NCBI GenBank assembly: GCA_022484595.1
Contig: JAKVLB010000001.1
Location: 1 to 64,000 of the forward strand
Length of the DNA stretch: 64,000 nt
Source: Mageeibacillus sp.
Lineage (GTDB): Bacteria; Bacillota; Clostridia; Saccharofermentanales; Saccharofermentanaceae
Reading direction: 5' to 3'
Shown: one piece after another, positions 1-64,000 of the stretch
How the letters are laid out: each line of letters opens with the position of its first letter
How positions within the stretch are numbered: the first letter of the stretch is position 1
Position numbers and translations under genes: made by a program
The notes under the pieces: generated by a model
Database searches by the model: none
Told to the model about the DNA's origin: nothing
What the model saw: the letters and a program-made list of their open reading frames with translations, nothing else

Positions 1-177
1 GAAATGACAAATGCGGAGCTGCAGCAGAAAGCAGGTTTTTCCGCAAACATCATCACACGCCTTAAGCGCAACGGTTATATCTCCCTTGAGAGCATAGAAA
101 ACATTTGCCGGGTTATGGAATGCGGCGTGGATGATATACTGGAATTTGTGCCGGATGAAAATGATAGGAAGGTGTGA
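1..177 (+). CDS. Partial Cro/C1-type HTH transcriptional regulator (C-terminal part)
   Basis: Reading frame 1 is open from the window edge to a TGA at 175-177 and encodes the last 58 residues of a small DNA-binding protein. The visible part reads as the second half of a lambda-Cro/C1 helix-turn-helix: an ELQQKAGFS turn, a recognition-helix stretch (IITRLKRNG) and the helix that usually closes the domain (IENICRVMECGVDDILEF). The start lies outside the window. It sits directly upstream of the type I restriction genes, and its stop overlaps the region of the hsdR start, so it probably belongs to the same operon and may control it. That regulatory role is inferred from position only. Confidence 0.7.
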   Translation, partial: EMTNAELQQKAGFSANIITRLKRNGYISLESIENICRVMECGVDDILEFVPDENDRKV

Positions 178-182
178 GACTA

Positions 183-2936
183 ATGCTGCCGGAAGAAAAT
201 GCACGTGTTAAAATTGATAAGCAGATGAGGAGTGCTGGTTGGGATATTGTCTCGCGCGGAGAGTACATTCCCAAGACTACATCTGCAGTAAAAGAAGCCC
301 TTATGCAGGGAAATACGGAAAGCGACTATCTTCTTTTTATAGATGATAAGGCTATAGCTGTTATTGAAGCCAAAAAAGAAGATAATCCTCTCGGCCCGGA
401 AGTGGAGAAACAGGCAGAAAGTTATGCAGTTCATCCACAAAGCTGGTATGGTCTTTGGGTTGATGGGCTTATTCCGCTTGTCTATATGGCAAATGGAAAT
501 AAGATTTATTTCAAGAACATGCTCCTGCCGGATAGCGATTACATAGAATTGCCTTCTATGCACACTCCGAAGAAGATGCTGCAGATCATCGGCAAAACGT
601 CGGAATACGGTGCACTTCCTCTTCTGGAGAAGAAAGGTCTGCGTGACTGCCAGTATGATGCAGAGATTGCCCTTGAGAACTCACTCAAAGGCGGCGAAAA
701 GAAAAATCTCGCTGTCCTTGCAACAGGCTCTGGAAAAACCTATCTTGCCTGCCTCGCATCCTATCGTTTATTGAACTATACCTCTGTAAAGCGTGTTCTG
801 TTTCTCGTTGACCGGAACAATCTTGCTCGGCAGACAGAGTCGGAATTCAGCCTGTTCGACAAAACAGAAAATCAGCAGCCTCTCAGTTCACTCTATCAGA
901 TCAAGCGCCTGAAAAAGGAAAACGACATCAAGGGCGATGTTATCATTTCCACCATTCAAAAACTTTTTGCAGTGCTCACTGGACAATCACTTGCTGAAGG
1001 TAACGAGGATGCCGAAGATGAGATAACAAAAGAAAACGAAGCAAAGTATAAAGACGGCGAACCTGCGGTGCAGTTGCAGGACAAGCTGAAATTGCCGCCT
1101 GATTACTTTCAATTTATAGTTGTGGACGAGTGCCATAGATCCATATACGGAAAATGGAAAGCGGTACTGGATTATTTCAAAGACGCAATGATTCTTGGCC
1201 TTACAGCCACACCGACTCCCGAAGCCTACGCTTTCTTCAATAACAATATCATCGAGCAATACACCTATGATGACTCTGTCGTGGACGGCGTAAATGTTCC
1301 AGCCAGAGTATACAGGATTATCACGGATGTCACCGCTCACGGCGGCACGATAGATAAAAAGTCTAAGGTCGTGGAAACGGTCAGACGTACAGGAGAAAAA
1401 GAAACTTATGATGCTCCAACTGATGTTGAATACCATCCACTGGAACTTGACCGCTCAGTTGTAAATAAAGATCAGATTAGGAAAGTGCTGACCGCTTACA
1501 GAGATTCGATTTACAGTGACCTATATCCTGAGCGAGAGAAAAAATGGGAATACATTCCAAAGACTCTGATCTTTGCCAAGGATGACCATCACGCGACGGA
1601 AATCGTCAATATGACAAAAGAAGTCTTTGGAGAAGTGTTCGAGAGCGGCAAGGTGCCGGAACATTTTGTTCAGAAAATCACATATTCTTCTGGTGATTCC
1701 AACGGTCTCATTCGTGACCTCAGAGTTGAGAAGGATTTCCGAATCGCCGTGACAGTAACGCTTGTAGCAACAGGAACCGATGTGAAGCCACTGGAGGTTG
1801 TCCTGTTTATGAAGGACGTATTCTCTGAAACACTTTACACGCAGATGAAGGGGCGTGGATGCCGAGTCATCTCGGACGATAAGATAAAGGAAGTCACTCC
1901 GAATGCCCAGACGAAGGAATGCTATTACATCGTTGATGCCGTAGGCGTCACAGAGCATGATAAGACCATTCCCGGACCGGGTCCGAATCCTCCAACAGGA
2001 AAGACGATGTCGCTTGAGATTCTGCTGGAACATCTATCTCATAATGAACTGAGTGACGAGAACCTGATGCTGCTTCGCAATTACTGTGCAAGTATTCAGC
2101 GCCGCTACGAAGACAGCACTCTGTTTGGAAGACACCTCGATTTCTTCATATCGAACTATGGCTTTGCACCGAGGACGATTGCAAACAATATCAACAATGC
2201 CTTCGACCAAGGAACTCTGATTGAATACACCAGTCCATCCCAAGATAATTCAATGCGTATGGCGCTGATATATGCGTTAATGAGCAATCTGCAGGCAAGG
2301 AAGAAACTTCTGGAAATGCAGCGCGGCTATTTCGTTGAAACGCAGGATGACGATACGCTCCTCTATGCAGGCTTCTCAAAGGAGACGGCAAGGTCTTATA
2401 TTGACTCCTTCGAGAAATATCTTGAAGACAACAAGGACAGCATGGAAGCTCTGCGCATTATTTACAATTCCGAAGACACAGTTATCACACATACGATGCT
2501 TGTTGAATTACGGGACAGACTTCTTGCAGAAAGCAGTCTGTACAGCGCCTACCACATCTGGCAGAATTATAAAATCCTCGATGATGAAGGCAGCGTCGAT
2601 GAACTTGACAGTAAGGAAAACGTGAATGCACTGACGAACCTTATACAGATCGTGCGGTATGCATACAAGAAAAATCTGAAACTTACAAGCCTGCTTAACG
2701 GCTATACGCAGAAGTTCAGCCTGTACTGCGGTCAGCAACAGCGTGTCCTTTCCGAAGCACAGAAAGGCATCATGAAGCAGATTGCCGATTACATTATTGG
2801 TGACGGAGCAATCACCCCAGCCGAACTGAACACGGTCGATACCGATCTCTGGAGAAGCGCAATTATGAGTTTTGGCGCTCCGGTGCTTACGGACGAAATG
2901 CAGACATTATCAAAATTTATATTAAGGGCGGCATAA
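183..2936 (+). CDS. hsdR: Type I restriction endonuclease, R subunit (HsdR)
   Basis: Motor and nuclease subunit of a type I restriction enzyme, which cuts unmodified DNA far from its site after ATP-driven translocation. About 917 residues from ATG 183. A GTG at 174 is also in frame, but AGGAAGG at 166-172 is spaced correctly for ATG 183. The N-terminal nuclease region carries an IEAKK core near residues 61-65. The SF2 helicase has Walker A ATGSGKT (about 180-186), motif II DECH (about 315-318), motif III LTATPTP (about 345) and motif VI QMKGRGCR (about 560). The C-terminus matches the EcoEI-type R subunit layout. It is 3 bases from hsdM. No frameshift or missing motif is seen, so it should be active. 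Confidence 0.95.
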   Translation: MLPEENARVKIDKQMRSAGWDIVSRGEYIPKTTSAVKEALMQGNTESDYLLFIDDKAIAVIEAKKEDNPLGPEVEKQAESYAVHPQSWYGLWVDGLIPLVYMANGNKIYFKNMLLPDSDYIELPSMHTPKKMLQIIGKTSEYGALPLLEKKGLRDCQYDAEIALENSLKGGEKKNLAVLATGSGKTYLACLASYRLLNYTSVKRVLFLVDRNNLARQTESEFSLFDKTENQQPLSSLYQIKRLKKENDIKGDVIISTIQKLFAVLTGQSLAEGNEDAEDEITKENEAKYKDGEPAVQLQDKLKLPPDYFQFIVVDECHRSIYGKWKAVLDYFKDAMILGLTATPTPEAYAFFNNNIIEQYTYDDSVVDGVNVPARVYRIITDVTAHGGTIDKKSKVVETVRRTGEKETYDAPTDVEYHPLELDRSVVNKDQIRKVLTAYRDSIYSDLYPEREKKWEYIPKTLIFAKDDHHATEIVNMTKEVFGEVFESGKVPEHFVQKITYSSGDSNGLIRDLRVEKDFRIAVTVTLVATGTDVKPLEVVLFMKDVFSETLYTQMKGRGCRVISDDKIKEVTPNAQTKECYYIVDAVGVTEHDKTIPGPGPNPPTGKTMSLEILLEHLSHNELSDENLMLLRNYCASIQRRYEDSTLFGRHLDFFISNYGFAPRTIANNINNAFDQGTLIEYTSPSQDNSMRMALIYALMSNLQARKKLLEMQRGYFVETQDDDTLLYAGFSKETARSYIDSFEKYLEDNKDSMEALRIIYNSEDTVITHTMLVELRDRLLAESSLYSAYHIWQNYKILDDEGSVDELDSKENVNALTNLIQIVRYAYKKNLKLTSLLNGYTQKFSLYCGQQQRVLSEAQKGIMKQIADYIIGDGAITPAELNTVDTDLWRSAIMSFGAPVLTDEMQTLSKFILRAA

Positions 2937-5680
<2,744 letters not shown>

Positions 5681-5687
5681 GCTGCCT

Positions 5688-6407
5688 ATGGGAAGAAAAA
5701 ATTACGAGAAAGATTGCTTCGACTATGCCTGCAAAGACATTAAGCAGTTGAGACGTTGGAAGGATATCTCTGCCGAGCATCAGGAGCGCCCGGATTTCAT
5801 TTTTCTTAATGGCGATAAAAGAATTGGATTAGAGCATTTTCTTATAGACACTCTTCTGAACGAGAAGCAGGATTCGCAAAGCCGTCACCGGGAGCACGAT
5901 ATCTACAAGGTATATGACAAATATAAGGATGGCGGATACGACCGCAATCCGGAAGGCGCTCTCCATGGCATAGAGAATCTGTTTAACAAAGATCTTAAAA
6001 CCGAAATCGACTTTGATTACCAGGTATTCATTAGCACACTCACAGAAGTGTTCAACAAGCATCTGTCGCGTGTAGAGGAGTATCGGTCACAGGGACTCGA
6101 AAGCCTCGGCTTTCTGATGGAGATACAAGTTCCTCGGATGGAATACCTCGTCACCGATATGAACCTGCGGATACATAAGCAGTGCCTCAACGAATTTCCT
6201 CTGACGGCAGATATGTGGAAAGTGGTCTCTCAGTTTGACAAGATCGACTTCCTGATCATCACCGTAATCGACGGTTTCAGAAACAGGCACCATTCCTATA
6301 TGGTCGATAAAACATACAAGCCGAAGCTTTATCATCGCTTTGATCTTGTCAATCAGGGCTTGCCGTGGCACATGAAGCTGAACGTGATCAAGGATAACGA
6401 TGAATAA
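5688..6407 (+). CDS. Uncharacterised protein encoded in the type I RM operon
   Basis: I do not recognise this 239-residue protein. It begins 7 bases after the hsdS stop, on the same strand, and a terminator-like hairpin follows its stop, so it is the last gene of the RM operon. It is soluble, highly charged, and has no signal peptide or membrane helix. Near residues 34-52 it has the pattern RPDFIF ... RIGLEHFLID, a PD followed by a beta strand carrying a conserved-looking acidic residue. That loosely recalls PD-(D/E)xK nuclease-like cores, but the usual lysine is not in place. A His/Asp/Glu-rich stretch (SRHREHD) follows. An accessory role in restriction or defence is inferred from position only. 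Confidence 0.75.
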   Translation: MGRKNYEKDCFDYACKDIKQLRRWKDISAEHQERPDFIFLNGDKRIGLEHFLIDTLLNEKQDSQSRHREHDIYKVYDKYKDGGYDRNPEGALHGIENLFNKDLKTEIDFDYQVFISTLTEVFNKHLSRVEEYRSQGLESLGFLMEIQVPRMEYLVTDMNLRIHKQCLNEFPLTADMWKVVSQFDKIDFLIITVIDGFRNRHHSYMVDKTYKPKLYHRFDLVNQGLPWHMKLNVIKDNDE

Positions 6408-6452
6408 AACGGCCAGACATGAGGCTTTCTCACATCTGACCGTTATTCTTTT
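6408..6452 (+). terminator. Rho-independent terminator-like hairpin of the RM operon
   Basis: Directly after the TAA of the preceding gene, an imperfect inverted repeat (arms about 6408-6423 and 6429-6444, 13 of 16 positions pairing) is followed by ATTCTTTT. The position and T-rich tail fit the end of the restriction operon. Confidence 0.6.
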
Positions 6453-6554
6453 GCTCCGCTTAGAGGCTGTTCTTAAAGACCTTGTTTTCCAAAATCCCTA
6501 AGTCCGACCATCTAACGTGAGGCTATTTATTCAACTATTGAAATGCTTTAAGAA

Positions 6555-8165
6555 TCAAAGCTTAGGGCCTGCCTCAACAAGAGCCTTGCCGTCTGCGTTT
6601 GTCTCATACTTCTTGAAGTTCTTCTGGAAACGTGCTGCAAGATCCTGAGCCTTCTTGTCCCATTCAGAAGCATCCTTGTATGTGTCACGAGGATCAAGTA
6701 TGCCTGTGTCAACACCGGGAAGCTGTGTAGGTACTTCGAAATCGAAAACAGGAATCTTCTTTGTAGGAGCCTTGAGTACATCGCCTGAAAGGATAGCGTC
6801 GATGATTCCGCGTGTATCCCTGATGGAGATTCTCTTTCCTGTGCCGTTCCAGCCTGTGTTAACGAGGTAAGCCTTGGCGCCTGACTTCTTCATCTTCTTT
6901 ACGAGCTCCTGAGCGTACTTTGTAGGGTGAAGCTCGAGGAATGCCTGACCGAAGCAAGCTGAGAATGTAGGTGTAGGCTCTGTTATACCGCGCTCTGTAC
7001 CTGCAAGCTTTGCAGTAAATCCGGAAAGGAAGTAATACTGTGTCTGTTCAGGTGTGAGGATAGAAACAGGAGGGAGTACGCCGAAAGCATCAGCTGAAAG
7101 GAAAATAACGTTCTCTGCAGCAGGGCCTGATGAAACATCGCGGACCTTCTGAACGATATTTGTAATATGGTCAATAGGGTATGATACACGGGTGTTCTCT
7201 GTAACTGACTTGTCTGCAAAATCAATCTTGCCGTCAGCATCTACAGAAACGTTCTCGAGAAGAGAATTTCTCTTGATAGCGCCATAGATATCAGGCTCAG
7301 CGTCCTTGTCAAGGTTGATAACCTTAGCGTAGCAGCCGCCCTCATAGTTAAATACGCCTTCATCATCCCAGCCGTGCTCGTCGTCACCGATAAGGAGTCT
7401 CTTAGGATCAGTTGAAAGTGTTGTCTTGCCTGTTCCGGAAAGTCCGAAGAAAATTGCCGTATGCTCACCCTTGAGGTCAGTATTTGCAGAGCAGTGCATA
7501 GAAGCCATGCCCTCGAGCGGCTTGTAGTAGTTCATCATTGAGAACATACCCTTCTTCATCTCTCCGCCGTACCATGTGTTGAGGATAACCTGCTCCTTGG
7601 AAGTAATGTTGAACATTACAGCTGTCTCAGAATTGAGACCGAGCTCCTTAAAGTTATCTACCTTGGCAAAAGATGCTGTATAAACCTTGAAGTCAGGAAC
7701 GAAGTTTGCCTGTTCTTCAGCAGTAGGCTTAATGAACATATTTCTTACGAAATGAGCCTGCCAAGCAACCTCCATGATGAAACGGACTGCCATTCTCGAG
7801 TTCTTGTTAGCTCCGCAGAAAGCATCAACAACGTAGAGATTCTTGTTGGAAAGTTCCTTGATTGCGATTTCCTTGACAGCAGCCCATGCTTCAGCTGAAG
7901 CGGGGTGGTTATCATTCGGATAATCAGGTGTTGTCCACCATACCGTGTTCTTGGAGTTCTCATCCATAACGATGTACTTATCCTTAGGAGAACGTCCTGT
8001 ATAAATACCTGTCATTACGTTAACGGTATCAAGTTCAGTAAGCTGACCCTTCTCGTAGCCTTCAGGTGCAGCCATCTCATCGTTGAAGAGCTCTTCATAC
8101 GAAGGATTGTACTTGATGCTCTTGACGCCGTTAATGCCATACTGTGTCAAATCAATGTTTGCCAT
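6555..8165 (-). CDS. pckA: Phosphoenolpyruvate carboxykinase (ATP)
   Basis: Interconverts oxaloacetate plus ATP with phosphoenolpyruvate, CO2 and ADP. In anaerobic Clostridia it often runs in the carboxylating direction to feed C4 acids. The 536 residues match the usual ATP-type length. Visible motifs are the substrate loop [10 protein letters not shown] (58-66), the PEPCK P-loop GLSGTGKTT (241-249) and the metal-binding LIGDDEHGW (258-266), all intact. The start is set by AAAAGAGGT about 8 bases upstream of ATG 8165. It is apparently monocistronic: about 180 bases separate it from the next minus-strand gene, and this gap holds a TATAAT box and inverted repeats. Confidence 0.97.
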
Positions 8166-8200
8166 GTTAGTGACCTCTTTTCTTTAAAATTAACACTGTC

Positions 8201-8242
8201 ATTATAACTCTTGAACATGAATAATTTGTTCGTAAAATTTAC
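8201..8242 (-). promoter_or_regulatory. pckA upstream region: TATAAT box and nested inverted repeats
   Basis: On the minus strand a perfect TATAAT lies at 8201-8206, 36 bases before the pckA start, but no acceptable -35 hexamer is found 16-18 bases upstream. In that place is GAACA-N9-TGTTC (8213-8231), immediately followed by the 11-bp palindrome GTAAAATTTAC (8232-8242). A consensus -10 with a poor -35 covered by dyads suggests a regulated, perhaps activator-dependent promoter. The regulator is unknown. Confidence 0.4.
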
Positions 8243-8348
8243 AATAATGATGTCAAAATGCGTGAAAATTGTATTAATCTTGCGGATAAATTTGTTATTC
8301 CGTCAGAATGATTTTCATTTTTGTCGCTTTTCGAAAAGTATATTTACG

Positions 8349-9536
8349 CTATTTGGATATTTGGACATCTCTGTCGACCGATTTGTTCTTTTTGCCTGAT
8401 ATTATGAGGTTGATGAGCTTCGTGTCGACCGCATGCAGAATCGCGGCTAATGTAATACTTCCCATAAATGTTGCAAAATAATACATAAATGTATTGTTTA
8501 CGTTGCAGAACAAAAGGAAAATCCTGTGCGACAGGTATAGTTCGAGTGATATTCTACCGAGAAAATCAAGAGCTTTATTAGAGAATTTGAACTTCATCAT
8601 TATTATCACCAGTGTAAGCACAAATACTATAGAAGCGGGAAGCGCGGCCAGATAGGTTTTGAACTTGTCCATATAGCCCATATAATTGCCATGTTCGGTC
8701 CAGTAGCCGAATTCTCCGGCTACTTTGCGTGACCAGATGAAAAGAAGTATGAATCCGGCAATACCGACCGGGGCGATTACGTAGTAGGTCTTCTTGCAGA
8801 AAGCTTCAATCGGTTTTCTGAATTTTGCATAGAGCATTCCTACGAAGAACAGCCACAGCTCGTTATACCACCACTCACCCTTGAACCATGTCCCTGCACT
8901 CGGAGTTGTGGTGTCGTGACCCTGAAACAGCGAAAATGCTGTCAGTCCGGCAATGAAAATCGCCATTAGCGGGAAAGACAGCCAGTCTTTCTTTATGAAT
9001 CTGAACAGTAAATAGAAAGCAAGATACAGAATCGCTATGACGACGATGTACCACATGTGGTTGTTGAATAATACGATGCCTGTAAGATATTTGATCTTGA
9101 GCGATACATCTGCCTTGAGAAAACCCTGTGTATCATTCGTGAGAAGGTCAATTATAAGAAAAGCAAGACTGCATACGTAGAAAGGGATGACTATCTTTGA
9201 GAAACGTTTCCTGAAGAATGTCTTGAGATATCCGGGCTTTGTCTTATAGCTGAGATAAAGACCGTAGCCAGAGAAAAACAGAAATACACCGGTAAAAAGA
9301 ACGCCGCAGTCATTAAAGACCGTAATAGGACCGAGATCCTTCTGAGCAAAGTTCGACGCCGTCTGCGTGAGATGATGTGTCATGATAAGCAGAGCCATCA
9401 TTCCCTGAACCCCTTTTGCTACAGATAAATCGATGTAATCCTCGTGAATTGCCGACTGTCTGAAGCCCGCAAATTTTACTCCGCTGACAAGAATCAGAAA
9501 AAGAGCAATAAGAAATAGATTGATAACGTTTGGCAT
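8349..9536 (-). CDS. Acyltransferase-3 family integral membrane protein
   Basis: About 395 residues with around ten hydrophobic helices, of the family that O-acetylates or otherwise acylates surface polysaccharides and lipids. An N-terminal helix is followed by the family's THH motif (about residues 53-55) and later an arginine/lysine-rich loop (FRKRFSK). The reading frame stays open back through the tRNA gene, but the real start is ATG 9536 because GGGGGAAA lies about 5 bases upstream and all earlier codons fall in non-coding DNA. No glycan-synthesis genes are adjacent, so the acceptor cannot be named. Confidence 0.85.
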   Translation of the reverse strand: MPNVINLFLIALFLILVSGVKFAGFRQSAIHEDYIDLSVAKGVQGMMALLIMTHHLTQTASNFAQKDLGPITVFNDCGVLFTGVFLFFSGYGLYLSYKTKPGYLKTFFRKRFSKIVIPFYVCSLAFLIIDLLTNDTQGFLKADVSLKIKYLTGIVLFNNHMWYIVVIAILYLAFYLLFRFIKKDWLSFPLMAIFIAGLTAFSLFQGHDTTTPSAGTWFKGEWWYNELWLFFVGMLYAKFRKPIEAFCKKTYYVIAPVGIAGFILLFIWSRKVAGEFGYWTEHGNYMGYMDKFKTYLAALPASIVFVLTLVIIMMKFKFSNKALDFLGRISLELYLSHRIFLLFCNVNNTFMYYFATFMGSITLAAILHAVDTKLINLIISGKKNKSVDRDVQISK

Positions 9537-9661
9537 AATATTTCCCCCATTAAAAATTTGTATAAGAATAGTCAAAAATATTATCGCGGTCAATAAATTT
9601 TCATGCTGATATTGAGAAAAAATGCACAAATTTTGATATGTCAAATACAGCAAAATGCGAG

Positions 9662-9698
9662 TAAAAAAAACCATATCTTCATATAACGGAAGATATGG
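9662..9698 (-). terminator. Rho-independent terminator of tRNA-Leu
   Basis: A perfect 10-bp stem (9671-9680 with 9689-9698) with an 8-base loop. Read on the minus strand it is followed by eight T (A-run at 9663-9670). It lies 4 bases after the tRNA 3' end. Confidence 0.92.
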
Positions 9699-9702
9699 CA
9701 TA

Positions 9703-9788
9703 TGGTGGGGCTGGTGGGACTTGAACCCACATGATTTTAAGGTCGGCAGATTTTGAGTCTGCTGCGTCTGCCATTCCGCCACAACCCC
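9703..9788 (-). tRNA. tRNA-Leu (anticodon CAA)
   Basis: An 86-nt cloverleaf on the minus strand. The acceptor GGGGTTG pairs with CAGCCCC (one G-T). The anticodon stem GCAGA/TCTGC encloses the loop CTCAAAA, giving anticodon CAA for codon UUG. The long variable arm is typical of leucine tRNA, and the T-arm is GTGGG-TTCAAGT-CCCAC. Discriminator A and the CCA end are encoded. A strong terminator follows. Confidence 0.95.
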
Positions 9789-9862
9789 GAGCGTCAAAGC
9801 AAGGTAATTATAGACAAGCAATAATTATTTGTCAATTTTAGACGCTGATATTGATTTTGAAT

Positions 9863-9886
9863 TGCACTCAGTTTAAACTCAGTGCA
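9863..9886. promoter_or_regulatory. 24-bp near-perfect palindrome in the pyr operon promoter region
   Basis: Outer arms TGCACT/AGTGCA and inner AGTTTAAACT form a dyad broken only by one C-C pair. It overlaps a possible promoter (TTGATT at 9851-9856, 17 bases, TAAACT at 9874-9879) about 100 bases before pyrR. It may be an operator. The promoter assignment is weak. Confidence 0.4.
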
Positions 9887-9898
9887 TTGGTTCTTTAA

Positions 9899-9948
9899 GC
9901 GACCCGGCGAGGTCGTAAGGGCATATTAATATCCTTATATTTGCCGGG
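9899..9948 (+). promoter_or_regulatory. Candidate PyrR-binding leader element of the pyr operon
   Basis: The transcript between promoter region and pyrR contains CC-G-G-C-GAGG at 9904-9912 closed by CGAC/GTCG (9900-9903 with 9912-9915). This matches the core CCNGNGAGG of the PyrR binding loop in Gram-positive pyr attenuators. CCCGGC (9903-9908), inside this hairpin, can instead pair with GCCGGG (9943-9948), so two exclusive folds exist, as in anti-antiterminator/antiterminator switches. No U-tract terminator follows before the pyrR ribosome site at 9970-9974, so control could be translational. Family knowledge supports UMP-dependent PyrR control. Binding itself is inferred. Confidence 0.55.
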
Positions 9949-9979
9949 CGTGTCATAAACAGAGCTGAAAGGAGTTAAT

Positions 9980-10525
9980 ATGGTACTTGTTCCAAGTCAT
10001 ACACTGATGGACGCGGCTGCTGTCAACAGGGCACTCGTCAGAATTTCACATGAGATTGTAGAACAGAACAGCGGTCTTGATAATGTTGCCATTATCGGCA
10101 TACAGAAGCGTGGAGTGCCGCTCGCCTCAAGGATAAGAAAAAATCTTGAAGAGATCGAAGGTGTCAGGGTTCCGATGGGAATACTTGATATCACATTCTA
10201 CCGCGATGATTTATCGACACTCAGCGCGCACCCGGTTGTAAACGGCACTGACATTCCATTTGACGTAAACGATAAAAAAATAATACTGATTGATGATGTT
10301 CTCTATACAGGCAGAACCACAAGGGCTGCGATAGAGAACATTTTCGATATGGGGAGGCCTGCAAATATTCAGCTTGCCATCCTTATAGACCGCGGTCACA
10401 GGCAGCTGCCGTTCAGGGCTGACTATGTCGGAAAGAATGTGCCGACTTCGTTAAGCGAGCACATTGATGTTGAAGTAACGGAAGTTGACGGCAATGACCG
10501 CGTGCTTCTGCTCAAGGAGGAATAA
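9980..10525 (+). CDS. pyrR: Bifunctional pyr operon RNA-binding regulator / uracil phosphoribosyltransferase (PyrR)
   Basis: PyrR senses UMP/UTP and binds pyr mRNA leaders to lower expression. Many members also convert uracil and PRPP to UMP. The 181 residues are the normal length. The PRPP-binding motif IILIDDVLYTGRTTRAA (101-117) is intact, as are IQKRGVPLA near residue 41 and the basic GHRQLPFRADYVGKNVPTS region near the C-terminus that is typical of PyrR rather than UPRT. The start ATG 9980 has AAAGGAG 5-6 bases upstream. It is the first gene of the operon and is preceded by a candidate PyrR-binding hairpin, so autoregulation is likely. The pyrB ATG lies one base after its stop. Confidence 0.95.
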   Translation: MVLVPSHTLMDAAAVNRALVRISHEIVEQNSGLDNVAIIGIQKRGVPLASRIRKNLEEIEGVRVPMGILDITFYRDDLSTLSAHPVVNGTDIPFDVNDKKIILIDDVLYTGRTTRAAIENIFDMGRPANIQLAILIDRGHRQLPFRADYVGKNVPTSLSEHIDVEVTEVDGNDRVLLLKEE

Positions 10526-10526
10526 G

Positions 10527-11456
10527 ATGGGACTTAAGAGCAAAGATCTTCTTGGTATGAAGCAGCTGACGCCTGAGGAGATTATGGAGATTCTTGATAC
10601 AGCGAAAACCATGAAGCTTGTTATTGCTTCCTCCAATAAGAAGACTTCACACCTTCAGGGCAAGTCTGTTGTTACGCTGTTTTATGAGAACAGCACGAGG
10701 ACAAGGCTGTCATTCGAACTTGCTTCAAAGTACATGGGCTCGGCTTCTGCAAACATAACGACTTCGGGAAGCTCGGTAGCAAAGGGTGAATCGCTGCTTG
10801 ATACGGCGAGAACGATTGATATGATGGGAACTGACATAATAATAATGAGACATAACCAGTCCGGTGCCCCTCATTTTATTGCGCCACATCTCAAGGCTTC
10901 GGTTGTCAACGCCGGCGACGGCATGAATGAACATCCGACGCAGGCACTTCTCGATATGCTTACGATGTATGAGAGATTCGACACCTTTGAAGGTAAGAAT
11001 ATTGCTATCTGCGGTGATGTTTACCACAGCCGTGTTGTCAGATCAAATGCAATCGGTCTGTCAAAGCTCGGTGCGCATGTTACGGTGTACGGACCGAGAA
11101 CGATGATGCCTGTAGGAATAGAGAAGATGGGTGTAAGAGTTGCTGACAGCGTTGAAGATGCCGTCAGAGACGCTGATGCCGTAATGGGACTTAGAGTTCA
11201 GCTTGAAAGACAGCAGAAATCACTTTTCCCGTCAGTTGCCGAATATTCAAGATTCTATTCAATTACACAGGATATGCTGGCACTTGCCAAGCCTGATGCT
11301 TTCCTTATGCATCCGGGACCCTGCAATCACGGAGTTGAACTTCCGACTGCGGTTTATGACTGCGAACAGTCAGTTATCAATGAACAAGTTACCAACGGAG
11401 TAGCTGTGAGAATGGCAGTTTTATATCTGCTGATGGCAAGGAGAAACAATCTATGA
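10527..11456 (+). CDS. pyrB: Aspartate carbamoyltransferase, catalytic subunit
   Basis: Condenses carbamoyl phosphate with aspartate to carbamoyl aspartate, the committed step of pyrimidine synthesis. It has 309 residues from ATG 10527, chosen because AAGGAGG is at 10514-10520 and the preceding in-frame codons lie inside pyrR. Carbamoyl-phosphate motif STRTR (56-60), the partner lysine loop SSVAKGES (82-89) and HPTQ (136-139) are all present. No regulatory chain gene (pyrI) follows, so the enzyme is probably the unregulated trimer, with control at the mRNA level through PyrR. The stop overlaps the pyrC start by four bases (ATGA). Confidence 0.96.
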   Translation: MGLKSKDLLGMKQLTPEEIMEILDTAKTMKLVIASSNKKTSHLQGKSVVTLFYENSTRTRLSFELASKYMGSASANITTSGSSVAKGESLLDTARTIDMMGTDIIIMRHNQSGAPHFIAPHLKASVVNAGDGMNEHPTQALLDMLTMYERFDTFEGKNIAICGDVYHSRVVRSNAIGLSKLGAHVTVYGPRTMMPVGIEKMGVRVADSVEDAVRDADAVMGLRVQLERQQKSLFPSVAEYSRFYSITQDMLALAKPDAFLMHPGPCNHGVELPTAVYDCEQSVINEQVTNGVAVRMAVLYLLMARRNNL

Positions 11457-12712
11457 GAACAATTCTTAAGAACTGCAAAGTGGCCGGCAGACCCGGACAG
11501 AATGTCATTTATATCGACGGCGGTAAATTTGCCGATGCCTTTGAGGAATCCGCCGCAGACGAAGTAATCGATGTGAAGGGCAGAACAGTCGTTCCGGGAC
11601 TTGTTGACATGCATATTCATCTTAGAGAACCCGGATATGAGTATAAGGAAACAATCGCGACAGGATGCGCGAGCGCGGCAAAAGGCGGATATACAAGTGT
11701 CTGTCCTATGCCTAATACAAAGCCTGTTGCCGATAACGCAGCTGTTATTGAAGCTGTTGTAAAGAAAGCGCAGGAGGCCGGACTTTGCAGAGTATATCCA
11801 ATAGGTGCCGCCACAAAAGGTATCGAAGGTGATCAGATATCCGAGATGGGACTTATGAAGGAAGCGGGTATAGTTGCTGTTTCTGATGACGGACGGCCGA
11901 TTAAGAACGCCGGAATCATGCGCAAGGTCCTTGAATATTCTTCGGACTTTGACCTTCCGGTTCTCAATCACTGTGAAGACAAAGACCTTTCTGAAGGTGC
12001 AATGAATGAGGGTGAGGTATCCACATCTATAGGAATAAGAGGCATTCCCACAGCAGCGGAAGACATTATGATTGCAAGAGACATAATTCTTTCTGAATAT
12101 CTTAATATTCCCGTACATATCTGTCATGTCAGCACAATGGGCGGCGTGAGGATGATAAGGGAGGCAAAGGCACGCGGGGTAAAGGTTACCTGTGAGACCT
12201 GCCCGCACTATTTCACCATGACGGACAGGCTTTGCGAAAATTATGACACCAACTTCAAAATGCATCCGCCGCTTCGCACTGAAGAACACAGACTGGCGAT
12301 AATTGCAGGAATTAAGGACGGAACCATTGACGCGATAGCGACGGACAATGCACCTCATCACCAGGATGAGAAGGAATGTGAATTCTCGAACGCTATGAAC
12401 GGAATATTAGGTTCTGAAACTGCGTTCGCTTTAGGGTATACTTATCTTGTCAGGACAGGAGAGATTACTCTTGAACGTCTTGTGGAACTCATGTGCCACA
12501 ACCCGTCTATGATTCTGAAGCTCGGCAGAGGCGGTATGAATACCGGAGACGATGCCGATCTTGCAGTATTCGACGTTGATAATGAGTTTGTTTTCGACAA
12601 GAACAGTATGCTGTCAAAGTCGCGCAATACACCTTATGACGGATGGAAGCTCTATGGTGAGACAATTATGACAATCATGGGAGGAAAGAAGACTTATGAG
12701 AAACTTTGCTGA
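11453..12712 (+). CDS. pyrC: Dihydroorotase
   Basis: Cyclises carbamoyl aspartate to dihydroorotate. 419 residues, the length of class I amidohydrolase-type dihydroorotases. The zinc-binding HIH pair lies in VDMHIHLREPG (51-61). Further conserved elements are NHCED, HICHVST, CPHYF and ATDNAPHH (about 298-305). Translation is coupled at both ends: the ATG overlaps the pyrB stop, and its last 17 bases are shared with the start of pyrF in another frame. All metal ligands visible in family members appear kept. Confidence 0.96.
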   Translation: MRTILKNCKVAGRPGQNVIYIDGGKFADAFEESAADEVIDVKGRTVVPGLVDMHIHLREPGYEYKETIATGCASAAKGGYTSVCPMPNTKPVADNAAVIEAVVKKAQEAGLCRVYPIGAATKGIEGDQISEMGLMKEAGIVAVSDDGRPIKNAGIMRKVLEYSSDFDLPVLNHCEDKDLSEGAMNEGEVSTSIGIRGIPTAAEDIMIARDIILSEYLNIPVHICHVSTMGGVRMIREAKARGVKVTCETCPHYFTMTDRLCENYDTNFKMHPPLRTEEHRLAIIAGIKDGTIDAIATDNAPHHQDEKECEFSNAMNGILGSETAFALGYTYLVRTGEITLERLVELMCHNPSMILKLGRGGMNTGDDADLAVFDVDNEFVFDKNSMLSKSRNTPYDGWKLYGETIMTIMGGKKTYEKLC

Positions 12713-13646
12713 CGATCTGGTGAGGAAAATCGCGCAATGCGGCAATCCGACAGTGATGGGTCTTGATCCAAAGCTCGAGTATATTCCGGATTCAATCAAG
12801 GAACATGCCGAACAGGTGTTTCCGGACGAGCCGCTCAAAGCTACAGCCAAGGCAATCTGGCTTTTCAACAAGGTGCTTATTGACAGTGTCTGCGACATAA
12901 TTCCTGCTGTCAAACCTCAGTTTGCATACTATGAGATGTACGGCGTTGAAGCCATCAAGACTCTTGCGCTTACAATCAAATATGCACAGAAGAAGGGAAT
13001 GCTCGTAATAGCTGACTGCAAGAGAAACGACATAGGTTCAACCGCGTCTGCCTACGCTGAGAGTATTCTCGGCAATACAGATGTTCTATTAAACGAGAAC
13101 AGAACAATGTTTGGTGCTGACAGCGCGACTGTAAACGCCTATCTTGGCATTGACGGGGTAAAACCGTTCATCGATGTGTCGGCAAGAGAAGGCAGGGGTC
13201 TGTTCTGTCTTGTAAGAACTTCTAATCCTTCAGCCGGAGATATTCAGGACCTTGTTCTGTCTGACGGACGCAAGGTTTACGAGGCCGTTGCCGATAAGGT
13301 CAATGAATGGGGCGTAAGCCTTAAGGGAGAAGAGGGTTTCTCTTCACTCGGCGCCGTTGTCGGTGCCACATGGCCTGAACAGGCTGTCGATGCCAGAAAG
13401 AGAATGCCGGAAGCATTGATTCTTGTTCCGGGTTACGGCGCTCAGGGTGCCGGAGCAGACAGCGCGGTAGCATCATTCACTGCTGACGGCAGAGGTTCAA
13501 TAGTCAATGCATCGAGGAGCCTTATGTGTGCATGGAAGAACAGGAGCGACCTTGATCCTGATGATTTTGCCACGGCTACACGTGATGAAGCCATAAATAT
13601 GAGAAACAGCCTTAACGAAGCTCTGAAGAATCGTAAGTATATCTGA
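12696..13646 (+). CDS. pyrF: Orotidine 5'-phosphate decarboxylase (type 2)
   Basis: Decarboxylates OMP to UMP, the last step of the pathway. The 316 residues are longer than the common 230-residue form and match the type 2 subfamily. The start MGLDPKLEYIPD (residues 21-32) and the catalytic strand ADCKRNDIGS (107-116) with the Asp-Lys-Asp cluster are present, with LVRTSNPSA further on. The start ATG 12696 lies inside pyrC, a 17-base overlap. It is followed 8 bases later by pyrK. Confidence 0.95.
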   Translation: MRNFADDLVRKIAQCGNPTVMGLDPKLEYIPDSIKEHAEQVFPDEPLKATAKAIWLFNKVLIDSVCDIIPAVKPQFAYYEMYGVEAIKTLALTIKYAQKKGMLVIADCKRNDIGSTASAYAESILGNTDVLLNENRTMFGADSATVNAYLGIDGVKPFIDVSAREGRGLFCLVRTSNPSAGDIQDLVLSDGRKVYEAVADKVNEWGVSLKGEEGFSSLGAVVGATWPEQAVDARKRMPEALILVPGYGAQGAGADSAVASFTADGRGSIVNASRSLMCAWKNRSDLDPDDFATATRDEAINMRNSLNEALKNRKYI

Positions 13647-13654
13647 GGTAAGTG

Positions 13655-14425
13655 ATGGAATATAAGAAAGAATACAAATGCAGCGTTCTGTCCAGAGAAA
13701 TGCTTCTCGGAGACACTGCGTATATTGAGCTGAACTGTCCTGATATTGCGCGGACAGCCAGACCGGGACAGTTTGTAAATGTATCCTGTTCGAAATTTCT
13801 CAAGCGGCCGTTCGGTATTGCTTCTGTTGACCGTGACAGCGGAAGCTTTTTTATAGGTGTCAAATCAATCGGATCCGGTACAGGCGAGATAATTACACTT
13901 GACCGAGGTGATGAAGTTGATGTGCTTGGTCCGTTGGGAAACGGCTTTGATCTGGATTCATTCGGCTCATATATTCTTGTGAGCGGCGGAACCGGCGTTT
14001 TCCCGGTTAATTTTGCAGCACAGTATCTGGAATCCTCCGGTAAGAATTTTACCGTTGTTCAGGGCTTCAGAGACGCATCGCAGGTGGTGCTCAACAGACC
14101 TTCATATGTCCTGACTACGGACTCCGGCGATTGCGGAATCAAAGGAACGGCCATTGCAGGTCTTGATACTCTTGATAAATGTGTATGCGGCAGTTCTTCA
14201 TGCATTATCTGCGTCGGACCGGTTCCGATGATGAAGGCCGTAAGCGGCTGGGCATTGAATCATTCAATGAAGTGCTATGTGTCAATGGAGCAGCGGATGG
14301 CATGCGGAGTAGGCATCTGCCTGTGCTGTATTGTCAAAGTAAAAGCTGATAACAAAGACGGTTTTGTAAATGTCCGTTGCTGCAAAGACGGACCGGTATT
14401 TGACAGTAGTGAGGTGATCTGGTGA
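13655..14425 (+). CDS. pyrK: Dihydroorotate dehydrogenase electron-transfer subunit
   Basis: FAD and [2Fe-2S] subunit that passes electrons from dihydroorotate oxidation in PyrD to NAD+. About 256 residues. The FAD-binding region has RPGQFVNVS and LKRPFGIASVD (about residues 40-65). The NAD-binding part has SGGTGVFPV (about 113-121). The cluster ligands come from ACGVGICLCC plus a later CC (about 213-247). ATG 13655 is preferred over the adjacent GTG 13652 because GAGGT lies at 13645-13649. The TGA overlaps the GTG of pyrD by four bases, as expected for subunits made in equal amounts. Confidence 0.95.
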   Translation: MEYKKEYKCSVLSREMLLGDTAYIELNCPDIARTARPGQFVNVSCSKFLKRPFGIASVDRDSGSFFIGVKSIGSGTGEIITLDRGDEVDVLGPLGNGFDLDSFGSYILVSGGTGVFPVNFAAQYLESSGKNFTVVQGFRDASQVVLNRPSYVLTTDSGDCGIKGTAIAGLDTLDKCVCGSSSCIICVGPVPMMKAVSGWALNHSMKCYVSMEQRMACGVGICLCCIVKVKADNKDGFVNVRCCKDGPVFDSSEVIW

Positions 14426-15336
14426 GTTCCGTATCTGTAAAAGTTGGGAGTGTTCCCCTTAAAAGTCCTCTTATTCTTGCGTCCGGAACCTGCAATTTCG
14501 GCCGTGAATTAGCCGGATATTATGATCTGTCAATTCTGGGCGGAATGTCTTCAAAGGGTCTGACTGTCAATCCGAGAGCAGGCAACTCCGGTGTCAGAGT
14601 GGCTGAAGCCGACTCCGGTATGCTCAACTCGGTTGGGCTTCAGAATCCCGGTGTTGATTATTTTATTGAACACGACCTTGATTTTATGAAGTCAACGGGT
14701 GCTGCCGTGATTGTAAATGTAGCGGGTCACTGCTTTGATGATTATCTTGAGATGTGCCGTAAACTTGACAAGTATTCTTCGTTGATAGATGTACTGGAAA
14801 TCAATCTGTCATGCCCGAACGTAAAGGCCGGATGCATGACGATAGGATCTGATCCGGAAGCCGTAAAACACCTTGTGTCTAAATTGAGAAAAGCAACAGG
14901 GCTTCCGCTCTGGGTCAAACTTACTCCGAATGTCACCGATATCAGAGCCACTGCACTTGCGGCGCAGGAAGGCGGCGCGGATGCTGTTGTACTTATAAAC
15001 ACACTGCTCGGAATGAAGATTGACATCCGCACAAGAAGGCCTGTGCTTAACAACAATACAGGCGGTTATTCGGGTCCCGCTGTCAAGCCGGTTGCCGTAA
15101 GAATGGTTTCAGAGTGCTATCAGGTTCTGGATATTCCTATTGTCGGCTGCGGAGGAATAAGCTGTGCCGATGATGTGATCGAATTTATGATTGCCGGAAG
15201 TTCGGCCGTAGAAATCGGAACGGCAAACCTTATTCATCCTACATGCCCGGTCGGAATCACGGAGGATCTCGTCAGGTATTCCGAGGAGAACAACATATCA
15301 TTAAGTGAATTAACAGGCTCTTTGAAGCTCTGGTAA
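14422..15336 (+). CDS. pyrD: Dihydroorotate dehydrogenase, class 1B catalytic subunit
   Basis: FMN enzyme oxidising dihydroorotate to orotate in a complex with PyrK. 304 residues from GTG 14422. Visible motifs are LASGTCNFGRE near the start, NSVGLQNPG (about 71-79), the catalytic-loop strand LEINLSCPNVKAG (about 134-146) and GCGGISCADD (about 240-249). Together with the partner pyrK these mark class 1B, NAD-linked, rather than the fumarate- or quinone-linked classes. Seventeen bases separate it from pyrE. Confidence 0.95.
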   Translation: MSSVSVKVGSVPLKSPLILASGTCNFGRELAGYYDLSILGGMSSKGLTVNPRAGNSGVRVAEADSGMLNSVGLQNPGVDYFIEHDLDFMKSTGAAVIVNVAGHCFDDYLEMCRKLDKYSSLIDVLEINLSCPNVKAGCMTIGSDPEAVKHLVSKLRKATGLPLWVKLTPNVTDIRATALAAQEGGADAVVLINTLLGMKIDIRTRRPVLNNNTGGYSGPAVKPVAVRMVSECYQVLDIPIVGCGGISCADDVIEFMIAGSSAVEIGTANLIHPTCPVGITEDLVRYSEENNISLSELTGSLKLW

Positions 15337-15353
15337 TATTGGGAGGATATACA

Positions 15354-16202
15354 ATGGCAGACAAAATAGCAGAGGCTCTGTTCGAGACAAAAGCAATCAA
15401 GGTTGCTCCGTCAGATACGCCTTTCTGGTATACATCCGGAAGGCTCGGACCGTTCTTTATCAACACTCATTTTCTTCTCGAAAATGAGGCGGCAGCGGGA
15501 GAAGTTCTCAAGAGGATAGAAGCAGCCATAAAGGACGACAGAAAGACCGCGCCATCGAAGATTTTCGACATGCTTCTTGCTTATTACAACAAGAACGGCA
15601 CATTCAGAATGACGATGGATATACTGGCCAAGATGGCATCAGAGCTTGATTTTGACTATATTTCCGGCGGCGAGAGAAGAGATTTCTTTTTCTCAATGAT
15701 GCCGGCATATCTGCTTGGAAAGCCTCACCTTACGATTTATAAAGACTTAACCTGCTGCTATAACGAGGATTTGACAGCAGACGGAATTACAGCGCCTGAG
15801 CTTAAAGGCAGGAAAGCTCTCCATATAGCGGATCTTGTGACGGAAGCCTCAAGCTATGAGAGGGCATGGATACCTGTTATTCGCGGTCTTGGTTCTGATA
15901 TTACGGATACAATCGCCGTTGTTGACCGTCACCAGGGCGGTCTCGAAGTACTTGCCAATATGGGTGTTGCTCTTCATGCCATCACAGGTATCAATAAAGA
16001 TTTATTCGAGGAAGCCTTCAGAAATGGTATTATAGATGAGGCTCAGAAGGAACTTGTATTGAGATTTCTCAAATCTCCGAACGATTACATGACTGACTTT
16101 ATTAAGGCAAACCCTGACTTCATAAAGGAACAACTTGCGCTTGGAGGAAAGACAAGAGAACGTGCCGAGCTTGCTATCGAGAAAGGATACTGCCAACTAT
16201 GA
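15354..16202 (+). CDS. pyrE: Orotate phosphoribosyltransferase (divergent long form)
   Basis: By position this should join orotate and PRPP to OMP, the only activity otherwise missing between pyrD and pyrF. The 282 residues exceed the usual 190-210. The N-terminal half keeps family features: FWYTSGRLGPFFIN (about 24-37) and GGERRDFFFS (105-114). The PRPP loop, normally VxDDVxTTGxS, is degenerate here, reading HIADLVTEASS (157-167), and an extra C-terminal helical segment follows. ATG 15354 is chosen because GGGAGG is at 15341-15346. Its stop overlaps the next gene. The assignment rests on operon context plus partial motifs. A regulatory or moonlighting relative is the alternative. Confidence 0.8.
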   Translation: MADKIAEALFETKAIKVAPSDTPFWYTSGRLGPFFINTHFLLENEAAAGEVLKRIEAAIKDDRKTAPSKIFDMLLAYYNKNGTFRMTMDILAKMASELDFDYISGGERRDFFFSMMPAYLLGKPHLTIYKDLTCCYNEDLTADGITAPELKGRKALHIADLVTEASSYERAWIPVIRGLGSDITDTIAVVDRHQGGLEVLANMGVALHAITGINKDLFEEAFRNGIIDEAQKELVLRFLKSPNDYMTDFIKANPDFIKEQLALGGKTRERAELAIEKGYCQL

Positions 16203-17908
16203 AGAATCCGTATGATAATCTTTACGATGTAACTGAAGTACATAACCTTCGTGACGTGATCAAGAAACGTGTGAGAGAATTTCCGGAGAATCCGGTTTTT
16301 CTTGTAAAGAGCAAGAGAGGCGGGCAGTATGAACCGATCTCAAGCGAGAAGTACGATCACGACATAGACAGCCTTGGCACTTATTTTATGAACAGTGTGA
16401 AGAAAGGCTCAAGAGTTGCGATTTTCGCTGAGACCAGATATGAATGGTATGTGACATATCTTGCTACTACGAACGGAACAGGATGTATTGTTCCTCTCGA
16501 TAAGGAGCTTCCGGTAAACGACGTTCTTAATATGCTTGACAGAGCAGCGACGGACATTGTTGTATTCTCAAAATCAAAGCTCGAAATAATCAATCAGGTT
16601 TATGGAAAATGCGCCTCAGTAAAGCAGTATATCTGTATGGATGATATCAATGACGAGCGTTTCTTAAGTTTCAGCAGGTGCATGAGCGAGGGTGAGAGCA
16701 GACTTGCCGCAGGAGACAAGATTTTTACAGAAGCTACTATCGACCCTGAAGAGATGACAATACTTCTGTTCACTTCCGGTACAACAGCAAAATCAAAAGC
16801 CGTTATGCTATGCCAGAGAAACATCTGCAAGAATCTGATGTCAATGTTTTCAATGTTATATATCGACAGGAACGACGTCTGGCTGTCGGTTCTTCCGCTG
16901 CATCATACTTATGAGTGCACCTGCGGTTTCCTCGGTCAGGTATACAGAGGCACAACTGTTGCAGTCTGTGAGGGTCTCAGGTATATCCAGCAGAACCTTC
17001 AGGAAGTCAAACCTACATGTATTCTTATGGTTCCGGTTATGCTTGAACTCTTCTACAAGAAGATAATGAAGCAGGTCAACAGTGATCCAAAGACGGCGAA
17101 AAAGCTGAATACAGGCATTAAGATAGCCAATGCTCTTCATTTCAGCGTCGGAATGAGAAGAAAAATGTTCAAGCAGATTCACGATATTTTCGGCGGCAGG
17201 ATGCGTCTTATAATTTTGGGCGGAGCACCTGTAAAACCGGAGATTCTGTCCTTCTTCCAGAGTATGGGATTTCTCTGCGTGCAAGGCTACGGATTAACAG
17301 AATGCGCGCCTATCCTTGCATTGAACCGCGACAAGTTCTTCAAGAATGAGTCTGCCGGACTTCCGCTTCCAGGCTGTACTGTCAAGATTCTGAATCCTGA
17401 CGAGAACGGTATCGGAGAATTCATATCCAAGGGCGACAATAATTTTATGGGATATTACAATGACCCTGAGAATACTGCAATAGCGCTTGATTCTGACGGT
17501 TTTTATCACACAGGCGACTTGGGATATATTGACAAGGACGGTTTTTGCATCATTACAGGACGCAAGAAGAATGTTATAATTGCCAAGAATGGTAAGAATG
17601 TATTTCCGGAGGAGATTGAGTACCTTTTGTCGCTTTCTCCTTATGTTGCCGAATCTGTTGTGTCCGGAGTGTTGGACAGCGTCAGGGATGACATAGTTAT
17701 CACTGCCACTATCTTCCCGGATATAGATGAAATCAAGTCAAGGCTCGGTCTTGACAGGGATCCTGATGAGAATCAGATCATGGATTGCCTCAAGGATTCC
17801 GTGGCTGAAGCCAACGACAGACTCGAGAATTACAAGAAAATCAAGAAGACTGTTCTGAGAATGACAGAATTCGAGAAGAATACGTCAAGGAAGATTATGC
17901 GTTACTGA
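16199..17908 (+). CDS. AMP-dependent long-chain acyl-CoA synthetase-like ligase
   Basis: Adenylate-forming enzyme of the FadD class, expected to activate a fatty acid with ATP and CoA. 569 residues. The P-loop-like TSGTTAKSK (192-200) lacks glycines of the usual TSGTTGxPK. The A5 motif GYGLTECAPI (about 364), the A7 motif YHTGDLGYIDKDGF and the A8 motif GRKKNVIIAKNGKNVFPEE follow in the right order. It starts inside the pyrE stop codon (ATGA), so it is co-translated with the pyrimidine genes and ends at the operon terminator. Why a fatty-acid activating enzyme is in this operon is not evident. The substrate is unassigned. Confidence 0.85.
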   Translation: MKNPYDNLYDVTEVHNLRDVIKKRVREFPENPVFLVKSKRGGQYEPISSEKYDHDIDSLGTYFMNSVKKGSRVAIFAETRYEWYVTYLATTNGTGCIVPLDKELPVNDVLNMLDRAATDIVVFSKSKLEIINQVYGKCASVKQYICMDDINDERFLSFSRCMSEGESRLAAGDKIFTEATIDPEEMTILLFTSGTTAKSKAVMLCQRNICKNLMSMFSMLYIDRNDVWLSVLPLHHTYECTCGFLGQVYRGTTVAVCEGLRYIQQNLQEVKPTCILMVPVMLELFYKKIMKQVNSDPKTAKKLNTGIKIANALHFSVGMRRKMFKQIHDIFGGRMRLIILGGAPVKPEILSFFQSMGFLCVQGYGLTECAPILALNRDKFFKNESAGLPLPGCTVKILNPDENGIGEFISKGDNNFMGYYNDPENTAIALDSDGFYHTGDLGYIDKDGFCIITGRKKNVIIAKNGKNVFPEEIEYLLSLSPYVAESVVSGVLDSVRDDIVITATIFPDIDEIKSRLGLDRDPDENQIMDCLKDSVAEANDRLENYKKIKKTVLRMTEFEKNTSRKIMRY

Positions 17909-17933
17909 TATTGATTTTCAGTCAGTTGCATTG

Positions 17934-17972
17934 CCTCTTGCTCCGGCGTATTCGGAAGTAAGAGGTTTTTTT
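17934..17972 (+). terminator. Terminator of the pyr operon overlapping the tldD ribosome site
   Basis: CCTCTT (17934-17939) and TCCG (17942-17945) pair with CGGA (17953-17956) and AAGAGG (17960-17965), followed by seven T (17966-17972). The right arm AAGAGG is also the only ribosome-binding sequence before ATG 17973, so the hairpin could end transcription and also mask translation. Confidence 0.75.
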
Positions 17973-19373
17973 ATGTTTAATGATGCTGATGTAGGCAGGA
18001 TACTTGATGCGTGTCTGTCAGGTTCTGCAGATTATGCCGAAGTATTTCAGGAAGAGGGGCATTCACGCTCAGTCTCGCTCCTTAACGGCAGGGTTCTGAA
18101 GGCCGGAACGTCTTATTCGTCCGGCACCGGAATCAGGCTTCTTGCAGGTACAAATTCTGTATACGTTTATTCAAATGAGAATGACGCGGAGGCACTCATA
18201 AAGCTTGCAACAGAGGCTTCATGCGCGGCTTCGGGCGGCACCTGCAATCAGGTGTCAACAGGCAGATCTCAGCCTGACAGACTTGTGCGTACATCTGAAA
18301 AGCTTGTCAAGACCGATCCTATGCAGATTCCAAAGTCTACCGTCGTCGAGAAGCTACGTGCGGCGTCGGAGTACGCACTGTCAGTATCTCCTATGATTAC
18401 GCAGGCAGCTGCCGGATTCAACTGCACAGACAGGGTTGCCAGGGTTACAAATACAAGGGGTGTAAACAGGGAAGACGAGACTGAGAGAATCAGATTCTCT
18501 GTTGAGACGGTAGCGACAAAGGATAACGAGAAGCAGACCGGAAGAATTGCGCCCGGAACTATGTGCGGGTATGAGTTTTTCGACAACTACCCGCTTGAAG
18601 AGAAGACCCGTGAGTGCTGTGACACTGCCATACGAATGGTCAACTGCGGCTATGCGCCATCCGGCAAAATGGCTGTAGTTCTGAGCAACGGCTTCGGCGG
18701 AGTTATTTTTCACGAGGCCTGCGGACATGCTCTTGAAGCAACATCTGTGGGAATCGGGAGTTCATACTTTAAGGATATGCTCGGAAAACAGATTGCTTCA
18801 CCGATTGTAAGTGCGAGGGACAACGCCAGAATAGCCGGCGGCTGGGGTTCATATGATACTGATGACGAGGGCAATCAGTCATCAGACCTGCTCCTTATTG
18901 AGAACGGAATACTTAAGAATTATCTTGTAGATGAACTCGGTTCACGAAGAATGGGCATGAAGCCCACAGGATGTTCAAGACGTCAGGATTATACTTATGC
19001 GCCGACATCACGCATGAGCAACACATATATCTGCAATGGTACATCAACACCGTCAGAGATTATATCCAACACTGAGTACGGTCTGTATTGTACACAGCTC
19101 GGCGGGGGATCCGTTGATACATCGACAGGTGATTTCAATTTTGCCGCAAATGAGGCGTTCATTATCCGCAACGGCAGAATATGTGAGCCGGTAAGAGGCG
19201 CGACGCTTATAGGCAAAGGTCAGGAGATACTTAAAAATATCGATATGTGCGGCAATGACCTGGAACATGAAGCAGGCGTTTGCGGTTCAGTGTCGGGCGG
19301 CGTTCCGGTCACCGTAGGTCAGCCTACAATTCGAGTGTCCTCCATTCTTGTCGGCGGACGCGATTCAATGTAA
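17973..19373 (+). CDS. tldD: TldD family metalloprotease subunit
   Basis: TldD pairs with TldE (PmbA) to form a zinc protease that degrades unfolded or modified peptides, known from microcin B17 maturation and CcdA turnover in E. coli. 466 residues from ATG 17973, with AAGAGG 7 bases upstream. A longer reading from TTG 17931 would run through the terminator hairpin and is rejected. The metal-binding HExxxH motif is HEACGH (about 247-252), followed by family signatures GGWGSYDTDDEG and GRICEPVRGATLIGKG. tldE follows after 12 bases. No RiPP precursor gene is seen nearby. Confidence 0.93.
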   Translation: MFNDADVGRILDACLSGSADYAEVFQEEGHSRSVSLLNGRVLKAGTSYSSGTGIRLLAGTNSVYVYSNENDAEALIKLATEASCAASGGTCNQVSTGRSQPDRLVRTSEKLVKTDPMQIPKSTVVEKLRAASEYALSVSPMITQAAAGFNCTDRVARVTNTRGVNREDETERIRFSVETVATKDNEKQTGRIAPGTMCGYEFFDNYPLEEKTRECCDTAIRMVNCGYAPSGKMAVVLSNGFGGVIFHEACGHALEATSVGIGSSYFKDMLGKQIASPIVSARDNARIAGGWGSYDTDDEGNQSSDLLLIENGILKNYLVDELGSRRMGMKPTGCSRRQDYTYAPTSRMSNTYICNGTSTPSEIISNTEYGLYCTQLGGGSVDTSTGDFNFAANEAFIIRNGRICEPVRGATLIGKGQEILKNIDMCGNDLEHEAGVCGSVSGGVPVTVGQPTIRVSSILVGGRDSM

Positions 19374-19385
19374 GGAGATATTCAA

Positions 19386-20750
19386 ATGGATATAAACAGT
19401 GCAGAAGAATTTATGCAAAAGCTTATCGAGAAGGCCGCAGCATATGGCTTTGAAGATGCTGAAGCAGCATATTCATCGAGCGGTTCAATGTCTCTTTCGA
19501 TTCTTAACGGCGAGGTATCAAGCTACGAGAACAGTACAGAACAGGAGATTACGTTCAGAGGATACAAGAACGGTCAGATGGGTTACAGCAGCACAGGATG
19601 TTTCGATGATGACGCTGTCAGATTCATGCTGGAAGCGGCTTCGGAGAACTGCGAGGTCCTTGATGATGAAGACAGGGAGTTTATCTACTGTGATGAGAAT
19701 CATAAGATAATGAAATTCTCTCAGATTACCGAAGCATATAAAAACAATACCTATGGCAGCTTCAAAAAGCTTGGTCTTGAGATTGAAGCGGCAATTCTCG
19801 CCCTTGATAAAAGAATAGATGCAGTTGATTACCTTGAGCTGTCGTGCAGTACAGGTCCCGTGATGATTATAAATTCCAAAGGCCTTCACCTGTACAGAGA
19901 TTCCGATTCTGTATTTATAGTTGCGCAGGCGCGCGCTACAGATGATGACGGAAGCGTAAAGAGCGGTGGACATTACTGGTTCGGCAATGATATTTCCATG
20001 TTTGATCTGCAGTCATTTATGAAGGTTTTCGCTCATAAGATACTTGATAAGCTCGGTGCGAAATCATGCAGTTCGGGCTGTTACAGAACCATTATTGAAG
20101 CAGAGGCGTTTGTACAGCTTCTTTCGACGTTCTTCGGTGTGTTCTCATCTAATGCGATGCAGAAAGGACTTTCTCTGCTTAAAGGCAGGGAAGGCGAGAA
20201 GATCGCTTCAGAATGTCTTACGATCAAGGAAGTACCGATGTATGACAAAGCCCTGGTTAAGGTGCCGTTTGATGATGAGGGCGTACTTACTACCGAGAAG
20301 AACATTATCGGGAAAGGCATTTTCGAGACCGCCCTGTATAATCTCAAGACGGCATATAAAGAAGGACGGGCTTCGACAGGCAACGGCTTTAAGAACGGAA
20401 ATTCTACAGGCATAACATACACCAATCTTCTGGTCGAACCGGGATCATCGAGCCTTGAAGAGCTTGCTGCGGAAGCCGGTGACGGAATAATGATTACCGA
20501 TCTGTCAGGTCTTCATGCCGGTGCAAATACTATCAGCGGTGACTTTTCACTGCTTTGCGAAGGATTTCTGATTAAGAACGGAAAGATATCTTCACCGGTT
20601 GAGCAAATTACAGTTTCGGATAATTTTTATGACATCTTACTAAAGATTATATCGGTCGGTAATGATATAATTAACTCTCCGGATGCTCTGGGCGAGACAT
20701 TCGTTCCTTCGGTTCTGGTTAGTGAAATGAGTATTTCAGGTGAGTCCTGA
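19386..20750 (+). CDS. tldE: TldE/PmbA family protease partner subunit
   Basis: Partner of TldD. This family lacks the metal site and shapes the peptide channel of the heterodimer. 454 residues, with AAGGAG upstream of ATG 19386. It shares the overall TldD fold (N-terminal YEDAEAAYSS-like opening, C-terminal NGNSTGITYTNLLVEPG and DLSGLHAGANTISGDFS). No HExxxH motif is present, as expected. The last 11 codons include no overlap with metY from its chosen start, which is 25 bases downstream of this stop. Confidence 0.93.
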   Translation: MDINSAEEFMQKLIEKAAAYGFEDAEAAYSSSGSMSLSILNGEVSSYENSTEQEITFRGYKNGQMGYSSTGCFDDDAVRFMLEAASENCEVLDDEDREFIYCDENHKIMKFSQITEAYKNNTYGSFKKLGLEIEAAILALDKRIDAVDYLELSCSTGPVMIINSKGLHLYRDSDSVFIVAQARATDDDGSVKSGGHYWFGNDISMFDLQSFMKVFAHKILDKLGAKSCSSGCYRTIIEAEAFVQLLSTFFGVFSSNAMQKGLSLLKGREGEKIASECLTIKEVPMYDKALVKVPFDDEGVLTTEKNIIGKGIFETALYNLKTAYKEGRASTGNGFKNGNSTGITYTNLLVEPGSSSLEELAAEAGDGIMITDLSGLHAGANTISGDFSLLCEGFLIKNGKISSPVEQITVSDNFYDILLKIISVGNDIINSPDALGETFVPSVLVSEMSISGES

Positions 20751-20775
20751 TTTTATGTTTAAAGGAGAAAAAGAG

Positions 20776-22053
20776 ATGAGCAATTCAATTGAGACAAAGT
20801 GTCTTCATGCAGGTTATAACCCGGGAAACGGCGAACCGAGGCAGGTGCCGATTTATCAGAGCACAACATGGAAGTATTCTACTTCCGATGACATGGGTAG
20901 GCTGTTTGATCTTGAAGCTTCAGGTTATTTCTATACAAGACTGCAGAATCCTACAAATGACTATGTTGCCGCAAAGCTTTGTGCACTTGAAGGCGGAGCT
21001 GCCGGAATGCTGACGTCTTCTGGTCAGGCTGCGAATTTCTTTGCTGTCTTTAATATCTGCGAAGCAGGTGATCATTTTATAGCATCTTCATCTATCTACG
21101 GCGGAACATACAATCTTTTCGGAGTTACAATGGCAAAGATGGGCATCGAATGCACATTTGTCGACCAGGAGCTTCCTTACGAGGAGCTTTGCAAGTATAT
21201 CAAGCCTAATACGAAGTGTATCTTTGGTGAGACAATTACTAATCCGACATGCTCCGTTCTTGATTTTGAAAAGTTTGCAAGACTTGCACATGAGCACGGT
21301 GTACCGCTTATTGTTGACAATACTTTCGCAACCCCTGTCAACTGCAGACCTTTTGAATTCGGCGCAGATATTGTGACTCATTCAACAACAAAATATATAG
21401 ACGGTCATGCTTCTTCAGTCGGCGGAGCAATCATTGACAGCGGCAACTTCGACTGGATGGCTCACGCTGAGAAGTTCCCCGGACTTACAACGCCTGATGA
21501 ATCATATCATGGGATTACATATGCCACGAAGTTCGGTAAGGGCGCATATATAACAAAGGCTACGGCACAGCTTATGAGAGATTTCGGCTGCATACAGTCG
21601 CCGCAGAATGCTTATTATATTCAGCTTGGTCTTGAGTCTCTTGCTGTACGTATGGAACGTCACTGCAAGAACGCGTTAAAGGTCGCCGAGTATCTTCAGA
21701 ACAACGACAAGATCGCATGGGTCAAGTATCCCGGACTCAAGTCTGACAGCCATTATAATCTCGCTCAGAAGTATCTGCCGAAGGGTACATGCGGTGTCCT
21801 CTGCTTCGGAGTAAAGGGCGGAAGGGACGCATCAATCAAGTTTATGGACAGCCTTGAACTTGCAACGATCGCGACTCATGTAGCCGACTGCAAGACTCTG
21901 CTTCTTCATCCGGCTTCACATACTCACAGACAGCTCTCCGACGAACAGCTCCGTGAAGCCGGAATAGCTCCGGATCTCATCAGATTCAGTGTCGGTCTCG
22001 AGGATGCTGATGATATAATTGCCGATATCGAACAGGCTCTTGCAAAAATCTGA
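20776..22053 (+). CDS. metY: O-acetylhomoserine sulfhydrylase / aminocarboxypropyltransferase
   Basis: PLP enzyme of the Cys/Met metabolism family that makes homocysteine (or methionine) from O-acetylhomoserine and sulfide (or methanethiol). 425 residues from ATG 20776, which has AAAGGAG at 20761-20767. In-frame codons before it are inside tldE. Family features are YTRLQNPT near residue 55, SSGQAA near 82 and the PLP-lysine motif STTKYIDGHAS with Lys at about 206. Length and the absence of cystathionine-type inserts favour the sulfhydrylase. A related cystathionine gamma-synthase activity cannot be excluded. No SAM riboswitch or T-box is seen upstream. Confidence 0.88.
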   Translation: MSNSIETKCLHAGYNPGNGEPRQVPIYQSTTWKYSTSDDMGRLFDLEASGYFYTRLQNPTNDYVAAKLCALEGGAAGMLTSSGQAANFFAVFNICEAGDHFIASSSIYGGTYNLFGVTMAKMGIECTFVDQELPYEELCKYIKPNTKCIFGETITNPTCSVLDFEKFARLAHEHGVPLIVDNTFATPVNCRPFEFGADIVTHSTTKYIDGHASSVGGAIIDSGNFDWMAHAEKFPGLTTPDESYHGITYATKFGKGAYITKATAQLMRDFGCIQSPQNAYYIQLGLESLAVRMERHCKNALKVAEYLQNNDKIAWVKYPGLKSDSHYNLAQKYLPKGTCGVLCFGVKGGRDASIKFMDSLELATIATHVADCKTLLLHPASHTHRQLSDEQLREAGIAPDLIRFSVGLEDADDIIADIEQALAKI

Positions 22054-22081
22054 TTTTTGCGATAAGCGTCAAGAAATAAAT

Positions 22082-22121
22082 AACCCCATTTCCTCTATGT
22101 ACGGGAAATGGGGTTTTCTTT
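22082..22121. terminator. Bidirectional terminator between metY and argH
   Basis: AACCCCATTTCC (22082-22093) pairs perfectly with GGAAATGGGGTT (22104-22115). On the plus strand TTTTCTTTC follows, and on the minus strand a TTATTTATTT-like tail, so the hairpin can serve both convergent transcripts. Confidence 0.88.
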
Positions 22122-23482
22122 CAGATGTTATCAAGATATCGCTTAACCGTATCGGGTGAAGGCCCTCCGATAAGCGAACGCCCCTCAACGCAGGTCTTGA
22201 GTGATATAGCGTCATAAACATCATCCTCGAAGGCCGGCGAGAATTCTCTGAGCTGCTCTATAGTAAGCTTCTCAAGCGTGGTTCCGTTCTCGATGCAGTA
22301 GTGAACAAGCTTTCCCGAGACGGCGTGTGTCTCGCGGAACGGAAGTCCTTTCTTAACCAGGTAGTCAGCCAGGTCAGTCGCGTTTGTAAAGCCTCCCAGC
22401 GCTGCCGCCTCCATGTTGTCCTTCCTGATGGTCATTGTCTTTATCATTCCTGTGAACGGTGGAAGTACTGCCTTTACAGTGTCTATAACATCGAAAAGTG
22501 ATTCCTGCACTTCCTGCATATCTTTATTGTATGTCAGAGGAAGGCCCTTCATTATAACCAGAAGTGATACCAGATCTCCGTATACCCGGCCCGTCTTTCC
22601 GCGGGTCAGCTCGGCAACATCAGGATTTTTCTTCTGCGGCATCATCGATGAACCTGTTGAATAGGCATCATCAAGCTCATAGTATTTGAATTCCTGTGAG
22701 GCGTAGAGAATAATCTCTTCGCTCATTCTGGAAATATGCATCATGAAAATTGATATTGCCGCACTGAATTCGATCGCGAAATCTCTGTCTGCAACACCGT
22801 CAAGGGAATTAAGTGTTACTCCGTTCATTCCAAGATCCGAAGCTACAGATTCGCGGTCAAGAGGGTAGGTGGTTCCTGCCAGCGCGCCGGATCCCAGAGG
22901 TGACACATCTGCTCTTCTGTATGCTTCGTCAATTCTATCAAGATCTCTTCTGAACATCTCAATATACGCACAAAGATAGTGAGCGTATGTTACAGGCTGC
23001 GCTCTTTGAAGGTGTGTATATCCGGGCATATAAGTCTCAAGATTGTCCATTGCTATGCCTTTGAGTACGGATATCAGGCGGCGGAGCATATCTTCAATCT
23101 CCAATGCTTCGTCGCACATATAAAGTCTTTGATCCAGAGCGACCTGATCGTTGCGTGAACGTCCGGTATGCAGTCTCTTGCCGGCATCTCCGATTCTGTT
23201 TGTGAGTTCTTCTTCGATAAACATATGAATGTCTTCGGCATCGGAGTTGAAACTGAGCCTTCCGGACTCAATATCGGAAAGAATGGAGTCCATTCCGGAC
23301 TTAATGTCATCAGCGTCTTTCTTCGATATAACACCCTGACGCGCAAGCATCTGAGAATGAGCAACGGAGCCCCGGATATCCTGTCTGTACATACGGCAGT
23401 CAAAAGGGAGAGAAGAGTTGTAATCGTTTACTTCTTTGTCTGTGGCCTTTTCAAAACGGCCGGCCCACATTTTCTTGGACAT
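22121..23482 (-). CDS. argH: Argininosuccinate lyase
   Basis: Splits argininosuccinate to arginine and fumarate. 453 residues, the usual length, starting MWAGRF-like after MSKK. The superfamily signature with the catalytic serine loop is GSSMMPQKKNPD (about 277-288). Conserved HTGRSRNDQV (about 102-111) and TYMPGYTHLQRAQPV (about 150-164) are intact. It lies 105 bases downstream of argG on the same strand, with a hairpin in the gap. Confidence 0.97.
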   Translation of the reverse strand: MSKKMWAGRFEKATDKEVNDYNSSLPFDCRMYRQDIRGSVAHSQMLARQGVISKKDADDIKSGMDSILSDIESGRLSFNSDAEDIHMFIEEELTNRIGDAGKRLHTGRSRNDQVALDQRLYMCDEALEIEDMLRRLISVLKGIAMDNLETYMPGYTHLQRAQPVTYAHYLCAYIEMFRRDLDRIDEAYRRADVSPLGSGALAGTTYPLDRESVASDLGMNGVTLNSLDGVADRDFAIEFSAAISIFMMHISRMSEEIILYASQEFKYYELDDAYSTGSSMMPQKKNPDVAELTRGKTGRVYGDLVSLLVIMKGLPLTYNKDMQEVQESLFDVIDTVKAVLPPFTGMIKTMTIRKDNMEAAALGGFTNATDLADYLVKKGLPFRETHAVSGKLVHYCIENGTTLEKLTIEQLREFSPAFEDDVYDAISLKTCVEGRSLIGGPSPDTVKRYLDNI

Positions 23483-23528
23483 ATAGGTTTTCTCCTTGGT
23501 TAATTACATAAATTCAAATAAGATTTAA

Positions 23529-23561
23529 AGAGCCGTGAGCTCAAATTAAGTTCACGGCTCT
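23529..23561 (-). terminator. Hairpin between argG and argH (partial terminator or processing site)
   Basis: AGAGCCGTGA (23529-23538) pairs perfectly with TCACGGCTCT (23552-23561). On the minus strand the stem is followed by TTTAAATCTTATTT, a weak U-tract. It could lower argH relative to argG or stabilise the upstream message. Confidence 0.55.
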
Positions 23562-23587
23562 ATAAAGTATTCTACTATACTTTGCGA

Positions 23588-24802
23588 TTAAAGAAGACCA
23601 TTCTTCTTCTTCATCTGTGCGTTGACCTTCATAGGAAGACCGAAGCAGTTGATGAATCCGCCGGCGTCAGCCTGATTATAAACGTCATCAGCCTCGAAAG
23701 TGGCAATCTCAGAATCATAAAGAGAGTAGGGAGACTTTGTGCCTGCAGGTGTGCAGTTACCCTTGTAAAGCTTCATCCTGACTTCGCCTGTAACTGTCTT
23801 CTGAGTATCATCAACAAAAGCTGAAAGAGCTTCTCTCAACGGGTGGAACCACTGACCGTAATAAACGAGTTCAGCAAACTTCTGAGCAACAAGATCCTTG
23901 TAGTGGAGAGTATCACGCTCAATCGTAAGAAGCTCGAGCTCTCTGTGAGCAGCATACATCAATGTTCCGCCTGGTGTCTCATAAACACCGCGTGACTTCA
24001 TGCCGACAAGACGGTTCTCGACGATATCGGCGATACCTACGCCGTTAGCTGCAGCAACCTTGTTGCAGTATCTTAAAGTATCGGCAGGAGAGAGCTTCTG
24101 ACCGTCTACTTCAACGGGAATACCCTTCTCAAACTTAAAAGTGACATAGGTGGGAGCATCAGGAGCCTTCTCGGGAGATACCATAAGCTCAAGAATCTTG
24201 TCGAGCTGAGGCTCGTTTGCCGGATTCTCAAGATCCATTCCCTCATGTGAGAGATGCCAGAGATTCTCATCCTTTGAGTAGTTGTTCTCTTTGGTTACCG
24301 GAACTTCAATTCCTCTTGCAGCTGCATAATCAATCTCTTCGTCACGTGACTTTATGTCCCAGATTCTCCATGGCGCAAGAATCTTCATTGCAGGGTCAAG
24401 CGCTTTGATGGAAAGCTCGAATCTGACCTGATCGTTGCCTTTTCCTGTGCAGCCGTGAACAATTGTTGTGCAGCCTTCCTGATGGGCAGCTTCAACGAAA
24501 TGCTTTGCAATAACAGGTCTTGCCATTGATGTGCCAAGAAGATACTTGCCTTCATAAACTGCGTTGGCTTTGAGCGTAGGGTATACAAAATCAGAGACAA
24601 ACTCATCTGTAATGTCTTCAACGATGCACTTTACAGCGCCGCACTTCAATGCCTTCTTCTCAAGATACCTGTTGTCAACGCCTACGCCTACTTCACCGCA
24701 ATATGCGACAACTTCACAGTCGTAATGCTCGAGAAGCCACGGAATAATGATTGATGTGTCAAGTCCGCCTGAATATGCCAATAAAAACTTTTCCTTTGCC
24801 AT
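23588..24802 (-). CDS. argG: Argininosuccinate synthase
   Basis: Joins citrulline and aspartate with ATP to argininosuccinate. 404 residues from ATG 24802, set by GGAGGT five bases upstream. A longer reading from 24838 has no ribosome site and would include the operator region. The ATP pyrophosphatase P-loop AYSGGLDTS (9-17) and the conserved [13 protein letters not shown] (about 118-130) are intact. First gene of argG-argH. Two ArgR-box-like sequences lie between the promoter and the start, so arginine repression is probable. Confidence 0.97.
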
Positions 24803-24823
24803 GAGGCACCTCCGAATAACGAA

Positions 24824-24856
24824 TGAATATTTATGCAAAGTTCTGTATAAACTTCA
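24824..24856 (-). promoter_or_regulatory. Tandem ArgR (ARG) box-like operators of argG
   Basis: TGAATATTTATGCA (24824-24837) differs from the ARG box TGAATWWWWATTCA at one or two positions, and a weaker copy TGTATAAACTTCA lies at 24844-24856. They start 20 bp apart, the spacing usual for tandem boxes, and cover the transcription start predicted from the promoter just upstream. Confidence 0.5.
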
Positions 24857-24859
24857 CAC

Positions 24860-24888
24860 ATAATACAACTGTGACCTTTGCAAGTCAA
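24860..24888 (-). promoter_or_regulatory. argG promoter
   Basis: On the minus strand TTGACT (24883-24888), a 17-base spacer and TATTAT (24860-24865) form a near-consensus vegetative promoter. The transcription start would fall near 24853, inside the candidate ArgR boxes. Confidence 0.7.
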
Positions 24889-24971
24889 TATCAACATTCT
24901 AGTGGGTGTGCCTAAATAAAACAAGTAATAAAAAGAATGCAAATTTTGTGCAGGTTTTTTTGTAAGGTGTT

Positions 24972-25000
24972 TTGTAAATATTGTGCTTTTTGGTTACAAT
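24972..25000 (+). promoter_or_regulatory. Promoter of the aminotransferase-htpG-purL transcript
   Basis: TTGTAA (24972-24977), a 17-base spacer and TACAAT (24995-25000), 41 bases before the aminotransferase start. It is divergent from the argG promoter. Confidence 0.5.
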
Positions 25001-25041
25001 CTGATGAGAGATATCATATTGTGATATACGGAGGTGAGTTA

Positions 25042-25902
25042 ATGGCATATCCGCTTATTGAACATCCGCTCGGTGATGCTTTTTTCTACAATGGCGAATG
25101 CTGCAGGTTTTCTTCAGTGATTGCGGGGGATTTATTCAAACCGTCCGACGAATGTACATATTATGAGACAGTAAGAATTGTTGACGGCATGCTTCTGTTT
25201 GTTGAAGACCATATGAGACGTCTTGAGCTGTCAGTCAAAGGGCTGGAAGATTTCAGCATTGACACTGATATGATAGTGAGGTCTGCTTATAATTTCATAA
25301 AGTACAGCAGGATTAATTTCGGCAACATAAGAATTGTCCTGACAGCGAACAAGCTTATTATTCACCAGGTCGACGTTCATATGCCTGATACAGAAGATTT
25401 TCGCGTCGGCATCAACACAAGTGTTCTCAACTGGGAGAGACAGACTCCTAACCTTAAGATTTTTCGCGGTGATTACAAGGACACTGTAAATAAAGCTTTT
25501 TCCAAGTGCAACTCCCACGGCGCACCGTTCGAACTTCTGCTGGCGGATAATTGCGGAAAACTTTATGAAGGTTCAATGTCCAATCTGTTTGTAATAATGG
25601 ATGGCACCGTATATTCTGCTCCTGACGACAAGATCCTTATAGGAATTACAAGGAGAAGGGTTATTGAGGCCTTGAGAAGAGCCGGACTGAGCCTTGCCTG
25701 CGGAATGTTCTCGATTGATGAGTTATCGGGCAGAGATGATACTGCGCTGTTTGTAAGCAGCACGCCTTTTGATATACTTCCAATTAGCTTTGTTGACGAG
25801 TATGCTTTTAATTCGGTCGGCAATCCTGTATTGCGGATGATATCGGATGAATATCAGAAATACACATTAGAATACATAAGAAGAGGTGGTAAAAATGGAT
25901 AA
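25042..25902 (+). CDS. Class IV (fold type IV) PLP aminotransferase
   Basis: Family of D-alanine, branched-chain aminotransferases and aminodeoxychorismate lyase. 286 residues from ATG 25042, with GGAGGTGAG just upstream. The frame is open further back but no ribosome site is there. Visible features are YYETVRIVDGMLLFVEDHMRRL (seen in shorter parts at about 35-56), a likely PLP lysine in FRGDYKDTVNKAF (about 140-152) and the loop YEGSMSNLFV ... ILIGITRRRVIE (about 175-215) that grips PLP phosphate. The exact substrate cannot be read. IlvE-, Dat- or PabC-like activity are all possible. First gene of a seven-gene run. Its end overlaps htpG by eight bases. Confidence 0.82.
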   Translation: MAYPLIEHPLGDAFFYNGECCRFSSVIAGDLFKPSDECTYYETVRIVDGMLLFVEDHMRRLELSVKGLEDFSIDTDMIVRSAYNFIKYSRINFGNIRIVLTANKLIIHQVDVHMPDTEDFRVGINTSVLNWERQTPNLKIFRGDYKDTVNKAFSKCNSHGAPFELLLADNCGKLYEGSMSNLFVIMDGTVYSAPDDKILIGITRRRVIEALRRAGLSLACGMFSIDELSGRDDTALFVSSTPFDILPISFVDEYAFNSVGNPVLRMISDEYQKYTLEYIRRGGKNG

Positions 25903-27820
25903 GAAGAGCGGAAAGGTATCGGTTACGACCGAGAATATTTTCCCGGTAATCAGACAGTGGCTTTACGAGGACAAGGATATCTTCGTAAGAGAACTTGTAT
26001 CCAATTGTGCAGATGCAATCTCAAAGCACAGGAGACTTCAGGAGCTTGGAAAGGCGGAAGAAGGCGCCGGAACTACTGATTATTCAATCAGGGTAGTTTA
26101 CGATGATGACGCGAAAACAATTGCCTTCGAGGATGACGGAGTCGGTATGACCGAGGAAGAAGTCGAGAAGTACATCAATCAGATTGCTTTCTCGGGAGCA
26201 CTTGATTTCGTTACAAAGTATCAGCAGGAGTCAACGGATAAGTCCGGAATTATCGGGCATTTCGGTCTTGGATTCTATTCTGCTTTTATGGTTGCCGATG
26301 AAGTTACCATCAATACAAAGAGTTTTATCAGCGGCTCAGAAGCTGTCTGCTGGAAGTCTTCGGACGGAATGGATTATGAGATAACCGCTTCTGACAGAAG
26401 TGAGCGCGGAACCTCAATCACGCTAAAGCTTTCTGATGAGGCAGCCAAGCAGTTTGATTCGGCTACCGTCAGAATGACTCTGAGGAAATACTGCTATTTC
26501 GCTCCGGCCAATATTTATTATGTCGATGTTAAGGCCGATAAGCTCCATGAGGAAGCTGAGGAGAAGAGACGTAAAGAAGCTGAAGAGAAGAATGAAGAGT
26601 TCTCACCTGATCCGGTCAGTTATGTTCCGGTAAATGATAAGACGCCGCTTTGGACAAAGAAGCCTTCTGAATGTTCCGATGATGAGTACAGACAGTTCTA
26701 TCACAGCGTATTCAACGACGGTCAGGATCCTCTTTTCTGGATTCACCTCAATATGGATTATCCGTTTACTCTGCAGGGTATCTTATATTTCCCAAAGACT
26801 GATAACGTATATCAGAATCTTGACGGCAGAATCAAAATCTATAATCACCAGATTTTCGTCGCTGATAACATTGAAGAGATTATTCCGGAATTTCTGTTCC
26901 TTCTGCGCGGCTGCCTTGACTGCTCGGATCTGCCGCTCAATGTATCAAGGTCGGCTCTTCAGCAGGACGAATACGTGAAGAAGCTTTCAAGTCACATTAT
27001 CAAGAAAGTTTCCGACAAACTGTGCGAGCTGTTCAGGAAGCAGAGAGAAGACTATGAGAAGTACTGGTCTGATATTTCTGTGTTCGTAAAGTACGGAATG
27101 CTCAAAGAGGAGAAATTCTATGAGAAGGTTGAAGACGTATGCCTCTATAAGACGGTAGACGGTAAATTCAAGACTTTTGATGAGCTCATTTCCGGGGATC
27201 ACAAGACGGTAAGATATACTACCGACTGCAAAGCACAGGCCGCCTATATCGACATGTCAAAGTCAGAAGGTTATGATGTTGTTGTGATGGACAGTGAGAT
27301 TGACAATAATTTCATGTCTTTCCACGAATACAAGAAACCGGACAACCGTTTTGCAAGAGTCGATTCCGAGATAGCAGGTGAAGATTCCGATGAACAGACG
27401 CAGGACAAGCTTAAGGATTTCTTCAGAGCGGCATTGTCAAATGAAAAGATGCCTGTTTTCGCTAAAGCGATGGGTAAAGACAAAATGCCGGCACTTATCA
27501 GGGAAGCCGAGACAAATCGCAGAATGAAGGATATGCGCGCGCAATATGAGCGTATGATGGCTATGAGCAACATGTCGCCCGAACAGATGGATGAGATGTT
27601 CCCTGAGACTGAAGAGCTTGTCGTCAACACTGACAGCCCGCTTATCGTGAAGCTTCAGGCGCTGGAGTCTTTGGGAAGTTCCAAGGAGGCTTGCGACAGA
27701 CTTGCACAGCATATTTATGATCAGGCGAAGCTTGCTCACGGTTCACTTGACAGTGACGGTCTCGAGCGTTTTCTGAAGTACAATTCCGAGCTGCTGGCAA
27801 AGAGCGCAGAAAATCTATAA
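25895..27820 (+). CDS. htpG: Molecular chaperone HtpG (bacterial Hsp90)
   Basis: ATP-dependent Hsp90 dimer. 641 residues from ATG 25895, with AAGAGGTGG upstream. The GHKL ATPase site is intact: the Mg-binding Asn in ELVSNCADA (residue 37), the EDDGVGM turn (about residue 85) and GHFGLGFYSAFM (about 120). The middle domain has LPLNVSRSALQQDEYVKKL with the catalytic-loop arginine. The ELVSNCADA box differs from the common ELISNASDA, a clostridial-style variant. There is no C-terminal MEEVD. It is embedded between metabolic genes rather than preceded by a heat-shock operator, so it is likely constitutive here. It is separated by 19 bases from purL. Confidence 0.95.
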   Translation: MDKKSGKVSVTTENIFPVIRQWLYEDKDIFVRELVSNCADAISKHRRLQELGKAEEGAGTTDYSIRVVYDDDAKTIAFEDDGVGMTEEEVEKYINQIAFSGALDFVTKYQQESTDKSGIIGHFGLGFYSAFMVADEVTINTKSFISGSEAVCWKSSDGMDYEITASDRSERGTSITLKLSDEAAKQFDSATVRMTLRKYCYFAPANIYYVDVKADKLHEEAEEKRRKEAEEKNEEFSPDPVSYVPVNDKTPLWTKKPSECSDDEYRQFYHSVFNDGQDPLFWIHLNMDYPFTLQGILYFPKTDNVYQNLDGRIKIYNHQIFVADNIEEIIPEFLFLLRGCLDCSDLPLNVSRSALQQDEYVKKLSSHIIKKVSDKLCELFRKQREDYEKYWSDISVFVKYGMLKEEKFYEKVEDVCLYKTVDGKFKTFDELISGDHKTVRYTTDCKAQAAYIDMSKSEGYDVVVMDSEIDNNFMSFHEYKKPDNRFARVDSEIAGEDSDEQTQDKLKDFFRAALSNEKMPVFAKAMGKDKMPALIREAETNRRMKDMRAQYERMMAMSNMSPEQMDEMFPETEELVVNTDSPLIVKLQALESLGSSKEACDRLAQHIYDQAKLAHGSLDSDGLERFLKYNSELLAKSAENL

Positions 27821-27839
27821 TTATTCCCCGGAGGGATTT

Positions 27840-30800
27840 ATGAACGAACAGAGTGTAAGAAGAGTTTTATCCGAGAAGAAAGATGGCTTTAATATCGAGG
27901 CAAAGGGTATATTGCACGACATTAAGTATGATCTTGACGTAAAGACAATTGAGAATGTCAGACTCATCAACCGTTATGACATATCCGGTATAACAGATGA
28001 GGAGTATGAGAAAGCAAAGTCCATAGTATTCTCGGAGCCGCCTGTCGACAATGTATATGACGAGACTGTTGACCTTAAGGATTCCTGCTATGTTCTTATT
28101 ATAGAATCACTTCCGGGACAGTATGACCAGAGGGCAGATTCAGCCGCTCAGTGCGTACAGTTCCTTACTCAGAAGGAACGTCCGCTTGTTCGCTGCGCAA
28201 AGATTGTCGCTTTTTACGGTTCTGTTACCGTGAGCGATGAAGAAAAAATCAAGGGCTACCTTATAAACCCGGTTGAATGCAGGCAGGCAAATGATGTCAA
28301 ACCGGATTCACTGGTTGAGAAGTACGATATTCCGACTACAGTTCCGACTGTCGACGGCTTTACAAAAATGAATGACGGCGAACTCAGTTCTCTGCGTGAT
28401 AATATGGGTCTTGCCATGAGCTTTGAAGACGTTGTCTTTATTCAGAACTTTTTCGCTGAACAGGGAAGAGATCCTACAGTCACTGAAATCAGAGTACTTG
28501 ATACATACTGGTCAGACCACTGCCGTCACACGACATTCCTTACACAGCTGACAGATATCGAGTTTGACGGAGACGACGAGCTTACGCAGGAGATCAAGGC
28601 AACATATAAGGATTATCTTGAGACAAGACAGTCGGTTTACGGCGAGCGTCTGCCTTCCAAACCCGTGTGCCTTATGGATGTCGGCACTATTGCAGCCAAG
28701 AAGCTCAAGAAAGACGGCAAACTGGCGGATCTTGACGAGTCTGAAGAAATCAACGCCTGCTCAATCAAGGTAAGAATCGAGATAGACGGCGAGCCCTGCG
28801 ACTATATATTTATGTTCAAGAACGAGACACATAATCATCCTACGGAAATTGAACCTTTCGGCGGTGCGGCTACCTGTCTCGGCGGCGCCATAAGAGACCC
28901 TTTGTCCGGAAGATCATATGTATATCAGGCGATGCGTGTTACCGGAGCCGGAGATCCTACTGTTCCTGTTTCACTTACTCTGAAAGGCAAGCTCTCACAG
29001 AAGAAGATTGTGAGAACCGCATCTGCCGGGTATTCTTCATATGGAAATCAGATTGGGCTTGCAACCGGACAGGTTGATGAAGTTTATCATCCCGGATACA
29101 TCGCAAAGCGCATGGAAATCGGCGCGGTTGTCGGTGCTGCTCCTGCTGCGAATATTGTAAGAGAACGTCCGTGTGCAGGAGATATAATTGTACTTCTCGG
29201 CGGAAGAACCGGCAGAGACGGTATCGGCGGTGCTACCGGTTCATCAAAGGCACACGACACAAAATCGGTAATCACCTGCGGTTCTGAAGTGCAGAAGGGC
29301 AATCCTCCAACAGAGCGTAAGCTGCAGAGGCTGTTCAGAAACCCTGATGTCACAAAGCTCATAATCAGATGCAATGACTTCGGTGCCGGCGGTGTTTCTG
29401 TCGCTATAGGAGAGCTTGCCGACGGTCTTACGATTGATCTCGATAAGGTACCTAAGAAGTATGAAGGTCTTGACGGAACAGAGATTGCCATATCGGAGTC
29501 ACAGGAGAGAATGGCTGTCGTCGTCCATCCGAAAGATCTTGACGCATTTATGGCTGCTGCCGACAAGGAGAATCTTGAAGCGTCTGTTGTTGCGACTGTG
29601 ACTGAAGAGCCTGTCATGAAGCTTGTGTGGAACGGAAATACAATTGTTGACCTTCCCAGATCATTCATAGATACAAACGGCGCGAGTCAGTATGCAAAAG
29701 CAAAGATTATCTCAAAGTTCTCGGCGGATTATCTGGATGAGCCTTCAAACGGATCTGCTGACGGCGACTTTGCCGCTTCTCTGACCGGTACTCTGTCTTC
29801 TCTCGAGGGTTGCTCACGCAAAGGACTTATACAGCGTTACGACTCAACTATCGGCGCTTCCACAGTAATTATGCCTTATGGCGGCAAATACCAGAATTCT
29901 CCGGAAGAGGGCATGGCCGCAAAGCTTCCGGTTGACAGGGGAACAACAAAGAACTGTTCGGTAATGACATATGGTTTTGATCCGTACTTTACCGAGTGGA
30001 GTCCTTTTGCCGGAGCATATCACTCTGTTGTGGAGAGCCTTCTCAAACTTCTCGCAATGGGTGTCGATCCGTCTTCCGCAAGGCTGACTTTCCAGGAATA
30101 TTTCGAGAGAATGGGAGAGGATACGAGCTGGGGCAAGCCATTGTCAGCTCTTCTTGGTGCTTACCGCGCACAGCTTGATTTCGGCACCGCGGCTATCGGC
30201 GGCAAGGACTCAATGAGCGGAACCTTCAATGATATTCATGTTCCTCCGACGCTGGTATCTTTCGCTGTCGGCATGACTACATCCGATAAGCTTATCACTT
30301 CCACTCTTACCGGAGCCGGACAGAAGCTCTATATGATTACCTGCGCCAGGAACGGCATGGGATACTACAAGAAAGACCATGTTCTGCGCGTATTTAAGGC
30401 TGTAAAAGAGCTTGAGACGCGCGGTGAGGTTGCAAATGCCGCTGTCGTAAGGTCTTCCGGTGTAGCTGCCAGAGTGGCCGCAATGTGTTTCGGAAACAAT
30501 CTTGGTTTTGAATTCTCCGATAAACTTGAGTTCAAAGACCTGTTTACACGCAAAATGGCGACTCTCATTCTTGCTGTTCCCGATGATTCCAACGCTGTCG
30601 ACAAAGTTCTTATGGCAGGCGGCAGGTTCATTGGTTCTACAAACACTTCCGGTGCCTTTACGTTCCGCGGAGCATCGGTTCCGGTTGAAACCGCTTTGAA
30701 TTATTATGAGGGAAAGCTCGAAAAGATTTTCCCTACAGTATCTGCTGATGCCGAGATTCCGGTAAGAATCAGTGAATTCAGATCAGGAAAGACATTCAAG

Positions 30801-31625
30801 GCAGCTCCGGGAATACTTAAGGGAGCAAAGCCGAAGGTTATTATTCCCGTATTCCCAGGCAATAACTGCGAGATTGATTCAGCAAGAGCATTCGAGAGAG
30901 CCGGCGCACAGGCAGATGTATTTGTCATCCGTAACAAGAGTCAGCAGGAAATCAATGAGTCATTCAGGGAGCTGTCAGAAAAGATCAGAGAATCCAACAT
31001 CATTATGATACCAGGAGGATTCTCCGCAGGCGATGAGCCTGAGGGTTCAGGCAAGTTCATCACGGCTTCTTTCAGAAACAGCGGTGTAACAGACAGCGTC
31101 AGAGACCTTCTTTTCAACCGTGACGGTCTTGCTATCGGCATCTGCAACGGCTTCCAGGCATTGATTAAGTTAGGGCTCGTACCTTTCGGTGATGTCTGTG
31201 ATATGACAGCTGATTCATCGACGCTGACATTTAACAATATTGGCCGTCATCAGAACAAGTATGTCGCAACAAAGATAATGACCGATGCAAGCCCGTGGCT
31301 GTCAAAGGTAAGAGTCGGAGATGTTTTCGAGATTCCTGTTTCTCACGGTGAGGGACGTTTCGTTGCCCCTGCCTCAGTTATAGAGAAACTCGCGAAGAAC
31401 GGTCAGATTGCAACGTGTTACGTTGATTATGACGGGAACCCGGCGATCACTACCGATTGCAATCCTAACGGTTCTATGTGTGCTATTGAAGGAATTATTT
31501 CACCTGACGGCAGAGTACTCGGCAAGATGGGACACAGCGAGAGATATGACAGCGATCTGTGCAAGAATATCCCGGGTCCGAAGGATCAGAAGATTTTCGA
31601 GTCCGGCGTAGAATACTTCCTCTGA
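27840..31625 (+). CDS. purL: Phosphoribosylformylglycinamidine synthase, single-chain form (PurL)
   Basis: Converts FGAR, glutamine and ATP to FGAM in purine synthesis. 1261 residues, so the synthetase and the glutaminase that most Firmicutes make as PurS/PurL/PurQ are fused. An N-terminal PurS-like region (about 1-170) is followed by the first AIR-synthase half with HNHPTEIEPFGGAATC (near 330) and the second half with GGKDSMSG (about 790). The C-terminal class I glutaminase has PGGFSAGDE, the nucleophile in GICNGFQAL (Cys about 1102) and a SHGEGRF triad stretch. GGAGG lies before ATG 27840. rsmA begins one base after its stop. Confidence 0.96.
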   Translation: MNEQSVRRVLSEKKDGFNIEAKGILHDIKYDLDVKTIENVRLINRYDISGITDEEYEKAKSIVFSEPPVDNVYDETVDLKDSCYVLIIESLPGQYDQRADSAAQCVQFLTQKERPLVRCAKIVAFYGSVTVSDEEKIKGYLINPVECRQANDVKPDSLVEKYDIPTTVPTVDGFTKMNDGELSSLRDNMGLAMSFEDVVFIQNFFAEQGRDPTVTEIRVLDTYWSDHCRHTTFLTQLTDIEFDGDDELTQEIKATYKDYLETRQSVYGERLPSKPVCLMDVGTIAAKKLKKDGKLADLDESEEINACSIKVRIEIDGEPCDYIFMFKNETHNHPTEIEPFGGAATCLGGAIRDPLSGRSYVYQAMRVTGAGDPTVPVSLTLKGKLSQKKIVRTASAGYSSYGNQIGLATGQVDEVYHPGYIAKRMEIGAVVGAAPAANIVRERPCAGDIIVLLGGRTGRDGIGGATGSSKAHDTKSVITCGSEVQKGNPPTERKLQRLFRNPDVTKLIIRCNDFGAGGVSVAIGELADGLTIDLDKVPKKYEGLDGTEIAISESQERMAVVVHPKDLDAFMAAADKENLEASVVATVTEEPVMKLVWNGNTIVDLPRSFIDTNGASQYAKAKIISKFSADYLDEPSNGSADGDFAASLTGTLSSLEGCSRKGLIQRYDSTIGASTVIMPYGGKYQNSPEEGMAAKLPVDRGTTKNCSVMTYGFDPYFTEWSPFAGAYHSVVESLLKLLAMGVDPSSARLTFQEYFERMGEDTSWGKPLSALLGAYRAQLDFGTAAIGGKDSMSGTFNDIHVPPTLVSFAVGMTTSDKLITSTLTGAGQKLYMITCARNGMGYYKKDHVLRVFKAVKELETRGEVANAAVVRSSGVAARVAAMCFGNNLGFEFSDKLEFKDLFTRKMATLILAVPDDSNAVDKVLMAGGRFIGSTNTSGAFTFRGASVPVETALNYYEGKLEKIFPTVSADAEIPVRISEFRSGKTFKAAPGILKGAKPKVIIPVFPGNNCEIDSARAFERAGAQADVFVIRNKSQQEINESFRELSEKIRESNIIMIPGGFSAGDEPEGSGKFITASFRNSGVTDSVRDLLFNRDGLAIGICNGFQALIKLGLVPFGDVCDMTADSSTLTFNNIGRHQNKYVATKIMTDASPWLSKVRVGDVFEIPVSHGEGRFVAPASVIEKLAKNGQIATCYVDYDGNPAITTDCNPNGSMCAIEGIISPDGRVLGKMGHSERYDSDLCKNIPGPKDQKIFESGVEYFL

Positions 31626-31626
31626 T

Positions 31627-32433
31627 ATGAATTTCGATACCGCAAATCAGATTCTTAAAGAAAATATGGCTCTGCCCGATGCAAAATTCGGGCAGAACTT
31701 TCTTTGTGACGATATCATAACCAACAGAATTGTTGAACTTGCGGGACTTAAGAACGGTGACAATGTGCTTGAAATCGGTCCCGGAATCGGGGCGATAACT
31801 CGGCCTATAAGCAATCTTGACGTCAATTTGAAGTGCGTTGAGATCGACAGAAGGCTTGTTGATATTTTGCGCGATTCCGATATCGATGCTGAGATTATTT
31901 CGGCGGATTATCTGAAACTCAGAGACTACGGCGCTGAGAAGATTGACGTCGTCGTAAGCAATCTTCCGTACTACATAATGACAGACATAATGAAGAAGAT
32001 ATTCAGTGAATGCACAAACAGCAGGACACTTGTATTTATGGTTGAGCAGGCGGCTTTGGAACGGATACTTGCAATACCTGAGACCAAACAATACGGGCCT
32101 TTGAGTGTTCTGTGCAGTCTGTATGGAGATGTAAAGAAAGAATTTGTCGTTCCTTTCAGCGCTTTTATCCCGATGCCGCATACGACATCATGCGTAATCA
32201 GTCTCAGAAGAACCTCGGGAAGAATTGATTCCGGGTTTGAAGGCTTTGTTGAGAAATGCTTTTCGATGAGGCGCAAGAGACTTATGAAGAACCTTGCGGA
32301 CTACGACAGAACCGAGGTTTTGGAAGCTTTCTCAAAGCTGGATATTGATATCAATTGCAGGGCAGAAGAGCTTAAACCTGAGCAGTTTCTGAGTTTATAT
32401 GAGCTTTTGAATAATTTAGTACTAAATGATTAG
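31627..32433 (+). CDS. rsmA: 16S rRNA (adenine-N6,N6)-dimethyltransferase (RsmA/KsgA)
   Basis: Dimethylates the two adjacent adenosines in the 3' hairpin of 16S rRNA, a late check in 30S assembly. 268 residues. The AdoMet site is read from GQNFLCDD (about 19-26), LEIGPGIGAITR (about 46-57) and the acidic strand KCVEID (about 69-74). The catalytic motif IV is SNLPYYI (about 108-114). The C-terminal helical domain is present. It is spaced one base from purL with no separate ribosome site, so translation is probably coupled. Confidence 0.95.
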   Translation: MNFDTANQILKENMALPDAKFGQNFLCDDIITNRIVELAGLKNGDNVLEIGPGIGAITRPISNLDVNLKCVEIDRRLVDILRDSDIDAEIISADYLKLRDYGAEKIDVVVSNLPYYIMTDIMKKIFSECTNSRTLVFMVEQAALERILAIPETKQYGPLSVLCSLYGDVKKEFVVPFSAFIPMPHTTSCVISLRRTSGRIDSGFEGFVEKCFSMRRKRLMKNLADYDRTEVLEAFSKLDIDINCRAEELKPEQFLSLYELLNNLVLND

Positions 32434-32472
32434 TTTTTACTGTAATATATTAATATTTAGAGAGGTTTGATT

Positions 32473-33027
32473 ATGAAAAAGTCCAACTCGAGCATTCTGG
32501 GAAAATATTCAGACGGCAGTTACCGTAAGAAAAACACAAAGTCTGATCTGCCGCCTATGGTTGAATATAAGCAGCTTTATAAAGGTGAAATTCAGTCAAA
32601 AACTGTTACTGAGAAGAAGGTTCAGACTCTTGAAGAACGAATTGCCGCCAGAACCAGACCTGCCGAGGAAGACGTACAGCCAAAGGAAGTCGAGGCAAGG
32701 GTTACCATAGGCGGTGTGTCTTATCTCGTTAAGAGTGACGACGCTACAAGCGAGAGAATTATCAAGGTCGGTGAGCTTGCCGCGGAGATATATGATGAGA
32801 CCAGAAAGAGCAATCCATATATTGCGACGCTTAAGACCGCAGTGCTGTCACTTTTCGAGTGTTGCGACAGGCTTTTGACACTCAGGTCAGAGAATAATGT
32901 ACTCAAGACTGAGCTGATGTATTACAAGCAGAAAGATCAGCTCAACAATGAGAGTAAGGAAAGAGACAGCGAGCCCACACCGGTGGAGAAGCTTGCAATA
33001 ACGGTAAAACACAATGAGAAAAATTGA
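32473..33027 (+). CDS. zapA: ZapA-like cell division protein with long N-terminal extension
   Basis: ZapA stabilises FtsZ filaments at the division ring. 184 residues from ATG 32473, with AGAGG at 32461-32465. The ZapA core lies at about 78-155: the RVTIGGVSYLVK strand pair, then the helix SERIIKVGELAAEIYDE and a long coiled-coil helix. About 75 polar, basic N-terminal residues precede it and look disordered, unlike the roughly 100-residue standard protein. The next gene is a U32 peptidase, the usual clostridial and Bacillus neighbour of ZapA, which supports the call. The end overlaps the U32 gene by 14 bases. Confidence 0.8.
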   Translation: MKKSNSSILGKYSDGSYRKKNTKSDLPPMVEYKQLYKGEIQSKTVTEKKVQTLEERIAARTRPAEEDVQPKEVEARVTIGGVSYLVKSDDATSERIIKVGELAAEIYDETRKSNPYIATLKTAVLSLFECCDRLLTLRSENNVLKTELMYYKQKDQLNNESKERDSEPTPVEKLAITVKHNEKN

Positions 33028-35371
33028 ACTTTTAGCACCAGCCGGCAGTCTTGATATACTTAAGGCTGCTGTTGATTACGGAGCAGACAGCGTCTATGTG
33101 GGGCTTTCAAAATTCAACGCGAGAGTAAACGCTGAGAATTTCGATGTCGCTCAGCTGCAACAGGGCCTGAGATATGCTCATGCGAGGTCATCTAAGGTTT
33201 TCCTTACGGTTAATACTTTGATGAATGATTCGGAATTTGAAGAATTTCTGCCGCAGATAGTAGCAGCATGCGAATCCGGAGTCGACGGCCTGATTATTCA
33301 GGATCTTGCTGTTATGAAGAAGCTGTCTTCCATGTTCCCCGATGTATCAGTTATCGCGAGCACGCAGATGAATATATATTCAGATGATGAGTTCAGAAAA
33401 TTAAGTGAGTTTGGAGTTAAGCGGGTTGTGCTGCCGAGAGAGCTTACTTCTGATGAGATTGCGAAAAGAGTCAGAATTGCCGCCCGTTATGGAATGGACA
33501 TCGAAGTCTTTGCTCACGGAGCCGTCTGTGTCTGCGTATCGGGTCTCTGCCTGTTTTCAGCCATGAACAAGGGCGGAACAAGATCCGGCAACAGAGGTAC
33601 CTGTGCTCAGCCCTGCCGCGAAGAATATAAGCTGTATAATGACGGTTTCAAACTTCGTGAAGGCCATCTTCTTTCACCAAAAGACCGCGATGTTACTGAT
33701 TATCTGAGCAGACTTATAACGTCAGGCGTAGCATCACTCAAGATAGAAGGCAGAATGAGAGACATTAATTATGTTGCTTCTGCCGTCAAAGCCTACAGAA
33801 CATTGATTGATGCTTATTATGAGGGCACTCTGGATGAGGCACTGCTCTCTGAAATACATAAGGATCTGCTGGTGAATTTCAACCGCGGAGGTTCATACAC
33901 CGCACAGTCACTTAGCGGAACAAAGGATGAGAATCTTCTTTCAGGCGAGTATCCCGGTAAATTCGGTTTTAAACTGGGCAAAATCAGCCGCCTTGACGCC
34001 AAGAAGGGTACCATTACTTTCAGCTTTGCACCAGATTCAATCCTTCCCGGAAAGGGAGACTATCTTTCAATCAGAAGCGACAGATCTGAAATATGTTCTT
34101 TCCCTATAGGCAAGCTTCACGAGATGCCGACGGAACTCAGTGTCAAGGGCCTTCACCCGGAGCAGATAGAGAAACTTAAACCCGGTCTTTATGTTTATCT
34201 TATGAATCATACAACAGAACTTACGCGTGATAAACTTCGCAGAACTCCTGTTAATTTCAGTCTCAAAGGCGACAGCGGCAGAATAACCCTGGATGCTATG
34301 GTATCTTCAGGTATTAATAAAGGCATTCACTGTGACTGCTCTCTTATAATTCCCGACGATTTCAACGGTTCTGAGATAACCCATGACAGAATTACGCAAC
34401 AGCTTTCAAAGACGCTTGATACTCCGTTCTTTGCTAAGAACATCTATATTGATGACGATTTCAGCTTCACATGTCCAGTAAGTATGATAAATGAACTGAG
34501 ACGCGATGTGCTTGCGGATCTCGAAGACGCCGTTGTTGATTCCTATTGTAAATCCGCTTCTCCGGCTGCTGAAATCACTCTGGCCGGAGCAGATGACGGC
34601 GAGAAATACGAACTTACTATGTTTACTTATCCTTCGTTAAGATTTTCCAGGGAAATGATAGAGCCGGGCGCAGATATCTATTGCTTCAGCCTCTATGATA
34701 TGGCTGACAAACGTATCAGAGACTACGTTATCTCATTTGTCACAGAAGCTGACGCAAAACTTGCTGTTATGCTTCCTGATTTCCATCATGACAGACTGTG
34801 CAAAGTTATAGATAACGTTTTCAAGACACTTAATGACGGACTCGGTGACCGGTTCTATGCAGTCATAACTTCAAAGCTTCTGTCAGACGACGAGTTCATT
34901 TCTGAATATAACGTCAGGAAATTCATCAGCGCCGGAGCAAATATTTACAGCGCAGATTCACTTAAGGAAGCAACGAATTATTGCGATGGCCTTTTTATGT
35001 CACACGAGCTCAGCAGGGAAGAGCTCGCTTACTGCGCACGTTCTATCGAAGGTACCGGCAAGACTCTGCTTGTCCAGGGCGAGGGACTGATTCCGTGGAT
35101 GCAGTCTGATTTCTGCTGCTGCGGACAGAATAAGAAGCATTGCAACGTCTGCGCTCAGTCGGCAATTTTCGAGCTCTCCGCAAAGTCTTCCGGCAGTCAG
35201 AAATGCCTTGCCGTTCCTCACGCGATCGACTGTTCATGTGTAATTTACGGACCGGCCAAGAACCTGTTCAGCGAGCAGGATCTGGACCTTCTGTCCGGAC
35301 TCGATGTCAGCACAATTGTAAATCATACTTTTTTCCCGGAGGCAGGCGAGGATGCTGGATTTGAGAATTGA
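33014..35371 (+). CDS. U32 family peptidase / RlhA-like RNA hydroxylation protein
   Basis: 785 residues. Members of this family were named collagenase-like peptidases, but relatives in E. coli (RlhA, TrhP) are needed for hydroxylation of rRNA or tRNA. The N-terminal barrel opens with ELLAPAGSLDILKAAVDYGA. The U32 signature EVFAHGAVCVCVSGLCLFS (about 170-188) is followed by GNRGTCAQPCREEY (about 195-208), holding the cysteines that bind an Fe-S cluster. A central domain seen in the long RlhA-like members follows, and a C-terminal cysteine group (CCCGQNKKHCNVC, about 700-712) is another cluster candidate. It overlaps zapA at the start and dut at the end. Collagenase activity is not implied. Confidence 0.88.
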   Translation: MRKIELLAPAGSLDILKAAVDYGADSVYVGLSKFNARVNAENFDVAQLQQGLRYAHARSSKVFLTVNTLMNDSEFEEFLPQIVAACESGVDGLIIQDLAVMKKLSSMFPDVSVIASTQMNIYSDDEFRKLSEFGVKRVVLPRELTSDEIAKRVRIAARYGMDIEVFAHGAVCVCVSGLCLFSAMNKGGTRSGNRGTCAQPCREEYKLYNDGFKLREGHLLSPKDRDVTDYLSRLITSGVASLKIEGRMRDINYVASAVKAYRTLIDAYYEGTLDEALLSEIHKDLLVNFNRGGSYTAQSLSGTKDENLLSGEYPGKFGFKLGKISRLDAKKGTITFSFAPDSILPGKGDYLSIRSDRSEICSFPIGKLHEMPTELSVKGLHPEQIEKLKPGLYVYLMNHTTELTRDKLRRTPVNFSLKGDSGRITLDAMVSSGINKGIHCDCSLIIPDDFNGSEITHDRITQQLSKTLDTPFFAKNIYIDDDFSFTCPVSMINELRRDVLADLEDAVVDSYCKSASPAAEITLAGADDGEKYELTMFTYPSLRFSREMIEPGADIYCFSLYDMADKRIRDYVISFVTEADAKLAVMLPDFHHDRLCKVIDNVFKTLNDGLGDRFYAVITSKLLSDDEFISEYNVRKFISAGANIYSADSLKEATNYCDGLFMSHELSREELAYCARSIEGTGKTLLVQGEGLIPWMQSDFCCCGQNKKHCNVCAQSAIFELSAKSSGSQKCLAVPHAIDCSCVIYGPAKNLFSEQDLDLLSGLDVSTIVNHTFFPEAGEDAGFEN

Positions 35372-35843
35372 GAAATGCAGAGAATCTGCAATGATTCCAA
35401 AATATGCCCATACAGGTGATGCCGGTATGGATCTTTATGCCGCGGAGGATGTGACGGTTTTACCGGGAAAGTCAGCGCTTGTGCCTATAGGCATCAAGAT
35501 GGCAATACCTTTGGGTTACGAGGTTCAGATTAGACCGAGGTCCGGTGTGTCATATAAGACACTTATCAGACTGCCGAACGCGCCTGGTACAATTGATTGC
35601 GGATATCGCGGAGAACTGAATGTGCTTGTTTATAATGCTTCGGACAGGGAAGATGCTACACCGGAGAACCCGTTTACAATGGCAGTTACAGACTGCCCGC
35701 ACGGGACTTATCTTATCAGACGCGGTGACAGAATAGCACAGATGGTTTTTGCCAAAGTCGAATACTGCAGACCTGTTGTGGTTTCAAGTGTAGAATCTAT
35801 AGGCGAGGACAGAGGCGGAGGCTTTGGATCAAGCGGGGTATAA
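35352..35843 (+). CDS. dut: dUTP diphosphatase (dUTPase)
   Basis: Hydrolyses dUTP to dUMP and pyrophosphate, keeping uracil out of DNA. 163 residues. All five trimeric dUTPase motifs are present in order: DAGMDLYA (about 23-30), PRSG (about 62-65), GTIDCGYRGE (about 79-88), RGDRIAQMV (about 123-131) and RGGGFGSSG (about 154-162). A longer than usual segment between motifs 3 and 4 (around residues 96-118) makes it larger than the common 145-residue form. It starts inside the U32 gene (20-base overlap) and has GCGAGG upstream. Confidence 0.95.
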   Translation: MLDLRIEKCRESAMIPKYAHTGDAGMDLYAAEDVTVLPGKSALVPIGIKMAIPLGYEVQIRPRSGVSYKTLIRLPNAPGTIDCGYRGELNVLVYNASDREDATPENPFTMAVTDCPHGTYLIRRGDRIAQMVFAKVEYCRPVVVSSVESIGEDRGGGFGSSGV

Positions 35844-36119
35844 AATAAAGTATCACGCAGATTGTCGGCACTGTTACTTACTGTGGCAATTTTGATGCAA
35901 TTGCCGGTTCGGTTATGCCACCGGGAACAACATTTTCGACGGCTGCTGAAGCATAAATATGGCAAGCGGATTGAATCTCTTTCATGGCTTGCCGCGTACT
36001 GCTCAGGAGATGATACTGTTCTTACATCGGACCTTAAGGATGAACCTCAAGGCGGCGCAAAATTGGATATTTCATCCGACCATGGCTTCACGGAGGCTCT
36101 TTTACTTTGTACTCAATGA
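35844..36119 (+). other. Intergenic stretch without a recognisable gene
   Basis: Between dut and the permease remnant there is no clear gene. One frame is open for about 85 codons to 36119 and another gives a short unassigned peptide ending at 35953. Neither has a ribosome site nor a sequence I recognise. The stretch looks like decayed coding DNA continuous with the remnant that follows. Confidence 0.5.
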
Positions 36120-36527
36120 TTAAAATTAATCTTCATAAAGAGGATTTTCGAAACTGTTGTTTTTGTTGTTCTTTACATTGGAATTATCTTTATTATCACC
36201 GGTGCTGCTGTTATTGCGCTTAAAATTTTATCAGTCAGTATGGATTCTGTCGAAAGATATGCTATTCTCATGAGAGTGGGAGCTGATTTTGACATGCGAA
36301 AAAAAGCACTGTTCATCCAGGTCCTACTGAATTTTTCGGTTCCGCTCATGCTTGGAATCCTGCATTCTGTATTTGCCCTTCGCTATGTAAAGGGACTGCT
36401 TCTCGCTGTCGGTATGAGAAGAATGTTTGGTGGAACCGTCGCGGCGGCAATTATAATGCTTCTAAAGAAGAGGAACTGGAATATTTCCTTGAGACAAATG
36501 GATATGAGGTGCGTTATTTCGGTGTAG
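36120..36527 (+). pseudogene. Remnant of an FtsX-like ABC transporter permease
   Basis: The frame from 36120 to the stop at 36525-36527 encodes the C-terminal part of a BceB/YxdM-type permease: a transmembrane segment (VVFVVLYIGIIFIITGAAVI), then SVERYAILMRVGAD, KKALFIQVLL and PLMLGILHSVFALRYV, the arrangement seen near the end of these proteins. All preceding domains are absent, there is no start or ribosome site, and the last transmembrane helix is replaced by unrelated sequence. No ATPase partner gene is adjacent. It is read as a decayed bacitracin-type or peptide-sensing transporter gene. Confidence 0.6.
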
Positions 36528-36595
36528 ACGAATATGTCGGAAAACCGGAGAGCTATTTGGTCAAACACTACTTTGGGAAATGTTATGGTTAATTA
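36443..36595 (+). pseudogene. Short coding-like tail in a second frame (unassigned remnant)
   Basis: In the frame starting near 36443 about 48 codons read as protein-like sequence (KEEELEYFLETNGYEVRY, then GVDEYVGKPESYLVKHYF) before a TAA near 36593. It overlaps the permease remnant in another frame and has no start. It looks like the C-terminal end of a different, mostly lost gene. The family is not recognised. Confidence 0.3.
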
Positions 36596-36673
36596 ACAGG
36601 TAGAAAACAGTAATTGTTGGGTGTAAAATGGATTGGTTTTCGTTGACGGGTAAATTGCGGGAGGTTAAACGCT

Positions 36674-37651
36674 ATGCTTGAGATTTATACATCTGAAGAA
36701 GCAAAACGTGTTGGTGCCCGTGTTATATATAAAGTCAGTGAGCAGAAGGATATTGCAGATGATTGCTGGGTGAATCTATATTCTCCGACTGAAGATGAGA
36801 TTTCGAGGGTGGAGCGTGAGCTAAATATACCGCAGGAGTTCATCAGGTATCCGTTGGATGAAGAGGAACGTCCTCGTGTTGACTTCGATGAAGCTACCGG
36901 ATTCACACTTATCATCGTGGATATACCATACTCCAGGAGAGAGAACGAGATAATTAAGTATGAGACATCACCTCTCGGTATTATTCTCGCTGACAAGCAT
37001 ATAGTTACGGTCAGCATTAAGCAGACCACTGTATTTGACCAGTTTATTGATAATCGGATTAAGGACATGATTATCGGGTTCAGAACGAGGTTTACCATTC
37101 AGATTCTGTCCGCTGCAGCAAGAGATTATCTGAGGTTGCTCAGATTTATTGACAAGACAATAGACGTTGCCGAGAGCAGTCTTGCGAAGATGGTCAGTAA
37201 TGAAGATCTTTATAAGATGCTCGAACTCAATAAGTCTCTCGTGTATTTCTCTTCTTCGCTCAAATCCAATGAAGCCGTTCTGGAGAAACTTCTGAGAGGG
37301 CGTACCATCAAGCTTTATGATGATGACGAAGATTTCCTGGATGATGTTGTAATTGAGTATCGTCAGGCGCATGAGATGGCAGAGATATATTCCAGCATCG
37401 TAAAAGTTACGATTGATGCCTACTCGTCAATCATCAATAACAATATGAACACAATAATGAAGGTGCTGGCAGCTGCTACCATTTGCCTTACTATTCCGGA
37501 TTTAATCGGATCTTTCTTTGGTCAGAACTGCCCGATGCCCTGGGATACAGGCTTTGCTCAGAATCCCGTGCCTTTTGTAATTCTTCTCATAATCAGCATA
37601 ACCAGTCTTGTTGTCAGCATAGTTGTGATGAAGAAGAAGAAAATGCTTTGA
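36674..37651 (+). CDS. CorA-family divalent cation transporter
   Basis: Homopentameric Mg2+ (or Co2+/Ni2+) channel family. 325 residues: a large soluble N-terminal domain with long helices (to about 265), then two transmembrane helices, MKVLAAATICLTIPDLIGSFF and a final VILLIISITSLVVSIVVM ending in KKKK. The pore-mouth signature, normally GMN, reads GQN here (283-285), followed by CPMPW. This puts it among CorA-like proteins with altered selectivity loops, so magnesium specificity is uncertain. GGGAGG precedes ATG 36674. It forms a small operon with the next four genes. Confidence 0.88.
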   Translation: MLEIYTSEEAKRVGARVIYKVSEQKDIADDCWVNLYSPTEDEISRVERELNIPQEFIRYPLDEEERPRVDFDEATGFTLIIVDIPYSRRENEIIKYETSPLGIILADKHIVTVSIKQTTVFDQFIDNRIKDMIIGFRTRFTIQILSAAARDYLRLLRFIDKTIDVAESSLAKMVSNEDLYKMLELNKSLVYFSSSLKSNEAVLEKLLRGRTIKLYDDDEDFLDDVVIEYRQAHEMAEIYSSIVKVTIDAYSSIINNNMNTIMKVLAAATICLTIPDLIGSFFGQNCPMPWDTGFAQNPVPFVILLIISITSLVVSIVVMKKKKML

Positions 37652-37667
37652 TTATGGTAAAGTGAGA

Positions 37668-38696
37668 ATGAATAACGGTTTTGTAAGCAGTAAAGATTAT
37701 CACGGGAGACGCAAACCTTCTTTTGTCTTCCGTGCCGCACTGATACTGAGTATTGTGGCTACTGTACTGATAGTGGTGATTGCATTGACGGTTCTGTCTG
37801 CCAATCATCTTATGAATATTGCGAAGAATGAGGTAACAAATGTACCGTCAAATATTCTGCCGTCATACAGCACAACGAGTTTTGAATCAGCTGACGGTCA
37901 GACTGCATTGCAAGGATGGTTCTTCAAAACTGACAACCCCATTTCCACAATAATCGTTGTTCATGATACCGGTTCGAACAGACTGCCTTTCGGCGTCGAG
38001 ATGATTGATATGGTCGAAAGCTGGCTTGACAGCGGGTACAATGTTTTTCTTTTTGATCAGAGAAATTCAGGAACATCAGGGGGAGATATCAGTGGTTACG
38101 GTTATCTTGAATGGAAAGATGTACTTGGTGCCATATCAATAGTGAAGCAGATTTCTGTAACGACTAATGTTATTCTATATGGTATAGGAACAGGCTGTAC
38201 AGCGGATATTATTGCATATACCAGCCTGCCGGAGCCTGGTCTCACGGAGAATGAACTTAATAAGTACGATACCCTGATTAAGAATCTTGAGTTTGACAGA
38301 TCATATATCGCCGGTATGATTTTCGATTCTCCGGCGAAGAAATCTGATGATTATATAAGACCTGTCGTCGCACAGAACGAGCTTCTTGGAATTATTACCC
38401 AATACTTCGTACCATATGCGATGCGCGTATCTGCGGGAAGTGATAATATTAATCTGGCTGCTGAGATAGCCCGGCTTCCTATGCCTGTTCTGGTAATTTA
38501 TGGAGGCCACGATACTTTTATAGGAGCCGACAGGATTACTCAGATCATTGACGAACGTAACAGACTTAATTCAAGTTTGACTATGTCTACAATGATATCC
38601 GGCGCGGGTTATCTTGAAGAATATGAACTTAATAAGAGCGAATACATAACCGCTGTGTCGGACTACCTGAATTCGTTCTTCGCGGTGAATGAATAA
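37668..38696 (+). CDS. Membrane-anchored alpha/beta-hydrolase fold protein lacking the catalytic triad
   Basis: 342 residues from ATG 37668 (GTG 37662 is also possible). One transmembrane helix (about 22-45) is followed by an extracytoplasmic alpha/beta-hydrolase domain. Fold features are clear: TIIVVHDTGSN, the FDQRNSGTSGG turn and VLVIYGGHDTF. The nucleophile elbow, GxSxG in the family, reads GIGTG with Gly at about 174. The acid Asp is kept (about 282), and the histidine loop, usually GAGH, reads GAGY (Tyr about 315). With Ser and His both gone, normal hydrolysis is unlikely, and a binding or scaffolding role is inferred. Its stop shares one base with the tsaD ATG. Confidence 0.82.
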   Translation: MNNGFVSSKDYHGRRKPSFVFRAALILSIVATVLIVVIALTVLSANHLMNIAKNEVTNVPSNILPSYSTTSFESADGQTALQGWFFKTDNPISTIIVVHDTGSNRLPFGVEMIDMVESWLDSGYNVFLFDQRNSGTSGGDISGYGYLEWKDVLGAISIVKQISVTTNVILYGIGTGCTADIIAYTSLPEPGLTENELNKYDTLIKNLEFDRSYIAGMIFDSPAKKSDDYIRPVVAQNELLGIITQYFVPYAMRVSAGSDNINLAAEIARLPMPVLVIYGGHDTFIGADRITQIIDERNRLNSSLTMSTMISGAGYLEEYELNKSEYITAVSDYLNSFFAVNE

Positions 38697-39703
38697 TGAA
38701 AGATGTTTTGATACTTGGTATAGAGAGTTCCTGTGATGAGACCGCCTGCGCGGTTGTACGCAACGGTCGTGATATTCTAAGCGATGTGATTTCATCGCAG
38801 GCAGATTTTCACGAGCAGTTTGGCGGTGTTGTACCGGAGATGGCTTCAAGGATGCATGTTGACAGCATATATCCCACGATAAAGAAATCTCTGTCAGACG
38901 CCGGAGTTACTTTGGAGGATATTGATGCCGTTTCAGTAACCTACGGTCCCGGACTTGTTGGCGCTTTGCTTGTCGGTGTGTCTGCCGCCAAAGGAATCTG
39001 TGAGGTAACAGGTCTTCCTTTGGTCGGTGTTCATCACCTGAAAGGACATATTGCCGCGAACTATCTGTGCTTTCCGGAGCTTGAGCCGCCTTTCCTGTGC
39101 CTATGTGTCAGCGGTGGCAATACAATGATAGTTTATGTCAAAGACTATACGGATATGGAAATACTCGGAAGAACAAGAGATGATGCTGCAGGCGAGGCGA
39201 TAGACAAGATAGCCAGAGTCGTAGGTCTTGGCTATCCGGGAGGTCCGAAGATGGATAAAGCGGGGCAGGGTGGAGATGTTGAGGCATACAGCTTTTCGAA
39301 AAGTCATATGACAGACACTCTTGATTTCTCATTTTCCGGGCTTAAGACTTCTGCTCTCAATACAATTAACGGATTGAAGCAGAAAGGAACAGAACTTAAC
39401 CTGAGAGATTTTGCGGCATCATATCAGCAGTGCATTGCTGACGTGTTGCTGAAGAATACACTTAAGGCTCACGAGATGACGGGGATAAACAAAATATGTC
39501 TCGCCGGTGGCGTATCCGCAAATTCATTTCTGAGAAAAACTTTTGATAAGAGCGCCTCAGAGAATGGGCTCAGACTTTATTATCCGAGTCTTAAGCTTTG
39601 TACGGATAACGGTGCAATGATTGCATCTGCGGGTTATTTCGAATATATTAGTGGCAGACGTGACGGTTTGGATTTAAATGCAAATCCGTCACTGAGTTTA
39701 TGA
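38696..39703 (+). CDS. tsaD: tRNA N6-adenosine threonylcarbamoyltransferase (TsaD)
   Basis: Transfers threonylcarbamoyl from TC-AMP to A37 of ANN-decoding tRNAs, working with TsaB and TsaE (not in this window). 335 residues. The ASKHA-type nucleotide fold begins IESSCDETACAVV (6-18). The metal site HLKGH (His 114 and 118) and CVSGGNT (about 138-144) are intact, and a late LAGGVSANSFLR strand-turn is present. It overlaps the preceding gene by one base (TAATG) and is followed by smpB after 8 bases. Confidence 0.97.
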   Translation: MKDVLILGIESSCDETACAVVRNGRDILSDVISSQADFHEQFGGVVPEMASRMHVDSIYPTIKKSLSDAGVTLEDIDAVSVTYGPGLVGALLVGVSAAKGICEVTGLPLVGVHHLKGHIAANYLCFPELEPPFLCLCVSGGNTMIVYVKDYTDMEILGRTRDDAAGEAIDKIARVVGLGYPGGPKMDKAGQGGDVEAYSFSKSHMTDTLDFSFSGLKTSALNTINGLKQKGTELNLRDFAASYQQCIADVLLKNTLKAHEMTGINKICLAGGVSANSFLRKTFDKSASENGLRLYYPSLKLCTDNGAMIASAGYFEYISGRRDGLDLNANPSLSL

Positions 39704-39711
39704 GGTGACAA

Positions 39712-40182
39712 ATGCCTGTAACGCGAGGTATAAAATTAATAGCAGAGAACCGCAAAGCCTTTCACGATTATTTTGTGGAAGAACGCTTTGAATGCGGAAT
39801 TGTATTGTCGGGAACTGAAGTCAAGAGCCTCAGAGCGGGAAGAGTAAATCTTAAGGATTCATACTGCCAGGTTAAAGACTCTGAGATGTATCTTATCGGC
39901 GTTCATATAAGTCCTTATGAACAGGGAAACCGCTATAACCTTGACCCGATGAGAACCCGTAAGCTGCTGATGCATAAGAACGAGATAATCAAGCTCTATT
40001 CAAAGACCAAAATCAGCGGTGAGACTCTTGTTCCTACAAAGCTTTATTTCAAGGACGGCAAAGTAAAATGTGAGATTGGCCTGGCCAAAGGTAAGAAAGA
40101 TTACGATAAACGTGATACAATTGCAAAGAAAGAAGCCCAGAGAGACATTGAACGGGCTATGAAGACAAAAAGCAGGGATTAA
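39712..40182 (+). CDS. smpB: SsrA-binding protein SmpB
   Basis: Binds tmRNA and carries it into stalled ribosomes for trans-translation. 156 residues, standard length. It has the N-terminal [18 protein letters not shown], the conserved [19 protein letters not shown] and the basic C-terminal tail ending KSRD. GAGGTGAC precedes ATG 39712. The ssrA RNA gene, often near smpB, was not seen in the 170 bases after the operon or elsewhere nearby. The next ATG follows the TAA directly. Confidence 0.96.
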
Positions 40183-40734
40183 ATGTATAAGAAGGATACA
40201 CTCAAACAGAAAGAATACTCGGTCACATATATTATACTGGCCGTTGTCTATTGGTTTCTGTCCTTTTTTATGACATTACTGATATTTGAACTGTCGAGTA
40301 AAGACGGCAGCGATTCTCAGGAGATGACAGAAAATATATCCAGTATTTTTAACAGTATCACAGGCTCAAATTTCTTTGATGCTGTTAACGTAGGAATAAT
40401 CGGACACATTTTTGAATTTGGAATACTTACCATATTCACGTTTCTGGCACTGGATTCAACAAACAAAATTTCCGATAAAACATCATACCGCGAGAGTCCA
40501 ATGAAGATTCTTCAATCAGATAATGAAATGAATATAATTCTCACATTGTGGTTTTCAATACTTAATGCCATTTTTGACGAATATCATCAATTATTTATCT
40601 CAGGACGCGACGGTTCGATTATTGACGTCGGACTCGACATGATTGGCGTAATCATAGTTTTGCTTATGGTAAGACTGATTTTTACTATTTATCTCAGAGC
40701 AAAAGGAAAACAGGAAGTACGATACTCAGTCTGA
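40183..40734 (+). CDS. VanZ-like membrane protein
   Basis: 183 residues with about four transmembrane helices. The family signature is clear near residue 130-155: FDEYHQLFISGRDGSIIDVGLD split over a loop, as in VanZ, where it is linked to low-level teicoplanin resistance. Most clostridial homologues have no known function. Translation starts immediately after the smpB stop with no spacer. Confidence 0.85.
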   Translation: MYKKDTLKQKEYSVTYIILAVVYWFLSFFMTLLIFELSSKDGSDSQEMTENISSIFNSITGSNFFDAVNVGIIGHIFEFGILTIFTFLALDSTNKISDKTSYRESPMKILQSDNEMNIILTLWFSILNAIFDEYHQLFISGRDGSIIDVGLDMIGVIIVLLMVRLIFTIYLRAKGKQEVRYSV

Positions 40735-40869
40735 TGAAGCAGCGTTTTTCTGTTATTTAATCCATTAATTGTAACAGGCTCAGTAATGAGAACAAACCCC
40801 CGTGGAGTGAAGAATAAATCTCATATAGCAATTCGGTATAATTGTTATTTTGGTGAATTAGGAAGAGCT

Positions 40870-40895
40870 GCAAACCATACATATCTATGATTTGC
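40870..40895 (+). terminator. Weak terminator-like hairpin between convergent genes
   Basis: GCAAA-C-CATA pairs with TATG-A-TTTGC around a 6-base loop, followed by CTTGTTGATTAATTTT. It lies between the VanZ-like gene and the convergent GH13 gene. The U-tract is poor. The remaining bases of this 169-base gap show nothing else. Confidence 0.3.
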
Positions 40896-40903
40896 CTTGT
40901 TGA

Positions 40904-42214
40904 TTAATTTTCCATTAACCAGATTTCTGACGAATGAGGTCTCAATGTTGATCCGCCGCCGAAATCATGAATGGTTCCGGTTATCAGTTCATGAGCCTGA
41001 CCGCATCCTGCGTCAAAGTGAGCTGTGTAATCGCAGTCGTCCATATTGAATGCAACCATAATTCTTTGATTCTCAAATTTTCTTTCGAAAATACATTGTC
41101 CGTTTGTCAGAACAACTATCCGAAGACCTCCGTAATTCAACGCACTGTATGCGGATTTAATTCTTGCCAGTGAAGATATATGTTTTGTTAGTTCATTTGT
41201 TACAGGTTTGTCGAATGAGACCCGAAGGGCAGGGTCCCCCTCCTCTTTTCGTCCTTTTGCTCCCCATTCGCTTCCGTAATAGACGCATGGGATTCCAGGC
41301 ATTGTGAAAACAAGTGTATATACAAGCGGGAGGTTGCGTTCGTCGTCTATAATTGATGCTATTCTGGTAACATCATGGTTATCCGCGAATGACAGAAGGT
41401 GCGCGCCTCGACAGACTGTCCAGTCTTCAGGTCCGAACAGCCTCATAAGTGAGTTCATTATCTCAAACATGTTATGTGAGTTGAATGATGAATATATGCC
41501 CTTATAGCACTGATAATTAGTCAGAGAGTTCAGATGCATCTCGCCAAGCATTCTGCCGTATTCTCCGTGAAGAACCTCTCCAAGGAGAAAGAAATCTTTT
41601 TTCCGGCTGTCTGTGAACTCACGAAGTCTTCTCAGGAACTCATGATCAAGACAGTACGCCACATCAAGTCTCAGACCGTCGATATCGAAAAAATCAATCC
41701 AGTAGCCGACCTTGTCCAGAATATGGCTGACTACCGCTGGATTTTGAAGATTGAGTTTGACCAGATCATAGTTGCCCTCCCAGCCTTCATACCATAGACC
41801 GTCATTGTAATTGGAATTACCGTCGAATGATATGTGGAACCAGTCCTTATACTCAGAGTCCCATTTCTTTTCGAGAACATCCTTAAAAGCCCAGAAACCG
41901 CGTCCTACATGGTTGAATACACCGTCAATAACAACTTTGATTCCGTTCCTGTGAAGTTCATCAACGACTGTTCTGAAGTCATCATTTGTCCCCAGTCTCG
42001 TGTCGATTAATCCGTAATCTCTTGTGTTGTAGCCATGTGTATCCGATTCAAAGACTGGTGAGAAATAGATGGCTGTAATTCCGAGATCTTTGATGTGTGG
42101 TATCCAGTCAATAACCTTAAGAATCCGGTTATCGGGGATACCGTCATTCTCAAACGGCGCACCGCAGAATCCCAACGGATAAATCTGATAGAAAACAGCC
42201 TCTTCATACCACAT
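40904..42214 (-). CDS. Glycoside hydrolase family 13 (alpha-amylase / cyclomaltodextrinase-like)
   Basis: Acts on alpha-1,4-glucans or maltodextrins. 436 residues with no signal peptide, so it is cytoplasmic. The four GH13 regions are complete: DGVFNH (97-102), GLRLDVA with nucleophile Asp 184, LGEVLHG with acid/base Glu 213, and FADNHD with Asp 281. The small size, lack of an N-terminal starch-binding domain and the opening WYEEAVFYQIYPLGF resemble neopullulanase or maltogenic enzymes trimmed to the catalytic core. It is the last gene of a long minus-strand run, 4 bases after a membrane-protein gene. Confidence 0.9.
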   Translation of the reverse strand: MWYEEAVFYQIYPLGFCGAPFENDGIPDNRILKVIDWIPHIKDLGITAIYFSPVFESDTHGYNTRDYGLIDTRLGTNDDFRTVVDELHRNGIKVVIDGVFNHVGRGFWAFKDVLEKKWDSEYKDWFHISFDGNSNYNDGLWYEGWEGNYDLVKLNLQNPAVVSHILDKVGYWIDFFDIDGLRLDVAYCLDHEFLRRLREFTDSRKKDFFLLGEVLHGEYGRMLGEMHLNSLTNYQCYKGIYSSFNSHNMFEIMNSLMRLFGPEDWTVCRGAHLLSFADNHDVTRIASIIDDERNLPLVYTLVFTMPGIPCVYYGSEWGAKGRKEEGDPALRVSFDKPVTNELTKHISSLARIKSAYSALNYGGLRIVVLTNGQCIFERKFENQRIMVAFNMDDCDYTAHFDAGCGQAHELITGTIHDFGGGSTLRPHSSEIWLMEN

Positions 42215-42218
42215 TACA

Positions 42219-42899
42219 TTATTCCTCTTTTCTCTTTATGTACTCCAGCCTTCTACAGTGAATCAGGCCGGTAAGCGACATTATTAGTATAACAAACCAT
42301 ACCAGTACGCCTATTGTTGAATTCATCAGTCTTGCAAAATCTGACAGCGGATTACCGAACTGACGTATGAGGGCCCACTGCAGAATGAGAAGCGAAACAA
42401 GTGCGTCAACAATGCCAATCTTACGCAGTGAGATAGTAGTAAGCGATTGTGACTTATTTGCCTTGCCTAAGTTTATCCCGGCAAGTATCACTTTATAAAA
42501 CACATAAAAAGATACCAGATAAATAAGGTATTGGGGATAATCATGCAGTACCTTGTTGAATATTATAAGATATACTGCTCCGGCCAGTACAAAATCCACA
42601 AGAATCAAAGTTCTCGAAAAATGCTTGTAATTGTTTATCTCAGAGAACTTTTCGTTATTTGACAGCCTGCCTCTCCCCGTCCGGTACAGAACGTTAATTC
42701 TAAGATAGCTTAAGAGCAGATAGTACGCAGACATAGTTCCAAGCCAGGCTGAATGGCAGACTATCGCAGTCAGTGCCGAGAACAAAGCGTACAAAATATC
42801 AAAAGGAATAGACGGCAGCGTCAAAACCAGCGTCTGCCGCCTATAGTCATCACGGATATAATTAATCGCGCGTATAATAATTGACTTTGTCTTACCCAT
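42219..42899 (-). CDS. Uncharacterised polytopic membrane protein
   Basis: I do not recognise this 226-residue protein. It has about six hydrophobic segments: two near residues 25-65, two near 93-140 and two near 163-215. It has a basic N-terminus and a basic C-terminal tail (RRLEYIKRKEE), so both ends are probably cytoplasmic. There are no conserved catalytic or transport motifs visible. It lies 6 bases after the PFL-family gene and 4 bases before the GH13 gene, so it is co-transcribed with both, but neither suggests a role. Confidence 0.75.
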   Translation of the reverse strand: MGKTKSIIIRAINYIRDDYRRQTLVLTLPSIPFDILYALFSALTAIVCHSAWLGTMSAYYLLLSYLRINVLYRTGRGRLSNNEKFSEINNYKHFSRTLILVDFVLAGAVYLIIFNKVLHDYPQYLIYLVSFYVFYKVILAGINLGKANKSQSLTTISLRKIGIVDALVSLLILQWALIRQFGNPLSDFARLMNSTIGVLVWFVILIMSLTGLIHCRRLEYIKRKEE

Positions 42900-42905
42900 C
42901 GAAAA

Positions 42906-44264
42906 TCAGTTTCGCATCGAGTGAATTGGTGCAGGTATTCTTCCTCCGCGGTTAATAAAGTCAGCGCAGGACTGACGGTTAACAGGCATTATCGGAGCAG
43001 TTCCCAGAAGCCCGCCGAATTCAACGCTGTCACCTACGCCCTTGCCGGGCACAGGAATCAGCCTTACGGCAGTTGTTTTGTTATTGAATGTACCGAGAGC
43101 CATCTCATCAGCAATAATTCCGGAGATTGTCTCAGGAGCTGTATCTCCGGGAATAGCAATCATGTCAAGACCTACGGAACAAACGCAGGTCATTGCTTCA
43201 AGCTTCTCAAGCAGCAGTGAACCTGATCTGGCCGCCGCTATCATGCCTTCATCCTCTGATACCGGAATAAACGCACCTGACAGACCTCCAACAAAAGAAG
43301 AGGCCATCGTTCCGCCTTTCTTCACGGCATCATTGAGCATGGCAAGTGCTGCTGTTGTACCCCATGTACCGCAGGTATCGAGTCCAAATTCCTCAAGAAG
43401 TCTTGCTACTGAATCACCTACAGCCGGAGTCGGAGCAAGAGACAAATCAATGATCCCGAACGGAACATTTAGTCTCTCTGACGCTTCACGCGCAACAAGC
43501 TCTCCGACTCTTGTAATCTTGAATGCAGCTTTCTTTATTGTCTCAGCCACAACGCCCAGATCTTTGCCCTTTACGCCTTCCAGCGCGTGCTTTACAACAC
43601 CCGGGCCTGATATTCCGACATTAATTACGCACTCAGGCTCACCGGGTCCAAGAAAAGCTCCTGCCATAAACGGATTGTCTTCAGGGGCGTTGGCGAAAAC
43701 CACCAGTTTTGCGCATCCGATTGCATCTCTGTCAGCAGATGCTTCAGCGGTCTGCTTTATAATATGACCCATATCGCGCACAGCGTCCATATTGATTCCT
43801 GACCTTGTTGATGCAAGATTGATGCTTGAACATACAAAATCGGTTTCAGCGAGAGCCTGAGGAATTGAATGAATCAGAATCTCATCAGATTTTGTATATC
43901 CTTTCTGTACAAGAGCGGAGAATCCGCCGACAAAATTAACACCACATGCTTTTGCTGCTCTGTCGAGTGTCTTTGCAAACATGACATAATCAGTCGAACC
44001 GGATGCCGCAGCTATCATAGAGATAGGTGTTACAGAAATTCTCTTGTGAATAATAGGTACGTTGTATTTCTTGGATATCTCTTCACCGACTTCCACAAGT
44101 CTTCCGGCACATCTGCAGATCTTATCGTATATCTTCCTGCAGGCCTCATTTGCATCGCTGTCGCAGCAATCATAAAGGGAAATACCCATAGTTATTGTTC
44201 TTATGTCCAGGTGCTGCCTGCTGAACATATTCATTGTTTCTATAATCTCATACTCGTTAATCAT
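42906..44264 (-). CDS. PFL family protein (UPF0210/DUF711)
   Basis: 452 residues of a widespread family distantly related to pyruvate formate-lyase-type glycyl radical enzymes, though without a demonstrated reaction. Recognisable blocks are [12 protein letters not shown] (about 118-129), [19 protein letters not shown] (about 207-225), [15 protein letters not shown] and GGRIPAP near the end. It is always paired in genomes with a small ACT-domain protein of the UPF0237 family, and here that gene lies 17 bases upstream. A ligand-regulated enzyme is the usual inference. The function is unknown. Confidence 0.9.
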
Positions 44265-44281
44265 CTGAATTACTCCGCTAA

Positions 44282-44566
44282 TTAAATTCTGTGCATGGCA
44301 TTGAAAAGACCTGTGTGCTGTATTGTTATCTGTACACCGAGTTTGTTGCCGAGCTCGCGCAGCTTATCAGATATGTCAGACTTCTCAATGACTACTTCCT
44401 GCAGATCAACAATCATTACCATCGTGAAAATTTCTGCCAGTATTGTCTGAGATATGTCATTAATATTGATGTTATATTCCGCAAGGAGATTGGAAATCGC
44501 CGCAATAATGCCGACTCTGTCATTGCCCAACACCGTTATAACGGCAGTATTCTTATCAGAATTCAT
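44282..44566 (-). CDS. ACT domain protein (UPF0237)
   Basis: 94 residues from ATG 44566, set by GGAGGT about 9 bases upstream. A longer frame to 44641 overlaps the upstream gene and has no ribosome site. The single ACT domain begins [23 protein letters not shown] (read in parts) and continues with the [11 protein letters not shown] turn expected of amino-acid-sensing ACT folds. Directly followed by the PFL-family gene, its constant genomic partner, which it may regulate. Confidence 0.92.
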
Positions 44567-44607
44567 AAAATTAAAACCTCCAAATAAATGTTCTAAATGA
44601 TTATACC

Positions 44608-46230
44608 TTAAATAAGAGATGAAATAAGTGCATTTGCACAATTAATTCCATCGATAGCGGATGACATTATGCCGCCGGCATAGCCGGCGCCTTCTCCGCA
44701 CGGGAATAAACCTTTGACATTGAGGCTCTCATATGTTGTGTGGTCACGAAGAATTCGTACTGGAGATGAGCTACGAGATTCAACGGCGGTAAGGACACTG
44801 TCGGGTGAATCAAACCCTTTTATTTTGGATCCCATAATGGCTATACCGTCCTTGATAGTCTCAAGAATCGGCGCAGGAAAAATTCTCGAAAAATCAACAG
44901 GCTTGACACCAGGCTTATATGTAGGGTTGATTTTACTGAACTGTTCAGTGCGCTTCTGACCGCAAAGGTCACCATAGCGCGTTACCGGTGCCTTGCCCGT
45001 GGCGCCTCCGGCAAGAAATGCGAGATGTTCAAGTTCTTCTTGAAAATTCATGCCGGAAAGGACACCTTCACCGTAATCTCTACTGTCAACAGGCACAAGA
45101 AGCGCGCTGTTTGAATTCATTCCGTTTCGAGCACGATAACTCATTCCGTTTGTACAGACTGATTCCTGATCACACTGAGAGGCGATGACCTCTCCACCCG
45201 GACACATGCAGAAAGTATAAAGTTTCCGGCCTGTCTTAGTATTGCATGACAGCTTATAATTCGCGGCGGAAAGATCTGCCGTAGTTGCTGTATCAATACC
45301 GTATTGAGATATGTCAATCTCAGAGCGCAGATGTTCAATTCTGACTCCGACCGAGAACGGTTTGGATTCAAGCCTGCATCCGCTGTTATTGAGCATTCTG
45401 AATGTATCACGGCTGCTGTGCCCTATTGCTAGAATGAGCCTGTTGCAGAGCAAATCGCGTTCTCCGTCGGCATTACTGATTCTGGCTGATACCAGGCAGC
45501 CGTTCTCATCTGTTTTATACCCCTCGAAAACTGTATTGAACCAGACCTCACCGCCGAGAGATTTAATGTCATTTCGAATTCCGACTACCGCCTGCCTGAG
45601 ATAATCAGTACCCACATGCGGATGCGTATCATAGAGAATGTCTCCTGGCGCTCCGTGAATTACAAGTATGCGGCTAATAAAATCTTTCAGATCGGAAGTT
45701 ACACCTGTATACAGCTTCCCGTCCGAGAATGTGCCTGCACCGCCTTCTCCAAACTGAATGTTTGAATTACTCTTAATCTTGGATTTGCCTGACTTGAAAG
45801 CTTCCGTGTCTCGGACTCTTTCTTCCATAATTGTCCCGCGTTCGATAATTATCGGCTTAAGTCCATACTTTGCCAGTACAAGTCCTGCAAACAGACCTGC
45901 CGGTCCCTCGCCTACGACTACAGGCCTTATGCTCTTCCCCGCTATATTATTCACCTGTTCTGCATATGGAAAAGCAGACTTGAGTATTCTCTTGTTACGT
46001 GCTTCGTAATCCTCATTATCCAAGAAATCAAAACGGTATATCAATTTAGCGCGGCCATGTCTGGCGTCAACAAATTTCCTGTCTATCAGAAGCCTTGAAT
46101 AACCGTCTTTACATTCCTGAGCACAGCTTCTAAGTTCTGAATCGGAAGAATTCAAAGCAGCATTCATTATTCTCAATGAATCTGTTACTGATTCTGTTTT
46201 CTTCTGCGGTATAAATTCAAGTTCAAACAT
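44608..46230 (-). CDS. FAD-dependent oxidoreductase (COG2509-type)
   Basis: 540 residues. A polar N-terminal domain (about 1-100) precedes the Rossmann FAD site VVVGEGPAGLFAGLVLA (about 103-119) and a second conserved block, NIQFGEGGAGTFSDGKLYTG (about 157-176), diagnostic of this uncharacterised family. The C-terminus closes the FAD site with GLFPCGEGAGYAGGIMSSA. The substrate is unknown. The start overlaps the end of the next upstream flavoprotein gene by eight bases, so two flavoproteins are made together. Confidence 0.88.
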   Translation of the reverse strand: MFELEFIPQKKTESVTDSLRIMNAALNSSDSELRSCAQECKDGYSRLLIDRKFVDARHGRAKLIYRFDFLDNEDYEARNKRILKSAFPYAEQVNNIAGKSIRPVVVGEGPAGLFAGLVLAKYGLKPIIIERGTIMEERVRDTEAFKSGKSKIKSNSNIQFGEGGAGTFSDGKLYTGVTSDLKDFISRILVIHGAPGDILYDTHPHVGTDYLRQAVVGIRNDIKSLGGEVWFNTVFEGYKTDENGCLVSARISNADGERDLLCNRLILAIGHSSRDTFRMLNNSGCRLESKPFSVGVRIEHLRSEIDISQYGIDTATTADLSAANYKLSCNTKTGRKLYTFCMCPGGEVIASQCDQESVCTNGMSYRARNGMNSNSALLVPVDSRDYGEGVLSGMNFQEELEHLAFLAGGATGKAPVTRYGDLCGQKRTEQFSKINPTYKPGVKPVDFSRIFPAPILETIKDGIAIMGSKIKGFDSPDSVLTAVESRSSSPVRILRDHTTYESLNVKGLFPCGEGAGYAGGIMSSAIDGINCANALISSLI

Positions 46231-47473
46231 TATTCAATATATTCCTTGTCGAGACTGCTGCCGATGACCACGACCACTGAAGGTTATATCCACCGCATAT
46301 TCCGTTTACATTTACAGCTTCACCTATTACATATAACCCACGGTGGCCTGCTATTGCAAGGCTGTCATCAAGAGCATGAAGCATTACCCCTCCTGAACAC
46401 ACCTGAGCGCTGTCCGGCTGTGCCGTACCATTGACAGGAACGCGAAAAGCTGTAAATGACTTTGCTATCCTCATTATAATACTATTGTCGGTTTCTGATA
46501 CCGGCGCATTAGGATCTGCACCGGAATATTTTATAAGATAATCCAACAGAACTCTGTTGAGCATTCCGCTGAAGCAATTGCTCAATGTACGGCCGATAAA
46601 CTGATTCTTGCGCCGGATTAGCATCTCATAGGTTCTATCCTGATCTTTTCCCATAAAATTCAAAATTGCTTCAGGATGTCTGCCCTTTCTCAGAAGAGAT
46701 ACGGCTCTTCCTGATATATCAAGTACACAAATACCTGATATTCCGGACTCTTTAGTAAAAAGCAATTCTCCTGATGATTGCTGTTCAATTGTGCCGTCAC
46801 AGAGCAAATCAATATCACAATGTACTCTGATTCCCGCAAGTCTTTTTAGATCATTAAGGTCAGAAGTCAGTGGAATCAGGGCACAATCAAAAGGAACCAC
46901 ATTCTTCGCGGCTAAGAACTCACGTAAAAGTCTGAGTCCGCTTCCGTCAGAACCCGTTGCCGCGTAGCTCGCTCCGCCGGTTGCAATAATTACATTATCT
47001 GCATGAAGTTCTTTTCCTGAAGCGGTAGAAACGACAAATTCTCCGTTATTCCGAGTCAATGCCGTGCACTTACAGGACATAAACACAGCTGTATCAGATT
47101 CTTCTATTACAAATCTCAGTACATCAAGTACTGTGGAACTCTTATATGTTGAAGGATAATACAGACCGGAATTGTTGACAGTAACAAGACCAAGCCTGTT
47201 CTCAAAAAAATCAATTGTATCAGAAGTTCCGAAAACTCTCAGTATCCGTCCGAGCCGGTCATAGTCGTCAGTGTTATACATGCTCACATTCAGGCTGTCG
47301 TTTGTAATATTGCATCTGCCGGAACCGGTCAGAAGAAGTTTGCATCCGACACGTGCATTGCGTTCAATAACTGCGATCTTAAGCTTTCTGTTAGCGACAC
47401 AAAGGTTTGCAGCTGCGAAAAGTCCGGCAGCTCCAGCTCCAATGATGATACAGTCGTAACAATCTTCAGACAT
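46223..47473 (-). CDS. NAD(P)/FAD-dependent oxidoreductase, HI0933/BaiN-like flavoprotein
   Basis: 416 residues from ATG 47473, one base after the upstream stop. A TTG at 47494 is also in frame, but ATG is preferred by coupling. The FAD Rossmann motif is IIIGAGAAGLFAAANL (about 8-23). The family blocks CKLLLTGSGRCNITN (about 45-59), ATGGASYAATGSDGSG and VIGEAVNVNGICGGYNLQWSW follow. Members of this family are mostly uncharacterised. One clostridial relative (BaiN) acts in bile-acid dehydroxylation, but that role cannot be assumed here. Confidence 0.88.
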   Translation of the reverse strand: MSEDCYDCIIIGAGAAGLFAAANLCVANRKLKIAVIERNARVGCKLLLTGSGRCNITNDSLNVSMYNTDDYDRLGRILRVFGTSDTIDFFENRLGLVTVNNSGLYYPSTYKSSTVLDVLRFVIEESDTAVFMSCKCTALTRNNGEFVVSTASGKELHADNVIIATGGASYAATGSDGSGLRLLREFLAAKNVVPFDCALIPLTSDLNDLKRLAGIRVHCDIDLLCDGTIEQQSSGELLFTKESGISGICVLDISGRAVSLLRKGRHPEAILNFMGKDQDRTYEMLIRRKNQFIGRTLSNCFSGMLNRVLLDYLIKYSGADPNAPVSETDNSIIMRIAKSFTAFRVPVNGTAQPDSAQVCSGGVMLHALDDSLAIAGHRGLYVIGEAVNVNGICGGYNLQWSWSSAAVSTRNILNNV

Positions 47474-47474
47474 A

Positions 47475-48140
47475 TTACTTGTTGCCGCTGTCAAGCAGCC
47501 TTATGGTTCTCTTGTACTTACTGTCATCGAAAGGAACGCACCCCGTCTCATCTATCAGAAATCTGGCCATTTCCCTGAGATCGACCACATCACCTGAAGT
47601 AAGTTCAAGTTCAAGTTCACAGATAGGTTCAACGGCATCTCCGGAGACGTTCTCAATCTTGCCGCAGTCAAAACATGCCTCCATAATGCTGTCGCCAAAC
47701 CCGAAAGTATAGACGGTTCTGTAGAAATAATTGGAACAGAGTTCCTTAAGCTCATCGTCACTTACACCATCTAAAGCCTTATCAAGAAGTTCATCCGGAT
47801 CATCGGAGCCTGAAGACAGATTCTTGAATTCGCTGATTCTGAAATTCTTAGTATTGCTTCTGACATTCCACTCGTAACGCTGATGGAGACCATCTGTGAC
47901 AGCTCCGCCGTATTTGACGGTAAATTCATAGTAATCATCTCCGCGGCCCGAATAATGACGTTTTCTGATCATTGCACCGCGAGAAGTAATCTTGCGGTCT
48001 TCAGTATCAAGATAGGTATTCTCAAGCAGAACAGGACTGACCTTTGATGTGTCAAGACAGAAATCAGAGAAGCAGTCCGCTTCAGTTATCGCGAACATAG
48101 ACTCTTTATCCTTGAATCCAAGTTTAATCTCAGTTTCCAT
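47475..48140 (-). CDS. CYTH domain protein (triphosphate tunnel metalloenzyme family)
   Basis: 221 residues. The N-terminal METEIKL gives the ExExK signature of CYTH/TTM proteins, and alternating charged strands (IRKRHYSGRG, YYEFTVKYGG, CELELELTSGD) build the tunnel that binds triphosphate. Family members include inorganic tripolyphosphatases, thiamine-triphosphatase and class IV adenylate cyclase. Which of these this one is cannot be read. It follows the DUF5711-like gene after 9 bases and is one base from the flavoprotein gene. Confidence 0.85.
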   Translation of the reverse strand: METEIKLGFKDKESMFAITEADCFSDFCLDTSKVSPVLLENTYLDTEDRKITSRGAMIRKRHYSGRGDDYYEFTVKYGGAVTDGLHQRYEWNVRSNTKNFRISEFKNLSSGSDDPDELLDKALDGVSDDELKELCSNYFYRTVYTFGFGDSIMEACFDCGKIENVSGDAVEPICELELELTSGDVVDLREMARFLIDETGCVPFDDSKYKRTIRLLDSGNK

Positions 48141-48149
48141 ATAATCTCC

Positions 48150-49316
48150 TTAGTTCAATGTGTGAACGCCACCGGTGGAAACAACACATAATTTGTTACC
48201 GGAGATAAAATTCATCCTTATTATGTCTTCATCTACTGAGAAATCATTTGTAACCGTGCCGTTTGAGTTATAAATAAATACACGCTTGTCAACACTGATT
48301 GCGTATGTGTCACCTGTTACGGAAACCGCATTGATAACAGAACCGATATCAGAGTTATACAGTACAGTATTTGATGAATCAATTACTGCAAGTTTGTTGA
48401 GCTGTGATACTCCGTCTGAATAAGCAATAAACAGTCTGTTGCCGACTTTATCAACATGACTTATCGCAGAAAAATCAAAGTTAATCTGTGACAGACTGTC
48501 ATTCTCAATCTGATAAACAGAATTTGCCGTAAAGCAATACAGTTTATTATTACAGTAATACATTGAAGAGAACAACGTACTGTCTTCAGTTGTGTAAATA
48601 GATTTATCTGCAACATGAACTCCATCATCAGCACTGGTTATTGAAAACAGTCTGATGTACGGAACAAGCACAGCCCCGCTTGTGTTGAGCGTCGAGATGG
48701 CAAGCTCGTCTGAAGAATCATTGAAACTGCAGCATATCGGATATCCTGAATTATACGAACTCCAGTCGGAAATCATATTTCCCGCAGTGTCATACAGAAT
48801 TACATCACCGTAAGAGTCACCATTGTCAGTAATTACTGCGGTAAGTCCGGTAGATGAGATTGTTACAGCTTTTACCTGATTCTCCGTAGGCACGGTAAAA
48901 AGAAGTTTATCCTGGGTAAGAACCGAGAAAGAGTAACCGTTAAGATCAAATACAGCGGAATAAACACCATAAGAGACGCACTGAGGATTCTGGTAAGATA
49001 TATCCGCCGAATAAACTTCATTTCCTGACAAAGTCAGATATGATATGCGCTCATTCGTTACCTTAAGAACGCCCTCTCCGAACGGATACAGCTTCTGTGC
49101 TTCTGAATACTCGCAGCTGAAACCTCCCTGACCTGACAACTTAATTTGCGTGTCGGCACCGGACAATGAATCAATTCTTCGAGAGACCCAGAACAAAAGC
49201 ACAAGACAGAGCAGCAGGATTGCCGTAAAAAACATGACAACAACTGTCAGGCTCCTTCCGGGTTTCCTGTTACTTCGCGGCTTGCTGATATTATGTTTCT
49301 CTTCCTGTTCCATCAT
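48150..49316 (-). CDS. DUF5711-like single-pass membrane protein with beta-propeller-like domain
   Basis: 388 residues. A basic cytoplasmic tail (to about 22) and one transmembrane helix (about 23-45, VVVMFFTAILLLCLVLLFWV) are followed by a large outside domain made of repeated short strands, such as VLKVTNERISYLTLSGNEVY and LAVIDSSNTVLYNSD. This is consistent with a WD/NHL-like propeller. No enzymatic motif is visible. It sits 18 bases after the DUF4340 gene in the ABC cluster, so an envelope role with that transporter is inferred. Confidence 0.75.
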   Translation of the reverse strand: MMEQEEKHNISKPRSNRKPGRSLTVVVMFFTAILLLCLVLLFWVSRRIDSLSGADTQIKLSGQGGFSCEYSEAQKLYPFGEGVLKVTNERISYLTLSGNEVYSADISYQNPQCVSYGVYSAVFDLNGYSFSVLTQDKLLFTVPTENQVKAVTISSTGLTAVITDNGDSYGDVILYDTAGNMISDWSSYNSGYPICCSFNDSSDELAISTLNTSGAVLVPYIRLFSITSADDGVHVADKSIYTTEDSTLFSSMYYCNNKLYCFTANSVYQIENDSLSQINFDFSAISHVDKVGNRLFIAYSDGVSQLNKLAVIDSSNTVLYNSDIGSVINAVSVTGDTYAISVDKRVFIYNSNGTVTNDFSVDEDIIRMNFISGNKLCVVSTGGVHTLN

Positions 49317-49334
49317 AAACTTTTAATGTCAGAA

Positions 49335-50867
49335 TCAGGCGACATTTGATTCCGTCGTATTCTCCGTAGTATCAGTTCCAGAGTCTGACGGAATGTCATA
49401 TATACCGTCAATACTGTTGTCAATAGCCGTCAACAGCATACTGTATGCCGGCCATACACCATATGAATAGGTATCGGAACCACCATCGTTGAACAACTCT
49501 CTTGAATATACATAGAACTGAGAGTATTCACCATTGACGTAAACATAATAAGAATCAGTGTCACGCTGATAGAAATCATATTCTGTGGTCTCGTAATCAT
49601 TGGTCACAAATGTCAGAGTCATAACCGGAATTGCATCGGGACTTACAGATGATTCACTCTCTATTCCGCCTATTTCGATGCAGACCAGACTTTCAAACAA
49701 CATTGCACAGTATGAACGATCGTCTGAGTTGAAAATCTTAGCATTCCTGCCGTTTATTGTTACCGTTGAATCATCATCGGATATTGCCGCCGTATCATTT
49801 ACGTTGAGTTCAAAATCAAATGAATCGCCGTTGTATGTACCCTTGATTGAAGAAATATCACAGGCTGAATAGTAGGAAATATATGAATTAAGAAGCGTAA
49901 GTGCCGGAGTCTCAAGACCCTTTATCTGCTGATCCGACACCATGAAATAATTCTTCATTCCGGCAATATAACCGTAGTAATAGCCGCCGAGATCAGATGA
50001 GAAGTAAATATCCTTCTTCTCACCGCTGTCCATAGTAATGCAGAAATGGAAAGTTGGTTTATCAAGTCCGTACTGAGAAAGCTGATCATCTGAAATATCC
50101 ATAAAAGACGTGATTTCAAGTGTGCAGACATATTCAACCAGATTCTCAAAATATGCACTTGCCTGAATATTAAAAGGCTTATGAATGAAATACTGCGGAT
50201 CTCCGGTCTCCTCATAAATCTCACATGTTGCTTCAATATTGAGACCATCTGTGGTTCTGTCGAACTCAACTGTATCAATCTTCGAATAGTCAACATCAAG
50301 AATCTGCGACTCCAGAAGATCAATACCCTGATATTCAGCCTTTATCATTTTTGCAACAGCAACCGTATAGACATCATTTGATCCGTCTACCCTCATATAG
50401 CAATAACTTGAATCAGGAGTCTTGTTCCCGAGGTAGACTACAGATTTTGAGCCGTCAAATGTCTCCAGTGTAATCGTATACACAGGGTTATCAAGTCCAT
50501 ACTCTGCAAAGTTGCCTTCAGATGAAATCAAAGCTTCACATGAATAGGATGAAAGCAATGCCACATAAGAACTCATATCTTCCTGAGAATAGCTCAGTGT
50601 ATCGTCCAGGTCGTCGCCTTCATAGGCATAGAGCAAAGAGCCGTCAGTATTCTGCGATGCCGTAATCTTAACGGTCTTGAAATCTGCATTGCTGCTCTGT
50701 GTAGTAATTGATTTGACAGTATTGTTATCGACATACAAGACATCTATAAGTGTATCTTCAGTCTCTGCCGGCTTTGTGTTCTTCTTATATATGAAAAACA
50801 CAATTGACCCGATAAGCAGCAATATCATCAAAACAAAAGGAATTAATAAATTCTTAACAGATTTCAT
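49335..50867 (-). CDS. DUF4340 domain protein, Gld-type ABC system companion
   Basis: 510 residues from ATG 50867. The start is chosen one base after the upstream stop with AGAGGAAG nearby. A membrane helix (about 7-27) precedes an extracytoplasmic region of repeated DUF4340 units, each with a strand such as YGLDNPVYTITLETFDGSK or YGLDKPTFHFCITMDSGE. The C-terminus is a low-complexity acidic/Ser/Thr tail (about 490-510). DUF4340 proteins regularly accompany GldG-like ABC systems. The ligand is unknown. Confidence 0.82.
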   Translation of the reverse strand: MKSVKNLLIPFVLMILLLIGSIVFFIYKKNTKPAETEDTLIDVLYVDNNTVKSITTQSSNADFKTVKITASQNTDGSLLYAYEGDDLDDTLSYSQEDMSSYVALLSSYSCEALISSEGNFAEYGLDNPVYTITLETFDGSKSVVYLGNKTPDSSYCYMRVDGSNDVYTVAVAKMIKAEYQGIDLLESQILDVDYSKIDTVEFDRTTDGLNIEATCEIYEETGDPQYFIHKPFNIQASAYFENLVEYVCTLEITSFMDISDDQLSQYGLDKPTFHFCITMDSGEKKDIYFSSDLGGYYYGYIAGMKNYFMVSDQQIKGLETPALTLLNSYISYYSACDISSIKGTYNGDSFDFELNVNDTAAISDDDSTVTINGRNAKIFNSDDRSYCAMLFESLVCIEIGGIESESSVSPDAIPVMTLTFVTNDYETTEYDFYQRDTDSYYVYVNGEYSQFYVYSRELFNDGGSDTYSYGVWPAYSMLLTAIDNSIDGIYDIPSDSGTDTTENTTESNVA

Positions 50868-50868
50868 A

Positions 50869-52395
50869 TTACAGATTCTTCCTCTTCTTATATACAACGG
50901 TAGCAACTATTACAAGTGCCAAAGGAATAATAACCATAAACACATACAGAACTGCAGATGAAACACCGGATGTAGCCTTTGTGCTGTCTATCTTGTAATT
51001 ATCAAGCGACTTAGACTCAACATCTACCGAGTTGGCGTTAACACCGCTGCCGAGAAGCATTCTAAGGCATGAACGGAGAAACTGCACATTGGTGTCACTG
51101 TAACCGTAGTTCGAGATATATGAATCAGACGAGAAATTTGTCGTACCAAAAGCGATAACTTCAGGAGGATTGTCCATACCGTCAAATGTTGAATACATTC
51201 CGATATTGTACTGACTTGCATTCTCATACTGGGACATGTTGCCCTGGGCATCAACCTGTACAGCTGTTGCTGAATCACTTGTTGTGGCAATAGGTGTAGT
51301 CTTGATGTATGAATAAGGCGTATCGTAATCTCTGATAGGTCTTGCGTAAGAACTCTTGAACTGCGAGAACGAACTGAAGTCGTCAGAAAGTGACTGGAAA
51401 TCGGCAGATATATCGACGAGTGAGTTGAAACCAGTGTCATCGAGGTAATATGTTGAGTCCTTCTCACAAATTACGTAAGGATCCATATTTAGATTCATCA
51501 TGTTCAGAACTGTATTTAGATTGGTGAACTTATCGGCTGAATTTGAATAGAAGTTAACAGCAGAGAAGAAATTGCCGCCGGCATTCAGATAGTCCTGAAT
51601 CTTAACAGCCATACGCTCGGAAATATCACTGTTTGGACCGTTAAGAATCAAAAGATCACAGTCATCAGGAATCTCGAAATTATCTGAAACCTCAAGTGTC
51701 TCAGTATCGCAGCCGAGAGCCTTAAGGATATTTGTAAGCTGTGTCGAACTGTCATCTTCATTAAGTCCGGAAATGATATATGCCTTGCTTGCATAACCGT
51801 TTGTAAGCTGAACAATTGTGTTTGTAAAAGTATATTCAACGTTATTGGCTGTCGGAAGATACTGACCCTGCTCAAGATACTGTGAATCATACGTGAAGCA
51901 GTCAATTGGCGCAACAACCTGAACTTTACCGTTGCATGACACAACAAAGTTGTCGGCAGAAAGATCATAAGCTCCTGAAGGATCCAGTTCGTTAATGATT
52001 GACGGATAAGTCTCAGGATTAATGTACTCCACTGTTATTCTGCCGTCTGACTTGGCTGCATAGTCGTCAAGAAGCGGAACAATGTACTCATAAGGAGTAT
52101 CAGTCAATGACTCAGGCTTGTCCATCAGTCCGACAATTCTGATTTTATAGTCCTTAGGCAAGGTGTTCAGATAATCCTGAGTCACCTTGGTAATTGAGTT
52201 CTGTCCTGAAACAGAGAAATCAAATGTAAGGGCATCTCCCAGAAGTGAATCGAAAAATATATTAATCAAAAGCGCAATTGCGATAAGGATTAATACTGCG
52301 CCGATAGAATAAAACTTGAGAGACTTGGCTCTCTTATCGGACACTTTCTTTGCAGAAGCTTTGTCTGCGTTTGAATTAGCGGTCTTCTTACTCAT
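50869..52395 (-). CDS. GldG-like ABC transporter auxiliary protein
   Basis: 508 residues. A lysine/serine-rich cytoplasmic tail, a first transmembrane helix (about 29-50, IGAVLILIAIALLINIFF), a large outer domain of the ABC-2-linked GldG type and a last transmembrane helix near the C-terminus (VLYVFMVIIPLALVIVATVV). Characteristic stretches are FSVSGQNSITKVTQDYL, YINPETYPS and DLLILNGPNSDISERM. In Bacteroidetes, GldA-GldF-GldG are linked to gliding, while in Clostridia the role is not established. It follows the permease gene by 18 bases. Confidence 0.87.
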   Translation of the reverse strand: MSKKTANSNADKASAKKVSDKRAKSLKFYSIGAVLILIAIALLINIFFDSLLGDALTFDFSVSGQNSITKVTQDYLNTLPKDYKIRIVGLMDKPESLTDTPYEYIVPLLDDYAAKSDGRITVEYINPETYPSIINELDPSGAYDLSADNFVVSCNGKVQVVAPIDCFTYDSQYLEQGQYLPTANNVEYTFTNTIVQLTNGYASKAYIISGLNEDDSSTQLTNILKALGCDTETLEVSDNFEIPDDCDLLILNGPNSDISERMAVKIQDYLNAGGNFFSAVNFYSNSADKFTNLNTVLNMMNLNMDPYVICEKDSTYYLDDTGFNSLVDISADFQSLSDDFSSFSQFKSSYARPIRDYDTPYSYIKTTPIATTSDSATAVQVDAQGNMSQYENASQYNIGMYSTFDGMDNPPEVIAFGTTNFSSDSYISNYGYSDTNVQFLRSCLRMLLGSGVNANSVDVESKSLDNYKIDSTKATSGVSSAVLYVFMVIIPLALVIVATVVYKKRKNL

Positions 52396-52413
52396 TTTAT
52401 ATTACTCCTTTGA

Positions 52414-53181
52414 TTAACCCTGGCTCCAGCGCTTCTTTTCGAGTATACGGAATGTTATGTATAAGAATACAAGAGATACCGTAAGACAATATAAAAGCGC
52501 GGAAACAGAGAAAACACCAAATCTGAAATCTGAAGTCTTGGCAAACGGATCAAGCCAGTTGATACCTGACGTGACTGCATCTCCAATCGATGCTGCCTTC
52601 TCACTGTTGATTCCGAAGAATGAGAACGTGGCGGTAAATGCAGAACCGATATATGTGGCAATCGTTGATATAAGCTGAATGATAAGAATCAGTATAAACG
52701 AAAAGATAGCAGAAATTATCTGACTGTCTGTTATCACCGACGCAAAAAGACCTATAGCGATGAACATCATTGCCATAAAGAAGAATACTATAACAGAACC
52801 CCATGCACCGATTCCGATCACTCCGCCGCAGAGTGCAGTGACAATCATATGAATGAACACATTGATGAACATTACTCCGAACAGAGCGCATGCCGCAAGA
52901 AATTTGCCTGCGACGACAGAAAACAGATTAACCGGAGCGGTGTAATACAGAACTTCCGTACCGCGCTTCTTATCCTCAGCAAACAGTCCCATCGTAATGA
53001 TAGGAACGATTACAACGAAGAAAGAGCGCAGTGAGATTATCTCGCTGGCAATGTTTACCTTTCCGTTTGCAAACTGGGAGTAAAATATGAAACCGGAAAG
53101 AAATGAGAAAATGGCAATCGCCACATAGCCCACCGGTGACCTGAAAAATGAAAGAAACTCTCTCTTAAAAATAGCGTACAT
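52414..53181 (-). CDS. ABC-2 type permease (GldF-like)
   Basis: 255 residues with six transmembrane helices. The N-terminal MYAIFKREFLSFFRSPVGYV is typical of GldF and NosY permeases, with the KRGTEVLYYTAPV coupling segment (about 68-80) in the first cytoplasmic loop. It lies 10 bases after the ATPase gene. It is expected to form the membrane part of an exporter or mechanochemical machine with the flanking ATPase and GldG-like protein. Confidence 0.9.
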   Translation of the reverse strand: MYAIFKREFLSFFRSPVGYVAIAIFSFLSGFIFYSQFANGKVNIASEIISLRSFFVVIVPIITMGLFAEDKKRGTEVLYYTAPVNLFSVVAGKFLAACALFGVMFINVFIHMIVTALCGGVIGIGAWGSVIVFFFMAMMFIAIGLFASVITDSQIISAIFSFILILIIQLISTIATYIGSAFTATFSFFGINSEKAASIGDAVTSGINWLDPFAKTSDFRFGVFSVSALLYCLTVSLVFLYITFRILEKKRWSQG

Positions 53182-53191
53182 AAACCTCTCC

Positions 53192-54130
53192 TTACACTGC
53201 TGAAGTAATACTTAGGAAGACTTCTTCAAGGGACGGGTCAAGAGAACGCAATTCAAGAATTGGCCAGCCTCCCTTTGACATAACAAAGAAAATACCGGCA
53301 CGAAGGTCAGTAACGGAATTTGTTACCAAAGTCACTTCAAGTTCATGAATATCACCGTTGCTGACTCGTGTTCTGACGTCAACAACTCCGGGCAGGCCGT
53401 GAATCTTCTCGGAAACTTCCTTAAGAGGACCCTTGAAAGACAGCAAAAGCCTTGAAGAACCGGATAATCTCTTGGACAGGTCGGTAATCGTGTCAACAGC
53501 CGCGACCTTGCCGTTGTTAATTATTACAACCCTGTCTGCGATTTCCTGTATTTCAGACAGAATATGAGAACTGATTATTACTGAATGAGACTTGGCTAAC
53601 GTCTTGATTAGTTTACGTATCTCAATTATCTGGTTAGGATCAAGTCCTACTGTCGGCTCATCAAGAATAAGAATAGACGGATTGCCGACAAGTGCCTGTG
53701 CGATACCGACACGCTGCTTATAACCCTTTGACAGGTTGCCGATAAGGCGGTCAGCAACGCTTGTTATCTTTACCATAGAGACAATTCTTGCAAGATGCTC
53801 TTTGCGCTCGCTCTTCTTGATGCCCTTGAGATCACATATGAAATCAAGATACTCAAGAACCACCATATCGTTATATAACGGCGGAAGCTCCGGGAGATAA
53901 CCTATATCTTTCTTTGCAAGCTCGGGTTCCTCCAGAATATCATGACCATTTACCTTAACTGTGCCCGATGTAGAAGACAGATATCCGGTAATAATGTTCA
54001 TCGTAGTTGACTTGCCGGCACCGTTGGGTCCCAGAAAACCCAAAACCTCGTCATCATTTACGGTAAAAGAGATTCCGTTTACGGCCTTCTTGTTACCATA
54101 GCACTTTACCAGATTATTAATTTCAATCAT
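53192..54130 (-). CDS. ABC transporter ATP-binding protein (GldA-like)
   Basis: 312 residues. Walker A GPNGAGKSTT (about 34-43), the Q-loop after GYLPELPPLY, the signature LSKGYKQRVGIAQAL (about 132-146), Walker B ILILDEPTVGLDPNQ (about 152-166) and the switch histidine in SSHILSEI are all present. A C-terminal regulatory extension (about 225-312) matches the CcmA/GldA subgroup. GGAGGT precedes ATG 54130. First gene of the transporter cluster. Confidence 0.94.
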   Translation of the reverse strand: MIEINNLVKCYGNKKAVNGISFTVNDDEVLGFLGPNGAGKSTTMNIITGYLSSTSGTVKVNGHDILEEPELAKKDIGYLPELPPLYNDMVVLEYLDFICDLKGIKKSERKEHLARIVSMVKITSVADRLIGNLSKGYKQRVGIAQALVGNPSILILDEPTVGLDPNQIIEIRKLIKTLAKSHSVIISSHILSEIQEIADRVVIINNGKVAAVDTITDLSKRLSGSSRLLLSFKGPLKEVSEKIHGLPGVVDVRTRVSNGDIHELEVTLVTNSVTDLRAGIFFVMSKGGWPILELRSLDPSLEEVFLSITSAV

Positions 54131-54216
54131 GGTTTACCTCCGTAATTTTGCGTACAAGCTATTTTATATCAAACTCTCAGAATACCAAAGAGAAATATAG
54201 AGAAATTCGAAGCAAA

Positions 54217-54987
54217 TTATACATCGTTCAGTTCCATTTCGACACAGAATACTTTAACGTCGTTATTCTTGTAACCATAAACGCTTGCATATCCCTGTCT
54301 GGAGACAACGTAAAGTTCAACCTTCTCCCCTGCGTGAACCTCACTGTTGTAGTTTATAGTAAGTCCTTTGATGATATTGATATCAACACCGGACTTAAAA
54401 ACGGCGTCATATGCCCATGCTGTATATCTTGAATTGTTTACGTGTCTGTTGCGGTCAAGCTCAGAGAAATCCGCAAACTTGATAATTGTCGGTTCGCAGC
54501 CCGTAAATGAAGACCTGTCAGGGAAATCAAGCTTCGGACAATCATATCCATAAACCTTCAGTGCAGGCTCCGGATCATACACGGGCAATTCAGGTCTTTT
54601 ACGCGCAATGACAGGACGGTGGGTATTCCAGTCGGCCAAAATCCATGTCGATGTTGACCTTCCGATTACATTGCCTTCGGAATCAACTATTCTGAAATCT
54701 CTGCCGTAGCTGATTCTGTCAATTCCTGTGGCCCATGTCTGGACTTTGAAGTGCTCCTCCCATGAAGGAAGTCTGTCAAAAGAAAGCTTCATTCTCAAGA
54801 TAATCCAGCAGATATTCTGTGTCTTCAGGAACTCTGTTCCGTATCCGATATTTCCGGAACCGTGCTCAGCTGCCTCCTGAAGATCGCCAATCAACACTGA
54901 AGCGAAAAGTTTGTCTCCCATGCCGCACTCTGTTGCCTTGCAATATGTGTCAAGCTGCGCATATGACTTAAGATCTGATACATCCAT
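54217..54987 (-). CDS. Acyl-ACP thioesterase (FatA/FatB family)
   Basis: Releases fatty acids from acyl carrier protein. 256 residues forming two hot-dog folds. The first half contains NICWIILRMKLSFDRLP, and the second half has the conserved LDRNRHVNNSRY block (about 182-193) that supplies active-site Asn and His residues. No signal peptide, so cytoplasmic. The ATG shares one base with the stop of the upstream membrane-protein gene, so the two are translationally coupled. Confidence 0.88.
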   Translation of the reverse strand: MDVSDLKSYAQLDTYCKATECGMGDKLFASVLIGDLQEAAEHGSGNIGYGTEFLKTQNICWIILRMKLSFDRLPSWEEHFKVQTWATGIDRISYGRDFRIVDSEGNVIGRSTSTWILADWNTHRPVIARKRPELPVYDPEPALKVYGYDCPKLDFPDRSSFTGCEPTIIKFADFSELDRNRHVNNSRYTAWAYDAVFKSGVDINIIKGLTINYNSEVHAGEKVELYVVSRQGYASVYGYKNNDVKVFCVEMELNDV

Positions 54988-55559
54988 TAGTTGCTGTTAG
55001 CCTCCGCTACTGTTTCACGATAGATATACGGAGCGACATTGCGCGGATTATATCTTCTGAAAACCTTATACATTTCCGGCTTGAAGCCGAATATGACTAT
55101 ATATCTTACCCCGTTCTGACTGACCAGCGCATACCAGTTGTCATCGTTAACTGCATACTTTCTGTATGCAGTAATGTTAAGTTTGAATTCAGAATGATTT
55201 GAATCTGATGAAAACCTGTCTGAAGTTACGGGACCTATGTACTCACATTCCTTTACAGTGAAATCTGCAAGTTCCTCCCTCTTCTTCTTTGCAATAATCT
55301 TTGCAATACTAACACTATCGTTTGATATCTCTATCTCATACTCAACATACTGTCTCTGAATGATTACAACAAGTCCCCAGACGAGTCCGGCTGATATCAT
55401 ACCGGTAACGAAAATAATGTTCAGACCGTATATCATTGGAATGACATTGATGGCAACAATTATCCCGAGAAGTGTCAAAGAGGAAAAAACAACAAACAGG
55501 ACAGCAGAAATGCCGTTGTCTCTCTTAACATGATTCTCAATAAAAGTATCTTCAATCAT
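54987..55559 (-). CDS. Uncharacterised membrane protein (DUF6106-like)
   Basis: 190 residues from ATG 55559, with AGAGGTG upstream. A longer frame to 55616 would run through the groEL terminator region. Two transmembrane helices form a hairpin (about 18-70, VLFVVFSSLTLLGIIVAINV and IIFVTGMISAGLVWGLVVII), followed by a soluble domain with a strand-rich PH-like look (VEYEIEISNDSVSIAKI, then YALVSQNGVRYIVIFGFKPE). It resembles a clostridial family of unknown function. The match is from memory and tentative. It is coupled to the acyl-ACP thioesterase. Confidence 0.72.
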   Translation of the reverse strand: MIEDTFIENHVKRDNGISAVLFVVFSSLTLLGIIVAINVIPMIYGLNIIFVTGMISAGLVWGLVVIIQRQYVEYEIEISNDSVSIAKIIAKKKREELADFTVKECEYIGPVTSDRFSSDSNHSEFKLNITAYRKYAVNDDNWYALVSQNGVRYIVIFGFKPEMYKVFRRYNPRNVAPYIYRETVAEANSN

Positions 55560-55597
55560 AAATTCACCTCTCTTTTGACCTAAACATAATATCACAC

Positions 55598-55630
55598 AAA
55601 TAAAAATGCTGCCCACAATGTGACAGCATT
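55598..55630 (-). terminator. Rho-independent terminator of groES-groEL
   Basis: AATGCTG (55605-55611) pairs with CAGCATT (55624-55630), with a further CAC/GTG inside. On the minus strand TTTTTATTTG follows, 37 bases after the groEL stop. Confidence 0.75.
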
Positions 55631-55666
55631 CTTACAAATATACCTACATATAAAGACTGTAATATA

Positions 55667-57286
<1,620 letters not shown>

Positions 57287-57307
57287 TTACCTCCATTATT
57301 TTCCTGA

Positions 57308-57595
57308 TCAGCCTTCAACGATAGCCACGATGTCATCCTGGCGAACGACGATATACTCCTCGCCCTCAAGCTTAACATTCGTTCCGGCGTAATCTCTGAT
57401 TATTACCTTCTGACCTACAGTAACTTCCATTTTAATCTCATTGCCGTCAACAACTCCGCCGGGACCTACAGCGATGATCTGAGCTACCTGAGGCTTCTCC
57501 TGAGCGCCTGAAGATAAAATAATACCGCTGGTAGTCTTCTCCTCAGCCTGAAGCTTCTTTACAACTACCTTGTCTGCTAAAGGTTTAATTGTCAT
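57308..57595 (-). CDS. groS: 10 kDa co-chaperonin GroES
   Basis: Cap of the GroEL chamber. From ATG 57595 there are 95 residues. A few extra codons upstream are in frame but precede GGAGGT, which sets this start. It opens IKPLADKVVVKK and has the mobile loop EEKTTSGIILSSGAQEK (about 18-34), followed by the roof-forming VGPGGV region. The perfect CIRCE operator and a consensus promoter lie just upstream. Confidence 0.97.
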   Translation of the reverse strand: MTIKPLADKVVVKKLQAEEKTTSGIILSSGAQEKPQVAQIIAVGPGGVVDGNEIKMEVTVGQKVIIRDYAGTNVKLEGEEYIVVRQDDIVAIVEG

Positions 57596-57626
57596 CTTAA
57601 AGACCTCCAATACATAAATTGATTTC

Positions 57627-57653
57627 TTAGCACTCTAATTGGTTGAGTGCTAA
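57627..57653. promoter_or_regulatory. CIRCE operator (HrcA binding site)
   Basis: TTAGCACTC (57627-57635), nine bases, GAGTGCTAA (57645-57653): an exact match to the CIRCE inverted repeat bound by the heat-shock repressor HrcA. It lies between the promoter and groES, so it controls both chaperonin genes. The hrcA gene is not in this window. Confidence 0.97.
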
Positions 57654-57663
57654 ACCACAACTA

Positions 57664-57692
57664 AATATAATTCTGTTTCTCACGGATGTCAA
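57664..57692 (-). promoter_or_regulatory. groES-groEL promoter
   Basis: On the minus strand TTGACA (57687-57692), 17 bases, TATATT (57664-57669). Transcription would start near 57657, at the edge of the CIRCE operator. Confidence 0.85.
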
Positions 57693-57729
57693 TATGAATA
57701 TCAAAAAAAGTCAAAATCAAAACGCAAGG

Positions 57730-59100
57730 TTATGATATAAGATCTTCAATATCCTGATCAGTGTCACAGTCGTCAATATCAGGCGCATGCTTTGGCAAAT
57801 CAACCTCGTCGAACGGAACTGTCTTCCCGTATAAGAACTGCTGAACGTAGGGAATCATAGCATTCCAGTTTGCCCTTATGCTCCATTCACCGCCAAACAT
57901 TCCGCCTTTGAAGCATCCCTTTATCGGGAGCTGAAGATACTGCATCTGCATATTATCCAGCGACGGCAGAAAATCAAATGCATAACTCTCAATGTCTTCC
58001 TTCGGAATATCTGTAACAATGCAGGACAGAATATCATCCATGGCGCCGAGTTTGCCGGTTCCTGACATTCCCATAAACTGATTCAGAAGGCTTCTCATAA
58101 CCTCAACCTGACGTTGCATGCGCTCATAATCACCATTTCCGACATATCTGATTCTGGCATATGCCACAGCCTGAACACCATTTAGCAGAGTTCCTTTACC
58201 GGTTGAAGTAACAGGAGTAGCGGTACCGCCGTACAAGGCATTAAGATAGTCATTTGCAACGCCCATTTCCGCTTCCGACATATTTACTTTAACACCGCCT
58301 ACAGCATCAATTACCGACGCCATATTAAAGAAATTTACATAAGCATAACCATCAATTTTTATTCTTAGCTGATTCTCAATTGTCGCCTGAAGCAGCGCGG
58401 GGCCGCCGAAATTCATTGAGGCGTTGATTTTATGAGGTTTTGTATATCCGGGGAAATACGCGTAAGAGTCACGAGCAATTGAAACAAGCTTAATTGTTCC
58501 GGCTTTGCTGTCAACCGACATAATCATAATGACATCAGCCCGCGAGCCTTTGCCTGAAGAATTATAGTGCGTAGATCTGCTGTCAATTCCTATAAGAAGA
58601 AAATTCTTAATGTCACTGTCCTCAATAATAGAATTTACGGTTGTCTCCGTAACATCATCAAGTTCAACGGTATTTCCTGACTCATCAACTATAGTTACTT
58701 CCTGATTGTCAGGTGTCGTAACGTAAGTGATCTGACTGAGAAGATACTCCTTATACCATAATCCGAATACAACAATTCCAAAAACAATTCCCAATACTCC
58801 CGCAATCACACTGAATGTAACCCGTTTCCGTATTCTTGACCTTCGATTAATTGCTCGAATCTCACTGTCAGTTTTGTAAGGAAGTTCCTGATCCGCACCG
58901 ATACCGCGCTCCGGGATAACTCCGGCGACCTTTACCGTATCGTCAGTAACATCAGAATTAACTGCTGCACTCTGACGGACAATTGCCTCATCAGGCAGCC
59001 GTTCTTCGGGCACAGTACCGGACAAATCAGATATACTGCCTTTTGCAGGCAGATTTCCGGGCCTTAACAGCGGAAAATTGTCTTGTTCGTTATCATTCAA
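57730..59100 (-). CDS. LytR-CpsA-Psr (LCP) family cell-wall glycopolymer ligase
   Basis: Extracytoplasmic enzyme that attaches teichoic acid-like or capsular polymers to peptidoglycan. 456 residues: a long cytoplasmic N-terminal part (about 1-94) ending in a basic RRSRIRKR stretch, one transmembrane helix (about 95-116) and the LCP domain. The LCP core is seen in FLLIGIDSR (about 163-171), SRADVIMIMS, the arginine in SIARDSY, HKINAS and YARIRYVGNGDYERMQRQ. The ATG overlaps the galE stop by four bases. A link between UDP-galactose supply and wall polymer attachment is plausible. Confidence 0.93.
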   Translation of the reverse strand: MNDNEQDNFPLLRPGNLPAKGSISDLSGTVPEERLPDEAIVRQSAAVNSDVTDDTVKVAGVIPERGIGADQELPYKTDSEIRAINRRSRIRKRVTFSVIAGVLGIVFGIVVFGLWYKEYLLSQITYVTTPDNQEVTIVDESGNTVELDDVTETTVNSIIEDSDIKNFLLIGIDSRSTHYNSSGKGSRADVIMIMSVDSKAGTIKLVSIARDSYAYFPGYTKPHKINASMNFGGPALLQATIENQLRIKIDGYAYVNFFNMASVIDAVGGVKVNMSEAEMGVANDYLNALYGGTATPVTSTGKGTLLNGVQAVAYARIRYVGNGDYERMQRQVEVMRSLLNQFMGMSGTGKLGAMDDILSCIVTDIPKEDIESYAFDFLPSLDNMQMQYLQLPIKGCFKGGMFGGEWSIRANWNAMIPYVQQFLYGKTVPFDEVDLPKHAPDIDDCDTDQDIEDLIS

Positions 59101-60119
59101 TCAGACAGTCCCTCCGGATTCATTGACTGCCACTTCCAGCAGGAAGTGCACATATCGTCAATATTATATCTGGCTTTGAATCCGAGCAGTCTGTATGCCT
59201 TGTCTGTGGAAGCGTAGCAGACCGCGATGTCGCCCGGACGTCTCGGACCGAACACGTGTTTTATCTCATGACCGCAGGCCTTCTCAAATGCGGCTACGGC
59301 TTCCTTTACTGAAGTGCCTTTGCCTGTACCGATATTAAAAACAGAGACGCAATCATCGGTTTTGTCAAGATAATCTATTGCCTTGACGTGACCGTCAGCC
59401 AAATCCACTACATGTATGTAATCTCTGAGGCATGTTCCGTCCGGCGTGTCATAATCATCGCCGAAAACAGTCAGGCAATCGAGCGTGCCCCCTGCAACCT
59501 TGGAAATATACGGAAACAGATTGTTCGGTATACCTCTTGGGTCTTCACCTATCAGCCCGCTCTCGTGAGCGCCAACAGGATTAAAATATCTCAGCAGGCA
59601 TATCTTCATCTCAGGATTGGCTTTGGCAAAATCCTTGAGCACCTGCTCAAGCATCCATTTTGTCCATCCGTAAGGATTGGTACATACACCGAGCGGAGAT
59701 TCTTCTGTAAAAGGAACATCCTCGCTCATGCCGTAAACCGTAGCGGATGAACTGAATACAAGCTTCCTTACGTCAAACTCCTTCATGAGCCTTGCCACTG
59801 TTATCATGCTGACGATGTTGTTCTGATAATAATCCAGCGGAATCTTCACGGACTCGCCTACTGCCTTAAGCCCTGCGAAATGTATGACACTGTCAATGCT
59901 GTTCTCTTCGAAAATACGTCTCATTGCAGCCTCATCGCAACAATCAGCTTTATAAAACTTAAATCTCTTCCCGGTTATCTTCTCGAGTCTGTTCTGAACT
60001 TCCATTTTGCTGTTTATAAGATTATCGGCAATAATCACATCATAACCATTCTCAGAAAGTGATATGACAGTGTGTGAACCGATGTAGCCGTTTCCGCCTG
60101 TAACAAGAACTGTAGCCAT
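59097..60119 (-). CDS. galE: UDP-glucose 4-epimerase
   Basis: Interconverts UDP-glucose and UDP-galactose for galactose use or wall polymers. 340 residues, the standard short-chain dehydrogenase-type length. The NAD site VTGGNGYIGSHT (5-16), the catalytic serine region FSSSATVYG (about 122-130) and the YxxxK pair in NPYGWTKWM (about 147-155) are intact. GAGAGAGG precedes ATG 60119. First gene of a two-gene operon with the LCP ligase. Confidence 0.95.
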   Translation of the reverse strand: MATVLVTGGNGYIGSHTVISLSENGYDVIIADNLINSKMEVQNRLEKITGKRFKFYKADCCDEAAMRRIFEENSIDSVIHFAGLKAVGESVKIPLDYYQNNIVSMITVARLMKEFDVRKLVFSSSATVYGMSEDVPFTEESPLGVCTNPYGWTKWMLEQVLKDFAKANPEMKICLLRYFNPVGAHESGLIGEDPRGIPNNLFPYISKVAGGTLDCLTVFGDDYDTPDGTCLRDYIHVVDLADGHVKAIDYLDKTDDCVSVFNIGTGKGTSVKEAVAAFEKACGHEIKHVFGPRRPGDIAVCYASTDKAYRLLGFKARYNIDDMCTSCWKWQSMNPEGLSD

Positions 60120-60154
60120 TATTTAATACCTCTCTCATATTTTGTGTTAATTAA

Positions 60155-60182
60155 ATCATAGTTCAATTACAAATGAAATCAA
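60155..60182 (-). promoter_or_regulatory. Possible galE promoter
   Basis: On the minus strand TTGATT (60177-60182), 16 bases, TATGAT (60155-60160), 36 bases before the galE start. The divergent response-regulator promoter must lie in the remaining 85 bases, where TACAAT at about 60232-60237 is the best -10. Confidence 0.35.
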
Positions 60183-60267
60183 TTCCTCACAATTACACCA
60201 ATTTTTTGTATTAAAAGGAAGATTTTCAGATACAATTAATACATCAATACAGGTAAGGTGACAGTCG

Positions 60268-61005
60268 ATGGATAAACTAATCTACATAGCTGACGATGAC
60301 AACAATATACGTAACCTTCTGAAGTCTTTTCTTGAACGCGAGAACTTCAATGTAGTAGGGTTCACAACAGGTGATGATCTGTATGACAGATTCAAGGATT
60401 CACCGTGCGATCTTATTATTCTTGATGTTATGATGCCCGGACACGACGGTTTTTTTATATTGAGAGAGATTCGCAAGTCCTCTAATGTGCCGATCATAAT
60501 GCTGACTGCCAAAGACAGCGATTCCGACTATATTCAGGGACTGAACTCCGGAAGCGACGATTACTTTACCAAACCGTTCTCACCGGTAAAGCTGGTAACG
60601 AAGGTCAAGTCTGTCCTGAAACGGCAGGAAGAGATTGCCGGCAAATCAAATGAATCGGCAAATACAAATGAGGAAGAACTTGTTTTCGCCGATATAGTGA
60701 TTAACAGAAAAACAAAGGAAGCCACAATGAGCGGCAGACCTTTTCCCCTTACGCCTAATGAGTATTCACTTCTTACATACCTTATTCACAATCAGGACAG
60801 AGCGGTCTCAAGAGCTGAACTGCTCGATAAAATCTGGGGTTATGAGACTCAGGTCGAGACCAGGGTCGCGGATGATACAGTTAAGCGTCTTCGCAAGAAG
60901 ATTCAGTCTTCTCAGGCAAAGATTACAACAGTATGGGGATATGGCTTCAGACTTATAAACCGAATGTTTGCCGGCGACAATGACGATGAACAGGAAGATG
61001 ATTGA
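60268..61005 (+). CDS. OmpR-family response regulator
   Basis: 245 residues. The receiver domain (about 1-115) has the acidic pair DDD (9-11), phospho-acceptor Asp 53 in ILDVMMPG, the conserved Thr in MLTAKDSDSD and Lys in FTKPFSP. A linker leads to a winged-helix DNA-binding domain (about 140-235) with LTPNEYSLLTYLIHN, RAELLDKIWGYE and a VKRLRKKIQ recognition helix. The gene overlaps the sensor kinase by one base. The regulon is unknown. The divergent neighbours galE and the LCP ligase suggest a cell-envelope signal, which is inference only. Confidence 0.95.
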   Translation: MDKLIYIADDDNNIRNLLKSFLERENFNVVGFTTGDDLYDRFKDSPCDLIILDVMMPGHDGFFILREIRKSSNVPIIMLTAKDSDSDYIQGLNSGSDDYFTKPFSPVKLVTKVKSVLKRQEEIAGKSNESANTNEEELVFADIVINRKTKEATMSGRPFPLTPNEYSLLTYLIHNQDRAVSRAELLDKIWGYETQVETRVADDTVKRLRKKIQSSQAKITTVWGYGFRLINRMFAGDNDDEQEDD

Positions 61006-62576
61006 TGCTTATGACAGAACGGACAGGCAACAGGACAAGGCCCTTGAGAAACAAAGCGGCGATTAGAATACCTATTTCTCTTCACTTCTATTCATCGCTG
61101 ATTCTGGTCATTCTGCTGGTTGTTCTTACGATTAATTTCTATATTCAGTCCATTGTTCAGAATTATATAGCTAACGAATGTGAATCAAGGCTTGAGAACG
61201 CTGTCACTTCATGTCAGACATTTGCGCAGGCTTTTCGTTCGCAGATAGATGACACCTCAGGCATGTCAAGTGAAGATATAAGGACATATCTGCTGAATTC
61301 CATAGTGTCGGCGGCCAATCTTTCAAATCAGGCAAATATCTCACTTTATACGCTTGACGACAAAGAAGCAGAAGATTTTACTCTGCTGTGGCCTACCTCG
61401 GATTATTCTGTTTCATATGTCAACACAACGAACAAGGTAATAGAGAACGTCATCAAAGAGAAGGGATACGAGAACTTAAATACCACTCAGACTACAGTTC
61501 TCGACAATAATCTGATTTACTATCGCACAATAGGAGTCGAATACAGCCCAAATGAGAATGTTGTAAGCGATGTGCCAAATTACTACCTCCTAATATATGT
61601 GAATTCCAACACATACTATTCGTTTATGGCCGAGATAACCATGGCACTCATACAGGCAACCCTGCTGTCCTTGATAATTGCCGGCTTTATGAGTATAGGC
61701 ATGACCTATCCGCTGCTATTTTCGACGCGTAAATTATCCAAATTTGCCGGAAGAATCGCCAAAGGTGATTTTACGCCGATTAAAGGTCATATCGTGAGCA
61801 AAGAGTTGTCTGAACTTGGTGACGTAATGAATCAGATGGCATATAAGCTTGATGAATCAGATATTGAACAGAAGACTTTTTTCCAGAACGCCTCTCACGA
61901 ACTCAGAACGCCGCTGATGTCAATACAGGGCTATGCAGAAGGCATCAAGTGCGGAGTTTTTGAGGACAAGGAATCAAAAGAGAATGCTGTTGATGTTATC
62001 ATCGCAGAAACTCAGAGACTTTCAAATCTTGTCGAGAATCTTCTTTCAATATCTAAGATGGATATGTCCAAGAGCGGCAATTACGAAGTCAAAAAGCAGA
62101 ACATCGACGTGGAGAAGCTGTGTGAAACCGTCATAGACAGAGTAAGAGGAAATTTCATACACGAAGACAAAGCGATAATTAACGATATCAGAGTACAAAG
62201 CGTTTACATATTCGCCAATGAAAGCGATATACTGCGCTGCTTTGAGAATATTTTTTCAAACTGCCTGCGTTACTGCAAAACCTCTGTCACCTTAAGCTGT
62301 GTTACCGATGAAGAATCCAGGAACGTAATTTTCTCCATCTCTGATGACGGCGCCGGGATATCAGAAGAAGTCAGTGAACACCTTTTCGAACGTTTCACCA
62401 AGGGTTCGGACGGCAAACACGGAATCGGTCTTGCGCTGGCCAAGGCAATCGTCGAAGAGCATAACGGTACAATCAAAGGTTACAACAGGCCCGAAGGCGG
62501 AGCACGCTTTGATATCACTCTGCCTACAGTTACATGCAAACAGCAGATTACCAAGATTAACAACGATAGAAATTAA
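61005..62576 (+). CDS. Membrane sensor histidine kinase
   Basis: 523 residues from ATG 61005, overlapping the regulator stop by one base with AGGAAG upstream. Two transmembrane helices (about 26-48 and 214-240) enclose an outside sensor domain of about 165 residues. HAMP-like linker, then the H-box ASHELRTPLMSIQGY with His about 298. The N-box reads NIFSNCLRYCK, and the G-boxes are SDDGAGI and GIGLALAKAIVEEHNG. Architecture is of the VanS/ResE-like class. The signal is unknown. Confidence 0.93.
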   Translation: MLMTERTGNRTRPLRNKAAIRIPISLHFYSSLILVILLVVLTINFYIQSIVQNYIANECESRLENAVTSCQTFAQAFRSQIDDTSGMSSEDIRTYLLNSIVSAANLSNQANISLYTLDDKEAEDFTLLWPTSDYSVSYVNTTNKVIENVIKEKGYENLNTTQTTVLDNNLIYYRTIGVEYSPNENVVSDVPNYYLLIYVNSNTYYSFMAEITMALIQATLLSLIIAGFMSIGMTYPLLFSTRKLSKFAGRIAKGDFTPIKGHIVSKELSELGDVMNQMAYKLDESDIEQKTFFQNASHELRTPLMSIQGYAEGIKCGVFEDKESKENAVDVIIAETQRLSNLVENLLSISKMDMSKSGNYEVKKQNIDVEKLCETVIDRVRGNFIHEDKAIINDIRVQSVYIFANESDILRCFENIFSNCLRYCKTSVTLSCVTDEESRNVIFSISDDGAGISEEVSEHLFERFTKGSDGKHGIGLALAKAIVEEHNGTIKGYNRPEGGARFDITLPTVTCKQQITKINNDRN

Positions 62577-62591
62577 AACATACCTTTGCGC

Positions 62592-62626
62592 AAAAAAAAA
62601 GGCTGACAGCAATATTGCTGCCAGCC
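62592..62626 (-). terminator. Rho-independent terminator of pnp
   Basis: GGCTG-A-CAGCAATATTGCTG-C-CAGCC (62601-62626) is a long near-perfect stem. On the minus strand nine T follow (A-run 62592-62600). It lies 30 bases after the pnp stop and may also serve the convergent kinase gene. Confidence 0.88.
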
Positions 62627-62656
62627 CTTGTTCATTTAATAGCAGGAAAGCGAAAA

Positions 62657-64000
62657 TCAGAATTCTCTTCTTCTTCCTTTGCCTTCTTCACCCTGCTGTG
62701 TAGGCATATCGCCTGCACTTGCGGTATCTTCGTTGTTATATCTGCGAGGCGCTCTGTCAGGTCTTCCGCCGTCACGACGTCCGCCGCCGAAACCGCCTTC
62801 ACGTCTGCCACCGTTATAACTTCCGCGGCGCTCACGATCAGGTCTCATCTCACGCCTTCTGGGTTCCTCTTCGACGTAACCATCAGGCTTCGGAAGACAA
62901 TCTCTTATAGACAGATTAAGTCTTCCCTGTGAATCAATCTCGATGAGCTTGACATGAACCTTATCGCCTTCATGGAGAACATCTTCAACCTTCTCGACTC
63001 TGTTCCACGCCATCTTTGAAATGTGTACAAGACCTTCCTTTCCGGGCAGGAACTCGACAAATGCACCGAAATCCATAAGTCTTGTAACAGTACCATCGTA
63101 CTCAGTTCCTACTTCAGGATCTGACACGATACCGTTAATAATCATCTTTGCCTTTTCAGCTGCTTCAAGATTAGCGGTTGAAATAAATACCGTACCGTCT
63201 TCATTGATGTTGATGTTAGCTCCGGTGTCAGCAATAATCTTGTTGATTACCTTTCCGCCGGAACCGATCACGTCGCGAATCTTGTCAACAGGAACCTTGA
63301 CTGTGATTATTCTCGGAGCATACTCGTTAAGCTCTTTTCTTGGAGCAGGAATGCATGGAAGAATAACGTCATTGATAATCTGGAGTCTGCCCTTATGTGT
63401 CATTGCAAAAGCTTCACGGATTATGTCGAGTGAGAGTCCTTCAACCTTTATATCAACCTGAATTGATGTGATACCTTCAGTTGTACCCGCAACCTTGAAA
63501 TCCATATCACCGAAGAAGTCTTCAATGCCCTGAATATCCATGAATACGAGGAAATCACTGTCATTGTCTTCATTAACGATGAGTCCGGATGATATACCTG
63601 CTACAGGTCTCTTGATCGGAACTCCGGCTGCCATAAGTGACAATGTGGATGCGCATACAGAACCTTGCGAAGTAGAACCGTTTGACATAGCAATCTCGGA
63701 AACAGTTCTTATTGCATACGGGAATTCTTCTTCAGACGGAAGTACCGGTATGAGTGACCTCTCAGCAAGAGCACCGTGGCCAATCTCTCTTCTTCCAGGA
63801 CTTCTCGAAGGCTTTGCCTCGCCTGTTGAATAACCCGGGAAATTATAATGATGAATATATCTCTTGTAATCCTGCTCATCGAGACCTTCAAGCTTCTGAG
63901 CTTCAGCCAGAGGAGCAAGAGTGCAGATATTCATAACCTGCGTCTGACCTCTCTGGAACAGTGATGAGCCGTGAACTCTTGGAACAATGTCAACAGCACA
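62657..64000 (-). CDS. pnp: Polyribonucleotide nucleotidyltransferase (PNPase), partial at window edge
   Basis: Phosphorolytic 3'-to-5' exoribonuclease. The frame is open to the window end, so the N-terminal core domain is missing, and about 447 C-terminal residues remain. They contain the second RNase PH domain with HGSSLFQRGQTQV at the edge and YNFPGYSTGE, RREIGHGALAE and SNGSTSQGSVCA further on. Next come a KH domain (KIRDVIGSGGKVINKI) and an S1 domain (GTVTRLMDFGAFVEFLPGKEGLVH). After S1 comes an unusual tail of about 65 residues rich in Arg and Gly (GGFGGGRRDGG and similar), longer than in most PNPases. Such tails often bind RNA. Confidence 0.96.
   Translation of the reverse strand, partial: CAVDIVPRVHGSSLFQRGQTQVMNICTLAPLAEAQKLEGLDEQDYKRYIHHYNFPGYSTGEAKPSRSPGRREIGHGALAERSLIPVLPSEEEFPYAIRTVSEIAMSNGSTSQGSVCASTLSLMAAGVPIKRPVAGISSGLIVNEDNDSDFLVFMDIQGIEDFFGDMDFKVAGTTEGITSIQVDIKVEGLSLDIIREAFAMTHKGRLQIINDVILPCIPAPRKELNEYAPRIITVKVPVDKIRDVIGSGGKVINKIIADTGANININEDGTVFISTANLEAAEKAKMIINGIVSDPEVGTEYDGTVTRLMDFGAFVEFLPGKEGLVHISKMAWNRVEKVEDVLHEGDKVHVKLIEIDSQGRLNLSIRDCLPKPDGYVEEEPRRREMRPDRERRGSYNGGRREGGFGGGRRDGGRPDRAPRRYNNEDTASAGDMPTQQGEEGKGRRREF

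Follow-up and report, generated by a model that had tools for sequence, protein, structure and literature searches.

The surveys show that the ATPase, permease, GldG-like and DUF4340 genes of the window, by which we mean the whole stretch of 64,000 nucleotides, form a four-gene ABC-2 module that is separate from the module to which the adjoining DUF5711 gene belongs. We tentatively interpret the four genes as an ABC-2 export or extraction machine with GldG and DUF4340 on the outside, for which DUF5711 would serve as a docking partner in one old lineage, and consider the chance of this reading to be close to even. The types of parts are already known, and the pump is here found with a near-constant DUF4340 partner and a propeller gene in a Saccharofermentans-like gut bacterium. 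The near-constant core, together with 2 gene fusions and losses in individual families, turns a vague gene list into a sharply testable one.

The five genes are all located on the minus strand, in the order ATPase (GldA-like, 53192..54130), ABC-2 permease (GldF-like, 52414..53181), GldG-like auxiliary subunit (50869..52395), DUF4340 protein (49335..50867, with an ATG start at 50867) and DUF5711 protein (48150..49316). They are separated by 10, 18, 1, and 18 bases, which agrees with the gaps of 1 to 18 bases given in the preliminary description. Gaps of at most 30 bases were found at these four junctions in 69 of 69, 72 of 72, 76 of 76 and 72 of 76 related loci for which both neighbors were called, the GldG-DUF4340 junction with its single base in the window being the third of these; the loci had been picked via their DUF5711 gene.

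The operon-like run does not end at the five genes. The DUF5711 gene is followed after 9 bases by a gene for a CYTH-domain protein (47475..48140, assigned by domain match and spacing) and then by two genes for FAD enzymes, an HI0933-like protein (TIGR00275, 46223..47494, with a listed TTG start) and a second FAD-type oxidoreductase (FAD540, 44608..46230, named from the sequence only), which is the last of the tight run. All three are on the minus strand, and their junctions were no longer than 30 bases in 72 of 72, 62 of 62 and 64 of 64 related loci. Since the tight run includes the CYTH and FAD genes, co-transcription alone could explain the close spacing, and the five genes were ruled out as a natural unit because the run continues past them and DUF5711 is separable. 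The larger gap is upstream of the ATPase gene (54131..54216), with 86 bases in the window and a median of 74 over 61 loci. A promoter may be located here on the minus strand; promoter-like matches in the region were no more numerous than in shuffled sequence. The next gene upstream, on the same strand, encodes an acyl-ACP thioesterase (54217..54987), a frequent neighbor outside the tight run.

Domain matches, ATPase motifs and membrane segments all agreed with the proposal of an ABC-2 machine of Gld type that has large domains on the outside. In the Pfam searches, the ATPase matched ABC_tran (E 7e-33), and it contains the Walker A motif GPNGAGKS, the signature LSKGYKQR, a Walker B motif and the H-loop SSH. 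The permease encoded beside it matched ABC2_membrane_2 (E 1.2e-9) and has six membrane segments by hydropathy. The GldG-like protein contains DUF7088 (E 4.6e-7, 30.4 bits, cut-off 27.8) and the GIFT-type domain ABC_transp_aux (E 2.1e-12, 47.3 bits, cut-off 34.7) between its two membrane segments, one at each terminus. The DUF4340 protein matched its family in two stretches (E 2.9e-29) behind an N-terminal membrane helix, and the DUF5711 protein matched PF18975 (E 1.3e-31, 110.6 bits, cut-off 26.3); a single hydropathy segment was found in each, consistent with the single-pass topology previously assigned to them. Those cysteines of GldG that are invariant within the family were not kept in the wider set.

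Sequence searches against the PDB gave no matches for the permease, a best E-value of only 0.068 for DUF4340 and only 0.7 for DUF5711, and a weak best match to IFT52 for the GldG-like protein (E 0.013). A fold search with DUF4340 returned no convincing whole-protein match, and a second search returned 4r7r and 2mct (Z 6.5 and 6.3, about 100 residues) with a fold flagged as common. The ABCA lipid exporters ranked first by whole-sequence score in the search with the ATPase, but were rejected as its closest relatives, since that score sums two ATPase domains. The single-domain matches listed were uncharacterised bacterial ATPases (4yer, 1vpl), and no hint about the substrate was therefore drawn from the ABCA similarity.

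A survey for constant association of the five families had been suggested, and such an association was recovered for the core. Of the 100 genomes of the order that contained genes for both DUF4340 and GldG, 98 had the two on the same strand and at most 6 kb apart, or 99 if the second DUF4340 match in G072 is included. Modules with DUF4340 are present in many genomes of the phylum, and among 25 loci with DUF4340 from beyond the order, GldG was adjacent in 23, the permease in 22 and the ATPase in 21. One of the two loci without GldG contained a permease-GldG fusion, as did locus L051, and the two fusions support a permease-GldG complex. A DUF5711 gene was found beside the four-gene module in none of 25 loci in other classes of the phylum.

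The association was not constant for DUF5711. Judged by the refuting condition set beforehand, a lack of linkage to the ABC genes in other genomes, DUF4340 stands, whereas DUF5711 fails in the majority of genomes. DUF4340 adjoined DUF5711 in all 79 fetched DUF5711 loci and all five genes were present in 72, the start of DUF4340 in the remaining 7 being located less than 2.5 kb from the end of the fetched sequence. Across the class, CvpA adjoined DUF5711 in 81 of the 88 genomes scored for this, while a link between DUF5711 and DUF4340 was seen in 15 of 64. Outside the order, the two genes were apart in 49 of the 59 genomes that contained both, some of which may be explained by contig breaks. 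The linkage to CvpA favors an alternative to which we assign a substantial but smaller probability, namely that DUF5711 is part of a CvpA-based envelope function and is only co-transcribed with the pump in this lineage, such that the machine consists of four genes.

In one family of the order, f2, DUF4340 was missing from 26 of the 29 genomes that contained DUF5711. The same alternative is favored by 17 fetched f2 loci, in which DUF5711 had neither the permease nor GldG nor DUF4340 near it, groEL being near in 16 and CvpA in 12. Furthermore, f2 was nested inside the order in the DUF5711 tree, and its two pump modules in the module tree, L047 and L050, belonged to the other clade. On this placement the f2 pump cassettes were rejected as moved copies of the native one, a likely rather than certain conclusion, since L047 and L050 sit on long branches of a quickly built tree that did not include L051 and G086. 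In two f4 genomes that contained DUF4340 and DUF5711, the ATPase, permease and GldG were all missing from the surroundings, and PF09822 had no match genome-wide.

Against this alternative, CvpA was matched in none of the 75 genomes of the window's own family (and in 0 of 58 by a second profile, for which no genome was positive), yet 70 of the 75 contained both DUF5711 and DUF4340. In the window, CYTH rather than CvpA follows DUF5711, and CvpA had no match in the window's genome, G000. The junction also recurs outside the order, where the gene order DUF4340-DUF5711-CvpA, with DUF5711 in the middle, was found in 10 genomes. Finally, all modules labelled as located beside DUF5711 were placed in a single 33-row clade of the 57-row module tree (SH-aLRT 100), a clade that spans several families and of which they make up a part, for which reason the association looks old and lineage-specific rather than an accident of one genome. 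The pump has apparently been lost and DUF5711 kept in some families, and CvpA lost with the pump and DUF5711 kept in others.

Distance-covariation gave a mixed result, with GldA, GldG, DUF4340 and DUF5711 grouping only loosely. The values with DUF5711 were 0.02 for the permease, 0.21 for GldG, 0.23 for CYTH, 0.34 for the thioesterase and 0.43 for DUF4340, from the 33 of 79 loci that had all ten genes. The values are confounded by linkage, and shared inheritance of neighbors could account for the entire signal.

The AlphaFold2 model of DUF5711 (mean pLDDT 90.3, 32 strands) supports the propeller-like outside domain suggested earlier. Eight-bladed chains were among the best fold matches, and from these matches and the strands the protein is predicted to be a membrane-anchored eight-bladed propeller. 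In the openly licensed literature, one paper was found to name DUF5711, in a plasmid replication table, where the name looks in the available excerpt like a slip for DUF5710.

In the machine that we favor, the ATPase and permease would act as an ABC-2 exporter or extractor, and GldG and DUF4340, with two and one membrane segments, would make up the immobile portion on its outside. Powered by ATP hydrolysis, a surface molecule would be driven, presumably outward, via the permease to these outside domains. GldG would contribute its GIFT-type domain; sugar binding has been proposed for such domains in the excerpted text of PMC7226087, and our guess is that a glycan or glycolipid is the most likely substrate. 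The propeller may dock on the outer face in the one old module lineage. Because the DUF5711 family adjoins CvpA in other Clostridia, its probable role is to link the pump with another function of the envelope, and not that of a core subunit. An extension that we regard as speculative and on the unlikely side is that DUF5711 is an exchangeable, propeller-shaped docking hub in the envelope of Clostridia, with CvpA and one GldAFG-DUF4340 lineage as its two partners. Individual lineages would since have kept one partner, the other or both, and CvpA, DUF5711 and the pump would then share a single envelope pathway that has not been described.

The FtsEX and MacB-type machines provide a comparison for ABC mechanics without export. 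Accordingly worded for this module, ATP hydrolysis would move the domains that GldG and DUF4340 have on the outside, thereby driving an envelope enzyme or assembly factor, which we consider less likely than not. The large size of these domains fits such a role, as do the reduced levels of several secretion-machine and secreted proteins in a Flavobacterium gldG mutant, for which the excerpt names no cargo (PMC5682007), and of GldJ and GldK upon GldA mutations, in the part available of PMC9127263. The permease, however, belongs to the ABC-2 exporters; by hydropathy it has six segments, and none of its loops is much longer than 50 residues, which weighs against such a role and is not decisive.

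The preferred export or extraction machine can be compared with four kinds of known systems. The name GldAFG comes from gliding, and the three subunit kinds are the same in the window as in GldA-GldF-GldG of gliding Bacteroidota (TIGR03522, TIGR03518, TIGR03521). In NCBIfam, the ATPase and permease were best matched by the GldA and GldF models, and 17 of 28 GldG relatives matched the GldG model. The ATPase signature is LSKGYKQR in the window versus LSKGYRQR in F. johnsoniae in the excerpt of PMC9127263. Unlike gliding GldAFG, however, the ATPase (310.8 bits versus 402.6) and the permease (85.7 versus 288.5) scored below the curated cut-offs, the window's GldG-like protein had no NCBIfam match, and DUF4340 is a near-constant fourth gene. 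GldL was found at cut-off in 0 of 21 genomes, with one weak match, and no control genome matched either. A part of the gliding-motility or type 9 secretion machinery brought over from Bacteroidota is therefore very improbable, and a role in either was rejected on the sub-cut-off scores and on GldL not being found in the 21 genomes; the presence of DUF4340 modules in many genomes of the phylum also argues against it. Relatives of GldAFG are carried by many genomes that show no sign of gliding.

The DUF5711-CvpA pair of Clostridia, often accompanied by a permease that we take to be YkvI-like, has the DUF5711 family in common with the window, in which the propeller gene instead adjoins the pump, CYTH and FAD genes. 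The predicted fold resembles BamB (Z 20.2 to 20.6, rmsd 4.2 to 4.3, 302 to 305 aligned) and the eight-bladed designed protein Tako8 (Z 20.3 to 20.5), from which, as from other eight-bladed propellers, DUF5711 differs in its membrane-helix anchor and an identity of about 10%, with no outer-membrane assembly context seen. A described function for the whole set was not found in the openly licensed literature, nor was a molecular activity for non-gliding GldAFG relatives, DUF4340 or DUF5711 or, in the excerpts available, for CvpA. PA4040 of P. aeruginosa is called a DUF4340 protein in the excerpt of PMC8088628, and the names PA4037-PA4040 were absent from the titles and abstracts of the literature found. 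Further counterparts are the uncharacterised ABC_transp_aux/DUF4340 ABC-2 modules of other bacteria, which have the same four-gene order in most of the 25 loci outside the order; the window copy is of this kind, and is distinguished by its DUF5711 gene, which adjoins such modules only in one clade among the loci examined.

The 5 adjacent genes of the preliminary description, encoding an ATPase, an ABC-2 permease, a GldG-like protein, a DUF4340 protein, and a DUF5711 protein, were recovered as described at positions 48150 to 54130 on the minus strand, with intergenic gaps of 10, 18, 1, and 18 bases and a Pfam assignment for each gene. The ATPase contained the Walker A, signature, Walker B, and H-loop motifs, and 6 membrane segments were identified in the permease, 2 in GldG, and a single one in each of DUF4340 and DUF5711, in agreement with the designation of the latter 2 as single-pass companions. 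The gene run continued past DUF5711 with a CYTH gene and 2 FAD-enzyme genes (HI0933 and FAD540). It was also noted that the run is located downstream of a groESL block with a perfect match to the CIRCE heat-shock operator consensus upstream of groES (positions 57627 to 57653; a mean of 0.06 CIRCE-type matches in shuffles). A short, presumed ACT-like protein (positions 44282 to 44641) is followed by a presumed UPF0210-like protein (positions 42906 to 44264), and each clusters in 3 of the compared related loci, including the window.

Through the DUF5711 gene, we retrieved 79 related loci (the best 79 of 100 relatives), with records under the names Saccharofermentans, Ruminococcaceae, Clostridiales and similar, many of them of rumen or gut origin. 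In this set, chosen by DUF5711, DUF4340 adjoined DUF5711 in all 79 loci and the 5 genes were complete in 72, while in the other 7 no more than 2.5 kb separated the start of the DUF4340 gene from the edge of the stretch. Wherever both genes were called as neighbors, gaps of at most 30 bases separated ATPase-permease (69/69), permease-GldG (72/72), GldG-DUF4340 (76/76), DUF4340-DUF5711 (72/76), DUF5711-CYTH (72/72), CYTH-HI0933 (62/62), and HI0933-FAD540 (64/64), and thioesterase-ATPase in just 1 of 61 loci. A unit that begins with the ATPase gene is likely.

Among 148 genomes of the order, DUF5711 was identified in 133, DUF4340 in 108, and the GldG domain (PF09822) in 102. With linkage defined as midpoints no more than 6 kb apart on one strand, DUF4340-GldG were linked in 98 of the 100 genomes having both, DUF5711-GldG in 91 of 100, and DUF5711-DUF4340 in 100 of 104. 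The genes were located on separate contigs in all 4 exceptions to the last pair, with DUF5711 or DUF4340 close to a contig end in G078 and G026; the other 2, G035 and G086, belong to family f2, and DUF5711 was absent from the fetched cassette locus of G035 (L047).

The families of the order differed in gene content. In f1, the family of the window, 70 of 75 genomes contained DUF5711 and DUF4340 without CvpA, 1 contained DUF5711 alone, and 4 had none of the three; the latter are 87% to 94% complete, and the missing genes may therefore be technical. No CvpA was detected in f1 with PF02674 (0/75), nor with a profile built from members of the order and the class (0/58), a search that gave no positive genome at all. 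In f2, DUF4340 was missing from 26 of the 29 genomes carrying DUF5711, and 9 further genomes contained CvpA without DUF5711. All three were present in 18 of 23 f3 genomes, and DUF5711 and DUF4340 in 10 of 12 f4 genomes, DUF5711 being detected with our own profiles also in the remaining 2 (L069, L070); weak sub-cut-off CvpA matches in 4 f4 genomes were scored as none. The pump genes were placed between the thioesterase and DUF5711 in f1, f3, and f4. The usual order in f2 was groES-groEL-(thioesterase)-DUF5711-(CYTH, FAD) without pump genes: no permease, GldG, or DUF4340 was found close to DUF5711 in 17 fetched loci, 16 of which had groEL and 12 CvpA as neighbors. The 3 fetched f2 cassettes (L047, L050, L051) were located away from DUF5711, beside a sugar-type ABC importer as named from sequence. 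In the f4 loci L063 and L066, DUF4340, matching Pfam in both, and DUF5711 lay side by side, no ATPase, permease, or GldG was found nearby, and PF09822 had no match genome-wide.

In the phylum sample, DUF4340 was present in 48 and DUF5711 in 24 of 299 genomes. Leaving aside the genome of the window, 47 genomes carried DUF4340, and loci were fetched for 25 of them; DUF4340 had GldG as neighbor in 23, the permease in 22, and the ATPase, with a profile that also picks up unrelated ABC ATPases, in 21. The four-gene module is therefore a constant core. Of the single five-gene machine proposed initially, this core stood, but DUF5711 was beside it in none of the 25 loci outside the order. One of the 2 loci without a separate GldG contained a permease-GldG fusion (L099:9851-12061), and the DUF4340 gene of the other (L101:8077-9723) had no pump gene nearby. 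A second natural fusion was found at L051:6341-8485; both carried DUF7088 and ABC_transp_aux, the latter below cut-off in L051.

The class sample of 146 genomes contained DUF5711 in 105, CvpA in 123, and DUF4340 in 74. Coordinates of both DUF5711 and CvpA were among the matches listed for 88 genomes (those of CvpA were missing there for 14 genomes), and in 81 of these the two genes shared a strand and were at most 4 kb apart. The presence of DUF5711 and DUF4340 was correlated (counts 64, 41, 10, and 31; Fisher p 9e-5, shared ancestry ignored). The constant association of the families, initially put forward as a check, stood for DUF4340 and GldG in the order, but DUF5711 and DUF4340 were linked (at most 4.5 kb) in just 15 of 64 genomes of the class. 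Five of these 15 belong to the order of the window, which therefore leaves 10 of 59 outside it, all 10 with the gene order DUF4340, DUF5711, CvpA. Between DUF4340 and DUF5711, 7 of the 10 encoded a membrane protein that we take to be YkvI-like; a Pfam scan of 3 such proteins gave weak matches or none. This protein was encoded just upstream of DUF5711, followed by CvpA, in loci L187-L191, L193, L196, and L198, and an ilvD-like gene, named from sequence, came next after the CvpA region in L188, L189, and L192, with an ilvB-like gene also in L188.

A quick, unrooted tree of 57 loci, built on the GldG protein joined to the DUF4340 protein, placed all modules labelled beside DUF5711 in one clade of 33 rows with SH-aLRT support of 100. 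Four of its rows lacked the label (L054, L055, L197, L203), of which L054 and L055 do possess DUF5711 according to a six-frame search. The f2 cassettes L047 and L050 belonged to the other clade, on long branches. In a quick, unrooted tree of 58 DUF5711 proteins, f2 was nested within the order beside 4 f3 rows with support of 99. The simplest reading would be an old linkage, with the native pump lost in f2, and CvpA lost in f1 and f4.

The DUF4340 model (mean pLDDT 92.2) combined a single N-terminal helix with an alpha-beta portion on the outside, and the protein had no convincing match among PDB folds. The AlphaFold2 model of DUF5711 (mean pLDDT 90.3) contained a single long N-terminal helix and 32 strands, which may correspond to 8 blades, and matched propellers (best Z 23.6; 8bbg, 5mzh), as anticipated for one outside domain. 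The best match of GldG to PDB profiles was weak (IFT52, E 0.013); sugar binding has been proposed for GIFT domains, which are present in the oligosaccharyltransferase subunit Wbp1 (PMC7226087, available part).

No function for the GldG, DUF4340, and DUF5711 set was found in the accessible parts of the open-licence literature (COG3225, GldG, GldF, GldA), though a description may exist elsewhere; the sole mention of DUF5711 in these parts is apparently a slip. An ABC-2 exporter or extractor with GldG and DUF4340 outside and DUF5711 as docking partner is a tentative reading with slightly less than even prospects, being slightly less favored because it draws no support from the ABCA match of the ATPase or from some of the covariation results. 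DUF5711 is likely a partner shared between the pump lineage beside it and CvpA, and this candidate common partner is the new element.

The four-gene core is of an already known kind. In the available parts of the respective papers, GldA, F, and G are required for Flavobacterium gliding (PMC9127263), a gldG mutation hampers secretion by the type 9 system (PMC5682007), and archaeal GldG relatives are tied to a predicted secretion complex in a comparative study (PMC5898192). Other papers report that Verrucomicrobium spinosum has a DUF4340 domain that is essential (PMC12283558), name PA4040 as a DUF4340 protein (PMC8088628), and state that enteric bacteria need CvpA to resist deoxycholate (PMC6705877). 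The predicted DUF5711 model resembles BamB, with Z scores of 20.2 to 20.6.
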